Shown in pieces: positions 1 to 64,000 of a stretch of 64,000 nt of DNA; position 1 is the first letter of the stretch; the number at the start of each line of letters is the position of its first letter. This stretch comes from Nitrospira sp. (GTDB taxonomy: Bacteria; Nitrospirota; Nitrospiria; Nitrospirales; Nitrospiraceae), in contig CP060501.1 of the NCBI GenBank assembly GCA_024760545.1, positions 3,364,036 through 3,428,035 of the forward strand. Direction: 5' to 3'. The position numbers and the translations under genes are program-made. The notes below the pieces were generated by a model, which ran no database searches, had not been told where the DNA came from, and saw nothing but the letters and a program-made list of their open reading frames with translations.

Positions 1-833
1 TTAAAGGCTTGAAGATCGGCATCATGTTTCCCAATCGGTGCGGCTTGACCAGGACTCGATTGGGGCGATGGTGTGACTGGTGCCACTGCCGCTGGGATCT
101 GCTGGACAGCAGGAACAGGTTGGGGAGCTGCAAGGACCCTCGCCAATAGCTGATAATCAATCGCGAGCGACCGATCTTCAGATTGTCCGATCCAACTGGA
201 CCGATCGTAGACGTCCGGACGCACGGCAGCCTCCGGAACGAAGGTGACTTCCCGGTCGCGCAGGCCATCCGTATCGGGAAGCGGACGTGGTTCTTTCTGA
301 GTCGTGTTGGATTTTTTCCCGGGCCGAAATCGGTACTGAGTCAGCGTGAAATGTAGCGACAGGCCGTCTGCGAAAAGATATCCCGACGTGGTTTCTCTAT
401 TCTGATTGACCTTTGGAGACTGTGAAATTTCCGGTGCGGAATAGACGTGGAATCCCACCCGCTGATTGGGAGTCGCTTGAGCGAGGGCGGTGACAATGTG
501 CGGAGTCAGGAACGCAATATCATCCTCAGAGAAAGTGCGAATATCGTTCAGGTTCGTTGACTTCAGCGCCTTGCCGAGTAACAGCAAAAGACCGGTTTTT
601 TCTTTCGTGTGGACCCCGCGCAAAATGTCTGCGACAGTTGTCTCCGACAGCTTGATGGGATGTGCGGCCTGGAAGGAGTTGGCTGAGACATTCTCAAGGA
701 ATACTGTGCCAAGAGCAGCCTCATGAATGGGCGTGGGAGGTCGAGGGCCGGCGCAGCCGACGGCTACGAAGCTCAGGCACCCAAGCATCAGAAGGCTCAG
801 AGTCTGTTTGATAGAAAAACGATGGGAACCCAT
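1..833 (-). CDS. Partial lipoprotein of unknown function (3' end outside window)
   Basis: The reading frame is open from an ATG at 833 down to base 1 with no stop, so the C-terminus is missing. The first 277 residues are visible. The N-terminus has a basic start, a hydrophobic stretch and a lipobox ending VAVGC, with Cys about residue 27, followed by a Pro-rich AGPRPPTP linker. This predicts a signal-peptidase-II lipoprotein anchored in the membrane. The C-terminal part seen here becomes rich in Pro, Ala and Gln. I do not recognise a domain. Only a weak AAGG sits before the start. It is transcribed away from the urea locus. Confidence 0.75.
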   Translation of the reverse strand, partial: MGSHRFSIKQTLSLLMLGCLSFVAVGCAGPRPPTPIHEAALGTVFLENVSANSFQAAHPIKLSETTVADILRGVHTKEKTGLLLLLGKALKSTNLNDIRTFSEDDIAFLTPHIVTALAQATPNQRVGFHVYSAPEISQSPKVNQNRETTSGYLFADGLSLHFTLTQYRFRPGKKSNTTQKEPRPLPDTDGLRDREVTFVPEAAVRPDVYDRSSWIGQSEDRSLAIDYQLLARVLAAPQPVPAVQQIPAAVAPVTPSPQSSPGQAAPIGKHDADLQAF

Positions 834-929
834 AACCTTGTGTTGTGAACTTGAACTCACGTCGCGTGTAGTGTAGCAGGAACATCGGGCAAAACAAAAG
901 ACTGTACGGGTACGACACGTAGAACGGTA

Positions 930-1027
930 GACCGTAGCCGACATGGTGCTCGAGGAGCTCGGCGGGAGTCAAGTAGCCGAAGGCTTGATGGGATCGGCAG
1001 TTGTCCGCGTTCCCAGTTGCGCTGTGC
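930..1027 (-). pseudogene. Possible remnant of a transposase/integrase C-terminus
   Basis: On the minus strand a short frame reads SHQAFGYLTPAELL. This resembles the RPHQALGYxTPAE motif near the end of the integrase core of IS3- and IS481-type transposases. No upstream DDE domain, start codon or terminal repeats are visible, so at most a decayed fragment is present. The resemblance is by eye and could be chance. Confidence 0.3.
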
Positions 1028-1535
1028 GCTTCACGGAGTAGGAAGGTCGGGGAGGCTACATCTCGTTGCGATTCCGCCCCAGATTCCCTATTTGCAAATC
1101 CTACTAAGAGCCTTCAGTAGATTCTCCAGTGTCCCTCAGGGAGCTGCCGTCGTTCATTCAGGATTTCCCCGATAGGCTAGGGAAGACTATTCTGACATGT
1201 TGAGGACAGAACACAGGCGCAAAGATTGGATGCCATATCTGAGGGAGCTAGGGACGAACGCAGACGTATCCCCACTTCTCGACTTCGCTCACGCCTCGTC
1301 GATGAAAGTCGTCAGTCTCTCAATCGGCAGGAGAAATGGTTTGCGTATCCCAAATCTGAGTTTGGTTGGGATGCCTAGGGATTCGAAGCTCTCCAGAACT
1401 CGAGAACGCTTCGTTTTCAGGCAAGGCGATTCCAAGGCATGTCATAAAGGTGCAACCATCGGTTTAGGTCTAACAACATTAATCTAGTTGCAAGTCATTA
1501 ACGTAAAATAATTATTTTGCTATAACAAAGAAGTC
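1028..1535. other. Gene-free stretch upstream of the urea locus
   Basis: No convincing gene, RNA or repeat is seen here. Short frames exist but lack ribosome binding sites and recognisable content. The last 60 bases are AT-rich, leading into the urt promoter. Confidence 0.5.
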
Positions 1536-1564
1536 TTGACGCACCGACGTAGGTTGTATACAAT
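1536..1564 (+). promoter_or_regulatory. Predicted sigma70 promoter of the urt operon with overlapping palindrome
   Basis: TTGACG at 1536-1541 and TACAAT at 1559-1564 are separated by 17 bases, close to the sigma70 consensus. The -10 box is overlapped by the perfect 10 bp palindrome TTGTATACAA (1554-1563). This resembles operators of GntR/FadR-type repressors (T-N-G-T...A-C-N-A), so repression at this promoter is plausible. It would leave a leader of about 265 nt before urtA. I see no known riboswitch in that leader. Confidence 0.6.
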
Positions 1565-1835
1565 CGCCTCGCGTTGCGGAGGAAGCGAGTTGTAATGGTA
1601 ATTAAGCGCGAGCGCAACAGCACATCACTCAAGACGCCTTCCAGACAACGAATCACGCCAAACGAAAACATTCATCCTCGGTTCTCGCTGATTAGTGGAA
1701 TAGTTCCCAGTGGTGTCTTGACGCTCTTGCGAAAGGAGGGTGGCGGGCGGCTGATCGTTCTGGAATAGTTTCAGTAGGTGGAAAGCATCAACCGGAAGTT
1801 TGCAACTCACAGCATACGAAAAGGAGTGATGCAAC

Positions 1836-3206
1836 ATGGAAATGAAAGCGCCACAGGGTTCTGAAAACGCGAAGGAGACGGAAGTTCCTACCGAAGCAGC
1901 TGGATCCTCAAGAAGAGAATTTCTTGGACAGAGTGGGCGCGTCGCAGCAGGCGTCGGCGTGGCGGCATTGTTGGGCAACCTGGGCAACTATGTGTTGTCC
2001 TACGCGGCCGGTGGGCCACCCATTAAGATCGGTGTGTTGCACTCCTTGAGCGGTACCATGGCCATCAGCGAAGTGTCGTTGCGCGACGTTGTGCTCATGG
2101 CGGTCGAGGAGATTAACAAGGCAGGCGGAGTCATGGGGCGGCAGGTTGAGGCCAAGGTTGTCGACCCTGCGTCGAATTGGGACCTCTTTGCCGAAAAAGC
2201 CAAGCAACTGCTCTTGGAAGATAAGGTGTCTGTGGTATTCGGCTGCTGGACGTCGGTCAGTCGAAAATCGGTGCTACCGGTCTTCGAAAAGAACAACGGG
2301 CTCCTCTTCTATCCCGTACAATACGAAGGTGAAGAGTGCTCTCGCAACGTGTTCTACACTGGGGCAGCAGTCAATCAACAGGCGGCGCCGGCGGTAGAAT
2401 ACTTGATGAGCCCTGAAGGAGGATCCTACAAGAAGTTTTATCTCTTAGGTACCGACTACGTCTATCCACGTACGACGAACAAAATTCTGCGCGCCATGTT
2501 GTTGGCGAAGGGAGTGCCTGCGGCCAACATCGCGGAAGAATACACGCCATTCCATCACCAGGACTATCAGACCATCTGCGGTAAGATCAAAAAGTTTGCA
2601 GCAGGCGGCGGCGCCTCTGTCATCAGCACGATCAACGGCGACAGCAACGTCCCGTTCTACAAAGAATTCGGCAACCAGGGGCTTCGCGCAGAAGATGCAC
2701 CGATTATGGCCTTCAGCGTCGCCGAGGACGAGCTGCGTGGTATGGATACCAGCGCGTTGGTCGGACATTTGGCGGCGTGGAATTATTATCAGAGTGTGGA
2801 TACGCCACAGAACAAGAAGTTTGTGGCGAATTTCAAGGCCTATTGCAAGAGGAACAACCTGCCGGACGGAGAAAATCGAGTCACCGACGATCCGATTGAG
2901 GCCGCTTATTTCGGCGTCTATGTCTGGAAACAGGCCGTCGAGAAAGCTGGTGCCATTGAGGTCGACAAGGTGCGCGCGGCTGTGTACAACCAGAAGTTCC
3001 TGGCGCCGGGTGGGGAAATCATGATGGATTGCTGCAACCAGCACACGCACAAGCCGGTGCTGATCGGAGAGATCCTGAAAGATGGCCAATTTAAGGTCGT
3101 TCACCGGTCCAAGGGGTTGGTGAAGCCTGAGCCTTGGAGTGAATACACGAATCCTGAGAAGGGCTGTGACTGGATTAACCATCAAGGTACCTATCAGAAG
3201 AAATAA
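1836..3206 (+). CDS. urtA: Urea ABC transporter, substrate-binding protein
   Basis: This 456-residue protein is the periplasmic urea-binding component of the UrtABCDE importer (HAAT family, ANF-receptor fold). The N-terminus has a twin-arginine signal: SRREFLGQ at about residues 25-32, then a hydrophobic stretch and an Ala-rich cleavage zone near residue 58. The mature part begins IKIGVLHSLSGTMA, a hallmark of FmdD/UrtA proteins. The family features GCWTSVSRKSVLPVFE and LLFYPVQYEGEE are also visible. The ATG at 1836 has AAGGAG nine bases upstream. It is the first gene of urtABCDE. Its signal peptide and ribosome binding site resemble those of ureB downstream. Confidence 0.96.
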   Translation: MEMKAPQGSENAKETEVPTEAAGSSRREFLGQSGRVAAGVGVAALLGNLGNYVLSYAAGGPPIKIGVLHSLSGTMAISEVSLRDVVLMAVEEINKAGGVMGRQVEAKVVDPASNWDLFAEKAKQLLLEDKVSVVFGCWTSVSRKSVLPVFEKNNGLLFYPVQYEGEECSRNVFYTGAAVNQQAAPAVEYLMSPEGGSYKKFYLLGTDYVYPRTTNKILRAMLLAKGVPAANIAEEYTPFHHQDYQTICGKIKKFAAGGGASVISTINGDSNVPFYKEFGNQGLRAEDAPIMAFSVAEDELRGMDTSALVGHLAAWNYYQSVDTPQNKKFVANFKAYCKRNNLPDGENRVTDDPIEAAYFGVYVWKQAVEKAGAIEVDKVRAAVYNQKFLAPGGEIMMDCCNQHTHKPVLIGEILKDGQFKVVHRSKGLVKPEPWSEYTNPEKGCDWINHQGTYQKK

Positions 3207-3265
3207 GTTCAGGATGCATAGCTGTATCTCTATTTCCTGAACTGTTCTGACGAAGGACACTGTCT

Positions 3266-3313
3266 GCAGGTAACGGACGGGAATCTCTAGAGAGGAAATT
3301 CCCGTCCTCCTGC
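3266..3313 (+). promoter_or_regulatory. Stable intercistronic hairpin between urtA and urtB
   Basis: GGACGGGAAT (3275-3284) pairs perfectly with ATTCCCGTCC (3298-3307). An outer GCAGG/CCTGC pair (3266-3270 and 3309-3313) extends the stem. No T-run follows, so it is not a classic terminator. Such structures behind binding-protein genes commonly stabilise the upstream mRNA or attenuate the downstream genes, so that the binding protein is made in excess. That role is inference here. Confidence 0.6.
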
Positions 3314-3369
3314 GGGTATCGGGTGGTTGGGTAAGGTTATAATGTCATTGGTCGTGGAGGTTATTGGTA

Positions 3370-4947
3370 ATGAGTCTAGGCCGCATCCCGAAGAGAATAC
3401 TTGTACTCATTCTGTGTACCTTTCTCCCCTTAGGGTTTGACCTACCGTCGGCGCTGGCAGTCGAGGAAGGGATCCCGGCAACTTCGGCGGTTCCTCCGCC
3501 GGCAAATCCGATCGAGAAAGCACTCATCGACATAAAGAGTGAAGACGCGACGGTCCGTAGCAATGCGGTAGCGCTTCTGATCGAAAAGGGAGATGCGAGC
3601 CTTATTCCCAAATTAGATGCGATTCGTGCGGAGGCTGATCGGGCCACCAGGCAGGCCATCAAGCCGGTTATTGATCTGCTCAAGAACCGTGCGAACCTGA
3701 CGAGTGAACAATCGGATACAAGACGGTCGGCCGCTGCCGATTTGGTGGGCACGGGTAGGTCGGAGGCTGTTACATGGCTTGAACAGGCAGCTGCAAAAGA
3801 GCAAGTGTGGTGGGTCAAGTATACGATGGAAGAGTCCGCGCAATTGATTCAGCTCCACTCTCAAGATGATGCCGTGCGTCTGACGGCTATTAAGAAACTG
3901 GGAGAGCTCAGAAGCCAGAACGGTCTGTCGGCGCTACAGGAATTAGTCCAGGCTGGTGCACAGGGTGAGGCGAACGAGCAGCAGAAGAGTTTGGCAGCAG
4001 CGGCCGAAACAGCGATCAGTCAGATTGATTCTTGGAGTTGGTGGGCAAGCTCCATTGAAACACTGTTCCGGGGAATCAGTCTCAGTTCCATCTTGCTGAT
4101 CATGTCTCTTGGCTTGGCTGTCGTTTTTGGTTTGATGGGTGTCATCAATATGGCGCATGGCGAACTGATGATGATCGGTGCATATGCCACATTCGTGACG
4201 CAACAAGCCTTTATTGCATGGTTTTCTCCTGAATCGTTCGATTGGTACTTCCCTGTGGCGTTGCCCGTTGCCTTTCTTGCGGCCGCTGCATTCGGATGGC
4301 TGCTCGAGGCCACTGTGATTCGCTTTCTCTATGGGCGCCTACTCGAAACCCTGTTGGCGACATGGGGGGTCAGTTTGATCCTGATGCAAGCCGCCCGAGT
4401 ATACTTCGGGGATCTGACGGCGGTCATTGCACCAGGTGCGCTTCGTGGCGGGGCCCAGGTGATGGTCGGAGTATATCTTCCCTACAATCGGATTTTTATC
4501 ATCATTCTTTCAATCATCTGCGTCCTGGGGATTTACTTCCTCCTCTTCCGCTCAAACCTAGGAATACGGGTGCGGGCCGTCACTCAAAACCGCAATATGA
4601 GCTCGTGTCTCGGTATCCCGACCAGGAAAGTCGATTCTTATACTTTCGCGTTTGCCTCGGGACTGGCGGGCATCGCGGGCTGGGCACTTACCATGGTCGG
4701 GAACGTCGATCCGGGTCTGGGCCAGAATTATATCGTCGATGCTTTCATGGTTGTGGTAACGGGAGGGGTGGGAAAACTCGCTGGGACGATCTGGGCTTCT
4801 TTGGGAATCGGGGGGCTGAATAAGCTGATCGAGCCGGTCAGCGGCGCTGTCTACGGAAAGGTATTTATTCTGGTCGGTGTGATCTTATTCCTGCAGTGGC
4901 GCCCTCAAGGCCTATTTGCAGCCAAAGGACGGAGCGCTGATGCCTGA
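3370..4947 (+). CDS. urtB: Urea ABC transporter, permease protein UrtB
   Basis: This 525-residue inner-membrane permease belongs to the LivH-like family. It has a signal-like N-terminus, a periplasmic helical (HEAT-like) region of about 200 residues, then a multi-helix permease domain starting near GISLSSILLIMSLGLAVVFG with the family sequence GVINMAHGELMMIGAY. The N-terminal domain is usual for UrtB. I chose the ATG at 3370 because GTGGAGG lies nine bases upstream. An in-frame TTG six bases earlier is too close to that site. The gene overlaps urtC by eight bases, indicating coupled translation. Confidence 0.95.
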   Translation: MSLGRIPKRILVLILCTFLPLGFDLPSALAVEEGIPATSAVPPPANPIEKALIDIKSEDATVRSNAVALLIEKGDASLIPKLDAIRAEADRATRQAIKPVIDLLKNRANLTSEQSDTRRSAAADLVGTGRSEAVTWLEQAAAKEQVWWVKYTMEESAQLIQLHSQDDAVRLTAIKKLGELRSQNGLSALQELVQAGAQGEANEQQKSLAAAAETAISQIDSWSWWASSIETLFRGISLSSILLIMSLGLAVVFGLMGVINMAHGELMMIGAYATFVTQQAFIAWFSPESFDWYFPVALPVAFLAAAAFGWLLEATVIRFLYGRLLETLLATWGVSLILMQAARVYFGDLTAVIAPGALRGGAQVMVGVYLPYNRIFIIILSIICVLGIYFLLFRSNLGIRVRAVTQNRNMSSCLGIPTRKVDSYTFAFASGLAGIAGWALTMVGNVDPGLGQNYIVDAFMVVVTGGVGKLAGTIWASLGIGGLNKLIEPVSGAVYGKVFILVGVILFLQWRPQGLFAAKGRSADA

Positions 4948-6073
4948 ACAAACGGTCCCACAACAAGACAGCCGCGAAACACTAGCCTTTTATGCGGCAG
5001 GCTTCATTTTCTTAGTGGTCCTGCCGTTATTGAATGTGTTGCCTTCCGAAGACTCTTGGTTCCACCTCTCCGACTTTCGATTGAATCAATTCGGCAAGTT
5101 CTTGGCCTTTGCCATCCTTGCGCTTGGATTGGATCTGATTTGGGGCTATTGCGGCGTCCTCAGTTTGGGCCAGGGAGTCTTTTTCGGCTTCGGCGCCTAT
5201 TGCATGGGGATGTATCTGGCACTGCAGATAGGCAAGGAAAGCGTGTATGGCAGCGAACTGCCGGACTTCATGGTTTGGACCCAGGTCAAGGAATTGCCCT
5301 TCTTTTGGTATCCATTCAAGAGTTTTATTGGGGGTTTCTTAGGGGCGATGCTTGTTCCGGTGATCTTCGCGACGATCTTCGGGTTTCTAGCGTTCCGCAG
5401 CAGAATTAAGGGAGTTTATTTTGCCATCATCACGCAGGCGTTGGCCTTTGCAGCCTGGCTGGTTTTCAATCGAAATGAGACACGGCTTGGCGGAACCAAC
5501 GGATTGACCGACTTCAAGCAGTTACTTGGCTTCCGGCTTTCTGATCCCTCGACGCAGCGCGGGCTTTATATCCTGACAGTCGTGGCCCTTGCCGCCTCCT
5601 ACCTCTTTTGCCGTTGGATTGTCGCCTCGCGAGCGGGAAAAGTACTTATCGCGATACGAGACAGCGAATCGCGAGTCACATTTTCGGGGTATACGCCATG
5701 GGTTTACAAGCTCTTCGTATTTGTCGTGGCGGCTGGGCTGGCAGGATTAGCAGGGATGCTGTACGTGCCGCAGGTCGGCATCATTACACCGGCACAAATC
5801 GGAGTGTTGCCGTCCCTTGAAGTGGTCATTTGGGTGGCGGTCGGAGGGCGCGGCACGTTGGTTGGCGCCATCTTGGGGGCCGTCGCCGTCAACTATGGCC
5901 GCAGTGTGTTGACGAACTATTTCCCGGAAGCCTGGCCGTTCATTCTGGGCGGACTTTTTGTGGTCGTGGTGACGTTGTTCCCGGATGGACTTATCGGCAT
6001 CATTCGTAAATTGAGTACTCGAAAGAATTCGCACTCGCCTTTAATCAAGGCTGAAGGGAGTACCGCAGCGTGA
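4940..6073 (+). CDS. urtC: Urea ABC transporter, permease protein UrtC
   Basis: This 377-residue second permease of the urea importer is LivM-like. It shows about eight to ten membrane helices and the family stretches LDLIWGYCGVLSLGQG and VAVGGRGTLVGAILGA. The ATG at 4940 overlaps the urtB stop region (ATGCCTGA) and is preceded by GGAG five bases away. A TTG frame start at 4916 is possible but less likely. It pairs with UrtB to form the transmembrane channel. The stop codon overlaps the urtD start by four bases. Confidence 0.95.
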   Translation: MPEQTVPQQDSRETLAFYAAGFIFLVVLPLLNVLPSEDSWFHLSDFRLNQFGKFLAFAILALGLDLIWGYCGVLSLGQGVFFGFGAYCMGMYLALQIGKESVYGSELPDFMVWTQVKELPFFWYPFKSFIGGFLGAMLVPVIFATIFGFLAFRSRIKGVYFAIITQALAFAAWLVFNRNETRLGGTNGLTDFKQLLGFRLSDPSTQRGLYILTVVALAASYLFCRWIVASRAGKVLIAIRDSESRVTFSGYTPWVYKLFVFVVAAGLAGLAGMLYVPQVGIITPAQIGVLPSLEVVIWVAVGGRGTLVGAILGAVAVNYGRSVLTNYFPEAWPFILGGLFVVVVTLFPDGLIGIIRKLSTRKNSHSPLIKAEGSTAA

Positions 6074-6834
6074 CGGACGGGGACTTAATTCTCAACTGCG
6101 AAAATGTGATTGTCGACTACGATGGGTTCAAGGCCCTGAACAATTGTAACTTCAGCGTCCACTACAATGAGCTCCGCGTGGTGATCGGTCCGAACGGCGC
6201 CGGCAAGACCACGTTGCTCGACGTGATTTGCGGCAAGACCAAACCGGCGTCCGGCAAGGTCATTTTCGGCAAGGACAATAATTTAGTCGGCAAGAATGCG
6301 GAGGACATCACAAAGCTCGGAGTGGGGCGTAAGTTCCAAGCCCCTTCGGTCTATGGCAACCTGTCGGTCTGGCAGAACTTGGATCTTTCAGTGAAGCGGG
6401 CGAGCAAAGGAGTCTTCCCAACGTTGGTCGGGCGTTCGTCACCGGCGGAACGAGAGCAAATCAGTGAAGTATTGGAAACCATAGGATTGACGGAGCATGC
6501 CCATGCGCGCGCCGGATCCTTATCGCATGGTCAGAAGCAGTGGCTTGAAATCGGCATGGTCATTTTGCAGGACCCTTCGCTTCTGTTAGTAGACGAACCG
6601 GTCGCCGGCATGAGCGATAAGGAGACGGAACAGACCGGCCGATTGCTGATGGCCCTTGCTAAAAAACACGCGATCGTCGTGATTGAACATGACATGGACT
6701 TTGTCCGGCAAATCGCGCGTATTGTCACCGTCTTGGCGGAGGGGACCGTCATTTGTGAAGGAACGGTCGAAAAAGTTCAGGCTGATGATCATGTCCGGGA
6801 AATCTACCTCGGTCGCGCGAAGGTCGCGCATTAA
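6070..6834 (+). CDS. urtD: Urea ABC transporter, ATP-binding protein UrtD
   Basis: This 254-residue ABC ATPase is of the LivG type. Walker A is GPNGAGKTT near residue 40. The signature LSHGQKQWLEIGM and Walker B LLLVDEPVAGM are present. The GQKQWLEI signature is typical of UrtD. It starts with GTG in a GTGA overlap with the urtC stop, with GAAGGGAG upstream. It powers urea uptake together with UrtE at the cytoplasmic face. Confidence 0.95.
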   Translation: MTDGDLILNCENVIVDYDGFKALNNCNFSVHYNELRVVIGPNGAGKTTLLDVICGKTKPASGKVIFGKDNNLVGKNAEDITKLGVGRKFQAPSVYGNLSVWQNLDLSVKRASKGVFPTLVGRSSPAEREQISEVLETIGLTEHAHARAGSLSHGQKQWLEIGMVILQDPSLLLVDEPVAGMSDKETEQTGRLLMALAKKHAIVVIEHDMDFVRQIARIVTVLAEGTVICEGTVEKVQADDHVREIYLGRAKVAH

Positions 6835-6859
6835 GTAAGGAAAAGAAAGACATTTGGCT

Positions 6860-7594
6860 ATGGCACAAGAGGCGAATCGGGTAACGCTGGTACTTGAAAA
6901 CATCAATGCGTACTATGGCGAGAGCCATATTCTTCGGAACGTTTCCTTTACGATTGATGCGGGAGAAGTGGTTTGTCTGATGGGCAGAAACGGCATGGGA
7001 AAGACGACCACATTAAAGACGTTGACAGGTTTGCTTCCCGCCCGTTCAGGGAAAATTACATTTGATGGTTCGGATATCACGCATGATCGTACAGATATCA
7101 GAGCAAGAAAGGGGCTAGCGTATGTACCGCAAGGGCGGGAAATCATCCCCCACCTGACGGTGCATCAAAACCTCCTTCTTGGGTACTGGAACCGGCCCTC
7201 CATCAGTGGTGATGTCTCCGAGAAGGAAGCCTTCGAGGAGGTCTATCATCTCTTCCCGAAGTTGACACAGATCCTCCACCGGCCCGGCGGTGTGCTCAGT
7301 GGAGGAGAGCAACAACAGCTCGCGATTGGGCGAGCCATTTTATCGAGCCCCAAGCTCTTGTTGCTAGACGAGCCGACCGAAGGAATTCAGCCGTCGATCG
7401 TCGACCAGATTGAGGATGTCATCATAGGGTTCAAGAATTCTCGGCGCTTCGCGATTCTGTTGGTCGAACAGGGCCTCCACTTCGCTGCCAGACTTGCGGA
7501 GAAGTATGTCGTCATGGCCAAAGGAGCAGTGAAGGCGCAGGGCAAGAGCACGGAGTTGAATGCGGACATGGTGAGACAACACCTGACGGTATAA
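6860..7594 (+). CDS. urtE: Urea ABC transporter, ATP-binding protein UrtE
   Basis: This 244-residue ABC ATPase is of the LivF type. Walker A is GRNGMGKTT, the signature is LSGGEQQQLAIGRA and Walker B is LLLLDEPTEGIQP. The phrase LAYVPQGREIIPHLTV is typical of UrtE. I use ATG 6860. A TTG six bases upstream is an alternative, and the purine-rich GAAAG upstream fits either. It is the last gene of the transporter operon. A gap of about 300 bases separates it from ureA. Confidence 0.93.
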   Translation: MAQEANRVTLVLENINAYYGESHILRNVSFTIDAGEVVCLMGRNGMGKTTTLKTLTGLLPARSGKITFDGSDITHDRTDIRARKGLAYVPQGREIIPHLTVHQNLLLGYWNRPSISGDVSEKEAFEEVYHLFPKLTQILHRPGGVLSGGEQQQLAIGRAILSSPKLLLLDEPTEGIQPSIVDQIEDVIIGFKNSRRFAILLVEQGLHFAARLAEKYVVMAKGAVKAQGKSTELNADMVRQHLTV

Positions 7595-7900
7595 GAGTCA
7601 GGCCGGAAAGCTGGACTCTATCTCCCGGGCTGTGGTAAGTACCCGTTGCTGGATGAGTTCGGTGCTCACTCGATACATGTTTGGTTGTTTGTAAGACGAG
7701 ACGATTAGGGTAAACAATTCCCAACCTAAGAGAGGTGGGACGGGCTGATGTATCTGGTTATGTTTAGCCGTCGGTGCAGTAGTAAGTGCTCCCCTCTCTG
7801 AACGTACTAAAATCCAATATCATCACATTTATCATCACAGTAACGGTTTGCCATTTGAAAGCAGTTGCGTCTCAAGTCTTAACCTTAGGAAGGAGGAGCT
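7595..7900 (+). other. Intergenic stretch between urtE and ureA
   Basis: No gene is seen. An imperfect hairpin built on AGAGTC/GACTCT (7594-7619) follows the urtE stop but lacks a T-run. I find no promoter with both boxes near consensus. The last bases hold the strong ribosome binding site AGGAAGGAGGAG of ureA. Whether ureA is read through from urtE or has its own promoter cannot be decided from the sequence. Confidence 0.4.
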
Positions 7901-8203
7901 ATGCGTTTAAGTCCGAGAGAGCAGGACAAGCTGATGATCTATGTTGCAGCCCAGCTTGCAACCGACCGTAAAAAGCGAGGTCTCAAGCTGAATCACCCCG
8001 AGGCGGTTGCCTACCTCACTGCCGCCGTGTTGGAAGGTATTCGTGATGGAAAAACCGTCGCTGAATTGATGACTTATGGTACACAGCTTCTTTCGCGCAA
8101 GGATGTGATGCCTGGCGTTCCTGAGATGATCCGCGAATTTCAGGTGGAAGGAACATTCCCGGATGGCACGAAGCTCGTTACCGTCCACAATCCAATCCAG
8201 TAA
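7901..8203 (+). CDS. ureA: Urease subunit gamma
   Basis: This 100-residue small urease subunit is the usual family length, with the family sequences [15 protein letters not shown] and [17 protein letters not shown] and the ending KLVTVHNPI. It forms the (alpha-beta-gamma)3 urease core with UreB and UreC, which hydrolyses urea to ammonia and carbamate. The start is fixed by a near-perfect AGGAGGAG ending two bases before the ATG, with a longer purine tract upstream. It is followed by a 142 bp gap before ureB, unusual for urease structural genes. Confidence 0.96.
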
Positions 8204-8345
8204 GCATGCACAAGTATATGCCCTTATATGACCTGTGCCGAACGGTAAAGGCCGACAGAGGGTGATGTCTTGAATGATTTCTTGAACACAAGGGATTGTC
8301 AGAAAAGGTTTGCGTTTTGCCGAGTATCAAAAGGAGTTAGGGAAC

Positions 8346-9014
8346 ATGAAAGCGAAAGATTCACGAGGTTTGAAGGACGTCAAAGCAGGAGAGGCTGCTC
8401 CTAAGGCTGGACCATCCAGGCGAGAGTTCCTTGCACAGGGTGGACGTGTTGCGGCGGGAATCGGGGCGATCTCGCTCTTGGGAAATGCGGGTCAACAAGG
8501 AATGGCTCATGCTGCGAATGAATCGCTGATGAGAAAAGTCAGCGGAACAGGAGGAGCTAAAATGAAGAAGCAGGATGCACCTCAGAGATCAAAGGAAGCG
8601 TTAGCCGCTGCGGTGAAAGCCGAGCTGGCGGCTCCGATCATACCCGGTGAGATTATGACGGTGGCTGGTGACATCGAGGTGTTCAAGGGGCGAGAGACAA
8701 AAGATGTGCTGGTAAAGAATTTGGGTGATCGACCAATCCAGGTTGGGTCTCACTGCCACTTCTTCGAATCCAATCGCGCGCTCAAGTTTGACCGTGAACA
8801 GGCATTCGGGTTCCGACTCGCTATTCCAGCCGGGACAGCGGTTCGGTTTGAACCAGGAGAAGAGAAAAAAGTGCCGCTCGTGGCCTTTGGCGGCAACCGA
8901 CTTGCACAAGGCGTGAACGGATTGACGGAAGGATCATTGGATGATCCAAAGGTCAAAGCCAAGGCAGTGTCACTCGCTGCTGATCGCGGATTTGGAAAAG
9001 GAGGAGCCCGGTGA
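8346..9014 (+). CDS. ureB: Urease subunit beta with N-terminal Tat-type signal extension
   Basis: Residues from about 90 to 200 are a normal UreB, with [31 protein letters not shown] and [19 protein letters not shown]. In front lies an extension of about 72 residues with SRREFLAQ (24-31), a hydrophobic stretch (about 35-55) and a possible AHA cleavage site. By hand alignment, 19 of 27 residues from the twin arginine onward match UrtA. ATG 8346 has AAGGAG nine bases upstream. An internal in-frame ATG at 8562 (Met73) has AGGAGGAG five bases upstream and would give a 150-residue cytosolic UreB. Both forms may be made. The stop overlaps the ureC start (GTGA). Confidence 0.93.
8549..8564 (+). promoter_or_regulatory. 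Internal ribosome binding site and alternative ureB start
   Basis: AGGAGGAG at 8549-8556 followed five bases later by ATG (8562-8564) lies inside the long ureB frame and in phase with it. Translation from here removes the Tat-like extension and yields an ordinary UreB. The site is stronger than the one at the upstream start. Confidence 0.7.
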
Positions 9015-10735
9015 AAATTCCACGCAAACAATACGCATCTCTGTACGGTCCAACCACCGGCGATCGTGTCCGACTTGCCGATACAGATTTGATCATCGAG
9101 GTCGAAGAAGATTTGACTGTCCCCGGGGAAGAGGCGGTTTTCGGCGGTGGGAAAACTATTCGTGACGGGATGGGGCAGTCGGCTCGGGCGACAAGCGCCA
9201 GCGGTCAGCTCGACACGGTGATTACCAATGCGCTCATCCTCGACTACACCGGTGTGATCAAGGCGGACATCGGCATCAAGGACGGCCGCATCGTCGGCAT
9301 CGGCAAATCCGGAAATTCAGATCTGATGCCGAATGTCACGCCGGGCATGGAGATTGGTCCCGGAACGGAAGCGATTTCTGGAGAAGGCCGTATCATCACG
9401 GCCGGCGGTATCGATACGCATATCCACTTCATCTGTCCACAACAATGTTGGGAAGCGCTGTCTGCCGGCCTCACCACGATGATCGGCGGCGGAACCGGCC
9501 CTTCCAGTGGAACTAGTGCGACGACCTGTACACCTGGACCATGGAATATTCATCGCATGTTGGAAGCCTCTGAGGGTATTCCGATCAATCTCGGCTTCTT
9601 GGGGAAGGGCAATGCGTCTCGACCCGAAGGTTTGAACGAGCAAATCGAAGCTGGTGCCATCGGGTTGAAGCTGCATGAAGACTGGGGCACCACCCCGGCT
9701 GCGATCGACACCTGTTTGAGCGTCGCGGAGCGGTATGACGTGCAGGTTGCCATTCATACCGATACGCTCAATGAAGCCGGGTATATTGAGGACACCATCA
9801 AGGCCATCAAGGGACGATCGATCCATAGTTTCCACACGGAAGGGGCAGGGGGTGGTCACGCGCCGGACATCATCAAGATTTGCGGTGAGCCCAATGTGCT
9901 GCCGTCCTCAACCAACCCCACGATGCCGTTTACCGTGAACACGATGGATGAGCATCTCGACATGCTGATCGTGTGCCACAATCTGAACCCGCGGATCCCC
10001 GAAGACGTGGCGTTCGCGGAATCCCGCATCCGGCGTGAGACCATTGCGGCGGAAGACATTCTGCATGACATGGGTGCGATCAGCATCATGTCATCGGACT
10101 CGCAAGCCATGGGCCGTATCGGAGAAGTCATCACCCGCACGTGGCAGGCCGCCCATAAGATGAAGGCGCAACGTGGCCACCTTGCACCAGCCAGCGGAAG
10201 AGATTCTGCGCAGCACGACAACTTCCGGGTTCGGCGCTATGTGGCCAAGTATACGATTAATCCGGCCATTGCACACGGCATCGCTCATGAAGTGGGTTCG
10301 GTTGAAGTTGGAAAAGTCGCCGATCTCGTCATCTGGCGGCCGGAGTTCTTCGGTGTAAAACCGGAGATGGTGTTGAAGAGTGGCTTCATCGCTCAAGCGC
10401 AAATGGGCGATCCCAACGCGTCGATTCCGACGCCGGAGCCTGTCATTAGTCGGCCGATGTTCGGTGCGTTCGGTCGCGCACTGTCCAGCACGAGCTTTAC
10501 CTTCGTGTCACAGGCTGCCTTGGATCATGAGATCCCCAAGCGGCTTGGGTTACAGCGGCGCATCGCGGCCGTGAAGAACATCCGCAGCGTGAAGAAGCGC
10601 GATCTCAAGTTGAATGACGCGCTGCCGAAAGTGGAAGTGAATCCGGAGACCTACATTGTGACGGCCGATGGGGTCCCGCTCACCTGCGAACCGGCGATTG
10701 TGTTGCCGCTCGCGCAGCGGTACCAATTGTTCTAA
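9011..10735 (+). CDS. ureC: Urease subunit alpha (catalytic)
   Basis: This 574-residue catalytic subunit has all nickel ligands, offset by three from Klebsiella numbering: H137 and H139 (THIHF), carbamylated K220 (GLKLHEDWG), H249 (VAIHTD), H275 (SFHTEG) and D363 (SSDSQAMG). The active-site flap is VCHNLN, with C322 and the general acid H323 kept. The next residue, usually His in CHHL, is Asn324. It starts with GTG overlapping the ureB stop. It contains no signal sequence, so export would depend on UreB. Confidence 0.97.
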
Positions 10736-10753
10736 TTCCAACGGGAGAACCAT

Positions 10754-10769
10754 CCGTCTGGAAAGACGG
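10754..10769 (+). other. Small hairpin between ureC and ureF
   Basis: CCGTCT and AGACGG form a six-pair stem closing a GGAA (GNRA-type) tetraloop. No T-run follows. It may stabilise or segment the transcript in the 121 bp gap between ureC and ureF. Confidence 0.4.
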
Positions 10770-10856
10770 GGGAACCTATCGAATAGCCGGCTCGGCTACG
10801 AGTACGGGGAAATCTGGTGGTAGCTGACCGGCTGTTCCTATTTGCATCTACTCAGC

Positions 10857-11543
10857 ATGAATACACCCGCGTTACTTGAAGGGTTGCGGTTTATCGACAC
10901 ATTCTTTCCATCTGGCGGGTACGCGTTTTCTTCGGGCTTGGAAGCGGCTGTGCAAGGCGGGGCCGTGAAGAATTCCGATCAACTCGCCCGCTACATTGAA
11001 GATTTGCTGCGAGGTGGGATGAGTCGGCGAGAAGCGCTGGCCACAAAAATAGCCACTCGAGCGGGAGCGTCAGGGAAAATTTATTCAGCCATCGATATTG
11101 ATCGAAGACTCGACGCCACAAAGTTGAGTCGGGAGTCTCGGTTGGCGAGCCGTCAAATGGGCAGGCAGGTTATCAGAGTTGCGGCAGATCAGATCAGAGC
11201 AAAGCCGTTGCTGAATGAGTATCGCGATGAAGTAGAATCTGAACGAGCTCCTGGTCATCTAGCCGTGACGTTCGGGCTGACGATGGGTGCGAGTGGCTGG
11301 AAGCCTGAGGAAACAGCCGCGGCATTCCTCTATCAAACTGCGGTGGGTTTTGTGTCTGCGGCTATGCGACTGAGTCCGATTGGCCAACATGAAGGACAGC
11401 GAGTGTTGGGTGAATGGCTTCCGTTGATTGAGCGGATCAGCCGAGAAAGTGATTCAAAGACATTGATGAGCTCGTGGTCACCGGTGCAAGATATTTACGC
11501 GATGCGTCATGGTTCTTTGGAATGGAGACTTTTCCGATCCTAA
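10857..11543 (+). CDS. ureF: Urease accessory protein UreF
   Basis: This 228-residue protein is a UreF-type assembly factor. The family start LRFIDTFFPSGGYAFSSGLE is clear, as are the helix with APGHLAVTFGL and the GFVSAAMRLSPIGQ segment. UreF binds UreD on the apourease and gates GTP-dependent nickel delivery by UreG. I use ATG 10857. A TTG 15 bases upstream is possible, and neither has a strong ribosome binding site. It lies between ureC and ureG in the urease cluster. Confidence 0.9.
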   Translation: MNTPALLEGLRFIDTFFPSGGYAFSSGLEAAVQGGAVKNSDQLARYIEDLLRGGMSRREALATKIATRAGASGKIYSAIDIDRRLDATKLSRESRLASRQMGRQVIRVAADQIRAKPLLNEYRDEVESERAPGHLAVTFGLTMGASGWKPEETAAAFLYQTAVGFVSAAMRLSPIGQHEGQRVLGEWLPLIERISRESDSKTLMSSWSPVQDIYAMRHGSLEWRLFRS

Positions 11544-11642
11544 ACTTCCTGGTCCATGACCGGAGAGCGTCGCAACTAACAGAAAGGAAATGAACGGCGG
11601 CTGATGGCGTGTTGTCTTCAGTGATCCGCTATTCGAACAGCC

Positions 11643-12314
11643 ATGCATGACTTGAATCATCAACACAACCACAGTTGGAGTCCGACTCAAGCTCGAACAA
11701 AAGGTATTCCGGTTATCGGGATCGGTGGGCCTGTCGGTTCAGGAAAAACGGCTCTCGTCGAAGGATTGTGCCAACGATTGCGCGATCGCTTCAGTTTGGC
11801 CGCGGTGACGAATGACATTTTCACAAAAATCGACGCAGAAATTCTGACCAAGCGCGCAGCCTTACCAATGGATCGGATTCTTGGCGTGGAAACCGGTGGG
11901 TGCCCCCATACGGCAATCCGGGAGGACGCCTCGCACAACCAAGAGGCGATTGACGATCTGCTTCGCCGCCATCCGGATGTCGAATTGATTTTTCTCGAAA
12001 GCGGAGGGGATAACCTTGCAGCAACCTTCAGCCCAGAACTTGTCGATCATGTCATCTACGTGATCGATGTGGCAGGAGGCGATAAGATCCCGCGAAAGGG
12101 TGGACCCGGTATCACCCGATCGGATTTTCTTGTCATCAATAAAATGGACTTGGCGCCGCACGTTCGGGCGGACTTGTCCGTCATGGATCGCGACACCCGC
12201 CGTATGCGGGGTGATCTTCCGTTCGCGTTTACCAACATTCTTTCCGGTGAGGGATTGGATTCCGTCGTAGCCTGGGTGGAGGAACGCATCCCTCAACGGA
12301 CTAGGCGCTCATAA
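11643..12314 (+). CDS. ureG: Urease accessory GTPase UreG
   Basis: This 223-residue SIMIBI GTPase inserts nickel into urease. The P-loop GPVGSGKT is at residues 29-36. The metal-binding CPH motif lies in [17 protein letters not shown], and NKMD is the guanine-specificity motif. The N-terminus [11 protein letters not shown] is His-rich. Because no ureE is seen here, this tail may help hold nickel, which is inference. ATG 11643 starts the frame, with no strong ribosome binding site. Confidence 0.96.
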
Positions 12315-12316
12315 TC

Positions 12317-13258
12317 GTGGCGGCTCCTGGGGTACAGCGAAAAAGAGCGTCCCGGAAAGCTAGTGTTTCTCCAAACAGAAAAACCTCTCGGAGGAGAAAC
12401 TCGCCAGGACGGTTTGCGACCGAACTCGTTGGACGAGTCGGTGAACTCAAGCTTGACTATGCCAAGGTTGAGCACAGAACCGTTATTGCGCACTCATACT
12501 TCACGACACCGTGGAAACTACTTCCTCCCATTTATCTTGATGACACAGGAGCCGCCTACACGCTACTAGTCAATCCTTCAGGAGGCCTGGTTGGGGGCGA
12601 CTCTCTCACCATAGATATGAACCTAGATAAGGACGCGCGAGTCCTTATTTCCGCCCCTTCCGCCAACCGTGTCTACCGCACTGAGGGAAAGCTCTCCGAA
12701 CAGCATATCAAGATTACCGTCGGGTCCGGTGCGGTCCTTGAGTGGTTGCCGGAACATACGATTCCGTTTGCCGGATCACGATTCCGACAGACACTTCATG
12801 CGCAATTAGAGCCGGGTGCGACCATCGTCTTGTGGGATGCCATCGCGTCGGGGCGAATTGCGCGAGGCGAACGATGGGCGTTTACAGACTTGGAGAACGA
12901 GATCCAAATCACGACGGCCTCGAGAGGTTCGCTTGTGGAGCGTTACGTCCTCGACCCAGCGACGGACTTAGGTTGTGTCGGGCTTGCAGACGAATGGGAT
13001 TATGTCGCCTCACTATATGTCGTGAACGATGCGGTATCATCCGATGTCTGGAAACGATTGGAAGGGAAGGTGGCCGGCATACTTGACCAAATCCCTGGAC
13101 AGGTACTGGGCGGAGTTTCAACGCCGGCTATTCCCGGTATCGCAATTAAACTGCTGACTAGGACTGCCCCTGACCTCATTCAGATGCTCGAAGCACTATG
13201 GGCGGCCGTTCGCCAAGAATTGTGGAATCTCCCGCCAGTGTCTTTACGAAAATATTAA
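12317..13258 (+). CDS. ureD: Urease accessory protein UreD (UreH)
   Basis: This 313-residue scaffold protein binds apourease and recruits UreF and UreG. The family patterns LVNPSGGLVGGDSLTIDM, SAPSANRVYRT and LEWLPEHTIPFAGSRF are clear. It begins with GTG two bases after the ureG stop. About 35 basic, Ser/Arg-rich residues precede the conserved domain, so a later start is possible but no better one is obvious. It ends the urease cluster and runs toward the minus-strand desaturase gene. Confidence 0.92.
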   Translation: MAAPGVQRKRASRKASVSPNRKTSRRRNSPGRFATELVGRVGELKLDYAKVEHRTVIAHSYFTTPWKLLPPIYLDDTGAAYTLLVNPSGGLVGGDSLTIDMNLDKDARVLISAPSANRVYRTEGKLSEQHIKITVGSGAVLEWLPEHTIPFAGSRFRQTLHAQLEPGATIVLWDAIASGRIARGERWAFTDLENEIQITTASRGSLVERYVLDPATDLGCVGLADEWDYVASLYVVNDAVSSDVWKRLEGKVAGILDQIPGQVLGGVSTPAIPGIAIKLLTRTAPDLIQMLEALWAAVRQELWNLPPVSLRKY

Positions 13259-13297
13259 AAACTAGACGCGTGTCGATACCAGGCAGGTTGCTGCGGG

Positions 13298-14188
13298 CTA
13301 TGCCGAAGGAGTCGGAAGATCTGAAACCCTCGTTTCGGCAGCATTGGCAGTGCGGAGCGACCAGGCTAGTCCGAATAGGGAGAGCGTGAAAATCAGCCAT
13401 TTCGAGGGATCGAAATTATACCAGCGAGGCCCGTTTCGGTAGTCACTTTGGTACGTGTGATGGTAGTTGTGATACCCCTCACCGAACGTGATTAACGAAA
13501 CCAGCCAGCTATCTCGGCTCGAATCCGCTTGGCCGTGCGGTTGGCTTCCCCAGAGATGGCACACGGAATTGATACAAAAGGTCGAATTCAGCACGGCAAA
13601 GGTCCGACCGACGCCGGCGAGCATAAAGCAGCCGACCCCACTACCCCAGCCGCCGTAGAGAAAGCCTACTAGGAACGGGAGTGCCAATCCTGCAAGGAAA
13701 ATAGGCACGTAATATCGGTGCTGCCACATGACCACCGGATCTTGTCGCAGCCGTGTGGCGTATTTCTCGTCCGCGTACTGCTGGTTGGAGAAGAGCCATC
13801 CGCAGTGACTGTGCCAGAATCCACGCTGCGCGTTGTAGGGATCGGCATCTTGGTCGCACGCCGCATGGTGGCGGATGTGATCGGCTCCCCACTTCAGGGC
13901 AGAGTTTTGCAATGCCCATCCGCCGGCGATCAATAATCCAGCCTTGACCCACTCGGGACACGTGAAACTCCTGTGTGAAATCAGGCGATGGTAGCCGACC
14001 GTAATGCCGAGTCCGGTGACGATATACAACAGTCCGAACATGGTCCAGTCTACCCAGGTATACCCATAGACAAGGCCGAAAGCGGGAACGCCTATGAGTG
14101 CGCTCCCTACAATAAGCGTGAACAGGAACACTGTGATATAGAGGGGATACGTACGTTTGAGCACGATGGCAGACTGTGCGGGTATCAT
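13298..14188 (-). CDS. Acyl-CoA / fatty acid desaturase (delta-9 type)
   Basis: This 296-residue membrane di-iron desaturase has the three His boxes: HRLISH (67-72), HIRHH (104-108) and HNYHH near residue 236, the last preceded by GEGY. Several hydrophobic helices surround them. It introduces a double bond into a saturated acyl chain, using oxygen and reducing equivalents. It is convergent with ureD and has no evident link to urea use. The start ATG at 14188 has a poor ribosome binding site. Confidence 0.92.
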   Translation of the reverse strand: MIPAQSAIVLKRTYPLYITVFLFTLIVGSALIGVPAFGLVYGYTWVDWTMFGLLYIVTGLGITVGYHRLISHRSFTCPEWVKAGLLIAGGWALQNSALKWGADHIRHHAACDQDADPYNAQRGFWHSHCGWLFSNQQYADEKYATRLRQDPVVMWQHRYYVPIFLAGLALPFLVGFLYGGWGSGVGCFMLAGVGRTFAVLNSTFCINSVCHLWGSQPHGQADSSRDSWLVSLITFGEGYHNYHHTYQSDYRNGPRWYNFDPSKWLIFTLSLFGLAWSLRTANAAETRVSDLPTPSA

Positions 14189-14344
14189 AAGGATGCTACT
14201 AGAGGGAAGAGCATGCGTTCATGTAAGGCAGATGTTTTCGTCGATAGATAGGGTTCGAATCGATGGTATTAATTTCTTGGACTGTATCAGGACAAGGGGA
14301 AAATAGCTACTGTGGAACGGCCAACGGCAGCCTCTTGTTTGACA

Positions 14345-14377
14345 TTGACAGCGGGCGGTAATATTTCATATACATAC
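14345..14377 (+). promoter_or_regulatory. Predicted sigma70 promoter with shared -10 region
   Basis: TTGACA (14345-14350) and TATACA (14369-14374) are spaced 18 bases apart. The 15 bases ATTTCATATACATAC (14363-14377) recur exactly at 50128-50142, in the promoter upstream of the TorD/NxrC genes. It lies in the 338 bp gap between the divergent desaturase and cupredoxin-like genes. No other gene is seen in that gap. Confidence 0.65.
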
Positions 14378-14526
14378 TCGGTCTAAGTCAGCCTCGCCAA
14401 ATGGTCGTTTATCGTGTCCATGGTAGGAGCTGTCATTACGAAGAGTTCTCCTGGCCGAGAGGAAAACTCGGAGAGAGCAGGTCAGGAATCAGGATGGTTG
14501 GTCTATTACTACAAGGAGGCAGTCCC

Positions 14527-15321
14527 ATGAAGAGTGCGTTAACAATAGTATTTGGTGTAGCAGCCGCCGCATTGGTCGCGGCGCCTCTCACCTCCTATGC
14601 GGGTGGAACGATCACCGGCAAGGTGACGTATGCTGGTAAGGCGGAGCAGAAAGAGTTCCTCTTTTCCAAGTTCCCGAATCCGAAGTTCTGTCCCCAGAAC
14701 CCGAATAAGAGCTTGATGGACGGGGACAAGCGGTTTCTGAAACAGATCGAAGTTGGGAAAGACGGTGGTTTGAAGGGCGCGGTCGTTGCCGTGGCGGACA
14801 TCGAAGACAAGGCGTGGATGGATGGATTCGCTGGGACGGAAGTGACGGCTGCGTTCTGCGAATTTTTGCCGTTCAGTGGCGTAGTCGTCAACACCCGTCC
14901 CTTCAAAGTTGAGAACACGGATGCCGACCCAGATGATCCTAAATCCGTTCAGGGTGTACTCCATAACCCACATAGCTTCACCGTAAAGGGCACTTCGTCG
15001 GCGACCGGTTTCAACATCGGTCTCGCCAAGAAGGGCGACAAGCTTGATAAGCCGGTGACGTTCCGTGGCGGTGCAGAAAAAGAAGGGTACTTGCGCTTAC
15101 AGTGCGACCAGCATGAGTTTATGCAATCGTTCTTCCTGCCTGTGTCGAACCCCCATTTTGCCGTTGTGAAGGACGACGGTTCGTTCGAGCTCAAGGATGT
15201 GCCGGCCGGCAAGCACAAGATTGTGGCCTGGCATCCTTTTGCAGGAAAAGCCAAGAAGGTCGAGTTTGAGGTGGATGTGACCGATGGCGGCACTGCAAAC
15301 CTCAAGGCCGAAATCAAGTAG
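14527..15321 (+). CDS. Secreted cupredoxin-like protein with carboxypeptidase-regulatory-like domain
   Basis: This 264-residue protein has a clear Sec signal peptide (residues 1-25, ending TSYA-GG). Its core resembles the carboxypeptidase-regulatory-like family. A possible type-1 copper set is visible: LHNPHSF (H147/H150), then C193, H196 and M199 in CDQHEFM. The end DDGSFELKDVPAGKHKIVAWHP is a regulatory-like beta-sandwich. It may act in periplasmic electron transfer or copper handling. I rejected an upstream frame start at 14401 because AAGGAGG sits seven bases before ATG 14527. A strong terminator follows, so it is probably monocistronic. Confidence 0.8.
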   Translation: MKSALTIVFGVAAAALVAAPLTSYAGGTITGKVTYAGKAEQKEFLFSKFPNPKFCPQNPNKSLMDGDKRFLKQIEVGKDGGLKGAVVAVADIEDKAWMDGFAGTEVTAAFCEFLPFSGVVVNTRPFKVENTDADPDDPKSVQGVLHNPHSFTVKGTSSATGFNIGLAKKGDKLDKPVTFRGGAEKEGYLRLQCDQHEFMQSFFLPVSNPHFAVVKDDGSFELKDVPAGKHKIVAWHPFAGKAKKVEFEVDVTDGGTANLKAEIK

Positions 15322-15354
15322 ACGAGACGATTCAGTCAGACGTTATCTGCCAGG

Positions 15355-15391
15355 GAAGGGCAGCGGAGCAATCCGCTGCCCTTCGTGTTTT
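15355..15391 (+). terminator. Rho-independent terminator
   Basis: GAAGGGCAGCGGA and TCCGCTGCCCTTC form a perfect 13-pair stem with a GCAA loop, followed by GTGTTTT. It ends transcription of the cupredoxin-like gene. Confidence 0.85.
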
Positions 15392-15482
15392 CGGCATCAT
15401 TCCAGCCGAGTTCGTCGCCTTGCCTTTCTATTTCCTCAGTGGGTAAGATGCCTCTTTTAAGCGCAAAGCTGAAGGGAGTGGT

Positions 15483-16472
15483 GTGTCACGAGAACTCTCG
15501 CTGGCGGAAGTGTTCCAGCTTGGCTACTACTGGGAGACCAAGATCCTGCTGACGGCAGTGAAACTGGACGTATTTTCCGCCATAGACACAAAACCAAAGA
15601 CAGCCCAAGAGATCGCGAGTCGCATCGGCGCGGATGCCTCCACGCTCAGTATTTTATTGAATGCACTGGTAGCGATGAAGTTGTTGACCAAGAGCACTGA
15701 ACTATACGGAAATTCCTCCATGGCACTGACGTACCTCGTTCGGCATTCGTCCCAATATGTCGGTCATCTTCTGCTCTTGCATGATGCTGAATGGAACAAC
15801 TGGGGACAATTGGAAGAGACGATTCGAACGGGACGTCGGGCAGTCGATCGGCATGTCTTCGAGACCGATCCGGAGCTAGGGAGCAATGTGTTGACGGTCC
15901 TCAATCGCATCGGACAGCAAAGCGGACCTGATTTTGCCAGACGATTGAAACTCACAGGGTCGGAGCGGATGTTGGATCTGGGCGGTGGCGCAGGAACCAA
16001 CGCGATCGCATTTTGTCAGGTGTATCCTGAATTGACCGCCACGGTCTTTGATCTTCCGGCGACGCTCAGGTTGACTGAAAAAACTGTGAAGGAAGCCGGA
16101 TTGGAGTCGCGGATTCGGCTGCTGCCTGGTGATTTCAATGCAGATCCGCTTGGCGGGCCGTACGATATCGTCCTCATGTCCGATATCCTGCATTATCAAA
16201 CCTTTCAGATGAATCAAGGGTTGGTTGAGAAAGTCTTTGCCTCCCTTGCATCGGATGGGCGGCTGGTGATCAAGGATCGGTTTCTGGAAGAATCCGGCGC
16301 GGGTCCGGCTTGGACGACTGCATTTGCGGTCCACATACTCGTGAATACGCAGCGAGGCAGTTGTTACCGAACGGACGATGCAATTCAATGGTTGACCGCC
16401 GCCGGATTTGTATCCGTCACGGAGTTGGAAAAGACAGCTGTCGTGCAAGGTCTGAAATCTGGTGAAGCGTGA
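15483..16472 (+). CDS. SAM-dependent O-methyltransferase family protein
   Basis: This 329-residue protein has a winged-helix dimerisation domain (residues about 10-90) and a class I methyltransferase domain. The SAM-binding motif is MLDLGGGAGTNAIAF and the acidic motif is ATVFDLP. This layout matches acetylserotonin/hydroxyneurosporene-type O-methyltransferases. Methylated quinone or a related small molecule is a possible substrate but cannot be told from sequence. It starts with GTG at 15483, with GAAGGGAG upstream. It leads a run of co-directional genes up to the bd-like oxidase. Confidence 0.85.
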   Translation: MSRELSLAEVFQLGYYWETKILLTAVKLDVFSAIDTKPKTAQEIASRIGADASTLSILLNALVAMKLLTKSTELYGNSSMALTYLVRHSSQYVGHLLLLHDAEWNNWGQLEETIRTGRRAVDRHVFETDPELGSNVLTVLNRIGQQSGPDFARRLKLTGSERMLDLGGGAGTNAIAFCQVYPELTATVFDLPATLRLTEKTVKEAGLESRIRLLPGDFNADPLGGPYDIVLMSDILHYQTFQMNQGLVEKVFASLASDGRLVIKDRFLEESGAGPAWTTAFAVHILVNTQRGSCYRTDDAIQWLTAAGFVSVTELEKTAVVQGLKSGEA

Positions 16473-16544
16473 AGCATCGTTCGTGAAGCGCGAACCTAAT
16501 TTCGAGATACGATTCACGAGATACGAGCGACGAAAAGAAGAGCG

Positions 16545-17261
16545 ATGGATTGGTTAAGAGAACCGGGGTTCTTCGGAACTCATGCAACAACCGGCGCAGA
16601 TCTCAGCCAGTTGATGGCCACGTTATTCACCACTCTCTTCGTCATTGGATGGTTCCAAGCGCGCAAGCGAAACGCCGATGCACACCATTGGTTGATGTTT
16701 GGGGGAATGATTTCCATGCTCAGTTTCTTCATCGCCTACTATCTTTTCCGACAGCTAGGCGTGTTGGCATTTGAGGGCAAGGAAGGATTCGGAGGACCTC
16801 AGTCGATTTATGACCATGTCTTTGTACCAGTTCTCATTCTTCACATTAATCTCGTCATAATCGGCCTCATCATGGCTGTTTATCTCATGATTCTAGGGTT
16901 TAGAGCGCAAACTTTTGTCGGCGGCGTTCGTCAACTCAGAACAGGGCCATTACAAGTTTCTTGGGCTACGATTGCCAAGCTATGGGGTGGTGTGGGTGCA
17001 CTCGTTGGTACGTATCTTTATTATTCGTATGCGACGGAGCGTCTTTCTTCCGGGATATCGATTTTCTGGATTATCTTTATGATGTTGTTTGGACTAGTGC
17101 TGATATTTGAAATCGTGGCCATTCAACGAATTTGGCCTGACGGAGCACGGCGTCATCGAGCGCTTGGCCGGTTCACGATGGTCATCTACTGCGTGTTGTT
17201 CGTCACGGGGAGTTTCACCTACACCATGCTGTATATCCTGTACCCCGGTAAGATCGGCTAG
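16545..17261 (+). CDS. DUF420-like multi-helix membrane protein
   Basis: This 238-residue protein has about six membrane helices. His residues at helix ends (AHHWLM, YDHVFVPVLILHIN, RRHRALGRF) and the closing YTMLYILYP match the DUF420 pattern. DUF420 proteins are often encoded near terminal oxidases and are linked to oxidase assembly (CtaM-like). This copy lies 1.6 kb upstream of a bd-like oxidase gene, which supports such a role by inference. ATG 16545 follows GAAAAGAAGAG. Confidence 0.75.
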   Translation: MDWLREPGFFGTHATTGADLSQLMATLFTTLFVIGWFQARKRNADAHHWLMFGGMISMLSFFIAYYLFRQLGVLAFEGKEGFGGPQSIYDHVFVPVLILHINLVIIGLIMAVYLMILGFRAQTFVGGVRQLRTGPLQVSWATIAKLWGGVGALVGTYLYYSYATERLSSGISIFWIIFMMLFGLVLIFEIVAIQRIWPDGARRHRALGRFTMVIYCVLFVTGSFTYTMLYILYPGKIG

Positions 17262-17302
17262 GCTATGCGTAGACATGTCGACACGCTTCATGGTGCGGTG
17301 TC

Positions 17303-17794
17303 ATGTTGACCTGCGGGTGTGGTCGCTGGATGCATACCGAGGGGATCGAAGAACGTATGAGCGGCGAGATGCCCCAGTGGTTTGTCCGATCGGAATGTCG
17401 CGGTTGCGGCCTGAAAGTCGGTGTCGATGTACCGGAGGGCCAGACACAGGGACTCGTTGACCGCTTGATATGGACCGATGAGGCCTTGCATCGGTTGGAT
17501 CGTATGCAGCCCTATGTGGCCGCACTCGTTCGGGAAGAGGTGAACCGGGGTGTTCGTGCTCGAGGGCTCCAAGTGGTCACCGACGAGACGGTCCTGCATC
17601 CTTCCGTAGGGGAGCGGGTGGAATGGGAACCTGACGCAGAGCGGCGATTGGAACGGGTGCCGGCACCGGTTCGCGCAATGGCTCGAATCGAGCTCGAGCG
17701 CACGGCGGCGGATCGCGGGCTATCTCGTGTCACGGCCTCTCTGATGGAAGAGATCAAAGCGAAGTATTTTGGGATGGGGACTCAAAAAGGTTAG
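17303..17794 (+). CDS. Tandem PCP_red-like domain protein
   Basis: This 163-residue soluble protein holds two copies of a domain of about 45 residues that resembles the C-terminal PCP_red domain of light-independent protochlorophyllide reductase subunit B. Copy 1 starts IWTDEALHRLDRM and ends GLQVVTDETV. Copy 2 starts EWEPDAERRLERV and ends GLSRVTASLMEE. The N-terminus has two Cys pairs (CGCG and CRGCG) that could bind metal. It has no photosynthetic context. It sits between membrane genes of the oxidase island. Function unknown. Confidence 0.7.
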   Translation: MLTCGCGRWMHTEGIEERMSGEMPQWFVRSECRGCGLKVGVDVPEGQTQGLVDRLIWTDEALHRLDRMQPYVAALVREEVNRGVRARGLQVVTDETVLHPSVGERVEWEPDAERRLERVPAPVRAMARIELERTAADRGLSRVTASLMEEIKAKYFGMGTQKG

Positions 17795-17811
17795 GTGAGG
17801 CAGGAACGGGA

Positions 17812-18882
17812 ATGTTGCATCGAATGGCCTTGCGGGTGCTTCCGAGCTTGAGTCTGGCGGTCACGGAAGATGCCGTGCGCAAGCAAAAGCGGATCGTGAT
17901 GTTCGTCCCCGGGTTGATCGCCTTCGGGGTGTATCGCCTGGCTAAGCATCTCGTTCCGATTGCGGACCCGCTTGTGCTGTTGACGGTCAGCAGTGTAGTG
18001 GCGGCGGTCACTTCGCTCCTCGCGTACAAGATTGGGCGGGCTTCACCATGGTCTTTGATTGTCCGCCAAGACGGAGCGCGGCGTCTCGGTTGGCTTGCCG
18101 GATGGATCGGAGCGGTCTATGGCATTCAGCTCTCGTTGTTGGTGCTGACCCTACTCTGGATTATGAATTACAGTTACCTCCAACATCCCGATGGGCCGGC
18201 AATGATGGCGATCATTATCTCCTGTACGGCTGTCGCTCGCGACGCATTTGAAATCGGCCATGTACGCAAGCTCTCCGTCATGGGGAGGCCATTTCTGACG
18301 TTCCCTGATGGAGAGGAGTTCCGCGTCCTGGTGCAGCACCGGGCTTCGCAATTGGGACCGTGGGTTCTGACAGCATTGGGTGTTGGTGCAATGGCGTCGC
18401 TGGCTGGGATGGCGATCGCCGATGAGCAGGCAGCCGCTCTGACTCAATTGCTGAGTGTGACACTCCTCGGCGGTGGTCTTGCCCTCTGCGCGTATTTTGC
18501 CGGACTCTATCCTTCCATATCCTGGGTTCACACGCTCCGTCAGACCGCTCCCGGTGAATTGCTGAAGTATTGGTGGTGGCCTGGGATGGCCTTTGCCTCC
18601 ACCTATTATCTGGTGACGATGGGACTGTTGTTGTTTGTCGCACGGCAACCGACGATTACGTTGAGCTCAGCGGCCGTGATGGGCGCGCTGGTTACGGCGA
18701 TGATGGTGTTGTATGGCTATTATCTGGGTGATCGGCGTCATATTGAAGACGAACAATCTCCACAACTGTCGAGTGGAATGTTGCGCTGCCCCTTCGTGAT
18801 GGGGATTCTCGGCAAGACCGTGAATGCGGCGGACAGTGCCGGAGGGGAATTGGTCTTTGGAAAAGATGGAACCAAGGGGTAG
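17812..18882 (+). CDS. Polytopic membrane protein of unknown function
   Basis: This 356-residue protein shows about eight hydrophobic helices. Between helices 4 and 5 is a soluble stretch with VARDAFEIGHVRKLS and FPDGEEFRVLVQHRAS. I do not recognise the family. It begins 17 bases after the PCP_red-like gene and ends four bases before bd-like oxidase copy 1. It is therefore almost certainly co-transcribed with the oxidase and may be a subunit or assembly partner. Confidence 0.7.
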   Translation: MLHRMALRVLPSLSLAVTEDAVRKQKRIVMFVPGLIAFGVYRLAKHLVPIADPLVLLTVSSVVAAVTSLLAYKIGRASPWSLIVRQDGARRLGWLAGWIGAVYGIQLSLLVLTLLWIMNYSYLQHPDGPAMMAIIISCTAVARDAFEIGHVRKLSVMGRPFLTFPDGEEFRVLVQHRASQLGPWVLTALGVGAMASLAGMAIADEQAAALTQLLSVTLLGGGLALCAYFAGLYPSISWVHTLRQTAPGELLKYWWWPGMAFASTYYLVTMGLLLFVARQPTITLSSAAVMGALVTAMMVLYGYYLGDRRHIEDEQSPQLSSGMLRCPFVMGILGKTVNAADSAGGELVFGKDGTKG

Positions 18883-18886
18883 GTCT

Positions 18887-20761
18887 ATGGAGCGAGAATT
18901 TCGAGGAACACGTTCCGTGATCAGTCTTGTACTGTACGTCGCGTTTGTCTTAGTTGCGCTTGGATACTCGTGGCACGGATCCGATGTGTCTTTTGCAGAA
19001 TCATCGACGGACATCTACTTTGGAACCGACGGAGCTCCCGAAGGACCGGCGGCTCCCGCTCCTGATGAGACGACGTATCCGCGAATCGGCTCATTGGACA
19101 GTCGTCTGGTGGTGTGGTTCGTGACGCAGCAGCATACCTACTTCGGCGGGTTTGTGCTCGCCCTTCCCTTGTTCTGTGCACTGATCGAGTTCCTCGGATT
19201 GACGACAAGAAAACCGGCTTTGGCGCTTCGCTACGATGGCCTCGCGAGGGACCTGGCGAAGGTGGCGGTCTTGGCCATGTCGGCGACGGCGCTCATCGGC
19301 AGTCTGATGCTGACAATGTTCATTATGCTCTATCCCAGTTTTATGAAGTATATGGGCGGCACGTTCAAGGATTTCATGCCGCTCTACGCCGCCGTCTTTG
19401 TGGGGGAAGCGCTGCTGCTGATCATCTATTACTATAGTTGGAACCGGATGGCTGAGCGGGGCATGAAGTGGATCCATGCGGCGATCGGCATTCTGACGAA
19501 CATCGTGGGAACTGCGTTGCTGATGATGGCGAATGCTTGGTCTGCCTTCATGATGTCCCCGGCCGGCGTCGATGCCCAGGGACGATTCTTGGGAAATGTC
19601 TGGCATCTGTTGCACTCGGCTCTCTGGAATCCGCTGAACGTCCATCGTTTCCTCGCTGACATCATGTCCGGGGGAGCGGTCGTGCTGGCCTATGCCTGTT
19701 ATCGATTCTTTACCAGCAAGACCGATGAGGAGCGGGCGTATTTCGACTGGGTCGGATATGTCTTTCTATTTGTCACGGTCTGTGCGCTCATTCCTATGCC
19801 GATCGCCGGTTACTGGCTGATGAAATCGGTGTTCGTGTTTCGCCAGACCATGGGCGTGACGATGATGGGAGGATTGCTCACATGGCTGTTTGTCGTCCAG
19901 GCCCTGTTAATCGGCGTCCTGTTCTTGGGAATTAACTACTATCTCTGGCAAAGTATGGCGCGGATCAAAGGGGGGGAACGCTATCAGCCGTATTACCAAG
20001 TCTTGTTGGCTATTCTGATGCTGGCGCTCTTTATTTGGCTGACGCCGCATACCTTGCTGATGTCTGCGAGTGAAGTGAAAGCGATGGGAGGCGCTCAGCA
20101 TCCCGTGATCGGCAACTACGGAGTCATGTCGGCCAAGAACGGCGCCATCAATATTCTGATTCTCGTTACCGCGCTCAGCTTTTTGTACTACCGCCGAGCG
20201 AATCGAACAATGACCATCTCGTGGATCAAAACCGGTAACACGATTCTCACGGTCCTGTATGTGGTGGGTGCTTTGAATATTGTGTGGTTATCAATCTATG
20301 GGTTCTATTTGCCGGCGAAAGTTCGTGTCGGTCTCTCCGCCCCGCAAGCCTTCACGACATTAACGGTCATTGTGGTCGGGGTGGTGATCAACCGTCTCAT
20401 GCTCAGACGGGCTGTGGTGCATGGCCCGATTCAATGGGGAAAAATTCCGCTGCGTGGCATGGTCGGCTTGTTTGGGCTGGCGGCGTCCTTCAGTTGGGTG
20501 ATGGGCCTGATGGGCTACATCCGTTCTTCGGGCCGCTTGTCTTGGCACGTCAGTGAACTGATGGCCGATGTCTCGCCGTGGGCTTTTACGCCGGATCTCC
20601 AGTTCGCCGCAAAAATGGTGACATTGAACATGGTGGTATTTTGGGCGGCAGTCCTCGCGCTGTTCTGGATGTGCCAGCGCGGGCAGCAGCCGGTGATGGG
20701 TGAAGAATTCCGAAAGGAACAGGCTCCCTTACTCTCGCCGGTTCCGTCGCAAGAAACATAA
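18887..20761 (+). CDS. bd-like terminal oxidase subunit I paralogue, copy 1
   Basis: This 624-residue protein has an N-terminal signal-like helix and about 13-14 further helices. It matches the bd-like oxidases described from Nitrospira, which share features with CydA but are proposed to bind copper. Residues conserved with copy 2 include QQH before the first core helix, WHLLHSALWNPLNVHR, TPHTLLM and GGAQHPVIGNYGVMSAKNG. I use ATG 18887, just after the upstream stop. The 63-base upstream extension overlaps the previous gene. It likely accepts electrons for oxygen reduction, though it may serve another acceptor. Confidence 0.8.
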   Translation: MEREFRGTRSVISLVLYVAFVLVALGYSWHGSDVSFAESSTDIYFGTDGAPEGPAAPAPDETTYPRIGSLDSRLVVWFVTQQHTYFGGFVLALPLFCALIEFLGLTTRKPALALRYDGLARDLAKVAVLAMSATALIGSLMLTMFIMLYPSFMKYMGGTFKDFMPLYAAVFVGEALLLIIYYYSWNRMAERGMKWIHAAIGILTNIVGTALLMMANAWSAFMMSPAGVDAQGRFLGNVWHLLHSALWNPLNVHRFLADIMSGGAVVLAYACYRFFTSKTDEERAYFDWVGYVFLFVTVCALIPMPIAGYWLMKSVFVFRQTMGVTMMGGLLTWLFVVQALLIGVLFLGINYYLWQSMARIKGGERYQPYYQVLLAILMLALFIWLTPHTLLMSASEVKAMGGAQHPVIGNYGVMSAKNGAINILILVTALSFLYYRRANRTMTISWIKTGNTILTVLYVVGALNIVWLSIYGFYLPAKVRVGLSAPQAFTTLTVIVVGVVINRLMLRRAVVHGPIQWGKIPLRGMVGLFGLAASFSWVMGLMGYIRSSGRLSWHVSELMADVSPWAFTPDLQFAAKMVTLNMVVFWAAVLALFWMCQRGQQPVMGEEFRKEQAPLLSPVPSQET

Positions 20762-20778
20762 GAAAGGGAATGATACTC

Positions 20779-21432
20779 ATGGAGTACCGTGCGTCGATGC
20801 GTGCAGCGGCAGTTCTCGGCATCCTAGCGGGCATACTTGTGTGGCAGGTTCCCGTCGGGGCTCAGGGGCAGGCGCTGGTGCTTGAAGATTTTCAAGCGAA
20901 GGAAGCAGATGGATTCCCTTCGCAGTGGGATCACGAAAATCAGCGAAGTCAATCGAAAGGTCGTGAAGCCTATAAAGTACGATCCGAGAACGGCGCCAAT
21001 TTCTTATCGGCCAAGGATGCAGGTCAGCGCATTAAGAAAAAGAAAATCGATTGGGATCCTAAGGCCTATCCCATTCTGACCTGGCGCTGGCGTCTGAATA
21101 AGGCGGCCACTGGGAACGAGCCGCTTGCTGCGGTCTATGCGTCGTTGGATACTGATCTCCTCTTTATTCCGGTGTTCACGAAATATGTGTGGAGCGGGTC
21201 GAAACCGGATGGCACGCTGACGGAAGGCGGCATGTTTAGCGGCTCCGAGATTGTTGTGCAGGCTGGGACGAAGGAGATCGGGCAGTGGTTTGAAGAGCGG
21301 GTGAATGTGTACGAAGACTTCAAGCGGATCCATCAGCATGAGCCCGCGGCGAAGGCATGGGGCATTTCCATCATCGCGGCACCTGGTGTCGAAATCGATT
21401 TTGGCCCATTAATTGCGACTCCGGCCAAGTAG
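20779..21432 (+). CDS. Secreted DUF3047 family protein
   Basis: This 217-residue protein has a Sec signal peptide (cleavage near VGAQG). Its body follows the DUF3047 pattern: LEDFQ at the start, [17 protein letters not shown], and [19 protein letters not shown] at the end. Such proteins have a jelly-roll-like fold and no known activity. ATG 20779 is chosen because AAAGGGA lies nine bases upstream. The ATG at 20770 is too close to it. It is 17 bases after oxidase copy 1. Confidence 0.75.
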
Positions 21433-21467
21433 AGATCGGTCTTCTCAGTTTGAGGAGGACTCGTGTG

Positions 21468-21824
21468 ATGGGGAGGAACAAGGTGTTTGACATCGCACTA
21501 GGACTCGGCGTGATGGGTACCGTGGGTACGCTGATTGGGCTCACCATGGGCGGTGGGCTGATGCCTGTCGCGATCTCTGTTGGGCTTGGTCTCGGTGTTG
21601 TCATCGGGTTTCTCGGCGGCCGCCGATTTCTTGTGAGTATCCTGGTCGGCACCGTGTTGGGTGGCGTGTTAGCTTGGCTGATGGCTGGTGCCGAGAGGAT
21701 CTGGGTCGGCGCTGGCGCGGGTGCGGCCATGGGTGGTTTTCTAGGCGTCCAGATATCGATGTTGCTCGATGTGCGTGCTGCAAAGAAGGCGGCGGCGGAA
21801 CAGGCCGAGACGTTGCCGCTCTAA
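21468..21824 (+). CDS. Small Gly-rich membrane protein
   Basis: This 118-residue protein has four hydrophobic, Gly-rich helices (for example [19 protein letters not shown] and [11 protein letters not shown]) and an Ala/Lys-rich cytosolic tail. No family is recognised. ATG 21468 has TGAGGAGG nine bases upstream. A frame start at 21357 overlaps the previous gene and is rejected. It is in the run following oxidase copy 1. Confidence 0.65.
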
Positions 21825-21857
21825 TCGGTAGGTATTCTCTCGATCAAAGAGGTTTCT

Positions 21858-22775
21858 GTGGAAAACAAGGGTGTCTTAGTCGGGTCCATCATTTTTGTGT
21901 TTGCATCGTTCATTCTCATGATCGGCCTGCTGGCCTATGAATCCTATAAGGCCAAGCAAATGAAACAGCTGGCTCTGTCGGTCAAGTCAGAAGCCCGACC
22001 GACAGCGAGTAACCTGCCGGCTCAGGATTTCTCGATGTACAAGACCAAAATAGGGGATGAAGGTCGGGAAATGGTACAGATCCCGGAAGGTCCCTTTACC
22101 ATGGGAAGCAATGAGGGTGATCCGGATGAGGCCCCGGAACATCAAGTCTACCTGAAGGGGTTCTTTCTGGATCGAAAGGAAGTGACACAAGAGGAATATG
22201 TGCGGTTCGCGAAGATGACCAAACGTGCGATGCCCAGAATCGAAGTGTTTGACGACGATCAGTCCAAGATCTTAAAACCGGACTTCGCGGCGATGAGTGT
22301 CTCCTGGGACGAAGCGGCGGCCTACTGCAAGTGGGCCGGCAAGCGACTTCCTACCGAAGCCGAGTGGGAAAAAGCCGGTCGTGGTGAGAGTAAGAGAAAA
22401 TATCCATGGGGAGATAAGTTTGTCACCAATGCCGCCAATGTCGATGGCAGCGAAGACGGGTATAAGTATCTGGCTCCGCCCGGCTCATTCGATGTGGGAC
22501 GAAGTCCTTATGGTCTCTATGACATGACAGGCAACGTTGCGGAGTGGGTGGAGGACTCCTATGACGAACACTACTACAAGAAATCTCCATTTCGTGACCC
22601 GAAGGGGCCAGCGAATGCGGATCTTAAAGTCGTGCGTGGAGGCTCATGGCGGGAGACCGAGCATAATGCGAGGTTGTCCAAGCGATTTGCGGCCAAACAT
22701 TGGCGGACAGATGTCACGATCGGTATTCGATGCGCAAGCGATCTGGATCTAGCGGTGGCCACTCCAGAGCCGTAG
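21858..22775 (+). CDS. Membrane-anchored FGE/SUMF1-fold protein
   Basis: This 305-residue protein has one N-terminal helix (about 8-26) and a formylglycine-generating-enzyme fold: MVQIPEGPFTMGSNEGDPDEAPEHQV, YCKWAGKRLPTEAEWEKAGRG and GLYDMTGNVAEWVEDSYD. The paired active-site cysteines of true FGE are not seen; only YCKW and IRCAS hold Cys. A catalytic role is thus doubtful, and a binding or assembly role is more likely. GTG 21858 has AGAGG five bases upstream. It is followed six bases later by a paralogue. Confidence 0.85.
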   Translation: MENKGVLVGSIIFVFASFILMIGLLAYESYKAKQMKQLALSVKSEARPTASNLPAQDFSMYKTKIGDEGREMVQIPEGPFTMGSNEGDPDEAPEHQVYLKGFFLDRKEVTQEEYVRFAKMTKRAMPRIEVFDDDQSKILKPDFAAMSVSWDEAAAYCKWAGKRLPTEAEWEKAGRGESKRKYPWGDKFVTNAANVDGSEDGYKYLAPPGSFDVGRSPYGLYDMTGNVAEWVEDSYDEHYYKKSPFRDPKGPANADLKVVRGGSWRETEHNARLSKRFAAKHWRTDVTIGIRCASDLDLAVATPEP

Positions 22776-22781
22776 ACGGGT

Positions 22782-23678
22782 ATGCTCGAAACCAAATTTA
22801 AATTGATCTTCCTGCTCGTGGTGCTGGTGTGCGCCGCCATGCCCATCACAGCCATTTTGCGAGGCACCACCCTCACGCCGTATGAAAAGCCGGTGTCCGA
22901 AAACATTGCCGAAGTTGAACCGGAGCAGGAGAGTGTTTCCGGAGAGGAGCCTATTCCGGAGGACATGGTGACGATTCCGGCAGGGCCGTTCATTCGCGGA
23001 ACGAAGGATGGTGGATTCGATGAGCAGCCGCAGCGCGCCATTTCCCTCGATACCTTTTCGATCGATCGATATGAAGTGACCAACCATCAGTATCAGCAAT
23101 TTGTTGTGGCCACCGGCCATCGAAAGCCAGGATTGCCCTCGCGCTATGCAAAAAGTGGCAGCAGAGTGCGTGGCGTCAACCAACCGGCTGTCTATGTTTC
23201 GTGGGACGACGCTGAGGAATACTGTCGCTGGAAAGGTAAGCGGCTTCCGAGCGAAGCCGAGTGGGAAAAGGCTATGCGCGGTACGGACGGGAGGCTCTGG
23301 CCATGGGGAAACATAGAGCAGCCTCAGGGCGCCAATTGGGCGCGTGTGCAGGACGGTCACGAGGTATCTGCACGCGTGGGAACTTTTCAGGCCGATAAGA
23401 GCCCCTATGGAGTCATGGATGGGGCCGGCAATGTCATCGAATGGGTAGCTGATTGGTACAATGAGACCTATTACAAGGATTCGCCGGAGCAGAACCCTCC
23501 AAGCCCTGAGCATGGCACCTATCGGGTACTCAGGGGGGGAGGGTATACGACGACCGGCGGTGATATCCGGATTACCAGCCGAAGCAAGATGATGCCGGAT
23601 TTTCGAGATGAAACGATCGGATTTCGCTGCGCAATTTCGAAGACGGGAACGACAGAAGCGGGAGAGAAAAAAAGCTGA
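22782..23678 (+). CDS. Membrane-anchored FGE/SUMF1-fold protein, second copy
   Basis: This 298-residue paralogue of the preceding gene has an N-terminal helix (about 6-26), then MVTIPAGPFIRGTKDGGFDEQPQRAI, YCRWKGKRLPSEAEWEKAMRG and GVMDGAGNVIEWVADWYN. The active-site Cys pair of FGE is again absent. Both copies face the periplasm by topology. Their position between two bd-like oxidase genes suggests work on the oxidase or its partners. ATG 22782 follows the upstream stop by six bases. Confidence 0.83.
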   Translation: MLETKFKLIFLLVVLVCAAMPITAILRGTTLTPYEKPVSENIAEVEPEQESVSGEEPIPEDMVTIPAGPFIRGTKDGGFDEQPQRAISLDTFSIDRYEVTNHQYQQFVVATGHRKPGLPSRYAKSGSRVRGVNQPAVYVSWDDAEEYCRWKGKRLPSEAEWEKAMRGTDGRLWPWGNIEQPQGANWARVQDGHEVSARVGTFQADKSPYGVMDGAGNVIEWVADWYNETYYKDSPEQNPPSPEHGTYRVLRGGGYTTTGGDIRITSRSKMMPDFRDETIGFRCAISKTGTTEAGEKKS

Positions 23679-23683
23679 TGAAC

Positions 23684-23788
23684 CTAGAGAAAATCAAAGT
23701 AGTAAAGGATCAAAAACACGGCCAAAATGATGTTGACAACCATACCGGCCAAAACTATAATGTCAAACACTTTTGAGTTCTTCGTCAC
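23684..23788 (-). CDS. Mini membrane protein (34 residues)
   Basis: Minus-strand GTG at 23788, with AGGAG about six bases upstream, reads MTKNSKVFDIIVLAGMVV, continues through a second hydrophobic stretch and ends YYFDFL-stop. It is one transmembrane helix with a short charged N-terminus. The size and shape recall CydX/CcoQ-like oxidase accessory peptides. It is divergent from the two mini genes that follow. Coding status is inferred from the ribosome binding site and the clean helix. Confidence 0.55.
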   Translation of the reverse strand: MTKNSKVFDIIVLAGMVVNIILAVFLILYYFDFL

Positions 23789-23910
23789 GGTTTCTCCTGT
23801 TGATTCGCGCACTAGCGACTAAAGTTTGATAACACAGGGTTTGGTACCTGTCAAGAAAATGCAGTAATTCTGAATCGCCCACCAAACTATCTTGATCGGG
23901 AGTAAAACAG

Positions 23911-24033
23911 ATGGCAAGCGCTACCCCTGACAGCGAAATTAAGATAAAAATCGGCAAGATGATTTTCTACATAACCTGTGCTGTTGGAATATGGTTTTTC
24001 TATTGGTTTGCAGGAATCCAGTGTCCCTGCTGA
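23911..24033 (+). CDS. Mini membrane protein (40 residues)
   Basis: ATG 23911 with GGGAG eight bases upstream encodes a 40-residue peptide. It has a polar N-terminus (MASATPDSEIKIKIGK) and a helix with ITCAVGIWFFYWFAGIQ, and it ends CPC. One membrane helix rich in aromatic residues is predicted, with a terminal Cys pair. It precedes another mini gene and oxidase copy 2 on the same strand. A small oxidase subunit is the likeliest role. Confidence 0.6.
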   Translation: MASATPDSEIKIKIGKMIFYITCAVGIWFFYWFAGIQCPC

Positions 24034-24118
24034 GTTGCTGATCTCGTCTAGCTGCCAGGGGTCTGGCCGCACAGCTCAATCAACGGATGGCTGGGTTAAG
24101 TAAGAGGAGAAAAGGGAA

Positions 24119-24250
24119 ATGAGTGCGTTAAATAATCCTGTGGTGGCGGTGATTGTCTCCCTTATTATCGCGGTCGGCTATTTTACATTGGTCGATCACT
24201 ATCTGATGGACATGCAGGGGCTGGACTACTGGTACCTGTTCCGGAAGTAG
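24119..24250 (+). CDS. Mini membrane protein (43 residues)
   Basis: ATG 24119, preceded by a purine tract with AGGAG and AAAGGG, encodes 43 residues. A hydrophobic helix (NPVVAVIVSLIIAVGYF) is followed by the amphipathic tail LVDHYLMDMQGLDYWYLFRK. It lies 72 bases upstream of oxidase copy 2 and in the same direction. It resembles small oxidase subunits in size and topology. No homologue is recognised. Confidence 0.65.
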   Translation: MSALNNPVVAVIVSLIIAVGYFTLVDHYLMDMQGLDYWYLFRK

Positions 24251-24322
24251 GCCTGTGAGGAAGTAGTCAAGTCTTCTGGTGAGATTCGGCAATTTAACGA
24301 GAGTGTATCAAGGAGGTAATCC

Positions 24323-26239
24323 ATGGGCCTTTTAACCGGCAAGCGCGTCTTTTCTATCATGGCGCTCTGCATGATGGTTGGCCTCCTTCTGCTTCCGATC
24401 GTCGTAGCGTTGCCTTCACCGGCTATCGGTGGGGATGCTCCTGCCGGCGATGCGGCAAAGAAGGATGGAGATAAAGTCGAGAAGGGCCGGGATGTCTATT
24501 ACAAGACCGAAGGTATTGTAGTCGGCGCTCCCGCTCCTAAGACGACGGATGGTCCCAGGGACTATCCGCGATACAACTTTGAAAGCCGTGTCCTGCTGTG
24601 GTTTGCCAATCAGCAACATCTCTACTATGGCAGCTTCGTCCTAGCGGTACCGATCTTTTGTATGATCATTGAGTTCATGGGCGTGGTCACTAAAGATAAG
24701 GCACTTGCGAAGCGTTACGACCAGCTGGCGTATGATTTCATCAAGATCAGTCTCACGGCCTACTCGCTTACGGCTATTCTAGGCGGCATTCTGATCTTTA
24801 CGTTTCTGACCTTGTACCCTGCCTTCTTCTCCTACTTGTCCGGCATATTCCGTCCCGTCATGCACATCTATGCGCTGATGTTCGTGGCGGAGAGCGGTAC
24901 TCTCTACATCTACTATTACGGTTGGGACAAGATGAAGGAAGGGTTCCTCAAGTGGATTCATTTGAGCATGTCGGTGATCCTGAACATTATTGGTACCCTG
25001 CTCATGTTCTTGGCCAATTCCTGGATCGGCTTCATGATGTCGCCGGCCGGAGTCGATGAGCAGGGCCGATATCTCGGAAATATCTGGCACGTGATCCACA
25101 CTGCTCTGTGGAATCCGCTTAATCTCCATCGCATTCTGGGCAACATGGCGTTTGGTGGAGGAGTTGTCGCTGCCTACGCCGCATATAAGTTCCTGGCGGC
25201 AAAGACCGATGAGGACCGCGCGCACTACGATTGGATGGGCTACATTGCCATGGCACTGGGTGTCGCCTTCTTGATCCCGTTACCTTTTGCTGGCTATTGG
25301 CTTATGCGTGAAGTGTATGCCTATCGCCAACAGATGGGGATCACCCTGATGGGCGGTTTGCTTGCCTGGCTGTTCATTATTCAGGCCACGATGATCGGCA
25401 TTCTCTTTCTGAGCACTAACTACTACCTGTGGCAGGCAATGGGCCGCATGCGCGGTGCTGAAAAATACCAACGGTACATCAAGTACCTGGTGTTCCTACT
25501 CGCCTGTGGGTATATGGTGTTTATTACTCCCCACACGATGGTTATGACCCCGGCTGAATTGAAGGCCATGGGAGGCCAACAACATCCCGTACTGGGGAAC
25601 TACGGAGTCATGTCCGCGAAGAACGGCGGGATCAACGTTATTATTACGACGACCGTGCTGAGCTTCGTTTGGTACATGAGAGGAAATAAGGTCTCCACGG
25701 TATCGTGGGCGAAGTTCGGTAATATTTTCATGGGAGTATTTTTTGCCTGCGCCTACGTCAACATCATTTGGCTTGCTATTTACGGGTATTACATTCCGGC
25801 AAACGTACGAGTCGGTTTATCTGTCCCCCAAGTGGCAACAACATTGTCTTGTCTCTTCTTCATGTTCGCGCTCAACAGCGTGATGATGAGGGGCGCCAAG
25901 CAAATGGGGCCGATAGAGTGGGGTAAGATTTCCGCTCGCTCTCAGTATGCCCTTATTATGCTGGCGACGGCATTTACCTGGATGATGGGTTTAATGGGCT
26001 ATATTCGCTCCTCGGTCCGTCTGTTTTGGCATGTCAATGAGATCATGCGTGACAATTCCCCTTGGGCCTATACGCATACCGTCGGATTTGCCGCTAACAT
26101 GATTTCATTTAATGTGTTGTTTTTCTGGATCACTATTCTCTTTGTCTTTTGGCTCGGCAGCTTGACTGCGAAGAAAGTTCCGGTGGAGGCAAAGGCGGGT
26201 ATCCCGGGCAGTGTCCCGCAGCCGGCCGCTAGTCACTGA
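24323..26239 (+). CDS. bd-like terminal oxidase subunit I paralogue, copy 2
   Basis: This 638-residue polytopic protein is homologous along its length to copy 1. An N-terminal signal-like helix is followed by a Lys/Asp-rich linker and about 13-14 helices. Conserved His are at about 99 (NQQHLYYG), 256, 259 and 269 (WHVIHTALWNPLNLHR), 404 (TPHTMVM) and 421 (QQHPVLGNYG). It heads a run with three cytochrome c genes, so electrons probably come from cytochrome c rather than only from quinol. It starts at ATG 24323 after AAGGAGG. Confidence 0.82.
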   Translation: MGLLTGKRVFSIMALCMMVGLLLLPIVVALPSPAIGGDAPAGDAAKKDGDKVEKGRDVYYKTEGIVVGAPAPKTTDGPRDYPRYNFESRVLLWFANQQHLYYGSFVLAVPIFCMIIEFMGVVTKDKALAKRYDQLAYDFIKISLTAYSLTAILGGILIFTFLTLYPAFFSYLSGIFRPVMHIYALMFVAESGTLYIYYYGWDKMKEGFLKWIHLSMSVILNIIGTLLMFLANSWIGFMMSPAGVDEQGRYLGNIWHVIHTALWNPLNLHRILGNMAFGGGVVAAYAAYKFLAAKTDEDRAHYDWMGYIAMALGVAFLIPLPFAGYWLMREVYAYRQQMGITLMGGLLAWLFIIQATMIGILFLSTNYYLWQAMGRMRGAEKYQRYIKYLVFLLACGYMVFITPHTMVMTPAELKAMGGQQHPVLGNYGVMSAKNGGINVIITTTVLSFVWYMRGNKVSTVSWAKFGNIFMGVFFACAYVNIIWLAIYGYYIPANVRVGLSVPQVATTLSCLFFMFALNSVMMRGAKQMGPIEWGKISARSQYALIMLATAFTWMMGLMGYIRSSVRLFWHVNEIMRDNSPWAYTHTVGFAANMISFNVLFFWITILFVFWLGSLTAKKVPVEAKAGIPGSVPQPAASH

Positions 26240-26316
26240 TCGGTGCCTTATTGACAGTTGGCTCAACGGGGCGAGGAAGCTTTCCACCGCCGTTGAAGCT
26301 GTAGGAGGTCAAGACC

Positions 26317-27621
26317 TTGGGTAACCTGATTGCTGAAGCACTCTCAATGGGTTGGATGGCTCTGGCCATCGTTGCAGGTCTGATGGTCTATTTTCAGGTG
26401 TCCATCAGTGATCCTGCCGCAAAGAAGCGCGCGGTGTTTAAGACTTTTATCGGTCTTGTGGCGACGTTTTTGCTGTTCGCTGCCATTGCGAATTACGCAA
26501 ACAACTTCTATGGCGAAAATCGGTTGTTGCCGGTCTCGCTTGTGATGATCACCGTCACAACTTTCGTGATGGCCTTGTACTTCACTAATCTTAGCGCACT
26601 TTTAAAGATTGGTGGTTTCATGTTCTTTGTGGCTGCCTTTCTTTCCGGCTATGGGAACTGGCTTCCGCAGGTCGAAGGTGGTTTCCCTCCCAAGGAAGAA
26701 AAGCTTGATTTTAGCTCGATGACGCCGCAGCAACTTGCTGACGAAGGCGAAAAGATCATCTTTGGCGGGATCGGGAAGAACAAGGAGCAGGGAGCAATTG
26801 GCAAGGGGCAATGCCCTCTCTGTCATGCGTTCCATGCCGGTATGCTCGGCGAACGTGCGCCTAACTTGGCGGGACTTCCCGGTCGCGGGAAGGAACGATT
26901 GGAAGATCCAAAATATTCCAAAGGTAATCCAGCCAAGCGGGAATACGAAGTTAAGGAAGCATTCGCTGGTTCAGGAACTGCAGAAAACGCACAGGAGTAC
27001 ATCGCGGAATCACATGCTTGTCCAAGTTGCTATGTGGTTGCGGGATATGGTGTGAAGGGAACGAATGACAAACAAAGTCCGATGCCGGCTATCCATAAGC
27101 CACCCATCTCGCTCAGCCTCCCAGAACTTGCGGCTGTAGATACGTGGATGTATGTGCGTGAAGGGATTGATGCTCCCTCCTTCGAAGAAATCGTCAAGTC
27201 CTACGAAAAGTTTATCCCTGAAGCCGACCGTCCTAAGATGGCCGAGGACAAACCAGCAGGGGCTACTTCACTGATGGCCGATGGGTCGGAACCGGTGGAC
27301 CAGATTTTTGCTAAGGCGCAATGTGTCTCCTGTCATACAATTCCAGGGATCCCCGGAGCAATGGGGACCATCGGTCCTAAACTTGAAGAAGGTACAACCG
27401 CAGCGCAGCGCATCAAAGATCCTACCTATAAGGGAACTGCCAAATCACCAACTGAATATATTATGGAATCAATCGTGGATCCCAGTGCGTTTGTGGTGAA
27501 GCCGTTTCCTGATAACACCATGCCCAAGGTCTTTGGACAAAAGCTAAGCGCGGGTGCCTTAAAGAAAATTGTCGACTATTTATCACAGGTTAAAACTGGA
27601 GCGCCGCCGCCAAAGATTTGA
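26317..27621 (+). CDS. Membrane-bound dihaem cytochrome c
   Basis: This 434-residue protein has four N-terminal helices (residues about 8-112) and two cytochrome c domains. Haem motifs are CPLCH (166-170) and CVSCH (336-340), with probable Met ligands at SPMP and NTMP. Domain 1 has an extra Cys pair CPSCY (235-239) where domain 2 has DPSAF, so it is not a haem site. The start is TTG 26317, with AGGAGG eight bases upstream. It likely feeds electrons to oxidase copy 2. Confidence 0.88.
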   Translation: MGNLIAEALSMGWMALAIVAGLMVYFQVSISDPAAKKRAVFKTFIGLVATFLLFAAIANYANNFYGENRLLPVSLVMITVTTFVMALYFTNLSALLKIGGFMFFVAAFLSGYGNWLPQVEGGFPPKEEKLDFSSMTPQQLADEGEKIIFGGIGKNKEQGAIGKGQCPLCHAFHAGMLGERAPNLAGLPGRGKERLEDPKYSKGNPAKREYEVKEAFAGSGTAENAQEYIAESHACPSCYVVAGYGVKGTNDKQSPMPAIHKPPISLSLPELAAVDTWMYVREGIDAPSFEEIVKSYEKFIPEADRPKMAEDKPAGATSLMADGSEPVDQIFAKAQCVSCHTIPGIPGAMGTIGPKLEEGTTAAQRIKDPTYKGTAKSPTEYIMESIVDPSAFVVKPFPDNTMPKVFGQKLSAGALKKIVDYLSQVKTGAPPPKI

Positions 27622-27668
27622 TAGCTGCCTCCAATTGCCTGTATTGCGGAGAGTAAAGGGAGTTGCCG

Positions 27669-28706
27669 ATGAAAGCGTTGATGTCACTCGGTGCCTTGGT
27701 GGGAGTAGCGGGAATTCTCCTTCTTGGTGGGATGACTTTCGACATCGTTCCATCCACTACCATACGGTTGATCGAAGGTTACATGCCGATCCAGATGCTG
27801 CTTGAAGTGACGTGTTATGTGATCGGCTTTGCAGGGTTGAGTTACATGCTCAGTGCCATGGGCATGCCTATGCCGAGATTCTGGCAGGGAATCGGCTTCT
27901 GGGTATTCTTCATGCTCTATCTGAAATACCGTGTATATCCACCGATCCCCTTCAGTGTGCGAGCCATGTATGGCACGGTAAGCCTCGTCGCGGTGTTCAT
28001 GTGGGTCTCTGCAAATGAAGAGGACTGGAGAAAATTTAAACAGCCAATTATGAATGTGCTCGACGCACAAACGGGGATGAATAAACTTCTGCGTTATGCG
28101 TATCTTGTAATCCTCCCGATCCTTATTGGTGGATTTTCGTTCAATGCCATGATGCCAAAATCGGAAGAGCCGATCGAATTGAGGACGGTTCACCCGGCAC
28201 CGCCAGCAAGCACAAAAGTTCATGGTAAAACGTATACATTACAGACTTCGCAAAATCCTTATCGCGTGAATCCAGAGGGAAAGTACGATCAGGAGTTTTC
28301 GAACGCCAATATTGTTGAGCAAGGTATGGGGCGTTTGATGAAGCCGAATGCCAATCCGTGGGACGACAAGAATACGGGGTATTTGAAGTACGTGCGAGAG
28401 GGAGGCGAGATATTCTTCCAAAATTGTCATTTCTGTCATGGTGACAATCTCAACGGCCGTGGCCTCCACGCCTTTGCATTCAATCCGATTCCCGCCAATT
28501 TCACCGACCCAGGGACGATTGCACAACTCCAGGAAACGTTTATCTTCTGGCGTGTTTCTAAGGGCGGAATCGGCTTGCCGAATGAAGGATTTCCATGGGC
28601 ATCGGTTATGCCCCCATGGGAACAGCATTTGACCGTAGACGAAATCTGGAAGGTGATTTTGTTCGAATATTGGCACACCGGCTACTATCCCCGTACCTGG
28701 GATTAA
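27669..28706 (+). CDS. Membrane-bound monohaem cytochrome c
   Basis: This 345-residue protein has about five N-terminal helices (to residue 165) and a C-terminal cytochrome c domain with CHFCH (253-257) and a likely Met ligand near SVMPPWEQH. It belongs to the same gene run as oxidase copy 2 and the dihaem cytochrome. ATG 27669 has AAGGGAG six bases upstream. The TTG six bases earlier is rejected. It is a probable oxidase subunit. Confidence 0.85.
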   Translation: MKALMSLGALVGVAGILLLGGMTFDIVPSTTIRLIEGYMPIQMLLEVTCYVIGFAGLSYMLSAMGMPMPRFWQGIGFWVFFMLYLKYRVYPPIPFSVRAMYGTVSLVAVFMWVSANEEDWRKFKQPIMNVLDAQTGMNKLLRYAYLVILPILIGGFSFNAMMPKSEEPIELRTVHPAPPASTKVHGKTYTLQTSQNPYRVNPEGKYDQEFSNANIVEQGMGRLMKPNANPWDDKNTGYLKYVREGGEIFFQNCHFCHGDNLNGRGLHAFAFNPIPANFTDPGTIAQLQETFIFWRVSKGGIGLPNEGFPWASVMPPWEQHLTVDEIWKVILFEYWHTGYYPRTWD

Positions 28707-28752
28707 CAACGAAATTGCGTTATTGACAACTCAGACATACGGAGAGATGAGG

Positions 28753-30531
28753 ATGAACATGATGGACAGCATAACTCGGAAGGCCAGAATTACAGCCGTC
28801 GTTGCCTTCGGAGTCGTTCTGGTGTCTAGTGCGGGCTATTCGATTGTTTCAGCACAAGGGCTCCCCGAAGGTTTCAAGAAGGGGGATCTCGCACCTGAAC
28901 CCTCCGCAGAAATGATTGAAGCTGGGAAACGTGTTTATTTCACCAAGTGCGTCTGGTGTCACGGTGTCGATGGCGCCGGTGATGGGCCTGGAGCCGATCG
29001 GCTTTGGCCTCGTCCACGAAACTTCAATCAAGGAACGTTTAAAATTCGTCATACCGCTAGCGGCGAACTCCCGCTTTTTGATGCAAAGAAGCCGATCCCT
29101 GGCCAAAACGATCTCTTTGAGACGGTTACCCATGGTTTGCCAGGATCTGCGATGCCACCCTGGGAAGGCATCTTAACCGAAGAACAGCGCCTGCAAGTTT
29201 TGTCTTTTGTTACAACGCAGCTGGTTAAGGATCGGAAGTTCACTGATAAGCAGTCTGAAAGTCAAACTATTTTGCAGTTGGCTGATCTTAAACCCAAACC
29301 GGCAACCGATGAGAGTAAGAAGCGCGGTTCCGAGCTCATCGTTGAAAAGAAGTGCGTAGAGTGCCATGGAATGGAAGGCCGTGGTGATGGAAACGCTTTT
29401 AATTTGAAGGATGACTGGGGTTTCTCGATTCAGCCGGCCAATTGGCATAAGTGCTGGAACTTCCGAGGTAGTCGTCAAGATCCATATAACGTGAGCAACA
29501 TCTTCCGAACCTTCTCTACCGGCGTCAATGGCACTCCGATGCCGTCATTTGCAGATAACACGACGGTTGATGAACGGTGGGACATCGCGAACTTTGTCAA
29601 TTCTCTTTGTGAGAGAGATACACTGGGCAATCCGCTTCCCATTGACCCATTGACGGATAAGCCTAAAATCAACTTCGTGGTCCCGTCGGATCTCGTTGAG
29701 GGGGAAATTCCTGCCGACATCGAACATGAAGCCTGGCAAAAGGCCCCGAAGCGATATGTGGCTATGGGCGGACAGATCACTCATAAGCCCAGAAACTTTG
29801 TCAATCGGATCGATGATATCTGGGTACGGTCTCTCTACAATGATAAATCAATTGTCTACCTGCTCGAGTGGGATGACCGAACGAAGAGTGTCGCTGAAGC
29901 AAAACTTCCCTGGGCCCCCACACAGGTTAACATCGATGTAAAAGAACAGGACCCAAAGACCGGTGAGGAAGGGTCAATTGCAGCGCACCAAAATAACTAC
30001 ACGGTTTACAACGATGCGATTGCCATTCAAACAGCAGTGAAGTGGAAAGAGCTTCCCGCCCCGATCAAGCCTCGTTACCTGTTTGGTACCAATGACCAAT
30101 TCCCCGTCGACATTGTCAAATGGGAGGCAGACGGCTCTCTCCGTGCATTCAAGGGCACGGGTTGGGACAAGGATTTTGAAGAGCGCGACAACTATGAAGA
30201 GAGCATGAAGCTCCTAAAGGCAGAGTGGAAGAATGGTCGTTGGTATGTAATGATTCAGCGACCCGTTGGAAACAAGAAGGATCAGGATTACGACGAAGAC
30301 ACATTTTTTGAAGTCGGGCAATATATTCCGACGGTGTTCTTTGCGTGGGATGGTCACAACGGAGATGCCGGGAGAAAGATGGCCGTCTCCGCTTTCTTCT
30401 ACACATTTATGAACCCGCCGGTCCCCCAGGAAACATACATCTATCCAGCTGTTATTGCGGTGGGTGTCGTCCTGTTGGAGGGATGGGTCCTGACCCGTCG
30501 TGCAAACAAGAAAAAGGGAAAGACACTGTAG
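28753..30531 (+). CDS. Dihaem cytochrome c fused to NxrC-like haem-b domain, C-terminal anchor
   Basis: This 592-residue protein has a signal peptide (to about SAQG), then two cytochrome c domains with CVWCH (66-70) and CVECH (201-205). A domain at about 325-545 follows, resembling the gamma subunit of ethylbenzene dehydrogenase and NxrC (EGEIPADIEHEAWQKAP, WYVMIQRPVGN, FFAWDG). One helix near 565-582 and a basic tail end it. The Lys that ligates haem b in the family appears as Gln in MIQRP. I chose ATG 28753 because GGAGA sits seven bases before it. A strong terminator follows. Confidence 0.83.
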   Translation: MNMMDSITRKARITAVVAFGVVLVSSAGYSIVSAQGLPEGFKKGDLAPEPSAEMIEAGKRVYFTKCVWCHGVDGAGDGPGADRLWPRPRNFNQGTFKIRHTASGELPLFDAKKPIPGQNDLFETVTHGLPGSAMPPWEGILTEEQRLQVLSFVTTQLVKDRKFTDKQSESQTILQLADLKPKPATDESKKRGSELIVEKKCVECHGMEGRGDGNAFNLKDDWGFSIQPANWHKCWNFRGSRQDPYNVSNIFRTFSTGVNGTPMPSFADNTTVDERWDIANFVNSLCERDTLGNPLPIDPLTDKPKINFVVPSDLVEGEIPADIEHEAWQKAPKRYVAMGGQITHKPRNFVNRIDDIWVRSLYNDKSIVYLLEWDDRTKSVAEAKLPWAPTQVNIDVKEQDPKTGEEGSIAAHQNNYTVYNDAIAIQTAVKWKELPAPIKPRYLFGTNDQFPVDIVKWEADGSLRAFKGTGWDKDFEERDNYEESMKLLKAEWKNGRWYVMIQRPVGNKKDQDYDEDTFFEVGQYIPTVFFAWDGHNGDAGRKMAVSAFFYTFMNPPVPQETYIYPAVIAVGVVLLEGWVLTRRANKKKGKTL

Positions 30532-30564
30532 TCTTCTCCAAAGGAAGATCAGTGTAGTAAGACT

Positions 30565-30597
30565 GAGGGGGTGGGGAAACCTACCCCCTCTTTTTTT
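30565..30597 (+). terminator. Rho-independent terminator of the oxidase run
   Basis: GAGGGGGT pairs with ACCCCCTC around a GGGGAAACCT loop and is followed by seven T. It closes the oxidase and cytochrome transcript before mobA. Confidence 0.9.
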
Positions 30598-30616
30598 ATA
30601 GGACAACGACGGACTC

Positions 30617-31228
30617 ATGATCAGCGATGTGACGGGCGTTTTGCTTGCCGGAGGAAAAAGTAAGCGGATGGGCGAGGATAAGCGATTCCTCTTGATCGGG
30701 GGCAGTACCCTGATTGAACGGAGCGTCGGTGTCATGTGTGCCCTCTTTCAGCAGGTGTGTGTTGTGATCGCCCAGGATGGCCCGGTGCCGTCAGTACGCG
30801 TGCCGGTCGTGCGTGATCTTGTCCCGAATTGTGGGAGCCTCGGCGGGCTCTATACCGGTCTTCGACAGTCTACAGATCAGCACATATTTGTTGCCGCCTG
30901 CGATATGCCGTTTCTCTGCTCTAGCCTTGTGCAGTATATGGTCGCCTTGAAGGAAGAGGCCGACGTCGTCATGGCACTCTGGAAAGACCGCCTTCAGCCG
31001 ACGCATGCTGTCTATAGCCGACGTTGTCTGCCGATTCTTGAAGACATGATTCGTAGGCACGAAGTGAAAATTCAACATGTCGCCGCGCATCCCGCTCTTC
31101 GCGTGCGGATGGTCATGGAGGCCGAGGTGAGCCGAATTGATCACGATGGGCGATCATTCCGCAATATCAATACTCCTTCGGATCTTGAAGCGGCTCGATC
31201 GCTATACGAGAGCTCTAGCGGCTCCTGA
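30617..31228 (+). CDS. mobA: Molybdenum cofactor guanylyltransferase
   Basis: This 203-residue MobA family protein has the nucleotide-binding LLAGGKSKRMGEDKRF (9-24) and ACDMPF for the metal-binding Asp. It attaches GMP to molybdopterin, forming the bis-MGD cofactor used by DMSO-reductase family enzymes such as nitrite oxidoreductase. It lies just behind the respiratory island and would serve the molybdoenzyme implied by the TorD and NxrC genes further on. Confidence 0.92.
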   Translation: MISDVTGVLLAGGKSKRMGEDKRFLLIGGSTLIERSVGVMCALFQQVCVVIAQDGPVPSVRVPVVRDLVPNCGSLGGLYTGLRQSTDQHIFVAACDMPFLCSSLVQYMVALKEEADVVMALWKDRLQPTHAVYSRRCLPILEDMIRRHEVKIQHVAAHPALRVRMVMEAEVSRIDHDGRSFRNINTPSDLEAARSLYESSSGS

Positions 31229-31251
31229 TTCTGAGGTTTCCTGGCGTTCTC

Positions 31252-32238
31252 ATGAAACGCACGATTGTGATACTTCACCCTGGCGCGCTCGGTGATGTTT
31301 TGTTGGCTGTCCCTGCGATACGGAACCTTGGGATACGGTTCCCGCAGCACGAAATCTTGCTAGTCGCAGACGCCACCGTCAGTCGCCTTCTTCACCTATG
31401 TCGACTGGTCGATGATTGGATGTCCGTAGAAGGGCGGGCATGCGCGGGGTTGTTTGGTGGATCCGCTCACCTCTCTGAGGAGCTACAGTCGTGGCTACAG
31501 CGATGCGATGTCGTCGTGGCATGGACAGAAGACAAGGATGGGGCTCTGGCCGCCCTTGTGCAGCGATGGGGTGTAGCGGAGGCGCACATCCACTCACCAT
31601 TTTCGCCGCGATTGCGAGCAAGCCATCAGCGCGATCGCTTTCTTGAAACAATCGGTCAGACCGAAGAAGAAGTTTCTAGCGCGTGGACGATCGAGATTCC
31701 CCACGATCTCGTGGAACAAGGGAGAATCTACCTTGAGTCCATTGGAATTATGCCTGATCGACCGCTGGCGCTTGTGCACCCCGGAAGTGGAAGCATGCAC
31801 AAGTGTCTTGGCCCAGGGAAAGTAGCCTTGATACTCCAGCAGTTGCAGCGAGGAGAGATGTGTCCACTCGTCTTAGAGGGGCCAGCCGATCATGATGCGG
31901 TGGAGGCGGTGCTGAAATTAGCTAGTAAGACGCCTCCTGTCCTCAGAAATCTTGACCTACCTCTGCTTGCAGGAATCCTTGCGGGCACTGTGCTCTATTT
32001 GGGTCATGACTCCGGTATTACGCATCTAGCTGCATTGCTGGGTGTGCATACGATCGCAGTATTCGGTCCGACAGACCATGCTCGCTGGGCACCCATCGGT
32101 GATCATGTGACGATCTTGCGAGGGGCACCTTGTGTCTGTCCATCATGGGAGGCTGTAAAAGGGTGTCACGAGAAGCCCTGCCTTGACGTACCGATTGAGA
32201 AGATGCTGCCTGCATTGGGACCTGAAACACGGGTATAA
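31252..32238 (+). CDS. Heptosyltransferase-like glycosyltransferase (GT9)
   Basis: This 328-residue protein shows the GT9 family start IVILHPGALGDVLLAVPAIRNL and the C-terminal HPGSGS, LGHDSGITHLAALLG and AVFGPTDHARWAP. Such enzymes add heptose or similar sugars to the lipopolysaccharide core at the inner membrane. The exact substrate cannot be told. A Cys-rich tail CVCPSWEAVKGCHEKPC, seen in many GT9 proteins, is present. It lies 23 bases behind mobA. Confidence 0.9.
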   Translation: MKRTIVILHPGALGDVLLAVPAIRNLGIRFPQHEILLVADATVSRLLHLCRLVDDWMSVEGRACAGLFGGSAHLSEELQSWLQRCDVVVAWTEDKDGALAALVQRWGVAEAHIHSPFSPRLRASHQRDRFLETIGQTEEEVSSAWTIEIPHDLVEQGRIYLESIGIMPDRPLALVHPGSGSMHKCLGPGKVALILQQLQRGEMCPLVLEGPADHDAVEAVLKLASKTPPVLRNLDLPLLAGILAGTVLYLGHDSGITHLAALLGVHTIAVFGPTDHARWAPIGDHVTILRGAPCVCPSWEAVKGCHEKPCLDVPIEKMLPALGPETRV

Positions 32239-32347
32239 AAGTCACAAGCCCTCGTAATTCCAGGTAAACCGCCTTGTCTCTGCCTACCTCATATGTTAGA
32301 GTGGCGCGTTAATTTCCTTTCATTGGTAAGGACTTAGGAGAGCTGTT

Positions 32348-34072
32348 GTGTCGCAAGGCGTTGTGCAGGAAAAGGTGACCACAGCTATTCTCGGCGCCCT
32401 AAATGAGGCGAAGCAAAAAGGGCAATTGAAGACAACGGCCTGGCCGACACTGAGTCTGGATGCTCCGAAGCGGCCTGAGTGGGGGGACCTGGCATCGACG
32501 GTGGCCATGTCATTAGCTTCCTCCGAGCACAAGGCCCCTCATGATATTGCCCGCATCATCGTGGAGAACTTGTCCGAGCAGGAGCAGTTGTTCGATCGCG
32601 TAGAAATCGTCCGTCCCGGTTTCTTGAATCTCACGGTCAAACCCGCTCTCTGGCAGGAGGTCCTCCGTGACGTTGAACGACAGGGAGCCCGTTATGGTCG
32701 AACAGACATCGGTAACGATCGTCGTGTGCTAGTTGAGTATGTGAGCGCAAATCCGACCGGTCCATTGCATGTCGGACATGGAAGAGGGGCCGCGGTCGGG
32801 CAGGCAGTGATCCGATTACTGAGAGCGATCGGGTACGAGGTGGTGGGTGAGTACTACGTCAACGATGCAGGACGGCAGATGAAATTGTTGGGCGCGTCCG
32901 TCTATGCCCGTTACCAAGAGTTGTCCGGGCAGACCATCAATTTTCCTGAGGATGGCTATCATGGTACCTACATCACGGCCGTGGCTCACCAGATCAAGGA
33001 ACAACTTGATCGTGAAGCAAGTCATCTCGCTCCTGCCGATCTTGAGGCTCGCTGCCGAGCACTTGCGTATCAGGAACTGCTGGGACTCATCCGTGATGAC
33101 CTCACGGCATTTGGTATCGAGATTCAATCCTGGTTCAGCGAGGCCTCACTGCTGGAATCCAAGGCGATCGAGCAGGCTTTGGATGAATTGAAGGCGCGCG
33201 GGCTTTTGTTCGAACAGGAAGGGGCGTGGTGGTTTCGGGCGTCGCTGTACGGCGATGAAAAAGACCGCGTAGTCAAGAAGCAGGACGGTGAGTACACCTA
33301 TCTCGCCTCCGATATCGCCTATCATCACGATAAGCTCCGGCGCGGCTACGATCTGCTGATCGATGTCTTTGGCGCCGACCACCATGGGTACATTCCCCGC
33401 ATGCAAGCCGTGATGCAGGCGTACGGATCTCCAAAAGAGCGTCTTCAAGTGGTGCTCGTCCAGTTAGTCAAGCTCTTGCGGGACGGGACCGAAGTGAAGA
33501 TGTCCAAGCGGACCGGGGAATTCATTACGATGCGGGAAGTCATCGACGAAGTCGGAGCGGATGCCGCAAAGTTCTTTTTCTTAATGCGGGATTCCAAGAC
33601 TCATCTCGAATTTGATCTGGAGTTGGCGAAACAGCGATCCGCCGACAATCCTGTGTATTACGTCCAGTACGCCCATGCTCGAATCTGCAGCCTCTGGCGT
33701 GTGGCCTCCGCACGGGGAATTGCCCGCCCATCCGCAGTGGAGACCGATCTCTCGGTTTTGACGGATCCCGATGAATTGGGGATTATCAAAAAACTGTCCT
33801 CCTATCCTGAGGTCATCCAGGCGAGTGCCGTGGTCTTCGAACCGCACCGTGTGACGTATTACCTTCAGCAATTGGCGGCGCTGCTCCATACGTTTTATAA
33901 CAAACACCGTGTGTTGCCTGCGGCGACTGATCAAGAGCATGACGAGTCGGCACCCATCGAAGCCCTCACGCCAAAGCGAACTGCGGCGCGATTGGTCCTG
34001 ATGGGGGCGGTCCAGCAAGTGATCAGGAATGGGCTTGACGTGCTGGGTATTTCAGCGCCTGAGCATATGTAG
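32348..34072 (+). CDS. argS: Arginyl-tRNA synthetase
   Basis: This 574-residue class I aminoacyl-tRNA synthetase has the N-terminal Add-1 domain, the HIGH-type motif PLHVGHGRG, the KMSKR motif VKMSKRTGEF and an alpha-helical DALR domain at the end. The sequence VEYVSANPTGPLHVGH is diagnostic. GTG 32348 has TAGGAG upstream. It is followed 23 bases later by tgt. Confidence 0.97.
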   Translation: MSQGVVQEKVTTAILGALNEAKQKGQLKTTAWPTLSLDAPKRPEWGDLASTVAMSLASSEHKAPHDIARIIVENLSEQEQLFDRVEIVRPGFLNLTVKPALWQEVLRDVERQGARYGRTDIGNDRRVLVEYVSANPTGPLHVGHGRGAAVGQAVIRLLRAIGYEVVGEYYVNDAGRQMKLLGASVYARYQELSGQTINFPEDGYHGTYITAVAHQIKEQLDREASHLAPADLEARCRALAYQELLGLIRDDLTAFGIEIQSWFSEASLLESKAIEQALDELKARGLLFEQEGAWWFRASLYGDEKDRVVKKQDGEYTYLASDIAYHHDKLRRGYDLLIDVFGADHHGYIPRMQAVMQAYGSPKERLQVVLVQLVKLLRDGTEVKMSKRTGEFITMREVIDEVGADAAKFFFLMRDSKTHLEFDLELAKQRSADNPVYYVQYAHARICSLWRVASARGIARPSAVETDLSVLTDPDELGIIKKLSSYPEVIQASAVVFEPHRVTYYLQQLAALLHTFYNKHRVLPAATDQEHDESAPIEALTPKRTAARLVLMGAVQQVIRNGLDVLGISAPEHM

Positions 34073-34095
34073 CGGATGACATCTTACGGAATCTA

Positions 34096-35274
34096 ATGCA
34101 GTATCAGGTCGAACAACCGGATTCATGCTCGAAGGGCCGCGTCGGTCTGCTGACCACCAATCACGCGGAGGTTCAGACTCCCGCCTTCATGCCGGTGGGT
34201 TCGTTGGGCCCAGTCAAAGGGCTCGAATCTGAAGATCTTCAGGAATTAGGCTTCCAGTTGATGCTCAATAATGCCTATCACCTGTATTTGCGGCCTGGGC
34301 ACAAGATCGTTGCTGACATGGGGGGGCTCCATGCCTTCACCGGCTGGCCGGGAGCGATTCTCACCGACAGCGGAGGGTTTCAGATTTTTAGTTTGGCGAA
34401 GCTCTGTGAAGTGACCGACGACGGCGTCACGTTTCAGTCACACATTGACGGGTCACGCCATTTTATTTCGCCTGAAAAGGCGATAGAGATCGAGGAGGCG
34501 TTAGGGGCCGATATCATCATGGTCCTCGATCAATGTGTCGCGCTTCCCACCGGCCACGAGGTGATTCAAGAAGGTGTGCGCCGAACCAAGCTCTGGGCCG
34601 AGCGCTGTCAGGCGAGCCGGCGAAGAACCGATCAGGCGTTGTTCGGCATCGTGCAAGGTGGGTTGGATCCCGACTTGCGCATTGCCTCAGCGAGGGAGTT
34701 GGCGACATTGGGGTTCGAGGGCTACGCGGTCGGTGGGCTCTCAGTCGGAGAAGGAAAAACCGACATGTATGCCATGCTCGATATCACGGTTCCGGAGTTG
34801 CCAGAGAAGAAGCCTCGTTACCTTATGGGTGTCGGACTTCCTGAGGACTTAGTCGAAGGCGTGGCTCGGGGTATCGATCTATTTGATTGCGTCGTCCCAT
34901 CTCGTCATGGCAGAACTGGCTCTCTGTTTACCGCGTCAGGTCGGGTGGTCATCAAGCAGGCGCAATATGCCGATGATGAACGACCGGTGGATCCCGCTTG
35001 CGCTTGTCCGGTGTGCCGTCGGTATTCGCGGGCCTATCTCCACCACTTGTTCGTGGTGAAAGAAATGTTGGGGGCACGGCTCAATACGATTCACAACCTT
35101 TGGTATTTTTCCGATTTGATGCGCCGGATGCGGGAAGCACTGGTGGAAGGAAGGTTTTCCGCATTCCGCGAGGCGTTCTATCGTCATCAAGATCGGCAGT
35201 CAGAGATGATAACTGAAGCGGCGAATGGCGAGTTTGAACCATACAGCCAATGGCATAGGAGCTGTCACACATAG
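34096..35274 (+). CDS. tgt: Queuine tRNA-ribosyltransferase
   Basis: This 392-residue tRNA-guanine transglycosylase swaps G34 for preQ1 in tRNAs with GUN anticodons. Visible are the base-recognition region LTDSGGFQIFS, the nucleophile Asp region FDCVVPSRHGRTG and the zinc site CACPVCRRYSRAYLHHL. The family length is normal. It leads into yajC-secD-secF, the common bacterial order. Confidence 0.97.
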   Translation: MQYQVEQPDSCSKGRVGLLTTNHAEVQTPAFMPVGSLGPVKGLESEDLQELGFQLMLNNAYHLYLRPGHKIVADMGGLHAFTGWPGAILTDSGGFQIFSLAKLCEVTDDGVTFQSHIDGSRHFISPEKAIEIEEALGADIIMVLDQCVALPTGHEVIQEGVRRTKLWAERCQASRRRTDQALFGIVQGGLDPDLRIASARELATLGFEGYAVGGLSVGEGKTDMYAMLDITVPELPEKKPRYLMGVGLPEDLVEGVARGIDLFDCVVPSRHGRTGSLFTASGRVVIKQAQYADDERPVDPACACPVCRRYSRAYLHHLFVVKEMLGARLNTIHNLWYFSDLMRRMREALVEGRFSAFREAFYRHQDRQSEMITEAANGEFEPYSQWHRSCHT

Positions 35275-35289
35275 AAGGGGATTCGTTCG

Positions 35290-35682
35290 ATGTTGATGGA
35301 ATCGATCGCGTGGGCTGAAGGAACGGGCGGAGGCGGATCGGCCGCCAGCGGAGGTGCTGGAGGGATCTTGTCGCTGATCCCGTTCCTCCTGATCTTTGTC
35401 ATTTTTTATTTTCTCCTGATCCGGCCTCAGCAGAAGAAACAGAAGCAGCAACAGGCATTGTTGGACGCTTTGAAGAAAGGCGATAAGGTCGTGACGACGT
35501 CTGGAATCTGGGGAACGATCACCAACCTCGGGAAGGAGACGGTCACCCTGCAGATAGCCGATAATACCAAGGTCAAGATGCAGCGTGAAAATATCGCGCG
35601 AGTGCGCGGAGAAGATGAAGACAAAGAGAAAGACAAAGAGAAAGAGAAAGAGAAAGAGAAAGAGAAAGAGAAGGACGCGTAG
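35290..35682 (+). CDS. yajC: Preprotein translocase subunit YajC
   Basis: This 130-residue accessory subunit of the SecDF complex has a Gly/Ala-rich N-terminus, one membrane helix (IPFLLIFVIFYFLLIRP) and the YajC domain with ALKKGDKVVTTSGIWGTI. The C-terminus ends in a low-complexity Lys/Glu tail encoded by a hexanucleotide repeat, making it longer than the usual YajC. ATG 35290 has AGAAGGGG nine bases upstream. It precedes secD by 31 bases. Confidence 0.94.
   Translation: MLMESIAWAEGTGGGGSAASGGAGGILSLIPFLLIFVIFYFLLIRPQQKKQKQQQALLDALKKGDKVVTTSGIWGTITNLGKETVTLQIADNTKVKMQRENIARVRGEDEDKEKDKEKEKEKEKEKEKDA
35638..35673 (+). repeat. Hexanucleotide microsatellite in yajC
   Basis: Six units of GAGAAA (the last ends in AAG) encode alternating Glu-Lys at the YajC C-terminus. 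Gain or loss of a unit keeps the frame and changes tail length by two residues. Confidence 0.9.
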
Positions 35683-35713
35683 GTCAAAAACGGGATAAGA
35701 GGTCGCGGACGAG

Positions 35714-37351
35714 ATGAAAAAAGTAGGTGGGCGCTTATGGTTGTTGATCCTGGTGCTTGTGGGGTCGGTCGTGGCATGTCTTCCGTCATATCAGCCTTTC
35801 TATCAAGCGTTGCCCGGTTGGCTGAAGGGAGTATTGCCGAACAAGGGCATTACGCTGGGTTTGGATCTGCAGGGCGGTATTCATATGGTGCTGGAAGTGG
35901 ATGAGGACCGTGCCGTGGAGATCGCCGTGGACCGTTCTGTCACCGCGTTGCAGGATCTCCTCGCCGAGAAGTCCATCGCGGTCGCCTCGGTCAAGCGAAC
36001 CGGTCATGACCAAATCACGATTCAGCTGCAGAATGCCGACGCAAAGGCTCCGGCTCAAAAGGTCGTCGACAACTTTCCCATTTTCGCTGAGAAGGAATCA
36101 GCAGGGTCGACTGCGACCATCGTGTGGGAGCTTCGTGAGGCGGAAACCAAGCGGATTAAGGATTCGGCTATCAACCAAGCATTGGAAACCATCCGAAATC
36201 GGATCGATCAATTCGGCGTTGCGGAGCCGATCGTTCAGCGACAGGGGTTGAAGCAAATCGTTGTTCAGCTGCCCGGTGTCAAGGACCCGAAACGCGCCAA
36301 GGACTTGATCAAGGAAACGGCGCTGCTCGAGTTCAAAATGTTGGATGAAGATATTCGGCTCGATCTGCCGGTCCGCATTCCAAAGGATAAAGAAGCTGAG
36401 GTGCTCCAGCAATTTGCAGGCAAAGTGCCTGAGGGAGACGAGATTTTGTTCGAACGAGTGGTCGATAAGGACACGGGCTTCGAATATCACGTTCCCTATG
36501 TGGTCAAAAAGCGGGTCATGCTGACCGGCGATGTGCTGAGCGATGCGCGGGTCGCCATCGGCCAATTCAACGATTCGTACGTGTCCATCACCTTTGATTC
36601 CAAAGGCGGGCAGGAGTTCGAACGGATTACAGGTGAAAACGTCAAAAAGCGCATGGCGGTCGTTCTCGATAACAACATCTATTCGGCGCCGGTCATTCAA
36701 GAGCGTATTTCGGGGGGACGCGCTCAGATTACCGGGAGTTTTACGACGCAGGAAGCCAATGATTTGGCGATCGTTCTGCGGGCCGGCGCGTTGCCAGCGC
36801 CGCTGAAGATCGTCCAAGACCTCACAGTCGGGCCGTCGCTCGGACAGGATTCCATCGACAAAGGCGTCAGGGCGACTCTGATCGCGGGGGCTATGGTCGT
36901 CGTCTTCATGATCGTGTACTACCGCTTGTCCGGGCTGATCGCGGATTTTGCCCTAATCTTGAACCTGGTGTGCCTGATGGGTGCGCTGTCCGCGTTGACC
37001 GCCACGTTGACCCTGCCGGGCATCGCCGGCATCGTGCTGACGATCGGAATGGGTGTCGACTCCAACGTCTTGATTTTCGAGCGCATTCGAGAAGAACTGC
37101 GTGGGGGCAAGGCGGTGCGATCAGCGATCGATGCGGGGTACGACAAAGCGTTGCTGACGATCATCGACTCACACGTCACGACGCTGATCACCGGCGTTGC
37201 TCTGTTTCTATTTGGAACCGGTCCCATCAAGGGGTTTGCCGTGACCCTGTGTTTGGGTATTGCCATCAATCTCTTCACGGCATTGGTCGGGACAAAAGTG
37301 ATATTTGATGTGTTGTATCAGCGGCAGAAAGTCGAAGCGCTGAGCATCTAA
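35714..37351 (+). CDS. secD: Protein translocase subunit SecD
   Basis: This 545-residue inner-membrane protein has an N-terminal helix, a large periplasmic P1 domain (GITLGLDLQGGIHMVLEVD, AINQALETIRNRIDQFGVAEP) and five C-terminal helices with GMGVDSNVLIFERIREE. It works with SecF and the proton motive force to pull exported proteins out of SecYEG. Confidence 0.97.
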   Translation: MKKVGGRLWLLILVLVGSVVACLPSYQPFYQALPGWLKGVLPNKGITLGLDLQGGIHMVLEVDEDRAVEIAVDRSVTALQDLLAEKSIAVASVKRTGHDQITIQLQNADAKAPAQKVVDNFPIFAEKESAGSTATIVWELREAETKRIKDSAINQALETIRNRIDQFGVAEPIVQRQGLKQIVVQLPGVKDPKRAKDLIKETALLEFKMLDEDIRLDLPVRIPKDKEAEVLQQFAGKVPEGDEILFERVVDKDTGFEYHVPYVVKKRVMLTGDVLSDARVAIGQFNDSYVSITFDSKGGQEFERITGENVKKRMAVVLDNNIYSAPVIQERISGGRAQITGSFTTQEANDLAIVLRAGALPAPLKIVQDLTVGPSLGQDSIDKGVRATLIAGAMVVVFMIVYYRLSGLIADFALILNLVCLMGALSALTATLTLPGIAGIVLTIGMGVDSNVLIFERIREELRGGKAVRSAIDAGYDKALLTIIDSHVTTLITGVALFLFGTGPIKGFAVTLCLGIAINLFTALVGTKVIFDVLYQRQKVEALSI

Positions 37352-37413
37352 CCATGAAGCCGTCGGCAATCAGCGTTGATGGGGAAGCCCAAGGTTATCA
37401 AAAGGGAGCGCGC

Positions 37414-38331
37414 ATGTTAGAGATTCTCGGGAAAACCAACATTGATTTCATGGGCAAGCGCAAGTTCTCCTTTCTCTTTTCAGGGATCATGGTCGTGCTT
37501 GGGCTCATTGCCCTCGTCCAAATTGCTCGGGGCGCGGCCAATTTGGGGATCGACTTTGCCGGGGGGACAGCCGTCCAACTCAAGTTCGAACAGCCGATTC
37601 GGATCGATGAGGCGCGTAAGGCCTTGGAAACGAGCGGGTTGAACGATGCGGAGTTGCAGGAATTTGGACAGGACAACAAGCTGCTGATCCGAGTGAAGGC
37701 TTCAACGACGATCGAAGAGAAGATTGCGGAACGTGTGGTGGGAATCTTCAGCAAGGAGTTTCCAAACAACAAGTTCGTGGTGGACTCGACGACTGAAATC
37801 GGGCCGGCCATCGGGAAGAAGCTTCAAGAAGATGCGCTTGTGGCCATCGTCGTCTCATTTGCGGGTATTATTCTGTACATTGCGGCGCGTTTCGAACTTC
37901 GATTCGGTGTCGCGGCGGCGCTGGCGACGTTTCATGACGTCCTGGCCGTGATCGGAGCCTTCTACATCCTGGACAAAGAAATTACCCTCTTGATCGTGAC
38001 GGCGCTCTTGACCCTGGCCGGATATTCCCTGACCGATACCGTCGTCGTGTTCGACCGAATCAGAGAGAATCTGAAGTTGCGCCGCCGTGAGAGCGAAGAA
38101 GCGACAATCAACAGCGCCATCAATCAAGTGTTAAGCCGCACAATCGTTACGAGTTTGACTGTCGTGATTGTCCTCATTCCCTTGACTCTCGCCGGCGGAG
38201 AAGTTTTGCATGATTTTTCGCTTGCGCTACTCTGGGGGGTGATCTTCGGCACGTATTCTTCCGTCTTCGTCGCGAGCCCACTCCTGCTCCTGTGGCCAGG
38301 AACGCCGGGTCGACTCTTGAAACGCAGCTGA
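37414..38331 (+). CDS. secF: Protein translocase subunit SecF
   Basis: This 305-residue partner of SecD has the family start FMGKRKFSFLFSG, the motif LGIDFAGGTAVQLKF and the C-terminal TDTVVVFDRIRENLK. I chose ATG 37414 because AAAGGGAG lies five bases upstream. A start at 37354 lacks a ribosome binding site and adds 20 residues without family similarity. Confidence 0.95.
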   Translation: MLEILGKTNIDFMGKRKFSFLFSGIMVVLGLIALVQIARGAANLGIDFAGGTAVQLKFEQPIRIDEARKALETSGLNDAELQEFGQDNKLLIRVKASTTIEEKIAERVVGIFSKEFPNNKFVVDSTTEIGPAIGKKLQEDALVAIVVSFAGIILYIAARFELRFGVAAALATFHDVLAVIGAFYILDKEITLLIVTALLTLAGYSLTDTVVVFDRIRENLKLRRRESEEATINSAINQVLSRTIVTSLTVVIVLIPLTLAGGEVLHDFSLALLWGVIFGTYSSVFVASPLLLLWPGTPGRLLKRS

Positions 38332-38385
38332 GCGAATGGTGGAATAGAGCGTCGTGTGTCGCTCCTATCTCTCCGTGGTGTAATC

Positions 38386-41300
38386 ATGGCACTCTGGAGC
38401 CGGTCTCACAGTCTCCAGCAGAAGATCATCGCAGCGATTGTGATGGTCGGTCTCCTGCCGCTTACCCTCCTGCTGGCCCTGATCTATGTAGAAGAACGGC
38501 GTGCCTTGCGTGAGTCGACGGGGACGAATTTCAAGGAAGTGGCTGTCGAAGCCGCCCGTCGGATCGAAATGCACGTCACCCGGGGCATGAACGAAGCCCA
38601 GCAGCTTGCGACCACGCCCTTCCTTCGTACCGCCGTCTCGGAAGCCAACCGGACGTACGAAGGCAAGGATGCTCAGAGTATTTCGGAGATCATCAAGGAT
38701 TGGCAACAGCGGTGGGGACAGCGTGACAAGCGAAGCGAGTTCCCGCTCTTCGTCAACCGAATTGTGACCAATTACTTGATCCGATGGCACGAGATTCGAA
38801 AATCTGATTATGTCGGCATTTTGGTTGCCGATGGACAAGGCGCGTTGGTCGTCAGTTCTATTCCCCAGGTTGAATACTCCTATGCCAAGACAGCCTGGTG
38901 GCAGGCGGTGGTGAGGGGCGGCAGCCAGCAGCCCTACGTGAGCGAAATCGCCTTTGATCCCGCCTTTGGCACGCACGTGGTCGTCGTCGCGGCGCCGATC
39001 CTTGATGATCAACGCCGGTCTGTGATCGGAACCGTGGCCATCCTGCTTCGGCGCGACACATTGTTTCAGTCCATTGCCGAAGCGTCGTTCGGTGCGACGG
39101 GTCATGCCATGCTGTTGGCTTCAGACGGGGGCGTCGTCATTTGTCCTGTGCTCGGGCCTGAGGCCCACTTCGTCGACGCGGAATTGATCAACGCGCTGAG
39201 CGGGACGAAACCAGGATGGGCCCTGGCTGCCGACGATTCGCATGGCAGCAAGAATGCCCTCATCGGGTTTGCGCCGGTGCGATTTGCCGATCAGCTCGCA
39301 AACGGTAGTCTCGGCGGGAAACATTGGAGCACGGTCGTGCGTCAGGATCCAGGGGAAACGTTTGCCCCGCTAGGTGAGTTGATGGCCAAGGTCTTGTCGC
39401 TCGGCGCAGTGGTGCTGATCGGGCTTGGAGGAATTGGGGTCGTCGTTGCCCGCCGAATCGCAAGGCCGATTCGGTTACTGCAGGAGGGCGTGCAGCAGAT
39501 CGGGAGTGGCCGCTTGGAGCAGCGATTGGAGTTGAAGACCGGCGATGAAATCGAAGGACTTGCCCAGGCCTTCAATCAGATGGCGCACAATCTCCAACGT
39601 TCGTTCGGGCAGCTGGAGCAGCGAATGACCGAAGTCCGACAGTTGGAGGAGAAATATCGCGATCTGATCGAACATGCGCCGGAGATGATCTGCCAACTGG
39701 ATCGAGGCGGTCGGCTGGTTCACATCAATAAAACCGGGCTCGATAAACTGGGGTATACGCACGACGAAATGATGGGCATGAAGCTATGGGAGTTAGTTCC
39801 CAGCGGACGGGAATCGCAGGTGTTGCATTATCTCGAGCGGCTCGTCTCGCAGGGGCAAAGTTCAATGGAGACGGTCTTGTTGGCCAAGGATAGTCGGCCG
39901 ATCGATGTGGAAATTCATGCGACCGCGCTCTTCGATCAAGCGCGAGGCGGGCTGGTCCACTCCCGTGCCTTCGTGCGGGATGTCACCGAACGGCGCCGGT
40001 TGGAACAGGAGCTGCAGCGGTACACGGTCGGGTTGGAACAGGCGGTTTCCGAGCGTACACGGCAGCTGACGGTATCCCAGGCACGGTACAAGGCTCTATT
40101 CGATTTCGTGGCTGATTCAGTGTTTATGGTGAGTGCCACGGGGGCGGTTGTCGCCGTGAATGAGCGGGAAGCGCAAGTGCTGGGCTATGGCGAATCGGAG
40201 ATCATCGGGAAACACATTCTCGACATCGTGCCGGATGCCTATCATCAGGCTTTCAATGACTGGTTGTGCGATGTGAGCACGGAGCAGCGGCAAGTCGCTA
40301 CCCAGGAAATCACTGTGTACCACGCCGATCGGCATGAGATTCCGGTGGAAATGGACTTGATTCGGGTAGGTGGGACCGAACAAGGGCTCGTGATGGTGCA
40401 GCTCCGAGATATTACCGATCGAAAAAAGCTCGAGCGCCAACTCCAATCATACCGCGAAGACCTCGAACTGAAAGTCAGAGAGCGCACCAGAGAAATCGAA
40501 GACACAAAGCAGTATTTGGAGAATCTGCTTGAGAATGCCAATGACGTCATCTATACGCTCGATCTGGATCAGCAGTTCACCTATGTTAATAGCAAGGTCA
40601 ATGCCTGGGGGTATCGCAAAGATGATCTGATCGGCCGTCCGTATCTCTCCCTCCTGTCGCGGCGTCATCGGGGGCGTCGCCTCAAGAATACGTTGGATAT
40701 CGGTGCCAAGCAGGTGTACGAGGTCGAGGTCGTCACTCGGCTGGGCGAGGCGCGTGCCGTCATGGTCAGCGTCTCCCCTCTGCAAGGGGCCGACGGCGAG
40801 ATCCTAGGAGTGCTCGGCATCGCGCGCGATATGACGGAGACCAAAAAGCTGGAGCGACAGATTCGGAATGCGGAAAAACTGGCCTCTATCGGGAAACTCG
40901 CGGCGGGTGTGGCCCATGAAATCAACAATCCTCTCGGCGGAATCCTCAACTGTCTCTACAACCTCCGAAAAGGCACTCCGTCGCCGGCACGCCAAGAAGA
41001 ATACTGGGCTTCTATGGAACATGGTGTCCGGCGTGTGCAGAAGATCGTTCGCCAGTTGCTCGATTTCTCACAGCAGCACGAACCCGAATACAGCCCTGCC
41101 GATATCAATCGCATTGTAGAGCAGGTGCTGGCGCTGACCACCCATCTCTTTGCTCCCAACCAGATTCGATTGGAAACCTTCCCAGGTCATGGCTTGCCCA
41201 ATGTGATGGTCGATCGGCATATGATTGAACAGGTCTTGATGAATTTGATCTTGAACGCGGTGCAAGCGATGAAAAATGGAGGAGTTCTGACGATTCGGAC

Positions 41301-41565
41301 ATCCGTGGCCGAGGGGGTTTGCCGTGTGGACGTGCAGGACACAGGATCGGGGATTCCCGCGTCAGTCCTCCCACGTGTCTTCGATCCCTTCTTTACGACG
41401 AAAGGTGAGGGGGAAGGGACGGGACTTGGCCTCTCGGTCAATCTTGGCATCGTGGAGCGCCATGGTGGAAAAATCTTGGTTGAGAGCGAGGTCGGGAAAG
41501 GCACGACATTCACGCTGTGCCTGCCCGTGTCGCGAGAGCGTTCCTTGGCGGAGAAGGAGGCATGA
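38386..41565 (+). CDS. Membrane sensor histidine kinase with Cache, HAMP and three PAS domains
   Basis: This 1059-residue kinase has a first helix (about 14-36), a periplasmic Cache-type sensor (about 40-325), a second helix, a HAMP domain with RRIARPIRLLQEGVQQI, and three PAS domains separated by coiled coils. HisKA carries GVAHEINNPLGG with phospho-accepting His844, and HATPase ends it (DTGSGIP, GEGTGLGLS). It overlaps the response regulator gene by four bases, so the two form a pair. GTG 38356 is an alternative start. The signal sensed is unknown. Confidence 0.92.
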   Translation: MALWSRSHSLQQKIIAAIVMVGLLPLTLLLALIYVEERRALRESTGTNFKEVAVEAARRIEMHVTRGMNEAQQLATTPFLRTAVSEANRTYEGKDAQSISEIIKDWQQRWGQRDKRSEFPLFVNRIVTNYLIRWHEIRKSDYVGILVADGQGALVVSSIPQVEYSYAKTAWWQAVVRGGSQQPYVSEIAFDPAFGTHVVVVAAPILDDQRRSVIGTVAILLRRDTLFQSIAEASFGATGHAMLLASDGGVVICPVLGPEAHFVDAELINALSGTKPGWALAADDSHGSKNALIGFAPVRFADQLANGSLGGKHWSTVVRQDPGETFAPLGELMAKVLSLGAVVLIGLGGIGVVVARRIARPIRLLQEGVQQIGSGRLEQRLELKTGDEIEGLAQAFNQMAHNLQRSFGQLEQRMTEVRQLEEKYRDLIEHAPEMICQLDRGGRLVHINKTGLDKLGYTHDEMMGMKLWELVPSGRESQVLHYLERLVSQGQSSMETVLLAKDSRPIDVEIHATALFDQARGGLVHSRAFVRDVTERRRLEQELQRYTVGLEQAVSERTRQLTVSQARYKALFDFVADSVFMVSATGAVVAVNEREAQVLGYGESEIIGKHILDIVPDAYHQAFNDWLCDVSTEQRQVATQEITVYHADRHEIPVEMDLIRVGGTEQGLVMVQLRDITDRKKLERQLQSYREDLELKVRERTREIEDTKQYLENLLENANDVIYTLDLDQQFTYVNSKVNAWGYRKDDLIGRPYLSLLSRRHRGRRLKNTLDIGAKQVYEVEVVTRLGEARAVMVSVSPLQGADGEILGVLGIARDMTETKKLERQIRNAEKLASIGKLAAGVAHEINNPLGGILNCLYNLRKGTPSPARQEEYWASMEHGVRRVQKIVRQLLDFSQQHEPEYSPADINRIVEQVLALTTHLFAPNQIRLETFPGHGLPNVMVDRHMIEQVLMNLILNAVQAMKNGGVLTIRTSVAEGVCRVDVQDTGSGIPASVLPRVFDPFFTTKGEGEGTGLGLSVNLGIVERHGGKILVESEVGKGTTFTLCLPVSRERSLAEKEA

Positions 41566-43007
41566 AAGGCTTGAGCATTTTGCTGGTCGACGATGAGCCC
41601 TTGATGCGCCTCTCGATGACCGATGCATTGGAGGCCGTAGGCTGTGAGGTTCGAGCGGCGTCTTCCGGCTCGGAAGGGATCGAAGCGATTCGGGAGAAGA
41701 CTTTTGATTTGGTCATCACTGATCTCCGGTTGCCGGGTGCCGATGGATTGACGGTGCTCAAAGCGGCCAAAGACAAAGAGCCCCGGACCGAGGTATTGGT
41801 GATCACCGCGCATGGATCCGTGGAAACAGCCGTCGGAGCCATGAAACTAGGCGCGTTTGATTACATTACGAAGCCGTTTCAGATGGACGAATTGCTGCTG
41901 ATCGTCGAACGAGTCAGCGGCGTGATTGCGTTGCGTCGGGAAAATCAGGACCTCAAGCACCAACTCGAGGACAAGTTTTGTTTCAATGGTATTTTAGGGG
42001 CGAACAGTCAGATGCGCGCGGTATTGGACAAGATCAAGCTGGTGGCTGAGACCGACTCGACCGTCCTGATCGTCGGGGAAAGCGGAACGGGCAAGGAACT
42101 CGTCGCCAACGCGCTGCACCAAAACAGCTCGCGGAACGGATACCCGCTGATCAAAGTCAGCTGTGCCGCGTTGCCTGAAACGCTGCTGGAAGCGGAACTG
42201 TTCGGCCACGAAAAAGGCGCGTTTACGGGTGCGCTGCGTCAGCGCCGGGGACGGTTCGAAATGGCCAACCGGGGCACCCTTTTTCTCGATGAAATCGGGG
42301 AAATTTCGACGGTGGTGCAAGTGAAACTCTTGCGCGTCCTGCAGGAGCGCACCTTTGAACGCGTCGGGAGCAATGAGCCGATCGAAACGGATGTGCGGCT
42401 CGTGTGTGCCACACAAAAAGACCTGCGCAAAGAAGTGGCTCTTGGGCGATTTCGTGAGGACCTCTTCTACCGACTCAATGTCGTCCCGATCGTCGTTCCT
42501 CCGCTCCGGCAACGGCAGGAAGACATTATGGTGATTGCCGAGCATGTTCTGGAAACGTGTGCGCAGAGGCTCAACAAACAGCTGCGTGGGTTTTCCCAGC
42601 AAGCTCGTGAATTGTTGCTTCGCTATTCGTACCCGGGAAATGTGCGGGAGTTGGAAAACATGGTCGAACGGGCCGTGGCGCTCGGACGCGACCGGACGAC
42701 GGTCCAACCCGCAGATCTCTGCGGGTTTCAGTCCTGCCCGTACCTGGGGGGTGTTCCACAGGAATCCTGTGGATTCTGCAGCGAAGGGTTGACCGGGGGA
42801 AAAAAGAAAAAAGGTACGGCTCTGACCTCGCTCGCCGCGGCGCGAGAAGGCTTTGAAAAGGAATACATCGTCTCCGTGTTGGAGCGTGTCGAGGGGAGTC
42901 GTACGACCGCATCGAGAATCTTGGGATTGTCCCGAAAAGCCCTCTGGGAAAAGTGTAAACGCTATGGCATCCCCTCCGCTCATAGCGACGGCGAAGAGGA
43001 TAGCTAA
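41562..43007 (+). CDS. Sigma54-dependent response regulator with Cys-rich linker
   Basis: This 481-residue NtrC-type activator has a receiver domain with D10/D11 and phospho-acceptor D54, and an AAA+ domain with Walker A GESGTGKE (172-179), GAFTGA (219-224) and Walker B FLDEIGE. It ends in a Fis-type helix-turn-helix (SRILGLSRKALWEK). Between AAA+ and DNA-binding domains is a Cys cluster C387-x4-C392-x10-C403-x2-C406 followed by KKKK. This could bind metal or sense redox, which is inference. ATG overlaps the kinase stop (ATGA). Confidence 0.93.
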   Translation: MKGLSILLVDDEPLMRLSMTDALEAVGCEVRAASSGSEGIEAIREKTFDLVITDLRLPGADGLTVLKAAKDKEPRTEVLVITAHGSVETAVGAMKLGAFDYITKPFQMDELLLIVERVSGVIALRRENQDLKHQLEDKFCFNGILGANSQMRAVLDKIKLVAETDSTVLIVGESGTGKELVANALHQNSSRNGYPLIKVSCAALPETLLEAELFGHEKGAFTGALRQRRGRFEMANRGTLFLDEIGEISTVVQVKLLRVLQERTFERVGSNEPIETDVRLVCATQKDLRKEVALGRFREDLFYRLNVVPIVVPPLRQRQEDIMVIAEHVLETCAQRLNKQLRGFSQQARELLLRYSYPGNVRELENMVERAVALGRDRTTVQPADLCGFQSCPYLGGVPQESCGFCSEGLTGGKKKKGTALTSLAAAREGFEKEYIVSVLERVEGSRTTASRILGLSRKALWEKCKRYGIPSAHSDGEEDS

Positions 43008-43118
43008 CCCTCCCCTGCTCGTCGCACCGGCCGGAGTCTAAACTGTCGTATGATCACAAAAGAGGGGTGTGGTGTTTGGCTGTGCGTATGTAACCTACTT
43101 GGTGGAGGGATCTGGATC

Positions 43119-43526
43119 ATGAAGTCATGGCAGCGTGCTATCAATGTTTCATTGGGCATTGCGTTCTGCGCGGCAGTTGCCTATGCAGCTGAACCCGCCG
43201 AGGTGGAAAAGTTCGTCAATGCGCGGATTGAAATCGGCGAGATGATGACGGACTATGTCAAGAGTGGAGCGGGCTATGGTGAAGGGCAGCGACCGTCACA
43301 AGAACAAATGCGACAGATTGGGGCGGATATCAATACCAAGCTGACCACTGTTCTCGCAAAACACGATCTAACGCTCGACGACTATCGCAAACGCAGCCCC
43401 GAGGTATTTGCAGACGATGCAGCGGTCAAGCGCTATCTTAACGAGCATCCGGACCTCAAAGTACGCTACGAGGCGCTTCCGCTGGACCGAATGGGGCGTG
43501 GCGGTAGTACGGGGCGGGGGTACTAA
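43119..43526 (+). CDS. Small secreted protein of unknown function
   Basis: This 135-residue protein has a signal peptide (residues 1-23, cleavage near AYA-AEP) and a helical body with LTTVLAKHDLTLDDYRKRSPEVF, then a Gly-rich tail. No family is recognised. ATG 43119 has GGAGG ten bases upstream. Earlier in-frame starts lack such a site. It follows the two-component pair and could be its target or partner. Confidence 0.65.
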   Translation: MKSWQRAINVSLGIAFCAAVAYAAEPAEVEKFVNARIEIGEMMTDYVKSGAGYGEGQRPSQEQMRQIGADINTKLTTVLAKHDLTLDDYRKRSPEVFADDAAVKRYLNEHPDLKVRYEALPLDRMGRGGSTGRGY

Positions 43527-43611
43527 GCTCGATGACTGTTTCAATAGAAGAATGCCTTCCTCTCTCTAGGTCATTCCCCAGGGTTGTTTCCAGATAGAAA
43601 GGCCGTTCGCC

Positions 43612-44583
43612 CTGAAATATAAGCATCTGGGTCGGTCAGGAGTGAAAGTCAGTCGGCTCTGTCTCGGCACGATGAATTTTGGACCGCAGACGGCCGAGGC
43701 GGACAGTTATGCCCTGATGGATCGGGCCTTGGAACTCGGCATCAACTTTTTCGATACGGCGAACGTGTATGGCTGGAAACTCGGCGAAGGGTGGACAGAG
43801 CAGATCATCGGCCGTTGGTTCGCACAAGGTGGAGGCCGTCGAGACAAGGTCGTGCTGGCCACTAAAGTGTATGGCCGTATGGGCGAATGGCCGAATCAGT
43901 CGCGCTTGTCGGCCGTCCACATCAAACGAGCGTGTGAGGACAGCCTTCGACGGTTGAAGACTGACTGGATCGATGTGTATCAGATGCATCATGTCGATCG
44001 GGACACACCGTGGGAGGAAATCTGGCAAGCGATGGAGCAGTTGGTGAGGGAAGGAAAAGTCGTGTATGTGGGCAGCAGCAACTTTGCCGGGTGGCACTTG
44101 GCCCAGGCCCAGGAATCCGCCTGTGGCCGCAACTTTCTGGGGTTGGTGTCGGAGCAGAGTCTGTATAACCTGACGCAGCGTACGATCGAATTGGAAGTCA
44201 TCCCCGCTTGCGAGGCCTATGGTATCGGACTGATTCCGTGGAGTCCACTGGGACGCGGGCTCTTGGCTGGTGTTCCAGAATCCGCAGATACCGGGCGTCG
44301 ATCGGAGGCGGACGTAAAAGAAGAGGCGGTCAAGTTGCGTCCGAAACTCGAAGCCTATGAGGCGCTGTGCGCTCGGATCGGTGAACGACCGGCGGATGTT
44401 GCGATAGCCTGGCTGTTACATCAACAAGCAGTGACGTCGCCGATTATTGGACCTCGGACGATGGACCAGCTGGAGGGATCTATGCGGGCATTGAGCCTTA
44501 CTCTCGGCAGCGAGACTTTAAAACAGCTGGATGAGCTCTTTCCTGGTCCTGGTGGACCCGCGCCGGAATCCTACGCCTGGTAG
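43612..44583 (+). CDS. Aldo/keto reductase with probable CTG start
   Basis: This 323-residue NADPH-dependent TIM-barrel reductase has the tetrad in FFDTANVYG (Asp, Tyr), LATKVYG (Lys) and YQMHHVD (His), and the cofactor end SPIIGPRTMDQL. The conserved first strand KYKHLGRSGVKVSRL requires translation upstream of GTG 43642. No ATG, GTG or TTG exists between an in-frame stop (43567) and that GTG. CTG 43612 has AAAGG nine bases upstream and gives the full domain. The substrate is unknown. Confidence 0.85.
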   Translation: MKYKHLGRSGVKVSRLCLGTMNFGPQTAEADSYALMDRALELGINFFDTANVYGWKLGEGWTEQIIGRWFAQGGGRRDKVVLATKVYGRMGEWPNQSRLSAVHIKRACEDSLRRLKTDWIDVYQMHHVDRDTPWEEIWQAMEQLVREGKVVYVGSSNFAGWHLAQAQESACGRNFLGLVSEQSLYNLTQRTIELEVIPACEAYGIGLIPWSPLGRGLLAGVPESADTGRRSEADVKEEAVKLRPKLEAYEALCARIGERPADVAIAWLLHQQAVTSPIIGPRTMDQLEGSMRALSLTLGSETLKQLDELFPGPGGPAPESYAW

Positions 44584-44703
44584 TCTGTCCATTTTCCGGC
44601 TCCTGCTAAGTTCTCTGCTCTTTCCGGCTGAGTCACTTGCGAGTATGGATGCCTTAGGTTATCCTGTACAAGGATACTCTAAGATCATTAAGGAGAAACA
44701 TGC

Positions 44704-45024
44704 ATGGATCTCCGTCGCCAGCAGCGGTTTACGGTCTGTCTTCATAGTATTCTTTCAGGCCCTCGTCGAGAAGAATGGGTCGGCACAGTGATGAACCTTT
44801 CAAAAGGTGGCTGCCTCATTGAGGTGGACGGGCAGGTTTATTCGGGTATGCAGGTCTCACTCCGACTCGACGTTCCCGGAGGGACGACGCCGATCCTTGT
44901 CGCGCGAGCAGCGGTGCGCTGGAGCCGAGGACGGGGGGTCGGCTTAGGCTTCATCACCGTGGATCAACCTCATCAAGAGCGATTGGATCAGCTTCTTGAA
45001 CGGCTAAAACAGGAGCTTCAATGA
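44704..45024 (+). CDS. PilZ domain protein
   Basis: This 106-residue single PilZ domain has the N-terminal RRQQRF (c-di-GMP-binding RxxxR-like), the NLSKGGCLIE motif (DxSxxG-like with N for D), and VRWSRGRGVGLGF. It probably binds cyclic di-GMP or is a degenerate relative. ATG 44704 has AAGGAG eight bases upstream. Nothing nearby shows its output. Confidence 0.85.
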   Translation: MDLRRQQRFTVCLHSILSGPRREEWVGTVMNLSKGGCLIEVDGQVYSGMQVSLRLDVPGGTTPILVARAAVRWSRGRGVGLGFITVDQPHQERLDQLLERLKQELQ

Positions 45025-45554
45025 CTTGCTATTCCGTCGATGAAAGCATACAGACCACGTCTGTGAAATGCCATTTGGCTCTAGTTACCCTAGATCTTTT
45101 TTCCGACCAGTGGAGCCTTCTTTCTTGCCCCAAGTCCTTGACAGATACGAAACCACGCTCCTGACGCAGAGAACCGCAATCCCCAGAAAAATCTTCATCC
45201 TGTGGATAGCGATCCGAACGATTGAATTGAGCACGACTACGTAGTCGTGCTGCTTCGACGGAGGGAAGAGATTGCTAGGAAATGCGTGAAAGCATTCAGA
45301 AATATGCTGCTGAATACTATTAGTTGTGGTTCGATACAGGTGATGCAGACGCCTAAAAAATAGGCAGTTTGATAAATAAACGCGTCAATCGTGCCATCTT
45401 TTCCCTCGAAGGGGACTTGTTCACAAGGTTATCCACAGAAGGTGGGGAGTAAATTTTGAGGCATTAACATACTTGACTCATCACGCCACAATTAGGGGGA
45501 TAACTAGGGGCAGTGTACAACTATAAGACACTGGGTTGGAGGAAGATTTTCCTA
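45025..45554. other. 530 bp gene-free region with DnaA-box-like words and a palindrome
   Basis: No gene is seen. TTATCCACA, a perfect DnaA-box word, is at 45429-45437. A looser TTGTTCACA (45417-45425) lies just upstream, and TGTGGATAG, a near-match in reverse orientation, is at 45201-45209. A perfect 22 bp palindrome is at 45230-45251. The part around 45350-45385 is AT-rich. This could be a DnaA-titration or regulatory region, an origin, or chance. Confidence 0.4.
45230..45251. repeat. Perfect 22 bp palindrome
   Basis: AGCACGACTAC is followed directly by its reverse complement GTAGTCGTGCT with no loop. No T-run follows, so it may be an operator or a recombination site rather than a terminator. 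Confidence 0.6.
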
Positions 45555-46130
45555 TCAGGCATACGAGGGCGCGTTGCCGTGCTTCCATTTGATGCTGCAG
45601 CCGATACTGGCCCGTTGCGCGCCATCGACCGGTTTGCCTGCCAGAACTGCCTCGATCGCGTTTCGTAAGTCGCGCCCTGTGACAGGTCGGTTGTTTCCAG
45701 GACGGCTGTCGTCGGGTTGGCCGCGATATACCAACCTCCGGTCATAATTGAAGAGATAGAAGTCCGGCGTGCAGGCGGCTTGATAGGCTTTTGCGACTTC
45801 TTGGGTCTCGTCGTGGCAGAATGGAAATGTAAGGTCCAAACGTTGGGCCATTTCTTTGAGTTTTGGCGGCGCATCGTCGGGATATCCGACCGCGTCGTTG
45901 CTGCTGATGGCCAGAATGCCCAAGCCTGTCTCCAGATAGTCTCGCCCAATCTTTGCGATTTCCTGCTCGATATGCACCACGTACGGACAATGTCTGCAGA
46001 TAAACATGATCAGGAGCGCGGTTTTCTCGGCAAATGAGTCGAGCGAATAGACCTGCCCCTTCACCACATCGTGTAGGGAAAACGGCGGTGCAACTGTTCC
46101 CAAGGGGAGCATAACGGATGGTATTGCCAC
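45555..46130 (-). CDS. Thioredoxin-fold protein (AhpC/TSA-like)
   Basis: This protein of about 191 residues has a redox-like CRHCPYV motif, preceded by FAEKTALLIMFI, and the family start MLPLGTVAPPFSL. CxxC within RHCPYV matches a family of thioredoxin-like proteins common in environmental bacteria. I prefer GTG 46130, which matches the family start and has GGAAGG upstream. The frame is open to 46229. It is a likely cytosolic disulfide or peroxide-linked protein. The substrate is unknown. Confidence 0.82.
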   Translation of the reverse strand: MAIPSVMLPLGTVAPPFSLHDVVKGQVYSLDSFAEKTALLIMFICRHCPYVVHIEQEIAKIGRDYLETGLGILAISSNDAVGYPDDAPPKLKEMAQRLDLTFPFCHDETQEVAKAYQAACTPDFYLFNYDRRLVYRGQPDDSRPGNNRPVTGRDLRNAIEAVLAGKPVDGAQRASIGCSIKWKHGNAPSYA

Positions 46131-46328
46131 GATGGTCGTCCTTCCCAACAGTTGTAGGGGAGAAGATGCCGCATTGTCTGTAATAGCGTCAAGTGCCCGG
46201 CGACTGGAATGGAAGGTTTCTTGCGCCATGGATGAGGTGGAGGATAAGCTTCCTATGCGTCTTCTTAGTACGGCGGGCGAAGAGGGGATGGTTGTGGGTA
46301 GACAGGCGAGAAAAGAGGGGGGTGACGC

Positions 46329-47051
46329 ATGGTCGTTATTGGGCTACTGGTCCTGCTTGGATTTCCGGTTGTGGTGCAGGCCTATGATGAACCGAAGCCG
46401 GAGATACCGTCCTTGACGGTCAGTGAAACCGGGATACTGGCACTTGCTCCGGATACGGCGTTCGTCACCTTCGGCCTGGAGACTCCAGGTAAATCGCTTG
46501 CTGAGGCCCAACGTCGGAATGCCGCCGTCATGAGCAAAGTCATGGACCAGTTTCGGGATTTGCAGATCGAGAAGGAGCGGATTCAAACCTCGTCATTTAC
46601 GGTGACACCACAGTATCGACCGCCGTCCACCCGTCCCGCCCCAGCGCCGCCTGCTACTCCAGAAATCGTCGGCTACATCGTCAGCAACATGGTGACAGTG
46701 GAAATCCGAGCCCTCGACAAAGCCGGTACGATCATCGAGGAAGTCTTGAAGGCCGGCGCAAACAGCTTTCAGGGGTTACATTGGGGATTGCGCGACGAAC
46801 AACCGGTACGGCTCAGCGCATTGAAACAGGCGGCCGTCAAGGCGCGTGAAAAAGCAGCAGTCCTGAGCGAGACGTTACACGTGAAACTCGTACGGGTTTT
46901 GTCGGTGAGCGAGGGTGGCCATGTCGTCCGGCCTGCGGCTCACGTGGCACGCATGGCTCTGGAAACTCACGCAGGTTATGTGCCGATCTCGGCAGGCGAG
47001 CTGAAGGTCGAGGCGTCGGTGACGCTGGTCTACGAAATCGCTCCGAATTGA
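46329..47051 (+). CDS. Secreted SIMPL domain (DUF541) protein
   Basis: This 240-residue protein has a short signal peptide (to about VQAYD), then the SIMPL domain: LTVSETGILALAPDTAFVTFGL, KERIQTSSFTVTPQY, ANSFQGLHWGLRD and the closing VEASVTLVYEI. It is probably periplasmic. The family function is unclear. The start ATG 46329 follows a G-rich tract. An earlier start is possible. It is convergent with the WD40 gene, ten bases away. Confidence 0.88.
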   Translation: MVVIGLLVLLGFPVVVQAYDEPKPEIPSLTVSETGILALAPDTAFVTFGLETPGKSLAEAQRRNAAVMSKVMDQFRDLQIEKERIQTSSFTVTPQYRPPSTRPAPAPPATPEIVGYIVSNMVTVEIRALDKAGTIIEEVLKAGANSFQGLHWGLRDEQPVRLSALKQAAVKAREKAAVLSETLHVKLVRVLSVSEGGHVVRPAAHVARMALETHAGYVPISAGELKVEASVTLVYEIAPN

Positions 47052-47061
47052 GCACGGGCCT

Positions 47062-48156
47062 TTATTCCACCGCCGCCGGTCCCCCTTCCCACAGCTTGAC
47101 CGTGCGGTCCCATGAGCCGCTGGCGAGGCGTTTGCCGTCGGGGGAAAAAGCCAGACCCCGGACTCCACCACTGTGGCCTTTCACGGTGCGGAAATTCCGG
47201 CCGGTGGCCAAATCCCAAAACTTAATCGTCTGATCGTCGCTGGCGCTCACCAAGACCTTTCCGTCCGGCGACACCGCAAGATTCCGAACCCAACCCTTGT
47301 GGCCGGTGAGGGTTTTTTTCTCGACCACGTTCGGCATCTCGAACAGCTTGATGGTGGTGTCTCGGCTGCCCGTGATCAACAGTTTTGCGTCCGGAGTAAA
47401 GATCATGGCACCGATCCAGTAGTCCATCGGTTTTTGGAATCCGCCGTCATCCTCGACAAAGTAACCGCGAGTCTCGGTGGAATCTAACTCGTCTCGCCGC
47501 CAATGGGCGTTGTGGAGAATCTTTTCCTCGCCGCTCGGGAGCACTTCCCACACCTTGATTTTCCCGATGTCGGTTCCGCTGGCGAGATGAATGCCGTCCG
47601 GTGAAAACGCCACGCAGACCGACCAGTGGTGGTCGTACTCATCCTTTCCGAGCAATGTCATCAGCTCGGTGCCGGTGGTCACTTCCCAAATCTTGATGTC
47701 TTTGTTATGGCTCCCGCGCGCGAGCATGAGGCCGTCCGGCGAGAGCGAGAGGCTGCAGACATTATGATCGTAACGTGTGAACAGCAGCTTCATCGGCTCG
47801 CCGGTCTTACCATTCCATAACCGGATGGTGCGGTCCTCACTCCCGGTGGCGAGGAGCTGCCCGTCCGGCGTGAAGACGATGGCACGAATGTCGTGGGTGT
47901 GGCCCCGAAGGGAGCGCAGTAGCCGGCCGGTTTCGATATCCCACATACGCACGAGGCGTTCGGCGCCGCCGCTGGCGAGTGTCGATCCATCGGGTGAAAA
48001 GGCGACTGCCCAGACTCCATGCGAATGGCCGCGGAACGTTTTCACTTCCCGGCAATCGGTCGTCCAGTATTCTACGAAATCGACGGCAGGCACAGGTGCG
48101 GCCGCCGTTTCAGAGGAAGCATTCACCAGCGAAGAGGTCATCGTCGGCTCCAACAT
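47062..48156 (-). CDS. WD40 repeat protein
   Basis: This 364-residue protein consists of about seven WD40 repeats, seen as recurrent SPDGxxLASG and xxxVRMWDIETG units (for example AVAFSPDGSTLASG, IKVWEVLPSG, TIKFWDLATG). It forms a beta-propeller, probably a protein-interaction platform. No signal peptide is evident. The start ATG 48156 is used; Met at 48141 is an alternative. It is divergent from the HExxH protein gene. Confidence 0.9.
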   Translation of the reverse strand: MLEPTMTSSLVNASSETAAAPVPAVDFVEYWTTDCREVKTFRGHSHGVWAVAFSPDGSTLASGGAERLVRMWDIETGRLLRSLRGHTHDIRAIVFTPDGQLLATGSEDRTIRLWNGKTGEPMKLLFTRYDHNVCSLSLSPDGLMLARGSHNKDIKIWEVTTGTELMTLLGKDEYDHHWSVCVAFSPDGIHLASGTDIGKIKVWEVLPSGEEKILHNAHWRRDELDSTETRGYFVEDDGGFQKPMDYWIGAMIFTPDAKLLITGSRDTTIKLFEMPNVVEKKTLTGHKGWVRNLAVSPDGKVLVSASDDQTIKFWDLATGRNFRTVKGHSGGVRGLAFSPDGKRLASGSWDRTVKLWEGGPAAVE

Positions 48157-48301
48157 CGGTAATCTTCTTTTCTTGGCCGCCTGGTCCTTGATTGGCCATC
48201 AGCCCGGCCAGTATAATTCCCTCGGTTATTTGGATCGTAAGAGATGCCTCGCGGCCAAGTCAAGCCGACGGTGGTCTTCTCGAGCCGCCAAGGGTTCTCC
48301 C

Positions 48302-49300
48302 ATGGAAATTAGATTCCAACCAGCCTTGCTTCAGGAAGTGATCGACTCGTTCGTCGAGAAGACGGAACGGGAAGGCGATCCGACATACTACAAGGAATTC
48401 CATGAACATGCCGACCCGATTTACGAGAAGTTTATCCTCGAAGACCGGGAAGCGGAGTTCAAAAAGTTGTATCAATATCTTTTCGGCATTTGGGGGTTTT
48501 CGGATATCGTCCGCGATTCGTTCAACGAGTATCCGCTGTTGAAGCAGAAGGTGGGGATTGTCCTCGTCAAAGGTGTATTGAAAGAAGATCAGGAAGGTGT
48601 CGACATTCTCCGGAAATGGGGGTCGGTCGAAAAAGACCTGGCCAAAGAGTTTGAGGAGAAGGGAATGAAAGGTGTGGGGATTAAGTTGATTCCCCGCCGA
48701 TTTTACGATCCGGCGCTGACCCGCTATTGCCGCCACGAGTTGATGCACATCTCCGACATGATCGATCCGCTGTTCGGATACGATCCGGATACCAAGATTG
48801 GACAGAACCCCGGCGAAGAGACGTTGATCTTGCAGCGCTATCGTATCCTTTGGAGTTTGAGCGTGGATAGTCGATTGGTTGCAGCGGGCAAGGAGCCCAT
48901 GCTGAGCAAGGAGGATCGATTCAAGGAATTCCGGTCCTGGTACCGAAAAATTCCACCTCCTCAATTGAAAGCGGTATTCGAGGGGCTCTGGCAGACCTCG
49001 TACTTCACGCACTCGGAGTTGATCGAAATGGCTGCCGACACACTTCGTGTGATGGATCGAGCCGTGGATGTGGAAGGCGGCGAGGTTCCGGAAACCGAAA
49101 ATAAGATCATGCTCATGCCCGGGTTTCCATGCCCGTTGTGCCGGTTTCCCACGTATTCCTGGGTGGAGGATATGCAGACGAAATTGGAGCCGTACGTGCT
49201 CGACTTTATTCGCGAGAATCACCCAGGGTGGGATGTGGAATTTGGGGCCTGTGATCGCTGTGTTGAGGTGTATAAGTTGCGTGCCGATGGGGTGATGTAG
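48302..49300 (+). CDS. HExxH-motif protein with zinc ribbon, unknown function
   Basis: This 332-residue protein has HELMH at 145-149 (zinc metalloprotease-type HExxH), followed by SDMIDPLFGY, and a later HSELIEMAAD that could give a further ligand. The C-terminus holds a Cys pair set, CPLC (277-280) and CDRC (317-320), resembling a zinc ribbon. No signal peptide is visible. It stands at the head of the NapF-TorD-NxrC genes, so a maturation or processing role is possible. The frame is open upstream to 47777, but that part is antisense to the WD40 gene. AAGGG precedes ATG 48302. Confidence 0.75.
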   Translation: MEIRFQPALLQEVIDSFVEKTEREGDPTYYKEFHEHADPIYEKFILEDREAEFKKLYQYLFGIWGFSDIVRDSFNEYPLLKQKVGIVLVKGVLKEDQEGVDILRKWGSVEKDLAKEFEEKGMKGVGIKLIPRRFYDPALTRYCRHELMHISDMIDPLFGYDPDTKIGQNPGEETLILQRYRILWSLSVDSRLVAAGKEPMLSKEDRFKEFRSWYRKIPPPQLKAVFEGLWQTSYFTHSELIEMAADTLRVMDRAVDVEGGEVPETENKIMLMPGFPCPLCRFPTYSWVEDMQTKLEPYVLDFIRENHPGWDVEFGACDRCVEVYKLRADGVM

Positions 49301-49305
49301 GTGCG

Positions 49306-49423
49306 GAGGGTGAAAAAGGCCGCCGGCTGCGTTCTCGGCTCGCAAGGATCCTCAACGTACCTCCGAAGGTACGCCTGCGGTCCTTGCCTTATCGCTGGTT
49401 GCCGAACGACCTTTTTGACCCTC
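49306..49423. repeat. Dispersed intergenic repeat, copy A
   Basis: GAGGGTGAAAAAGG at the left end and CCTTTTTGACCCTC at the right end are near-perfect terminal inverted repeats. Inside is a hairpin CGTACCT-CCGA-AGGTACG (49356-49373) nested within GCAAGGA/TCCTTGC. The core words GTTCTCG, CGC and CTCAACGTAC recur in copy B at 56498; copy C shares CGTTCTCGCGTCGCTCA with B. It fills the gap between two genes and can fold into a long stem. Confidence 0.8.
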
Positions 49424-49442
49424 ATCTAAGGAATCCACGCCC

Positions 49443-50045
49443 GTGGCAACCAATCCTGCATACGGCCGGCGAGACTTCTTGAAGGATTCGGTCTTTTCGA
49501 CTGTCAGAGCTGCGCACGAACTTGTCAAACAGTCCGATGGTCTCCCTGCGGAGCCGGTCCCATCGCCGGTTCGTATTGATTGGTTGCGCCCCCCCGGCGC
49601 CGTGTCAGAACAACTTTTTCTGGAGCGCTGTACGAAGTGCAATGATTGTGTCACGGCCTGTCCCCCCGGCGCGATCGTTACCCAACCCCAAGACGGTACC
49701 CCGGTGCTGTTCGCCGATCAATCACCCTGCCTTCTGTGCGAGGACTTTCCCTGCATCGCAGCCTGTCGAGCAGACGCGCTCTTGCCGGTCGAGGGAATCA
49801 ACCACGTTCACATGGGAATCGCTGCGGTGTCACATCGGCTCTGCACGGCCGGTCAGGGATGCCACGCGTGCGTGTCGAAGTGTCCGACAGACGCCCTGGT
49901 AATGGATTTTCAATCGTTGCATCTGGCCGTGGTACAGGAGGCCTGTGTCGGGTGCGGAATGTGTGAGATGGTCTGCAAGACCGTCAACGACCATGTCGCA
50001 ATCCGCGTGGTGCCATCAAGGCATCTGGCAAGGGCTGATTCATAA
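49443..50045 (+). CDS. NapF/NapG-like ferredoxin with four Cys clusters
   Basis: This 200-residue iron-sulfur protein has Cys groups CTKCNDCVTACP, CLLCEDFPCIAAC, CTAGQGCHACVSKCP and CVGCGMCEMVC, fitting up to four 4Fe-4S clusters. A twin-arginine motif YGRRDFLKD lies near the N-terminus, but the hydrophobic stretch behind it is weak, so export is uncertain. It starts with GTG 49443. Its neighbours (TorD, NxrC) link it to maturation of or electron transfer from a molybdoenzyme. Confidence 0.85.
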   Translation: MATNPAYGRRDFLKDSVFSTVRAAHELVKQSDGLPAEPVPSPVRIDWLRPPGAVSEQLFLERCTKCNDCVTACPPGAIVTQPQDGTPVLFADQSPCLLCEDFPCIAACRADALLPVEGINHVHMGIAAVSHRLCTAGQGCHACVSKCPTDALVMDFQSLHLAVVQEACVGCGMCEMVCKTVNDHVAIRVVPSRHLARADS

Positions 50046-50110
50046 TGACGTCCCTTCGGCGAGATCATTCTGGAGGATATTCCAATTCACAATATCGAAC
50101 CAATTCACCC

Positions 50111-50142
50111 TTGACTTCGTACGGCTCATTTCATATACATAC
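50111..50142 (+). promoter_or_regulatory. Predicted sigma70 promoter upstream of the TorD/NxrC genes
   Basis: TTGACT (50111-50116) and TATACA (50134-50139) are spaced 17 bases apart. The 15-mer ATTTCATATACATAC (50128-50142) is identical to the -10 region at 14363-14377. It lies in the 157 bp gap before the TorD-type gene. Confidence 0.65.
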
Positions 50143-50202
50143 ATGGCTCTGTTGCGTCACCTTTTTCGGTTGGGCCAACAGGGCGGCTAGGAGACGATCG
50201 CT

Positions 50203-51174
50203 ATGACTAGTCAACAGCCGATGCAAGAGGTATCTGCATCTGCAACCGCCACACTGTCGACCCCCTCCACCATCAAGGATTCCCCAGCTGTCGAACGTGC
50301 GCTGAACCGCAGTAAAATCTATCTGCTGATCTCCTGGAGTCTCCTGTATCCGGAGGATGAGGAGTTTCTCGATTATCTCAGGTGCGGGGAGTTTGTGGAT
50401 GATGGTCGGACCGCCCTCGATGCTTTAGAGGCTGCCATTGGCCCCGAGAGCAGCGAACGAGCCAAGGGAAAGTTGGGCTTGCTCAAGAAGCAGTTGGCGC
50501 GGGTGGAGAGCCTGATCGCTTCCGAGTGTGTCAATTGGCAGCTGAGCGATCTGCAGTCCGAGCATCGCCGAGTGTTCAGCAATGTCATTACCCTCGATTG
50601 CCCTCCCTACGAAACCCTCTTCGGAAATGACCACGTGTTTGCTCAATCCCATGTGATGGGGGATATTTCAGGGTTTTACAAGGCTTTCGGAGTCGAATTG
50701 TCCAAGGATATTCATGAGCGACTGGACCACCTCAGCGTTGAATTCGAGTTCATGCACTTCCTTGCCTACAAAGAGTCCTATTCGCGCTGCCACGATGTGA
50801 TCGAGAAGACACAGATTGTGGTCGATGCGCAGAAGAAATTTGTCAAGAATCATATCGGCCGATGGGTCCCGCTGTTCTGTCGCATGCTGACGAAGAAAGC
50901 GGACTCCGGTCTCTTCAAATTGGTGGCCGATATGACCGCCGATTGGATGGATTTTGAGACGGCGTTTTTAGGCGTCACCCCTCAGCCGTATACGGAAACC
51001 GATTATCGTCCGGCGACGTTCAGCTCTCCTGAAGGCCAGACGTATGAATGTGGCGCACAGGATCAGGGGAACGAATTGACTATGTTGCTGAACGAAGTCG
51101 GAGCGCAATCGTTCATGGACGTGAAAGAAAAAGACAAGGGTAACGAAGAAGAGGGACCTTCGGGTACCGCCTAA
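50203..51174 (+). CDS. TorD/NarJ-type molybdoenzyme chaperone
   Basis: This 323-residue all-helical protein carries the TorD family signature around LDCPPYETLFG and SHVMGDISGFYKAFGVE, with DHLSVEFEFMHFLAYKE. Such chaperones bind the Tat signal of a molybdoenzyme and hold it until the cofactor is inserted. The tail (EKDKGNEEEGPSG) is acidic and long compared with short TorD proteins. It precedes an NxrC-like gene, so nitrite oxidoreductase is the likely client. Confidence 0.88.
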   Translation: MTSQQPMQEVSASATATLSTPSTIKDSPAVERALNRSKIYLLISWSLLYPEDEEFLDYLRCGEFVDDGRTALDALEAAIGPESSERAKGKLGLLKKQLARVESLIASECVNWQLSDLQSEHRRVFSNVITLDCPPYETLFGNDHVFAQSHVMGDISGFYKAFGVELSKDIHERLDHLSVEFEFMHFLAYKESYSRCHDVIEKTQIVVDAQKKFVKNHIGRWVPLFCRMLTKKADSGLFKLVADMTADWMDFETAFLGVTPQPYTETDYRPATFSSPEGQTYECGAQDQGNELTMLLNEVGAQSFMDVKEKDKGNEEEGPSGTA

Positions 51175-51240
51175 GCGAATCGATAGTAGCGATATCAGTG
51201 GACGCATTGTTTACAATCATTGAGAGGAGGGAGTAGCATT

Positions 51241-52191
51241 ATGAGAGTAGCGCAGACGACCAACAAGAAATTGGTGTTTGCCATTCTTCTCTCCGCCCTC
51301 ACCGTCGGATTCATGCTGACGTTGGGGCGAGTACCACTGGCCGTCAGTCAACCGGTCACCATACCGGCTAAGACGGTCAAGGGCCCAATCCCGATGGACG
51401 GCGCTAACCCCGTGTGGGAAAGTGTTCCGGGCGTCATTGTTCCGTTGAGTGGTCAGCTGATCACGACGCCGATGCACCCGAATATTTCGGTAAAGTCGGT
51501 ATTCGTCAAAGCCATGACCAACGGCAAAGAGGTTGGGCTGCGTTTAGAGTGGGTTGATCAGACGAAGAATGACACAGCGATTGGCCCGCAGGATTTCCGG
51601 GACCAGGTCGCGGTGATGTTTCCCGTGAACACTGCCGGTGCTCCGCCGTTCCAGTGCATGGGGCAGTCCGGTGGAACAACCAACATCTGGCGTTGGAATG
51701 CCGAATGGCAGAAGGACATCGGAAAGGACAGTGCGGGAATTTGGGATGTGGACGACCAGTATCCCGGCATTTTCTGGGATTATTACTTTGAAGAGCCAGC
51801 CGGTGGCGTCACCTATCCAGACCGCATCGGCCGGAGCCTCGGGCCATTCAATTCCGGCATCTGGTCGGGAAATATCATGTCGGACCCAACGTTGCGCGTG
51901 AGTTCAGTCGAAGATCTCAACGCGAACGGCTTCAGCACGTTGACGACACAAGCTCACCAGGATGTGATCGGTAATGGTGTGTGGGAACCGTCGGGATCCG
52001 TTAAGGGCGGAGGCTACACCGGTCCGACATGGCGCGTGGTCGTCAAACGGACATTGGAAAACGGCGATGCGAACGATATCCAGTTTAAAGCCGGGGCCTC
52101 GGTGCCGATTGCTTTTGCCGTGTGGGATGGTGCCAATATTGAGCGAAACGGCATGAAGTCGCTTTCCACTTGGTTTACGTTGAAGCTGTAG
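51241..52191 (+). CDS. NxrC-like haem-b protein (molybdoenzyme gamma subunit family)
   Basis: This 316-residue protein has a Sec signal peptide (to about AVSQP) and the fold of ethylbenzene dehydrogenase gamma subunit, to which candidate NxrC proteins of Nitrospira belong. Haem-b ligands seem present: Met140 in FQCMGQ and Lys269 in WRVVVKRTL. It should pass electrons from a periplasmic Mo enzyme to cytochrome c. ATG 51241 has AGGAGG ten bases upstream. A terminator follows. Confidence 0.85.
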   Translation: MRVAQTTNKKLVFAILLSALTVGFMLTLGRVPLAVSQPVTIPAKTVKGPIPMDGANPVWESVPGVIVPLSGQLITTPMHPNISVKSVFVKAMTNGKEVGLRLEWVDQTKNDTAIGPQDFRDQVAVMFPVNTAGAPPFQCMGQSGGTTNIWRWNAEWQKDIGKDSAGIWDVDDQYPGIFWDYYFEEPAGGVTYPDRIGRSLGPFNSGIWSGNIMSDPTLRVSSVEDLNANGFSTLTTQAHQDVIGNGVWEPSGSVKGGGYTGPTWRVVVKRTLENGDANDIQFKAGASVPIAFAVWDGANIERNGMKSLSTWFTLKL

Positions 52192-52250
52192 TGATGTGGG
52201 GCGGTTGGCGAGCCGCGCCAATGCCCGACATGTCAGAGAGTTGAACAGAG

Positions 52251-52299
52251 GCCTCGGATCAGTTTCTCGAGTAATAGGGGAGCTGGTCCGAGGCTTTTT
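52251..52299 (+). terminator. Rho-independent terminator
   Basis: GCCTCGGA (52251-52258) pairs with TCCGAGGC (52287-52294), with further pairing inside, and is followed by TTTTTG. It ends the NxrC-like transcript. Confidence 0.9.
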
Positions 52300-52427
52300 G
52301 TTGAGTGCCATATCCGGACTTATCTGTCGTCCGAGGTGTAGGATTGCATTTCACAAAGCGCGGAGGGTATAAGAGAACGGGGTGTCGAAGCTACTGATTT
52401 TCAAGCATAAAAGGACCAATATACGCC

Positions 52428-54206
52428 ATGAAAGTCTCTCTGCTTTTCCCTCCGACGTGGCATCCCTCTCAGCCGTATCTCAGCCTGCCGTCCCTAACGG
52501 GATTTTTGCGCCAGGGTGGGATTTCGGATGTCTCACAGCGCGACCTCGGTATCGAGCTGTTGGACATGGTTTTGACCAGAGACTATGCGGAGGAGGTCTA
52601 TCAACGTTTGATTGCCAAGCAGCGTGAGCTGGAACGGACTCAGAACGGAGAGACAGGGGCAGGCAGTCGGGAGCATTACGTGAAGGTGACCGACTCGCTC
52701 GACCGGTTCTCGTATCTCGTGGACCGTATCGAGCTGGCGAAAGAGACATTGCGGAGCGAAGGGTTCTACGACCCTGATGCCTATCGAGCCAGCCTGTTCA
52801 TGATCGATAAGTGGTTGGAGCTCGTCTCCTCGGTATATTTTCCGACCCGGCTCACGGTTGTGGATAATCAATTTGGGAATTACTCCATCTATTCTTCGAA
52901 AGACCTGATGAGGGTCGTTCGTGACGAAGCGCAGAATCCCTATCTCAGTCTCTTTCGCGACCGATTCATTCCGTCGATCATCAAGAGCCGCCCGGATCTC
53001 ATCGGAGTTTCGATTACCGCCACCTCCCAGATCATCCCCGGTCTGACGCTGTGCCGCTTGATCAAGGAGGCCGCTCCGGATCTTCACCTGACGATCGGTG
53101 GCAGCATCTTCACCCGTCTCGTGGACAACATTCGCCGCTGCCCCAGTCTCTTCGAATTGACCGACGATATCGTGGTGTTTGAGGGTGAAACGGCTCTGCT
53201 GGAATTAGTGAATCAGGTGGCCGGCAAGAAAGATTACAGCAAAGTTCCCAATCTCATTTATCGGCACAATGGGAAGATTACGGTGAACCAACCGTTCTAT
53301 TCTGAAAATGTCAATCAGCTCCCCGCGCCGAATTATGACGGATTCCCCCTGGATCGCTATTTGTCGCCGGAGCCGGTGCTGCCGGTCCAGTTTTCTCGGG
53401 GCTGTTATTACAAGGATTGCGCATTCTGCGCGCTGACGCTCGACCACCAAAACTTCAGACAGAAGGATCCGGGACGGACGATCGAGGAACTGCAATGGTT
53501 GAAGCAGCGCTATGGCGCCCGACATTTCTTTTTCACCGACGAATGCTTTGCGCTGGCACCGACGAAACGGCTCTGCCAACAGATGATTGACAAGCAGCTC
53601 GACATCAAGTGGACGTGCGAGATGCGGTTTGAGAAAAATCTCTCCCGCGAGCTGTTGGCGTCGATGCGGGATGCCGGATGCCTGAAAATCGTCTTCGGAT
53701 TGGAATCCTTCAACCAGCGGATCATGGATTTCATGAAGAAGGGAATCAAGCAAGAATGGGTGCGGCGCGTCGCCGATGACTGTGTGGATCTCGGGATCGC
53801 CGTACATTGCTATATCATCGTCGGATTCCCCACGGAAAAAGAAGAAGAAGCGCTCGAAACCATGAACTTTGTCGTCGAGAACAAGAAACTCAATGGATCA
53901 TACGGGTTTTCGTGTCAGCCCTGCCTGTTTGATTTGGAAAAGGAAGCTCCCATCATGAGCGACCCTGGTGGATACGGGATTCGACGAATCATGCGGCCGT
54001 CGGCGGAAGATTTGAGCCTCGGGTTTTTCTACGAAGTGCAAGAGGGCATGACTCCCGACGAAGCGGAGCGGTTGTATCAGTATGTCTATGAAAGGATCAG
54101 CGAAGTCGTGTGCGAGCTTCCATTCAACTATGCGATGGCGGATGGGCTGCTCTATATCTCAAGAGCTAAAGAAGGGGCTGAACAGGCACCGCTGGCTGCA
54201 CGTTGA
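52428..54206 (+). CDS. B12-binding-domain radical SAM protein
   Basis: This 592-residue protein has a cobalamin-binding-like N-terminal region (IIKSRPDLIGVSITATSQI, LTIGGSIFTRL) and a radical SAM core. The cluster motif is C326-YYKD-C331-AF-C334, in the CX4CX2C spacing used by a B12-radical-SAM subgroup. FFFTDECFAL and GLESFNQRIMDFMKKGI follow the family pattern. Substrate unknown. It may modify a cofactor, lipid or peptide. ATG 52428 follows AAAAGGA. It begins after a terminator, so it has its own promoter. Confidence 0.88.
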   Translation: MKVSLLFPPTWHPSQPYLSLPSLTGFLRQGGISDVSQRDLGIELLDMVLTRDYAEEVYQRLIAKQRELERTQNGETGAGSREHYVKVTDSLDRFSYLVDRIELAKETLRSEGFYDPDAYRASLFMIDKWLELVSSVYFPTRLTVVDNQFGNYSIYSSKDLMRVVRDEAQNPYLSLFRDRFIPSIIKSRPDLIGVSITATSQIIPGLTLCRLIKEAAPDLHLTIGGSIFTRLVDNIRRCPSLFELTDDIVVFEGETALLELVNQVAGKKDYSKVPNLIYRHNGKITVNQPFYSENVNQLPAPNYDGFPLDRYLSPEPVLPVQFSRGCYYKDCAFCALTLDHQNFRQKDPGRTIEELQWLKQRYGARHFFFTDECFALAPTKRLCQQMIDKQLDIKWTCEMRFEKNLSRELLASMRDAGCLKIVFGLESFNQRIMDFMKKGIKQEWVRRVADDCVDLGIAVHCYIIVGFPTEKEEEALETMNFVVENKKLNGSYGFSCQPCLFDLEKEAPIMSDPGGYGIRRIMRPSAEDLSLGFFYEVQEGMTPDEAERLYQYVYERISEVVCELPFNYAMADGLLYISRAKEGAEQAPLAAR

Positions 54207-54230
54207 CCCTATTTTTTTACGGCAGCTATA

Positions 54231-55379
54231 ATGGCGGTTCCTGTGGGTATGGTCATGAAGACGGCAAGCTTGAGTGAGCGAATCACGGGAAGAGTATCGG
54301 ACTTTGGTCCGCTGTTTGAGTATACCGTCAAACTTGTACTCCTGACCTCCTTTCTTGAGCTGGTTCTGTATCGTCTGGTCTCCCGGCTTGGGATGCATTT
54401 GAGTAAGATGGCGGCAGATCACCCGTGGATCACACCCACATTCACCGCATTGACTGAGGTGGGCACGTGGTTGCTCAATATCGTCGCGGTGTTGTTGTTT
54501 TTGGCGCTCACGTTGACGATGGTCAATCGATGGGGAGGGCGTGATACAAGCAAGCTTGTCAAGATGGGGATCGCGGGTGCAGCTCTCTTGCTGTTCTTGA
54601 CCGTCCTGTTTCTGGTCGTGCAGCCGGGAATGCTGGGCGCCATCATCTACAACGGCTTGACACTCCTGGTGCTCACGTTGTTCGTGTCGGAGTATGTGAT
54701 CACCCATCGTGAGCCGGCCCAACGGATTCTGGCGGCCACATACTATTTGGGTGTCTCCGGGTGGCTGTATTATCAGATTATTTCGACCGTCTACAGTCTG
54801 GCGGGAACCTTGGCGGCGCCTCCCCTGGTCTACGAATCCCATCGGGCAGGTGAGGCGCTGATGGTGCTGGCCAGCTACCTCGTCTTTGTCGCCTACGGAA
54901 GCAGTAAAAGTTTGTCGCTGCGAACAACGAATCGACGGCAGCGGAACCGGGCCATTTGGTTTTGGTCGACGACGGGCATCATCTTCACAGCGCTCATCGT
55001 CGCAGACTATTTTTTGGATCTCTATAGTCCGGCGTTCGCATCGGCGTTCCGCCAGGCATCACAGGGCATCGGCTGGATCTTTCAATTCGGGATGGGCTAT
55101 ACCTTCTACCTCCCATTTGCCGTGTATGTCGGAGGACTACTCTGTTGGTCCTATACGGTTATCAAGTTGGTGATGACAGGTCGGCTCGCGGGCTATGGAA
55201 TTGGTTTGATGTTTATCGCCGGCTATGCCTTACTGTTCTCGAATCTTACGTTGATGGTCGTTCTCGGAGTCATGTTACTTGCCCTTGATCGGGCGAAGGC
55301 GGCCGCAACAGAAGCGGTATCGACGACCGCCGGCCCTATGATGCCGGCAACAGACGGCCTTATTACAGGGCGAGCCTAA
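54231..55379 (+). CDS. Polytopic membrane protein of unknown function
   Basis: This 382-residue protein has about eight to nine hydrophobic helices and few charged loops (NRWGGRDTSK, NRRQRNR). No family is recognised. It starts 25 bases after the radical SAM gene and is followed by the TPR and tatA genes on the same strand. ATG 54231 is used, but no clear ribosome binding site helps, and Met at 54249 is possible. Confidence 0.65.
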   Translation: MAVPVGMVMKTASLSERITGRVSDFGPLFEYTVKLVLLTSFLELVLYRLVSRLGMHLSKMAADHPWITPTFTALTEVGTWLLNIVAVLLFLALTLTMVNRWGGRDTSKLVKMGIAGAALLLFLTVLFLVVQPGMLGAIIYNGLTLLVLTLFVSEYVITHREPAQRILAATYYLGVSGWLYYQIISTVYSLAGTLAAPPLVYESHRAGEALMVLASYLVFVAYGSSKSLSLRTTNRRQRNRAIWFWSTTGIIFTALIVADYFLDLYSPAFASAFRQASQGIGWIFQFGMGYTFYLPFAVYVGGLLCWSYTVIKLVMTGRLAGYGIGLMFIAGYALLFSNLTLMVVLGVMLLALDRAKAAATEAVSTTAGPMMPATDGLITGRA

Positions 55380-55398
55380 GCCCGGAGCGAGCTTACTT

Positions 55399-56196
55399 AT
55401 GGAAACGCCTGCACCAATATCACCGCAGACAGAGGCCACCGCCGATCAGCCCATGTCGCCGGACGAAGAGATCACCGCGATCGAAACGTTATTGGCGAGC
55501 GAACCTGACGACTTTCAGGCTCGCTGCCGACTCGGCGAATTGTACTTCAGTAAAGGGCGGCTCGATGACGCCTTAGCAGAAGTCAAAAAAGCGATTGAGA
55601 TGGCCGAATCCCTTCGCACAGAGATGAATCGTTCACTGGCTATGTACTATGCGAACCTCGGAACGATTTACGCGACCAAGAACATGACCGATGAGGCCGA
55701 AACCGAATTTCGGCATGCGCTGGAGGTTTTCCCCCATGACGTCCTGGCGTTGTTCAACCTCGGGCGCCTCTACGCGGACAACAAAAAGTACATGGAAGCG
55801 AAGAACTACTACGAGCGTCTGGTCGAGATGACCCCGGATGACCCGATTGCTTGGTATAATCTCGCTGGGGTCTATATTGAGTTGGATAACCCCCAAGTGT
55901 CCGACTACAACACGATCGACATGGGGATTCAATGTTATCTTCGCACGTTGGAGCTGGACCCCAAACATTTGGAGTCAAGCTTCAAGCTGATGGAAATCGC
56001 CCTGAATCATAAGAAGACCGATTTGGCGATCCGGGTCATGGAGAGTGCCGTCGAGCACAATCCGGATGAGCCGCTCGCGTACTACAATCTCATCAGCGTC
56101 TATGACAAGTGCAAGCTCTTTGAACAGGCGGAAGAGACTCGAAAACGGTTGAAAGATCGGTTTGCCAAGAAGACAAAGGACAACCCACGGTCCTGA
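55399..56196 (+). CDS. TPR repeat protein
   Basis: This 265-residue protein has about five tetratricopeptide repeats (for example [67 protein letters not shown]). No signal peptide is seen. TPR proteins scaffold complexes, and in this locus a role in assembling the exported respiratory enzyme is possible. It is followed 25 bases later by tatA. Confidence 0.88.
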
Positions 56197-56221
56197 TTCA
56201 CTTTTAGGGAAGGGGGGCACT

Positions 56222-56497
56222 ATGTTTGGTAGTCTAGGGTTCACCGAGCTGATCCTCATCCTCATGATCGTGTTGATTATCTTCGGCGCGGGGAAATTGC
56301 CACAATTGGGCGAAGGGCTCGGCAAAGCGATCAAGGGATTCAAGAAGTCCGTCCATGAGGCGGACCAGATCGAGGCCGAAGCTCAGACGGCGGCGCAACA
56401 GGCGGCAACACCCAACGCGATAAACGCGGCTCCTACCCAGAACGCCGCATTGAATCAGCCGAGTGGGGCTACGGTGCAGCCGGCCCCACGCTCATAG
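56222..56497 (+). CDS. tatA: Twin-arginine translocase subunit TatA
   Basis: This 91-residue protein has the short N-terminal helix [18 protein letters not shown], the hinge [10 protein letters not shown], the amphipathic helix [13 protein letters not shown] and an Ala/Gln-rich tail. It forms the Tat pore that exports folded proteins such as cofactor-loaded molybdoenzymes and UrtA. ATG 56222 has a GGAAGGGGGG tract upstream. It lacks tatB/tatC neighbours. Its placement suggests a dedicated role for this locus. Confidence 0.95.
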
Positions 56498-56621
56498 CAG
56501 GATGTTGAAAAAGTCCTCCAGCTTCGTTCTCGCGTCGCTCAGAGGCTCAACGTACGATAAAGAGTACGTCTCGCCTCTTCACCCGCTGTGGCCTTGCTGG
56601 AAGGCCTTTTTGAACATCCTG
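56498..56621. repeat. Dispersed intergenic repeat, copy B, containing a terminator
   Basis: The left end AGGATGTTGAAAAAG and right end CTTTTTGAACATCCT are near-perfect inverted repeats. Inside are AGAGGC...GCCTCT and CGTAC...GTACG pairs. Near the right end, GGCCTT-GCTGG-AAGGCC is followed by TTTTT (56590-56611), a complete rho-independent terminator behind tatA. The sequence is related to copies at 49306 and 60731. Confidence 0.85.
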
Positions 56622-56718
56622 TGTACCGCCCATTCCGACTGAGTCCATGACCATCGGAGGTCGACGGTACGCGTGAGTCAGAATAAATTTTCAACAGCTT
56701 GCTAGGAACGTCGCACCT

Positions 56719-57972
56719 ATGGACACTGAACTGGGCTTGGCCGCTGGTTACATCGAGACGTTTGCCGGAAACGGCAAAGCCCGAAGCACGGGTGACGGCA
56801 AACGTGCGGTGAAAGCCGGAATCCCCCTCCCTCATCACGTCGCCCTCGACAAGCATGAGCAGTGGCTGTACTTTGCGGAGTCAGGATCCGATCGCGTCAG
56901 GCGCATTCATCTTCAGGAAGGCACGCTCCACAATTTCGCGGGTATCGGGGAAACGTGCTACAGCGGCGACGAAGGTCTCTGTGGAGAGGCGGGGCTCTAC
57001 CTGCCGTTGGCTGTCGCGTTTGATTCCCATAATAATTTGTACATCTGCGATTCGGGAAGCAATCGGATTCGAAGGATCGATCATGAAACGGGCATTATTA
57101 CGACGGTGGTCGGTACCGGTCAGCATGGTTTTAACGGAGATGGCCCTGCGCTGGAAGTCAATCTAACCTGGCCGGCTGCGATCGCGTTCGATAAGGACGA
57201 CGTCTTATACATCGCTGATACCCAAGCCCATAAAATCCGGCGTTATGACTCGAAGACGGGAATGGTGACGACGATTGCAGGAACGTGGACAGCGGAGGAC
57301 GATGCACGGGAGCAGCCGCTGGTGGCAAGAAATTTAGTTGTCTTGTCCGGTGATGCGATCGGAATTGATTTCAGTGATGATCAGGGCTGGCTCATGCCGG
57401 TCTGCTCCGATGGGCTGGACATGTCGATGTACCTGGATGATGGAAAGTCCGCGATGGACGCGCGCCTTTACGACGTCGTCGGCATTGCGGTCGACGGCCA
57501 GGGCAACGTGCATATCGTCGATAAGGGGAGCAATCGTGTCAGAAGAATCGACTCGCGGACGGGAATTATTTCGACAGTCGCGGGTGTCTGCCGGTACGGG
57601 TACGACGGTGATGACAAACCGGCCGTCAGAGCGATGCTGCACGCTCCAGAAGCCGTGATCTTCGATCACGATGACAATCTCTATATCTCCGATACCATGA
57701 ACCATCGGGTCCGCAGGGTGGATGCGAAGACCGGTATCATGACGACGGTGGCGGGAAACGGGGACAGTGGGTATGAAGACAAGAATATCGGCGGTTGCGG
57801 TGCCGCTCGATTTGTCGCCAAGGAATCGGCTGGAATGTTGAAGCACGGTGACGGTCTACTCGGGATCGATGCCGTGGTGAATTCTCCCGTCGGTGTGGCG
57901 TTGGACTCGCAGGGCCATCTCTATATTTGCGAACGCGGAGAAAACAAGATTCGCCGTCTGAAGATCACGTAA
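56719..57972 (+). CDS. NHL repeat protein
   Basis: This 417-residue protein consists of repeated NHL units such as DSHNNLYICDSGSNRIRRID, DKDDVLYIADTQAHKIRRY and DHDDNLYISDTMNHRVRRVD, each followed by ITTVAGxG-type strands. It forms a six-bladed beta-propeller. No signal peptide is visible at ATG 56719, so it is predicted to be cytosolic, unlike most bacterial relatives. The function is unknown. It lies after repeat copy B and before an NxrC-like gene. Confidence 0.88.
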   Translation: MDTELGLAAGYIETFAGNGKARSTGDGKRAVKAGIPLPHHVALDKHEQWLYFAESGSDRVRRIHLQEGTLHNFAGIGETCYSGDEGLCGEAGLYLPLAVAFDSHNNLYICDSGSNRIRRIDHETGIITTVVGTGQHGFNGDGPALEVNLTWPAAIAFDKDDVLYIADTQAHKIRRYDSKTGMVTTIAGTWTAEDDAREQPLVARNLVVLSGDAIGIDFSDDQGWLMPVCSDGLDMSMYLDDGKSAMDARLYDVVGIAVDGQGNVHIVDKGSNRVRRIDSRTGIISTVAGVCRYGYDGDDKPAVRAMLHAPEAVIFDHDDNLYISDTMNHRVRRVDAKTGIMTTVAGNGDSGYEDKNIGGCGAARFVAKESAGMLKHGDGLLGIDAVVNSPVGVALDSQGHLYICERGENKIRRLKIT

Positions 57973-58051
57973 TCATCATCCCTCGCCGTCACGTTTGTCC
58001 CGCACTGGTTTTGTGGTATTCTGAGTTCGGCTCCCTCGGAGTACGTTACGG

Positions 58052-58882
58052 GTGCGAATGACATACATCGGCGGGTCTCGCTCTCACCTTCTTGGATTTC
58101 TGTCAGGCCTTGTTGTCCTAGCCAGTCTCCTCGGCGGTTTCGGGATTCCCCTCGTCAGTTCGGAGGGGCTGATGATCAGGTCCCATCTGATCCCAGGTGA
58201 CCTGCCGAATGCCGCCGATGATGCGGCTTGGCAAAGGGTCTCGCCGACCACGATTCCCCTCAGTGGGCAGGTCATTACCAGGCCGGTGTGGCCGGAGCCG
58301 ACCGTCCATGCATTGACCGTGAGGTCCGTTCACAATGGGACCGACATCGCCTTCCTGCTTGAATGGCAAGACAATACGAAGAATGATCGCCTGACTCCCG
58401 GTACGTTCAGGGATGGAGTCGCCATCGGTCTTCCGCTCGGTGATGCACCGGCTTTTTTCTGCATGGGGCAGCTGGACCACTACATCAATATTTGGCACTG
58501 GAAGGCGGACTGGCAAAGCGATATCGATCGGCGGGCGGCCCGGGCCCCGGAGAAAAAAGAGGGCGGCGTTCGGACATTCGAGGTCATTCCGCGACGCGTT
58601 TCTTCGGTTGAAGATTTGATCGGCGGGGGATTCAGCACGTTGACGACAAAAGACAAGCAGGGGCGAGTACAAGGGCAAGCACTGTGGAAGGACGGTGTCT
58701 GGCATGTCGTGATGCGGCGTCCCCTGATCAGCGAGGAACAAGAGAATGAAGCAAAGCTCGTTCCCGGACGTGTCCAGACCGTGTCATTTGCCGTGTGGAA
58801 CGGAGAAAACAAAGAACGCAACGGCCAGAAGGCCGTGGCCCCGTGGTTTCAACTCAGCATTGATCCTGTCGCTCACCTGTAG
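58052..58882 (+). CDS. NxrC-like haem-b protein, divergent paralogue
   Basis: This 276-residue secreted protein is a paralogue of the one at 51241. Signal peptide residues are 1-37. Shared motifs are WxxVSPTTIPLSGQVITRP, LEWQDNTKND, FFCMGQ (Met138) and VSSVEDLxxxGFSTLTT. The position of the haem-ligating Lys holds Arg (R222 in VVMRRPL). The middle region is shorter. Haem binding may differ or be lost. GTG 58052 has CGGAG ten bases upstream. It leads a run with a PDZ gene and two pentahaem cytochromes. Confidence 0.82.
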   Translation: MRMTYIGGSRSHLLGFLSGLVVLASLLGGFGIPLVSSEGLMIRSHLIPGDLPNAADDAAWQRVSPTTIPLSGQVITRPVWPEPTVHALTVRSVHNGTDIAFLLEWQDNTKNDRLTPGTFRDGVAIGLPLGDAPAFFCMGQLDHYINIWHWKADWQSDIDRRAARAPEKKEGGVRTFEVIPRRVSSVEDLIGGGFSTLTTKDKQGRVQGQALWKDGVWHVVMRRPLISEEQENEAKLVPGRVQTVSFAVWNGENKERNGQKAVAPWFQLSIDPVAHL

Positions 58883-58956
58883 CAGAGCAGCGAGCCGATT
58901 CGCCTTCGGTCGGTCTCTCTTGTCCGAATGAGTTCTTTACGGAGCTGAGCTGTGAG

Positions 58957-59412
58957 GTGGTGGTGGCACACAGGATTTTGAGAGCACGGATCGTATGGAA
59001 CGTCATGCTGGCCGGCGGTCTACTTGTGGGTGGTATGGAGAGCGCGTGGGCCGCGACCCAGAACGGCGCCATGACGGAAGAAGAAGCGGCCAAGCTTGGA
59101 GAAGAGTTTGGGATCATTGTCGGCGCCGTGGACGAAGAGATTCAAAAGGAACTCAAGCTTCAGAAACCACAGGGCGTTGCAGTGTTCGAGGTGATCGGAA
59201 ACTCGCGCGCGGATTATGCAGGGATCAAGGTGCGATCCGTCATCAAGGAAATTGACAAACAAGAGATCCGAACCATGACGGACTTCGGGCGAGCCATTAA
59301 GAAGTCCATGAAAGAATGCAACTTTACCGTCGGGACCTATGAGCCGGCCGATCCCGATGACCCTGTCGGATGGGGTGTCAATTTTCATTTCGTCGGCTGT
59401 AAGCGGGATTAG
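58957..59412 (+). CDS. Secreted single PDZ-domain protein
   Basis: This 151-residue protein has a signal peptide (to about AWAATQ) and one PDZ-like domain: GVAVFEVIGNSRADYAGIKVRSVIKEIDKQEIRTMTDFGRAI. No protease domain is attached, so it probably binds peptides or partner proteins in the periplasm. It ends five bases before the first pentahaem cytochrome gene. GTG 58957 is used. Further GTG codons directly downstream are possible. Confidence 0.8.
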   Translation: MVVAHRILRARIVWNVMLAGGLLVGGMESAWAATQNGAMTEEEAAKLGEEFGIIVGAVDEEIQKELKLQKPQGVAVFEVIGNSRADYAGIKVRSVIKEIDKQEIRTMTDFGRAIKKSMKECNFTVGTYEPADPDDPVGWGVNFHFVGCKRD

Positions 59413-59416
59413 CAGA

Positions 59417-60730
59417 ATGTTGAATATGTCCGCCGGCAATCGTCGGCGAATCACAGCCGCATCGATATGTCTTGCCCTTCTTGTGAGCGGCGGCCTTTAT
59501 CATCGGCAAGCGGCTGCGGAGGATGCCAAGGAGCAAGCCCCCGGGGACTGGGTCGCGGAGATCGAAAAGATATTCATCCGGTCGGAAGACTGCAAACAAT
59601 GCCATGATCGTCATTATGAAGAGTGGAAGGGCGCCAGGGAGCAGACGCCGGACTTGAAAACCTTTGGCCGCGTGGATGCCGCTCTTCTACACGGCACGTC
59701 GCTGGAGTCTCCGGTCTTTCGTACCGTCCTGGGTCTTTGGAAGCAGACGAATCCCACGCCAGACGAACAGCGGCGCTGTCTCTCGTGCCATGTGCCGTCC
59801 GTAAACGCGTTTCCTCAGCATGCCGAGAAGATTGCGGCGCAAGTGATTGCCGGGAAGCCAAGGATCGAAGGGATCGGTTGCGCGGCCTGCCATTTGATGA
59901 ACGGGATGGACAAGACCTCGAACTCGCCGCCGACCTTTACGCTGCAGCCGGGCAACACACTCTACGGTCCGTACTCCAATCCCGAGGAGAACCTCGTCCA
60001 TCAGGCCGCGCAGTCGGATCAGTTTCGTGCAGCCAGTTTTTGCGCATCTTGTCATTTCGATAAAGTGAAAGATGTGACGCAGAAGAATCTGCCGGGGGAA
60101 ATTCTTGAGGGGACGATTTGCCAAGATTGTCATATGGAGTCCTCCACCGGGAGCTCCACCTCAAGACGCGGGGCAATGACCAGAGCCATCGGACGCCACT
60201 GGTTTCGTGGTGTCGTCGTCGCTGGTACGATGTTGAAGAACCGAAATCTGCAAGCGGAGTGGATGCCTCGCATTGACGTTGAGGCGACAAAAACCGGCAT
60301 GGTGGTGGAAGGCACCGGCATTGTAAAAGTCGGCAGCCTCCCGCACAGTTTTCCCGATGGCGATCCGGTCCTGAAGCAGTTTTTCCTGACGATCACGGTG
60401 AAAGATGCGAAAGGGAACACGTTAGCGGAAGAGACAAAACAGTTTGGCTTGCCCTATGACAGGATCCTTCGCGGGCCGATCCCTGATCCCTTCATCAAGG
60501 GCGGGAACACGAGGAAGGTTCCCTTTGCACTGACGCTTCCCGGGGGGACCGCCGCCTCGTCGATCGAGGCCGTGCTGACCTATGCCCTTATTCCAAAGCC
60601 TGAGATTCCCTTACAGGAACAGTATTTTGCCACTCTCCAAGCGGACACCGAACGCGAGGAGGCGCGGAAGATTATCCAGGAATATACACAACGGCGCTTT
60701 CTGACCTATCGTGTCAAATCACTCTCCTAG
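59417..60730 (+). CDS. Secreted pentahaem cytochrome c (c554-like)
   Basis: This 437-residue protein has a signal peptide (to about QAAAED) and five CxxCH motifs: CKQCH (59-63), CLSCH, CAACH, CASCH and CQDCH, all in the first 240 residues. A C-terminal beta-rich domain (about 270-420) with SLPHSFPDGDPV follows. The haem region resembles the cytochrome c554 family. It is a periplasmic electron carrier or reductase. It is a tandem paralogue of the next gene. Confidence 0.88.
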   Translation: MLNMSAGNRRRITAASICLALLVSGGLYHRQAAAEDAKEQAPGDWVAEIEKIFIRSEDCKQCHDRHYEEWKGAREQTPDLKTFGRVDAALLHGTSLESPVFRTVLGLWKQTNPTPDEQRRCLSCHVPSVNAFPQHAEKIAAQVIAGKPRIEGIGCAACHLMNGMDKTSNSPPTFTLQPGNTLYGPYSNPEENLVHQAAQSDQFRAASFCASCHFDKVKDVTQKNLPGEILEGTICQDCHMESSTGSSTSRRGAMTRAIGRHWFRGVVVAGTMLKNRNLQAEWMPRIDVEATKTGMVVEGTGIVKVGSLPHSFPDGDPVLKQFFLTITVKDAKGNTLAEETKQFGLPYDRILRGPIPDPFIKGGNTRKVPFALTLPGGTAASSIEAVLTYALIPKPEIPLQEQYFATLQADTEREEARKIIQEYTQRRFLTYRVKSLS

Positions 60731-60969
60731 CAGAAAGTTGAAAGAGTCCTCCAGCGTCGTTCTCGCGTCGCTCAAAGGCTCAAGGTGGGAAATAATCCAT
60801 TCAAAGGGGGGTTATCCGTTCGCCAAGAATCATGCTACGGGCGAACGGCTCACACGAAGTGCGGTTTGTACCTCCTCGCCGCTTCGCTCGCTGCGGCCTT
60901 GGTCGGTGGAAAGCGCGTCGTGGCGCGCTGGGGTGGGCGGGTGAAGATGAAGGCCTTTTTGAACATTCC
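60731..60969. repeat. Dispersed intergenic repeat, copy C, expanded
   Basis: The left end CAGAAAGTTGAAAGAGTCC and the right end AAGGCCTTTTTGAACATTCC match copy B, as does CGTTCTCGCGTCGCTCA. This copy is about twice as long. Extra sequence lies in the middle and between GGCCTT and AAGGCC, splitting the terminator hairpin. The right end overlaps the first codons of the second pentahaem cytochrome gene. Confidence 0.8.
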
Positions 60970-62197
60970 ACGGGCAATTCTGATTCGATGCGTGGCTGTC
61001 GTAACGATCGGTGCCGCTGTGTTATCCGATGGCGCGGTTACATCCGCCCTGGCACAGAATGTGGCAAGCCAGTCGTTGATCGAGAAGACCTTCCCACATT
61101 CCAACAAATGCAAACGGTGTCACGAACGGGTGTATGAAGAGTGGGAAACCTCGCCTTTGTCGAAGTCCATCCATTCCCCGGCATTCCGGGCGTCACTCGA
61201 TGTGTACCTGAACTCAGCCGGTGGAAAGGACAAAACGTTGTGCTTCAGGTGTCATGCTCCGCACGTCCGAGAATTCCCGGATCATGCGCAACTCTTTGTC
61301 GATCAAGCGAAGGCGGGTGATCCGTCCTTGGACGGCGTGGCGTGCAGCCAGTGCCATCTGATCAAGCATGTGGACCGAGCCAAGCATCCCCCGGAGCCGA
61401 AGTATGAGATCGGCGGCAAGACGCTCTATGGCCCATACCAGGATTTCGTCCAGAATCTTGCGCACCAATCGATGGAACTGAGTCTGTTTCAGAAATCCGA
61501 TCTGTGTCTGAACTGCCATCAATCCGTGCCGTCGGCTGTGAACTTGGGCAAGTCCAACGACTTGCTCGGGAATTGGGACCAAAGCCGAGCCATAAAGTCC
61601 GGCAAGGAATGTCAGACTTGCCATATGCCGCAACAAGTAGGGGAGTCAGCCAATGGGGAAAAGAAACGCAAGATTGCCAATCATAGTTTCCCGGGTCGTA
61701 TCGGCAAGCTTCGGCAAGAGGCTGCGAAGTTAGACGTGCAGACGAAGGTCGACGGTGACAAGACGACTGTCATGGTAAAGGTCCAAAGCCTGGTACCACA
61801 CAACCTGCCTGCCACCCATCCTGCCTGGGCCGCGGTGGTCTTAAATCTGGACGTCAAAGGGAAAAACCTCAAAACGGTATTTACGGATAAGCGTGTCTAT
61901 GGTCGGACGTATGTGGATACTCAAGGACAGAAGACAGTCTTTGACTCCGAAGCGGCGAAGGTTGTCGAAGACACGGTCCTAAAACCAGAGGAGACCAGAG
62001 AAGAATCCTTCACGTTCCCGACGCCGAAAGACACCAAGACCTTCGATGTCGAGGTCGCATTGAATTATGCCCCCTTAAATGGCCCGGCCTCATTCCTCCA
62101 GCGCGTCGAAGCGGAGTCATCCCAGGGATCACAGGATCCTGCCTTCCAGCCGATCGAAATTGTAAAACGGACCGACAATATTCCGGTCAGCAGGTAA
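60947..62197 (+). CDS. Secreted pentahaem cytochrome c (c554-like), second copy
   Basis: This 416-residue protein has five CxxCH motifs (CKRCH at 55-59, CFRCH, CSQCH, CLNCH, CQTCH) and a C-terminal beta-rich domain with SLVPHNLPATHPAW. The signal peptide starts MKAFLNIPRAIL and ends near ALAQ. The first residues, MKAFLN, are encoded by the right end of repeat copy C. An upstream frame start at 60785 lies wholly in the repeat and is unlikely. It is homologous to the preceding gene in haem order and tail domain. Confidence 0.86.
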   Translation: MKAFLNIPRAILIRCVAVVTIGAAVLSDGAVTSALAQNVASQSLIEKTFPHSNKCKRCHERVYEEWETSPLSKSIHSPAFRASLDVYLNSAGGKDKTLCFRCHAPHVREFPDHAQLFVDQAKAGDPSLDGVACSQCHLIKHVDRAKHPPEPKYEIGGKTLYGPYQDFVQNLAHQSMELSLFQKSDLCLNCHQSVPSAVNLGKSNDLLGNWDQSRAIKSGKECQTCHMPQQVGESANGEKKRKIANHSFPGRIGKLRQEAAKLDVQTKVDGDKTTVMVKVQSLVPHNLPATHPAWAAVVLNLDVKGKNLKTVFTDKRVYGRTYVDTQGQKTVFDSEAAKVVEDTVLKPEETREESFTFPTPKDTKTFDVEVALNYAPLNGPASFLQRVEAESSQGSQDPAFQPIEIVKRTDNIPVSR

Positions 62198-62284
62198 TCG
62201 TTACTCACCGTCGGTCTCTCATGAGGTGTGAAATAGAAGGGGGACGCAATGCTTGGCTGCGAGATACACGTCACGAACTCCGCG

Positions 62285-63016
62285 TTATGTGCATTCCTTC
62301 ATTGCCAGAGGCTGTCCCTCTTGGATGAGACCAATGCAGAGGGCATACGCAACGAAACGGCCGTACGACGCATCGCGGCAATGCTCCCAATCCGACTCGA
62401 CCCAGTAGTTCCGCTTTGAGACCCGCTTGAGAAAGTGCTGCGTGGTAAAGGGGCTCTTGCCGTCTCGGAGCAGTCCGTCGAAAAACTCGTTGTAACCGAT
62501 CGGCAAGCTGGCCACGATTTGTCCACCAGGGGCGAGGCATTGGTTCCGTAAGTGTTCGATGGCGCACAGTATCTTGGCCGGCTCTCGTGGCTCCTCGTCC
62601 CATCCGACGTGTTCCAGCGTCGAGATACTCAGAATAAGGTCGTACCGCTCTGTTGGCACAAACTCGACAATGTCCTTGTTGATGACACCGGGAGCCACCT
62701 CGTACTTGTCGACCACATCGTGGTGGGTCGGGAAGTAATGCGAGAGCACGTTGCCGACCTCGAGAATTCGTGCGGTCTGATGACGAAGAAGGATCTCCCG
62801 GAAGATCGGGATTTCAACGCCACGCTCATTTTTCCAAGTCCTGTTACAGAAGTGATAGAGGTAGGGGTACGATCGCCCATCAAAGGTAAAGGTCTTGGCC
62901 CTTGTCCAGCGGGTCAGCGCCATCTTGGCAAAGCGCCAGTAGCGCGCGGATGCGCTCTCGCTGCCGATGGCGGCATTCGTGTAGTCGTAGGTGTAGGGCA
63001 TGAAGAAAACGGTCAC
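62285..63016 (-). CDS. Methyltransferase-like protein
   Basis: This 243-residue protein contains a class I methyltransferase-like core: ARILEVGNVLSHYFP (motif I, without the usual GxGxG), DKYEVAPGVINKDIVEF, YDLILSISTLEHVGWDE and LAPGGQIVASLPIGYNEFFD. Such proteins often occur in polysaccharide or surface-modification loci. It starts with GTG in a four-base overlap with the stop of the upstream small gene, so the two are co-translated. Met at 63001 is an alternative. Confidence 0.78.
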   Translation of the reverse strand: MTVFFMPYTYDYTNAAIGSESASARYWRFAKMALTRWTRAKTFTFDGRSYPYLYHFCNRTWKNERGVEIPIFREILLRHQTARILEVGNVLSHYFPTHHDVVDKYEVAPGVINKDIVEFVPTERYDLILSISTLEHVGWDEEPREPAKILCAIEHLRNQCLAPGGQIVASLPIGYNEFFDGLLRDGKSPFTTQHFLKRVSKRNYWVESDWEHCRDASYGRFVAYALCIGLIQEGQPLAMKECT

Positions 63017-63267
63017 TCAAAGAGAATGCGGGAACCGGGGGACTTCATCTTGAAGATCTGCAGCGCGTTATAGATGCCTTTGGCGGGATGGTTCAGGATC
63101 AGACGAGAGTTGGTGATATGCGTATCGAGGAGCTCATATTGCCCGCCACTGTAATACAAGTCGCAATCATCGATTTGACAGTTCTTATAGACGTGATTGT
63201 CTAATGCGAGTTTTGCCTTCGTGAAGGTCTGGCCGTCGATAACAATGTAATTTGGTTCGAATTCCAT
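63013..63267 (-). CDS. Small protein of unknown function
   Basis: This 84-residue protein reads as short beta-strand units (NYIVIDGQTFTKAKLALDN, KNCQIDDCDLYYSG, ELLDTHITNSRLILN), suggesting a small right-handed beta-helix. No family is recognised. It overlaps the following methyltransferase-like gene by four bases on the same strand, so they probably act together. Confidence 0.65.
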   Translation of the reverse strand: MEFEPNYIVIDGQTFTKAKLALDNHVYKNCQIDDCDLYYSGGQYELLDTHITNSRLILNHPAKGIYNALQIFKMKSPGSRILFE

Positions 63268-63359
63268 AGAGATTCTTATGGCGAACTATAGCAAAGTAGA
63301 TGATGGACGTAAACTAGCTCACGTGCAGCGATGAAGCCATGGAGCCAGTCATAAAAATG

Positions 63360-64000
63360 CTAATTCGGAACGATCCGAAACACATTGCCATTTTGGGTCA
63401 GAACATAAAGTTCTCCTGAACTGTCTTGGCCGAAGCTGGTTATTGAAGGTACGGTAAGCAGGGGCCACTCTGTTTGTTCGAGAGCCGAGCCGTTGTTGAA
63501 TCGAAAACTGCGAACAAAGCCGGCGCAGAAATCGGCGTAGAAATAGGTGCCGTGGATTGCCGGCACTGCCGGGCCTCGATACACGTAGCCGCCGGTGATG
63601 GCGCAGGCTCCGTTATCGTGGGTATACTCAAGAATCGGTAAGGTGAGCCCACCGTTATTACAGTTGGCACCGGGATTAAAACAGCTCGATCCTTCCATGA
63701 GCCGCCATCCGTAATTCAGTCCGCGTCCGGCATTGGGTCCTTGTGACACATCGACCTCTTCCCGTGCATCCTGGCCGACATCTCCGATATACAGATCGTC
63801 GCCGTCAAACGAAAAGCGCCAGGGATTACGGAGTCCATAGCTCCAGACCAATTGATCACCTCCACCGAGAACAAACGGATTTAGTATTCCACTCGTGCAC
63901 GCTGCTCCGGTGGTCGGATCGATCCGGAGAATCTTCCCCAGCCGACTTGCGAGGTTCTGAGCATTGTTGCTGGGATCCCCTGAGCTTCCTCCGTCACCGA
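63360..64000 (-). CDS. PQQ-dependent sugar dehydrogenase-like protein (N-terminus outside window)
   Basis: The frame is open from the right edge to a stop at 63360 and shows the C-terminal half of a glucose/sorbosone dehydrogenase-type six-bladed propeller: GDGGSSGDPSNNAQNLASRL, GKILRIDP, YGLRNPWRFSFDG, LYIGDVGQDAREEV and GLNYGWRLMEG. These motifs bind calcium and PQQ in the family. Typically it is a secreted enzyme oxidising sugars, but many relatives have no proven substrate. The start and any signal peptide are not in the window. Confidence 0.88.
   Translation of the reverse strand, partial: GDGGSSGDPSNNAQNLASRLGKILRIDPTTGAACTSGILNPFVLGGGDQLVWSYGLRNPWRFSFDGDDLYIGDVGQDAREEVDVSQGPNAGRGLNYGWRLMEGSSCFNPGANCNNGGLTLPILEYTHDNGACAITGGYVYRGPAVPAIHGTYFYADFCAGFVRSFRFNNGSALEQTEWPLLTVPSITSFGQDSSGELYVLTQNGNVFRIVPN

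Follow-up and report, generated by a model that had tools for sequence, protein, structure and literature searches.

The window analyzed here is a stretch of 64,000 nt from Nitrospira sp. (GCA_024760545.1, contig CP060501.1, positions 3,364,036 to 3,428,035, forward strand), which belongs to a genome of 4.81 Mb (G000). It carries tandem multihaem cytochrome genes at 59339-60730 and 60947-62197, each of which has matches of the cytochrome c554/c7 type, and the gap between them is occupied by a palindromic repeat, copy C (Table 1). The orthologue comparison took in 79 genomes of the genus, and orthologues or relatives of the downstream cytochrome occur in all 79, a few of them as weak matches only. 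A second genome of the window species (G065), which matches Nitrospira sp. BO4, differs from the window genome by one base in 4.2 kb.

Table 1. Features of the cytochrome locus and of the repeat copies in the window.
Feature	Position	Strand	Evidence or remark
Short-form copy B, immediately behind the stop of tatA	56493..56618	+	Folds as one long palindrome (z -5.3)
TAG stop of upstream multihaem cytochrome	60728..60730	+	Repeat starts at the next base
Copy C, palindromic repeat of the extra-long form (~240 nt)	60731..60969	+	Family matches
Copy C middle block	60789..60870	+	81/82 identical to sister copy G000:C1:3025127
Copy C right arm	60871..60969	+	87/96 with same-site copy in G053; 77/93 with own-genome sister copy
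Purine-rich GGGGTGGGCGG, Shine-Dalgarno-like, repeat-derived	60930..60940	+	Predicted duplex energy of about -6 to -7 kcal/mol ahead of GTG60941/ATG60947
Alternative in-frame GTG start (MKMKAFLN...), in repeat	60941..60943	+	Two codons before ATG
Most likely cytochrome start codon ATG, in repeat	60947..60949	+	Start, signal-peptide, ribosome-binding and frame analysis
Multihaem c554-type cytochrome gene	60947..62197	+	Intact; 416 aa; identity to orthologues mostly 75-90%
Insertion-allele flank, residues 8 to about 17	60970..60996	+	Common to repeat-bearing G053/G052, absent from empty sites
Junction of 59-nt deletion (vs G053)	60996..60997	+	Native GTG-AAA...ATG start region gone

As a preliminary description of this DNA had stated, the right end of copy C reads ATG-AAG-GCC-TTT-TTG-AAC at 60947. 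That description had the repeat end, which reads AAGGCCTTTTTGAAC at 60950-60964 directly after the ATG, preceded by AT and G. The ATG itself belongs to the repeat and not to its flank: other long-form copies have GGTGARAACGAAGGCC (ACG) or similar there, and relatives at the cytochrome site have GGTGAGAATGAAGGCC. This codon, GTG 60941, and GGGGTGGGCGG are thus all repeat-derived.

The N-terminal identity profile against relatives (loci L012, L013, L014, and L023; the indel-shifted row for L011 was ignored) rises from 0-1/17 matches over residues 1-17 to 14-16/20 over residues 18-37 and 143-146/163 over residues 38-200. The repeat had been credited with the first residues, and this is upheld for MKAFLN; the insertion-derived stretch, however, extends to about 60996, so that it reaches residue 17 and not residue 6. 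Orthologues without the repeat have a different, native N-terminus, and none that was found begins with MKAFLN, so that the observation which the preliminary description had named as its refutation was not made. In a genome search with the downstream cytochrome, matches outside the window species start at query residue 7 or later, and in a contig search the loci that match from residue 1 have other N-termini.

A dispersed palindromic repeat family in Nitrospira

Copy C belongs to a multi-copy, dispersed family, with 22 matches to copy C and 32 to copy B in the window genome (copy numbers here are counts of search matches). The family has the traits of MITEs, namely terminal inverted repeats, the absence of a coding sequence of its own, and many dispersed copies, and most copies have a 9-bp terminal stem (CAGGATGTT/AACATCCTG). 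Copy C has a full-length sister copy in its own genome, G000:C1:3025127-3025365 (L002), with 90% identity over 239 nt, and the right half of copy C recurs in four more copies in the same genome (E 1e-17 to 1e-25). The middle block is missing in the long and short copies at the cytochrome site. The middle block is all but identical to the sister copy, while the right arm is closer to the same-site copy in G053 than to the sister copy, and these mixed affinities suggest conversion between copies.

The repeat occurs in short, long, and extra-long forms. Copies of the long form (~167 nt) are found at other places in the window genome and, in G053, G055, and G056, at the cytochrome site; the block of the extra-long form (~240 nt), related to the middle of copy C, is present in 16/79 genomes, including G035, which carries it at the cytochrome site with the native start kept. 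Copy C had been described as expanded; these forms are common variants of the family, and we rejected an expansion specific to this site. We also rejected MKAFLN as a general, repeat-encoded gene start. Among the 25 long-form right ends found in the genus, a long frame runs from this codon only in the two genomes of the window species (416 codons), and at all others the frame closes within 84 codons.

The motif YTAR stands immediately before the left end in many copies, most of which have no matching duplication at the right end. An outer arm resembling TTTTTCAACAGCNTGCTAG is seen ~70-100 nt past the usual right end at 56688-56705 and at L003, L005, and L123, as well as at L075 and L078, and would fit a mobile unit that is longer as a whole and has YTAR at either end. 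An autonomous parent element would carry the ends CAGGATGTTGAAAAA. An IS5-type target duplication of YTAR was considered but not adopted: the left-end YTAR and the occasional outer arms are suggestive but inconsistent, and a literature search for it returned nothing. About half of the copies found in the window genome start at the base that follows the TAG or TAA of a long frame upstream, and this position mostly falls within YTAR (e.g., 60728-60731, 56490-56493, L002, L120, L121, L123, L133, and L141); the sister copy L002, also of the extra-long form, begins directly after a TAA. This placement suggests a target preference of the family that favors stop codons.

Empty, filled, and fused alleles of the cytochrome site

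Most relatives have an empty site, in which the native start (GTG-AAA-CTG/CCG-TTG) lies just behind the upstream stop; in G031 and G077, for example, the TAG stop is followed by a short gap and by GTG-AAA-CTG-TTG-TCT-ACC-ATG. The repeat stands exactly behind the upstream stop in 20 of the 82 loci with a resolved upstream end, and additionally in G035. Most repeat-bearing loci keep the native start downstream of the repeat, and in G053, G052, G078, G017, G007, and G035 a native GTG or ATG start is retained despite a repeat at the same site. It follows that the 5′ end was not replaced by the mere insertion of the repeat. The earlier proposal that insertion or growth of the repeat replaced the native 5′ end thus stands insofar as repeat-derived DNA did replace it, but the start itself was removed by a later deletion.

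Relative to G053, this deletion comprises 59 nt and places the right arm of the repeat, with its ATG, in frame with the conserved signal-peptide core; the same junction is present in the separate assembly of G065/BO4. Two further allele groups have also lost the native start. G055 and G056 share a junction at a GCGG microhomology, where they lack 69 nt of the G053 sequence; in G013 the repeat has lost its right end, and its left part continues straight into the signal peptide. Judged from their differing junctions rather than from a tree, the three fusions (window species, G055/G056, and G013) appear to be separate events. In G055/G056 the repeat-borne ATG yields an acidic n-region, and the true start, and even function, are therefore uncertain in these alleles.

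On the cytochrome tree, the distribution of the repeat calls for no fewer than 15 gains or losses, and the clade whose alleles have the same flank as the window allele does not include the window lineage, which branches outside it. With so many changes, an ancestral insertion with losses, repeated insertion, and allele exchange are all possible histories of the site. G017 (L022) and G060 (L028) have near-identical cytochrome genes and spacers with and without the repeat, respectively, a pattern suggesting that alleles were exchanged here or that the repeat was precisely lost.

Origin of the present 5′ end

The account that we consider highly probable, based on comparison of these alleles, is that copy C, as a member of a palindromic, MITE-like Nitrospira repeat family, was inserted immediately behind the stop of the upstream cytochrome, and that a later loss of 59 nt, with the native start, fused its right arm to the signal-peptide core. 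Translation would now proceed from the repeat-borne ATG 60947 (or GTG 60941), and the repeat probably supplies the ribosome-binding region, the start codon, and the first residues of the downstream cytochrome. The signal peptide would accordingly be composite, with an insertion-derived n-region (MKAFLNIPRAILIR) and a native core and cleavage region (VVTIGAAVLSDGAVTSALAQ). Both repeat-borne starts yield a basic n-region (+3 or +4) followed by the hydrophobic core and the cleavage region with ALAQ. The Shine-Dalgarno-like match before them is only moderate, and the region that holds it is predicted to be mostly paired.

Alternatively, translation could start past the repeat (GTG 60992 or 61019), which would leave the repeat as an untranslated leader. 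In-frame GTG codons are present, and the leftover peptide keeps the hydrophobic core and the ALAQ cleavage region, but we regard this as unlikely: GTG 60992, the first start past the repeat, yields no basic n-region, which only the repeat-borne starts provide, the ribosome-binding match is weak (-2.1 vs -6.8), and the native starts of relatives lie further upstream. It is likewise quite improbable that the palindrome acts as a translational coupling switch, in which ribosomes terminating upstream open the start region. The arms do pair in the whole-element fold, the left one beside the upstream stop and the right one over the start region, but the terminal stem of copy C is the weakest among the copies measured (-16.7 kcal/mol vs -19.1 to -44.9), which looks like decay and not like conservation.

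A third reading, suggested in the preliminary description, is that the repeat, having grown at this site, could act as a 5′ end only once its terminator activity had gone. Two observations speak for it. The right end of copy B forms a terminator-like hairpin at 56590-56606 (GGCCTTGCTGGAAGGCC followed by TTTTT), and the scan that detected it found no such hairpin in copy C; the G055/G056 alleles, in which the native start is lost, also have the split long form. The reading is nevertheless very improbable, as the split hairpin characterizes variants that are widespread in the family, copies of the long form (G053) and extra-long form (G035) occupy the site with the native start intact, and compact hairpins stand before intact native starts in G078, G017, and G007. 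For chance resemblance or an assembly artefact no evidence was found, and the probability of either is negligible, given the match to the sister copy (E 1e-87) and the recurrence of the junction in the G065/BO4 assembly.

Under the favored account of insertion followed by deletion, the mature cytochrome should remain as it was, because a signal peptide can vary and is removed by cleavage, and the event is thus probably a near-neutral co-option and not a regulatory device.

Relation to known mobile repeats

REP elements are extragenic palindromes that often lie close behind stop codons. The Nitrospira repeat is likewise an extragenic palindrome close behind stops, but it is much longer (121-240 nt) and has YTAR in front. 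An origin from a REP/RAYT system was rejected, since the window genome has no cognate Y1 tyrosine transposase (PF01797) and linkage elsewhere is slight, with the repeat adjoining only 2 of the 25 Y1 loci examined in relatives. The Y1 domain is present in G065, though this genome is of the same species as the window genome. In the literature searched, the repeat family was not found described in Nitrospira, and one REP survey gives N. moscoviensis by count only.

A close parallel is offered by the enterobacterial RU-1, RU-2, and RU-3 elements, small mobile repeats that have become fused to genes (Delihas, 2007; PMC2759123). These too are short, palindromic, MITE-like repeats (103-168 bp) that serve in frame as parts of proteins, and repeat-derived signal peptides already have precedent. 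The sequence family appears to be different. The present case further differs in that it concerns a conserved multihaem cytochrome, that empty sites and filled sites with a native start make the deletion step readable, and that several different deletions affect the same gene. Rickettsia palindromic elements, ~150 bp in length, likewise extend proteins by in-frame residues (reviewed in PMC10969869); they insert within reading frames and carry an ORF, in contrast to the Nitrospira repeat, which entered an intergenic position and turned into coding sequence only once a deletion had occurred.

The fusion is the same kind of event as those described for the RU elements (Delihas, 2007; PMC2759123), with the intermediate steps visible here: the empty site, the insertion with a native start, and the fusing deletion all exist in living relatives, which makes this a well-resolved passage from mobile repeat to coding sequence. 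Whether a Nitrospira-wide palindromic element with a YTAR target exactly behind stops supplies downstream genes time and again with new 5′ ends, having rebuilt the cytochrome signal peptide in three allele groups (window species, G055/G056, and G013) by different deletions, is a broader generalization that we put forward only tentatively and hold to be rather doubtful. For annotation, homology cannot set the start sites of such genes. The locus further indicates that a conserved gene can acquire a new signal-peptide end with its mature protein remaining conserved.
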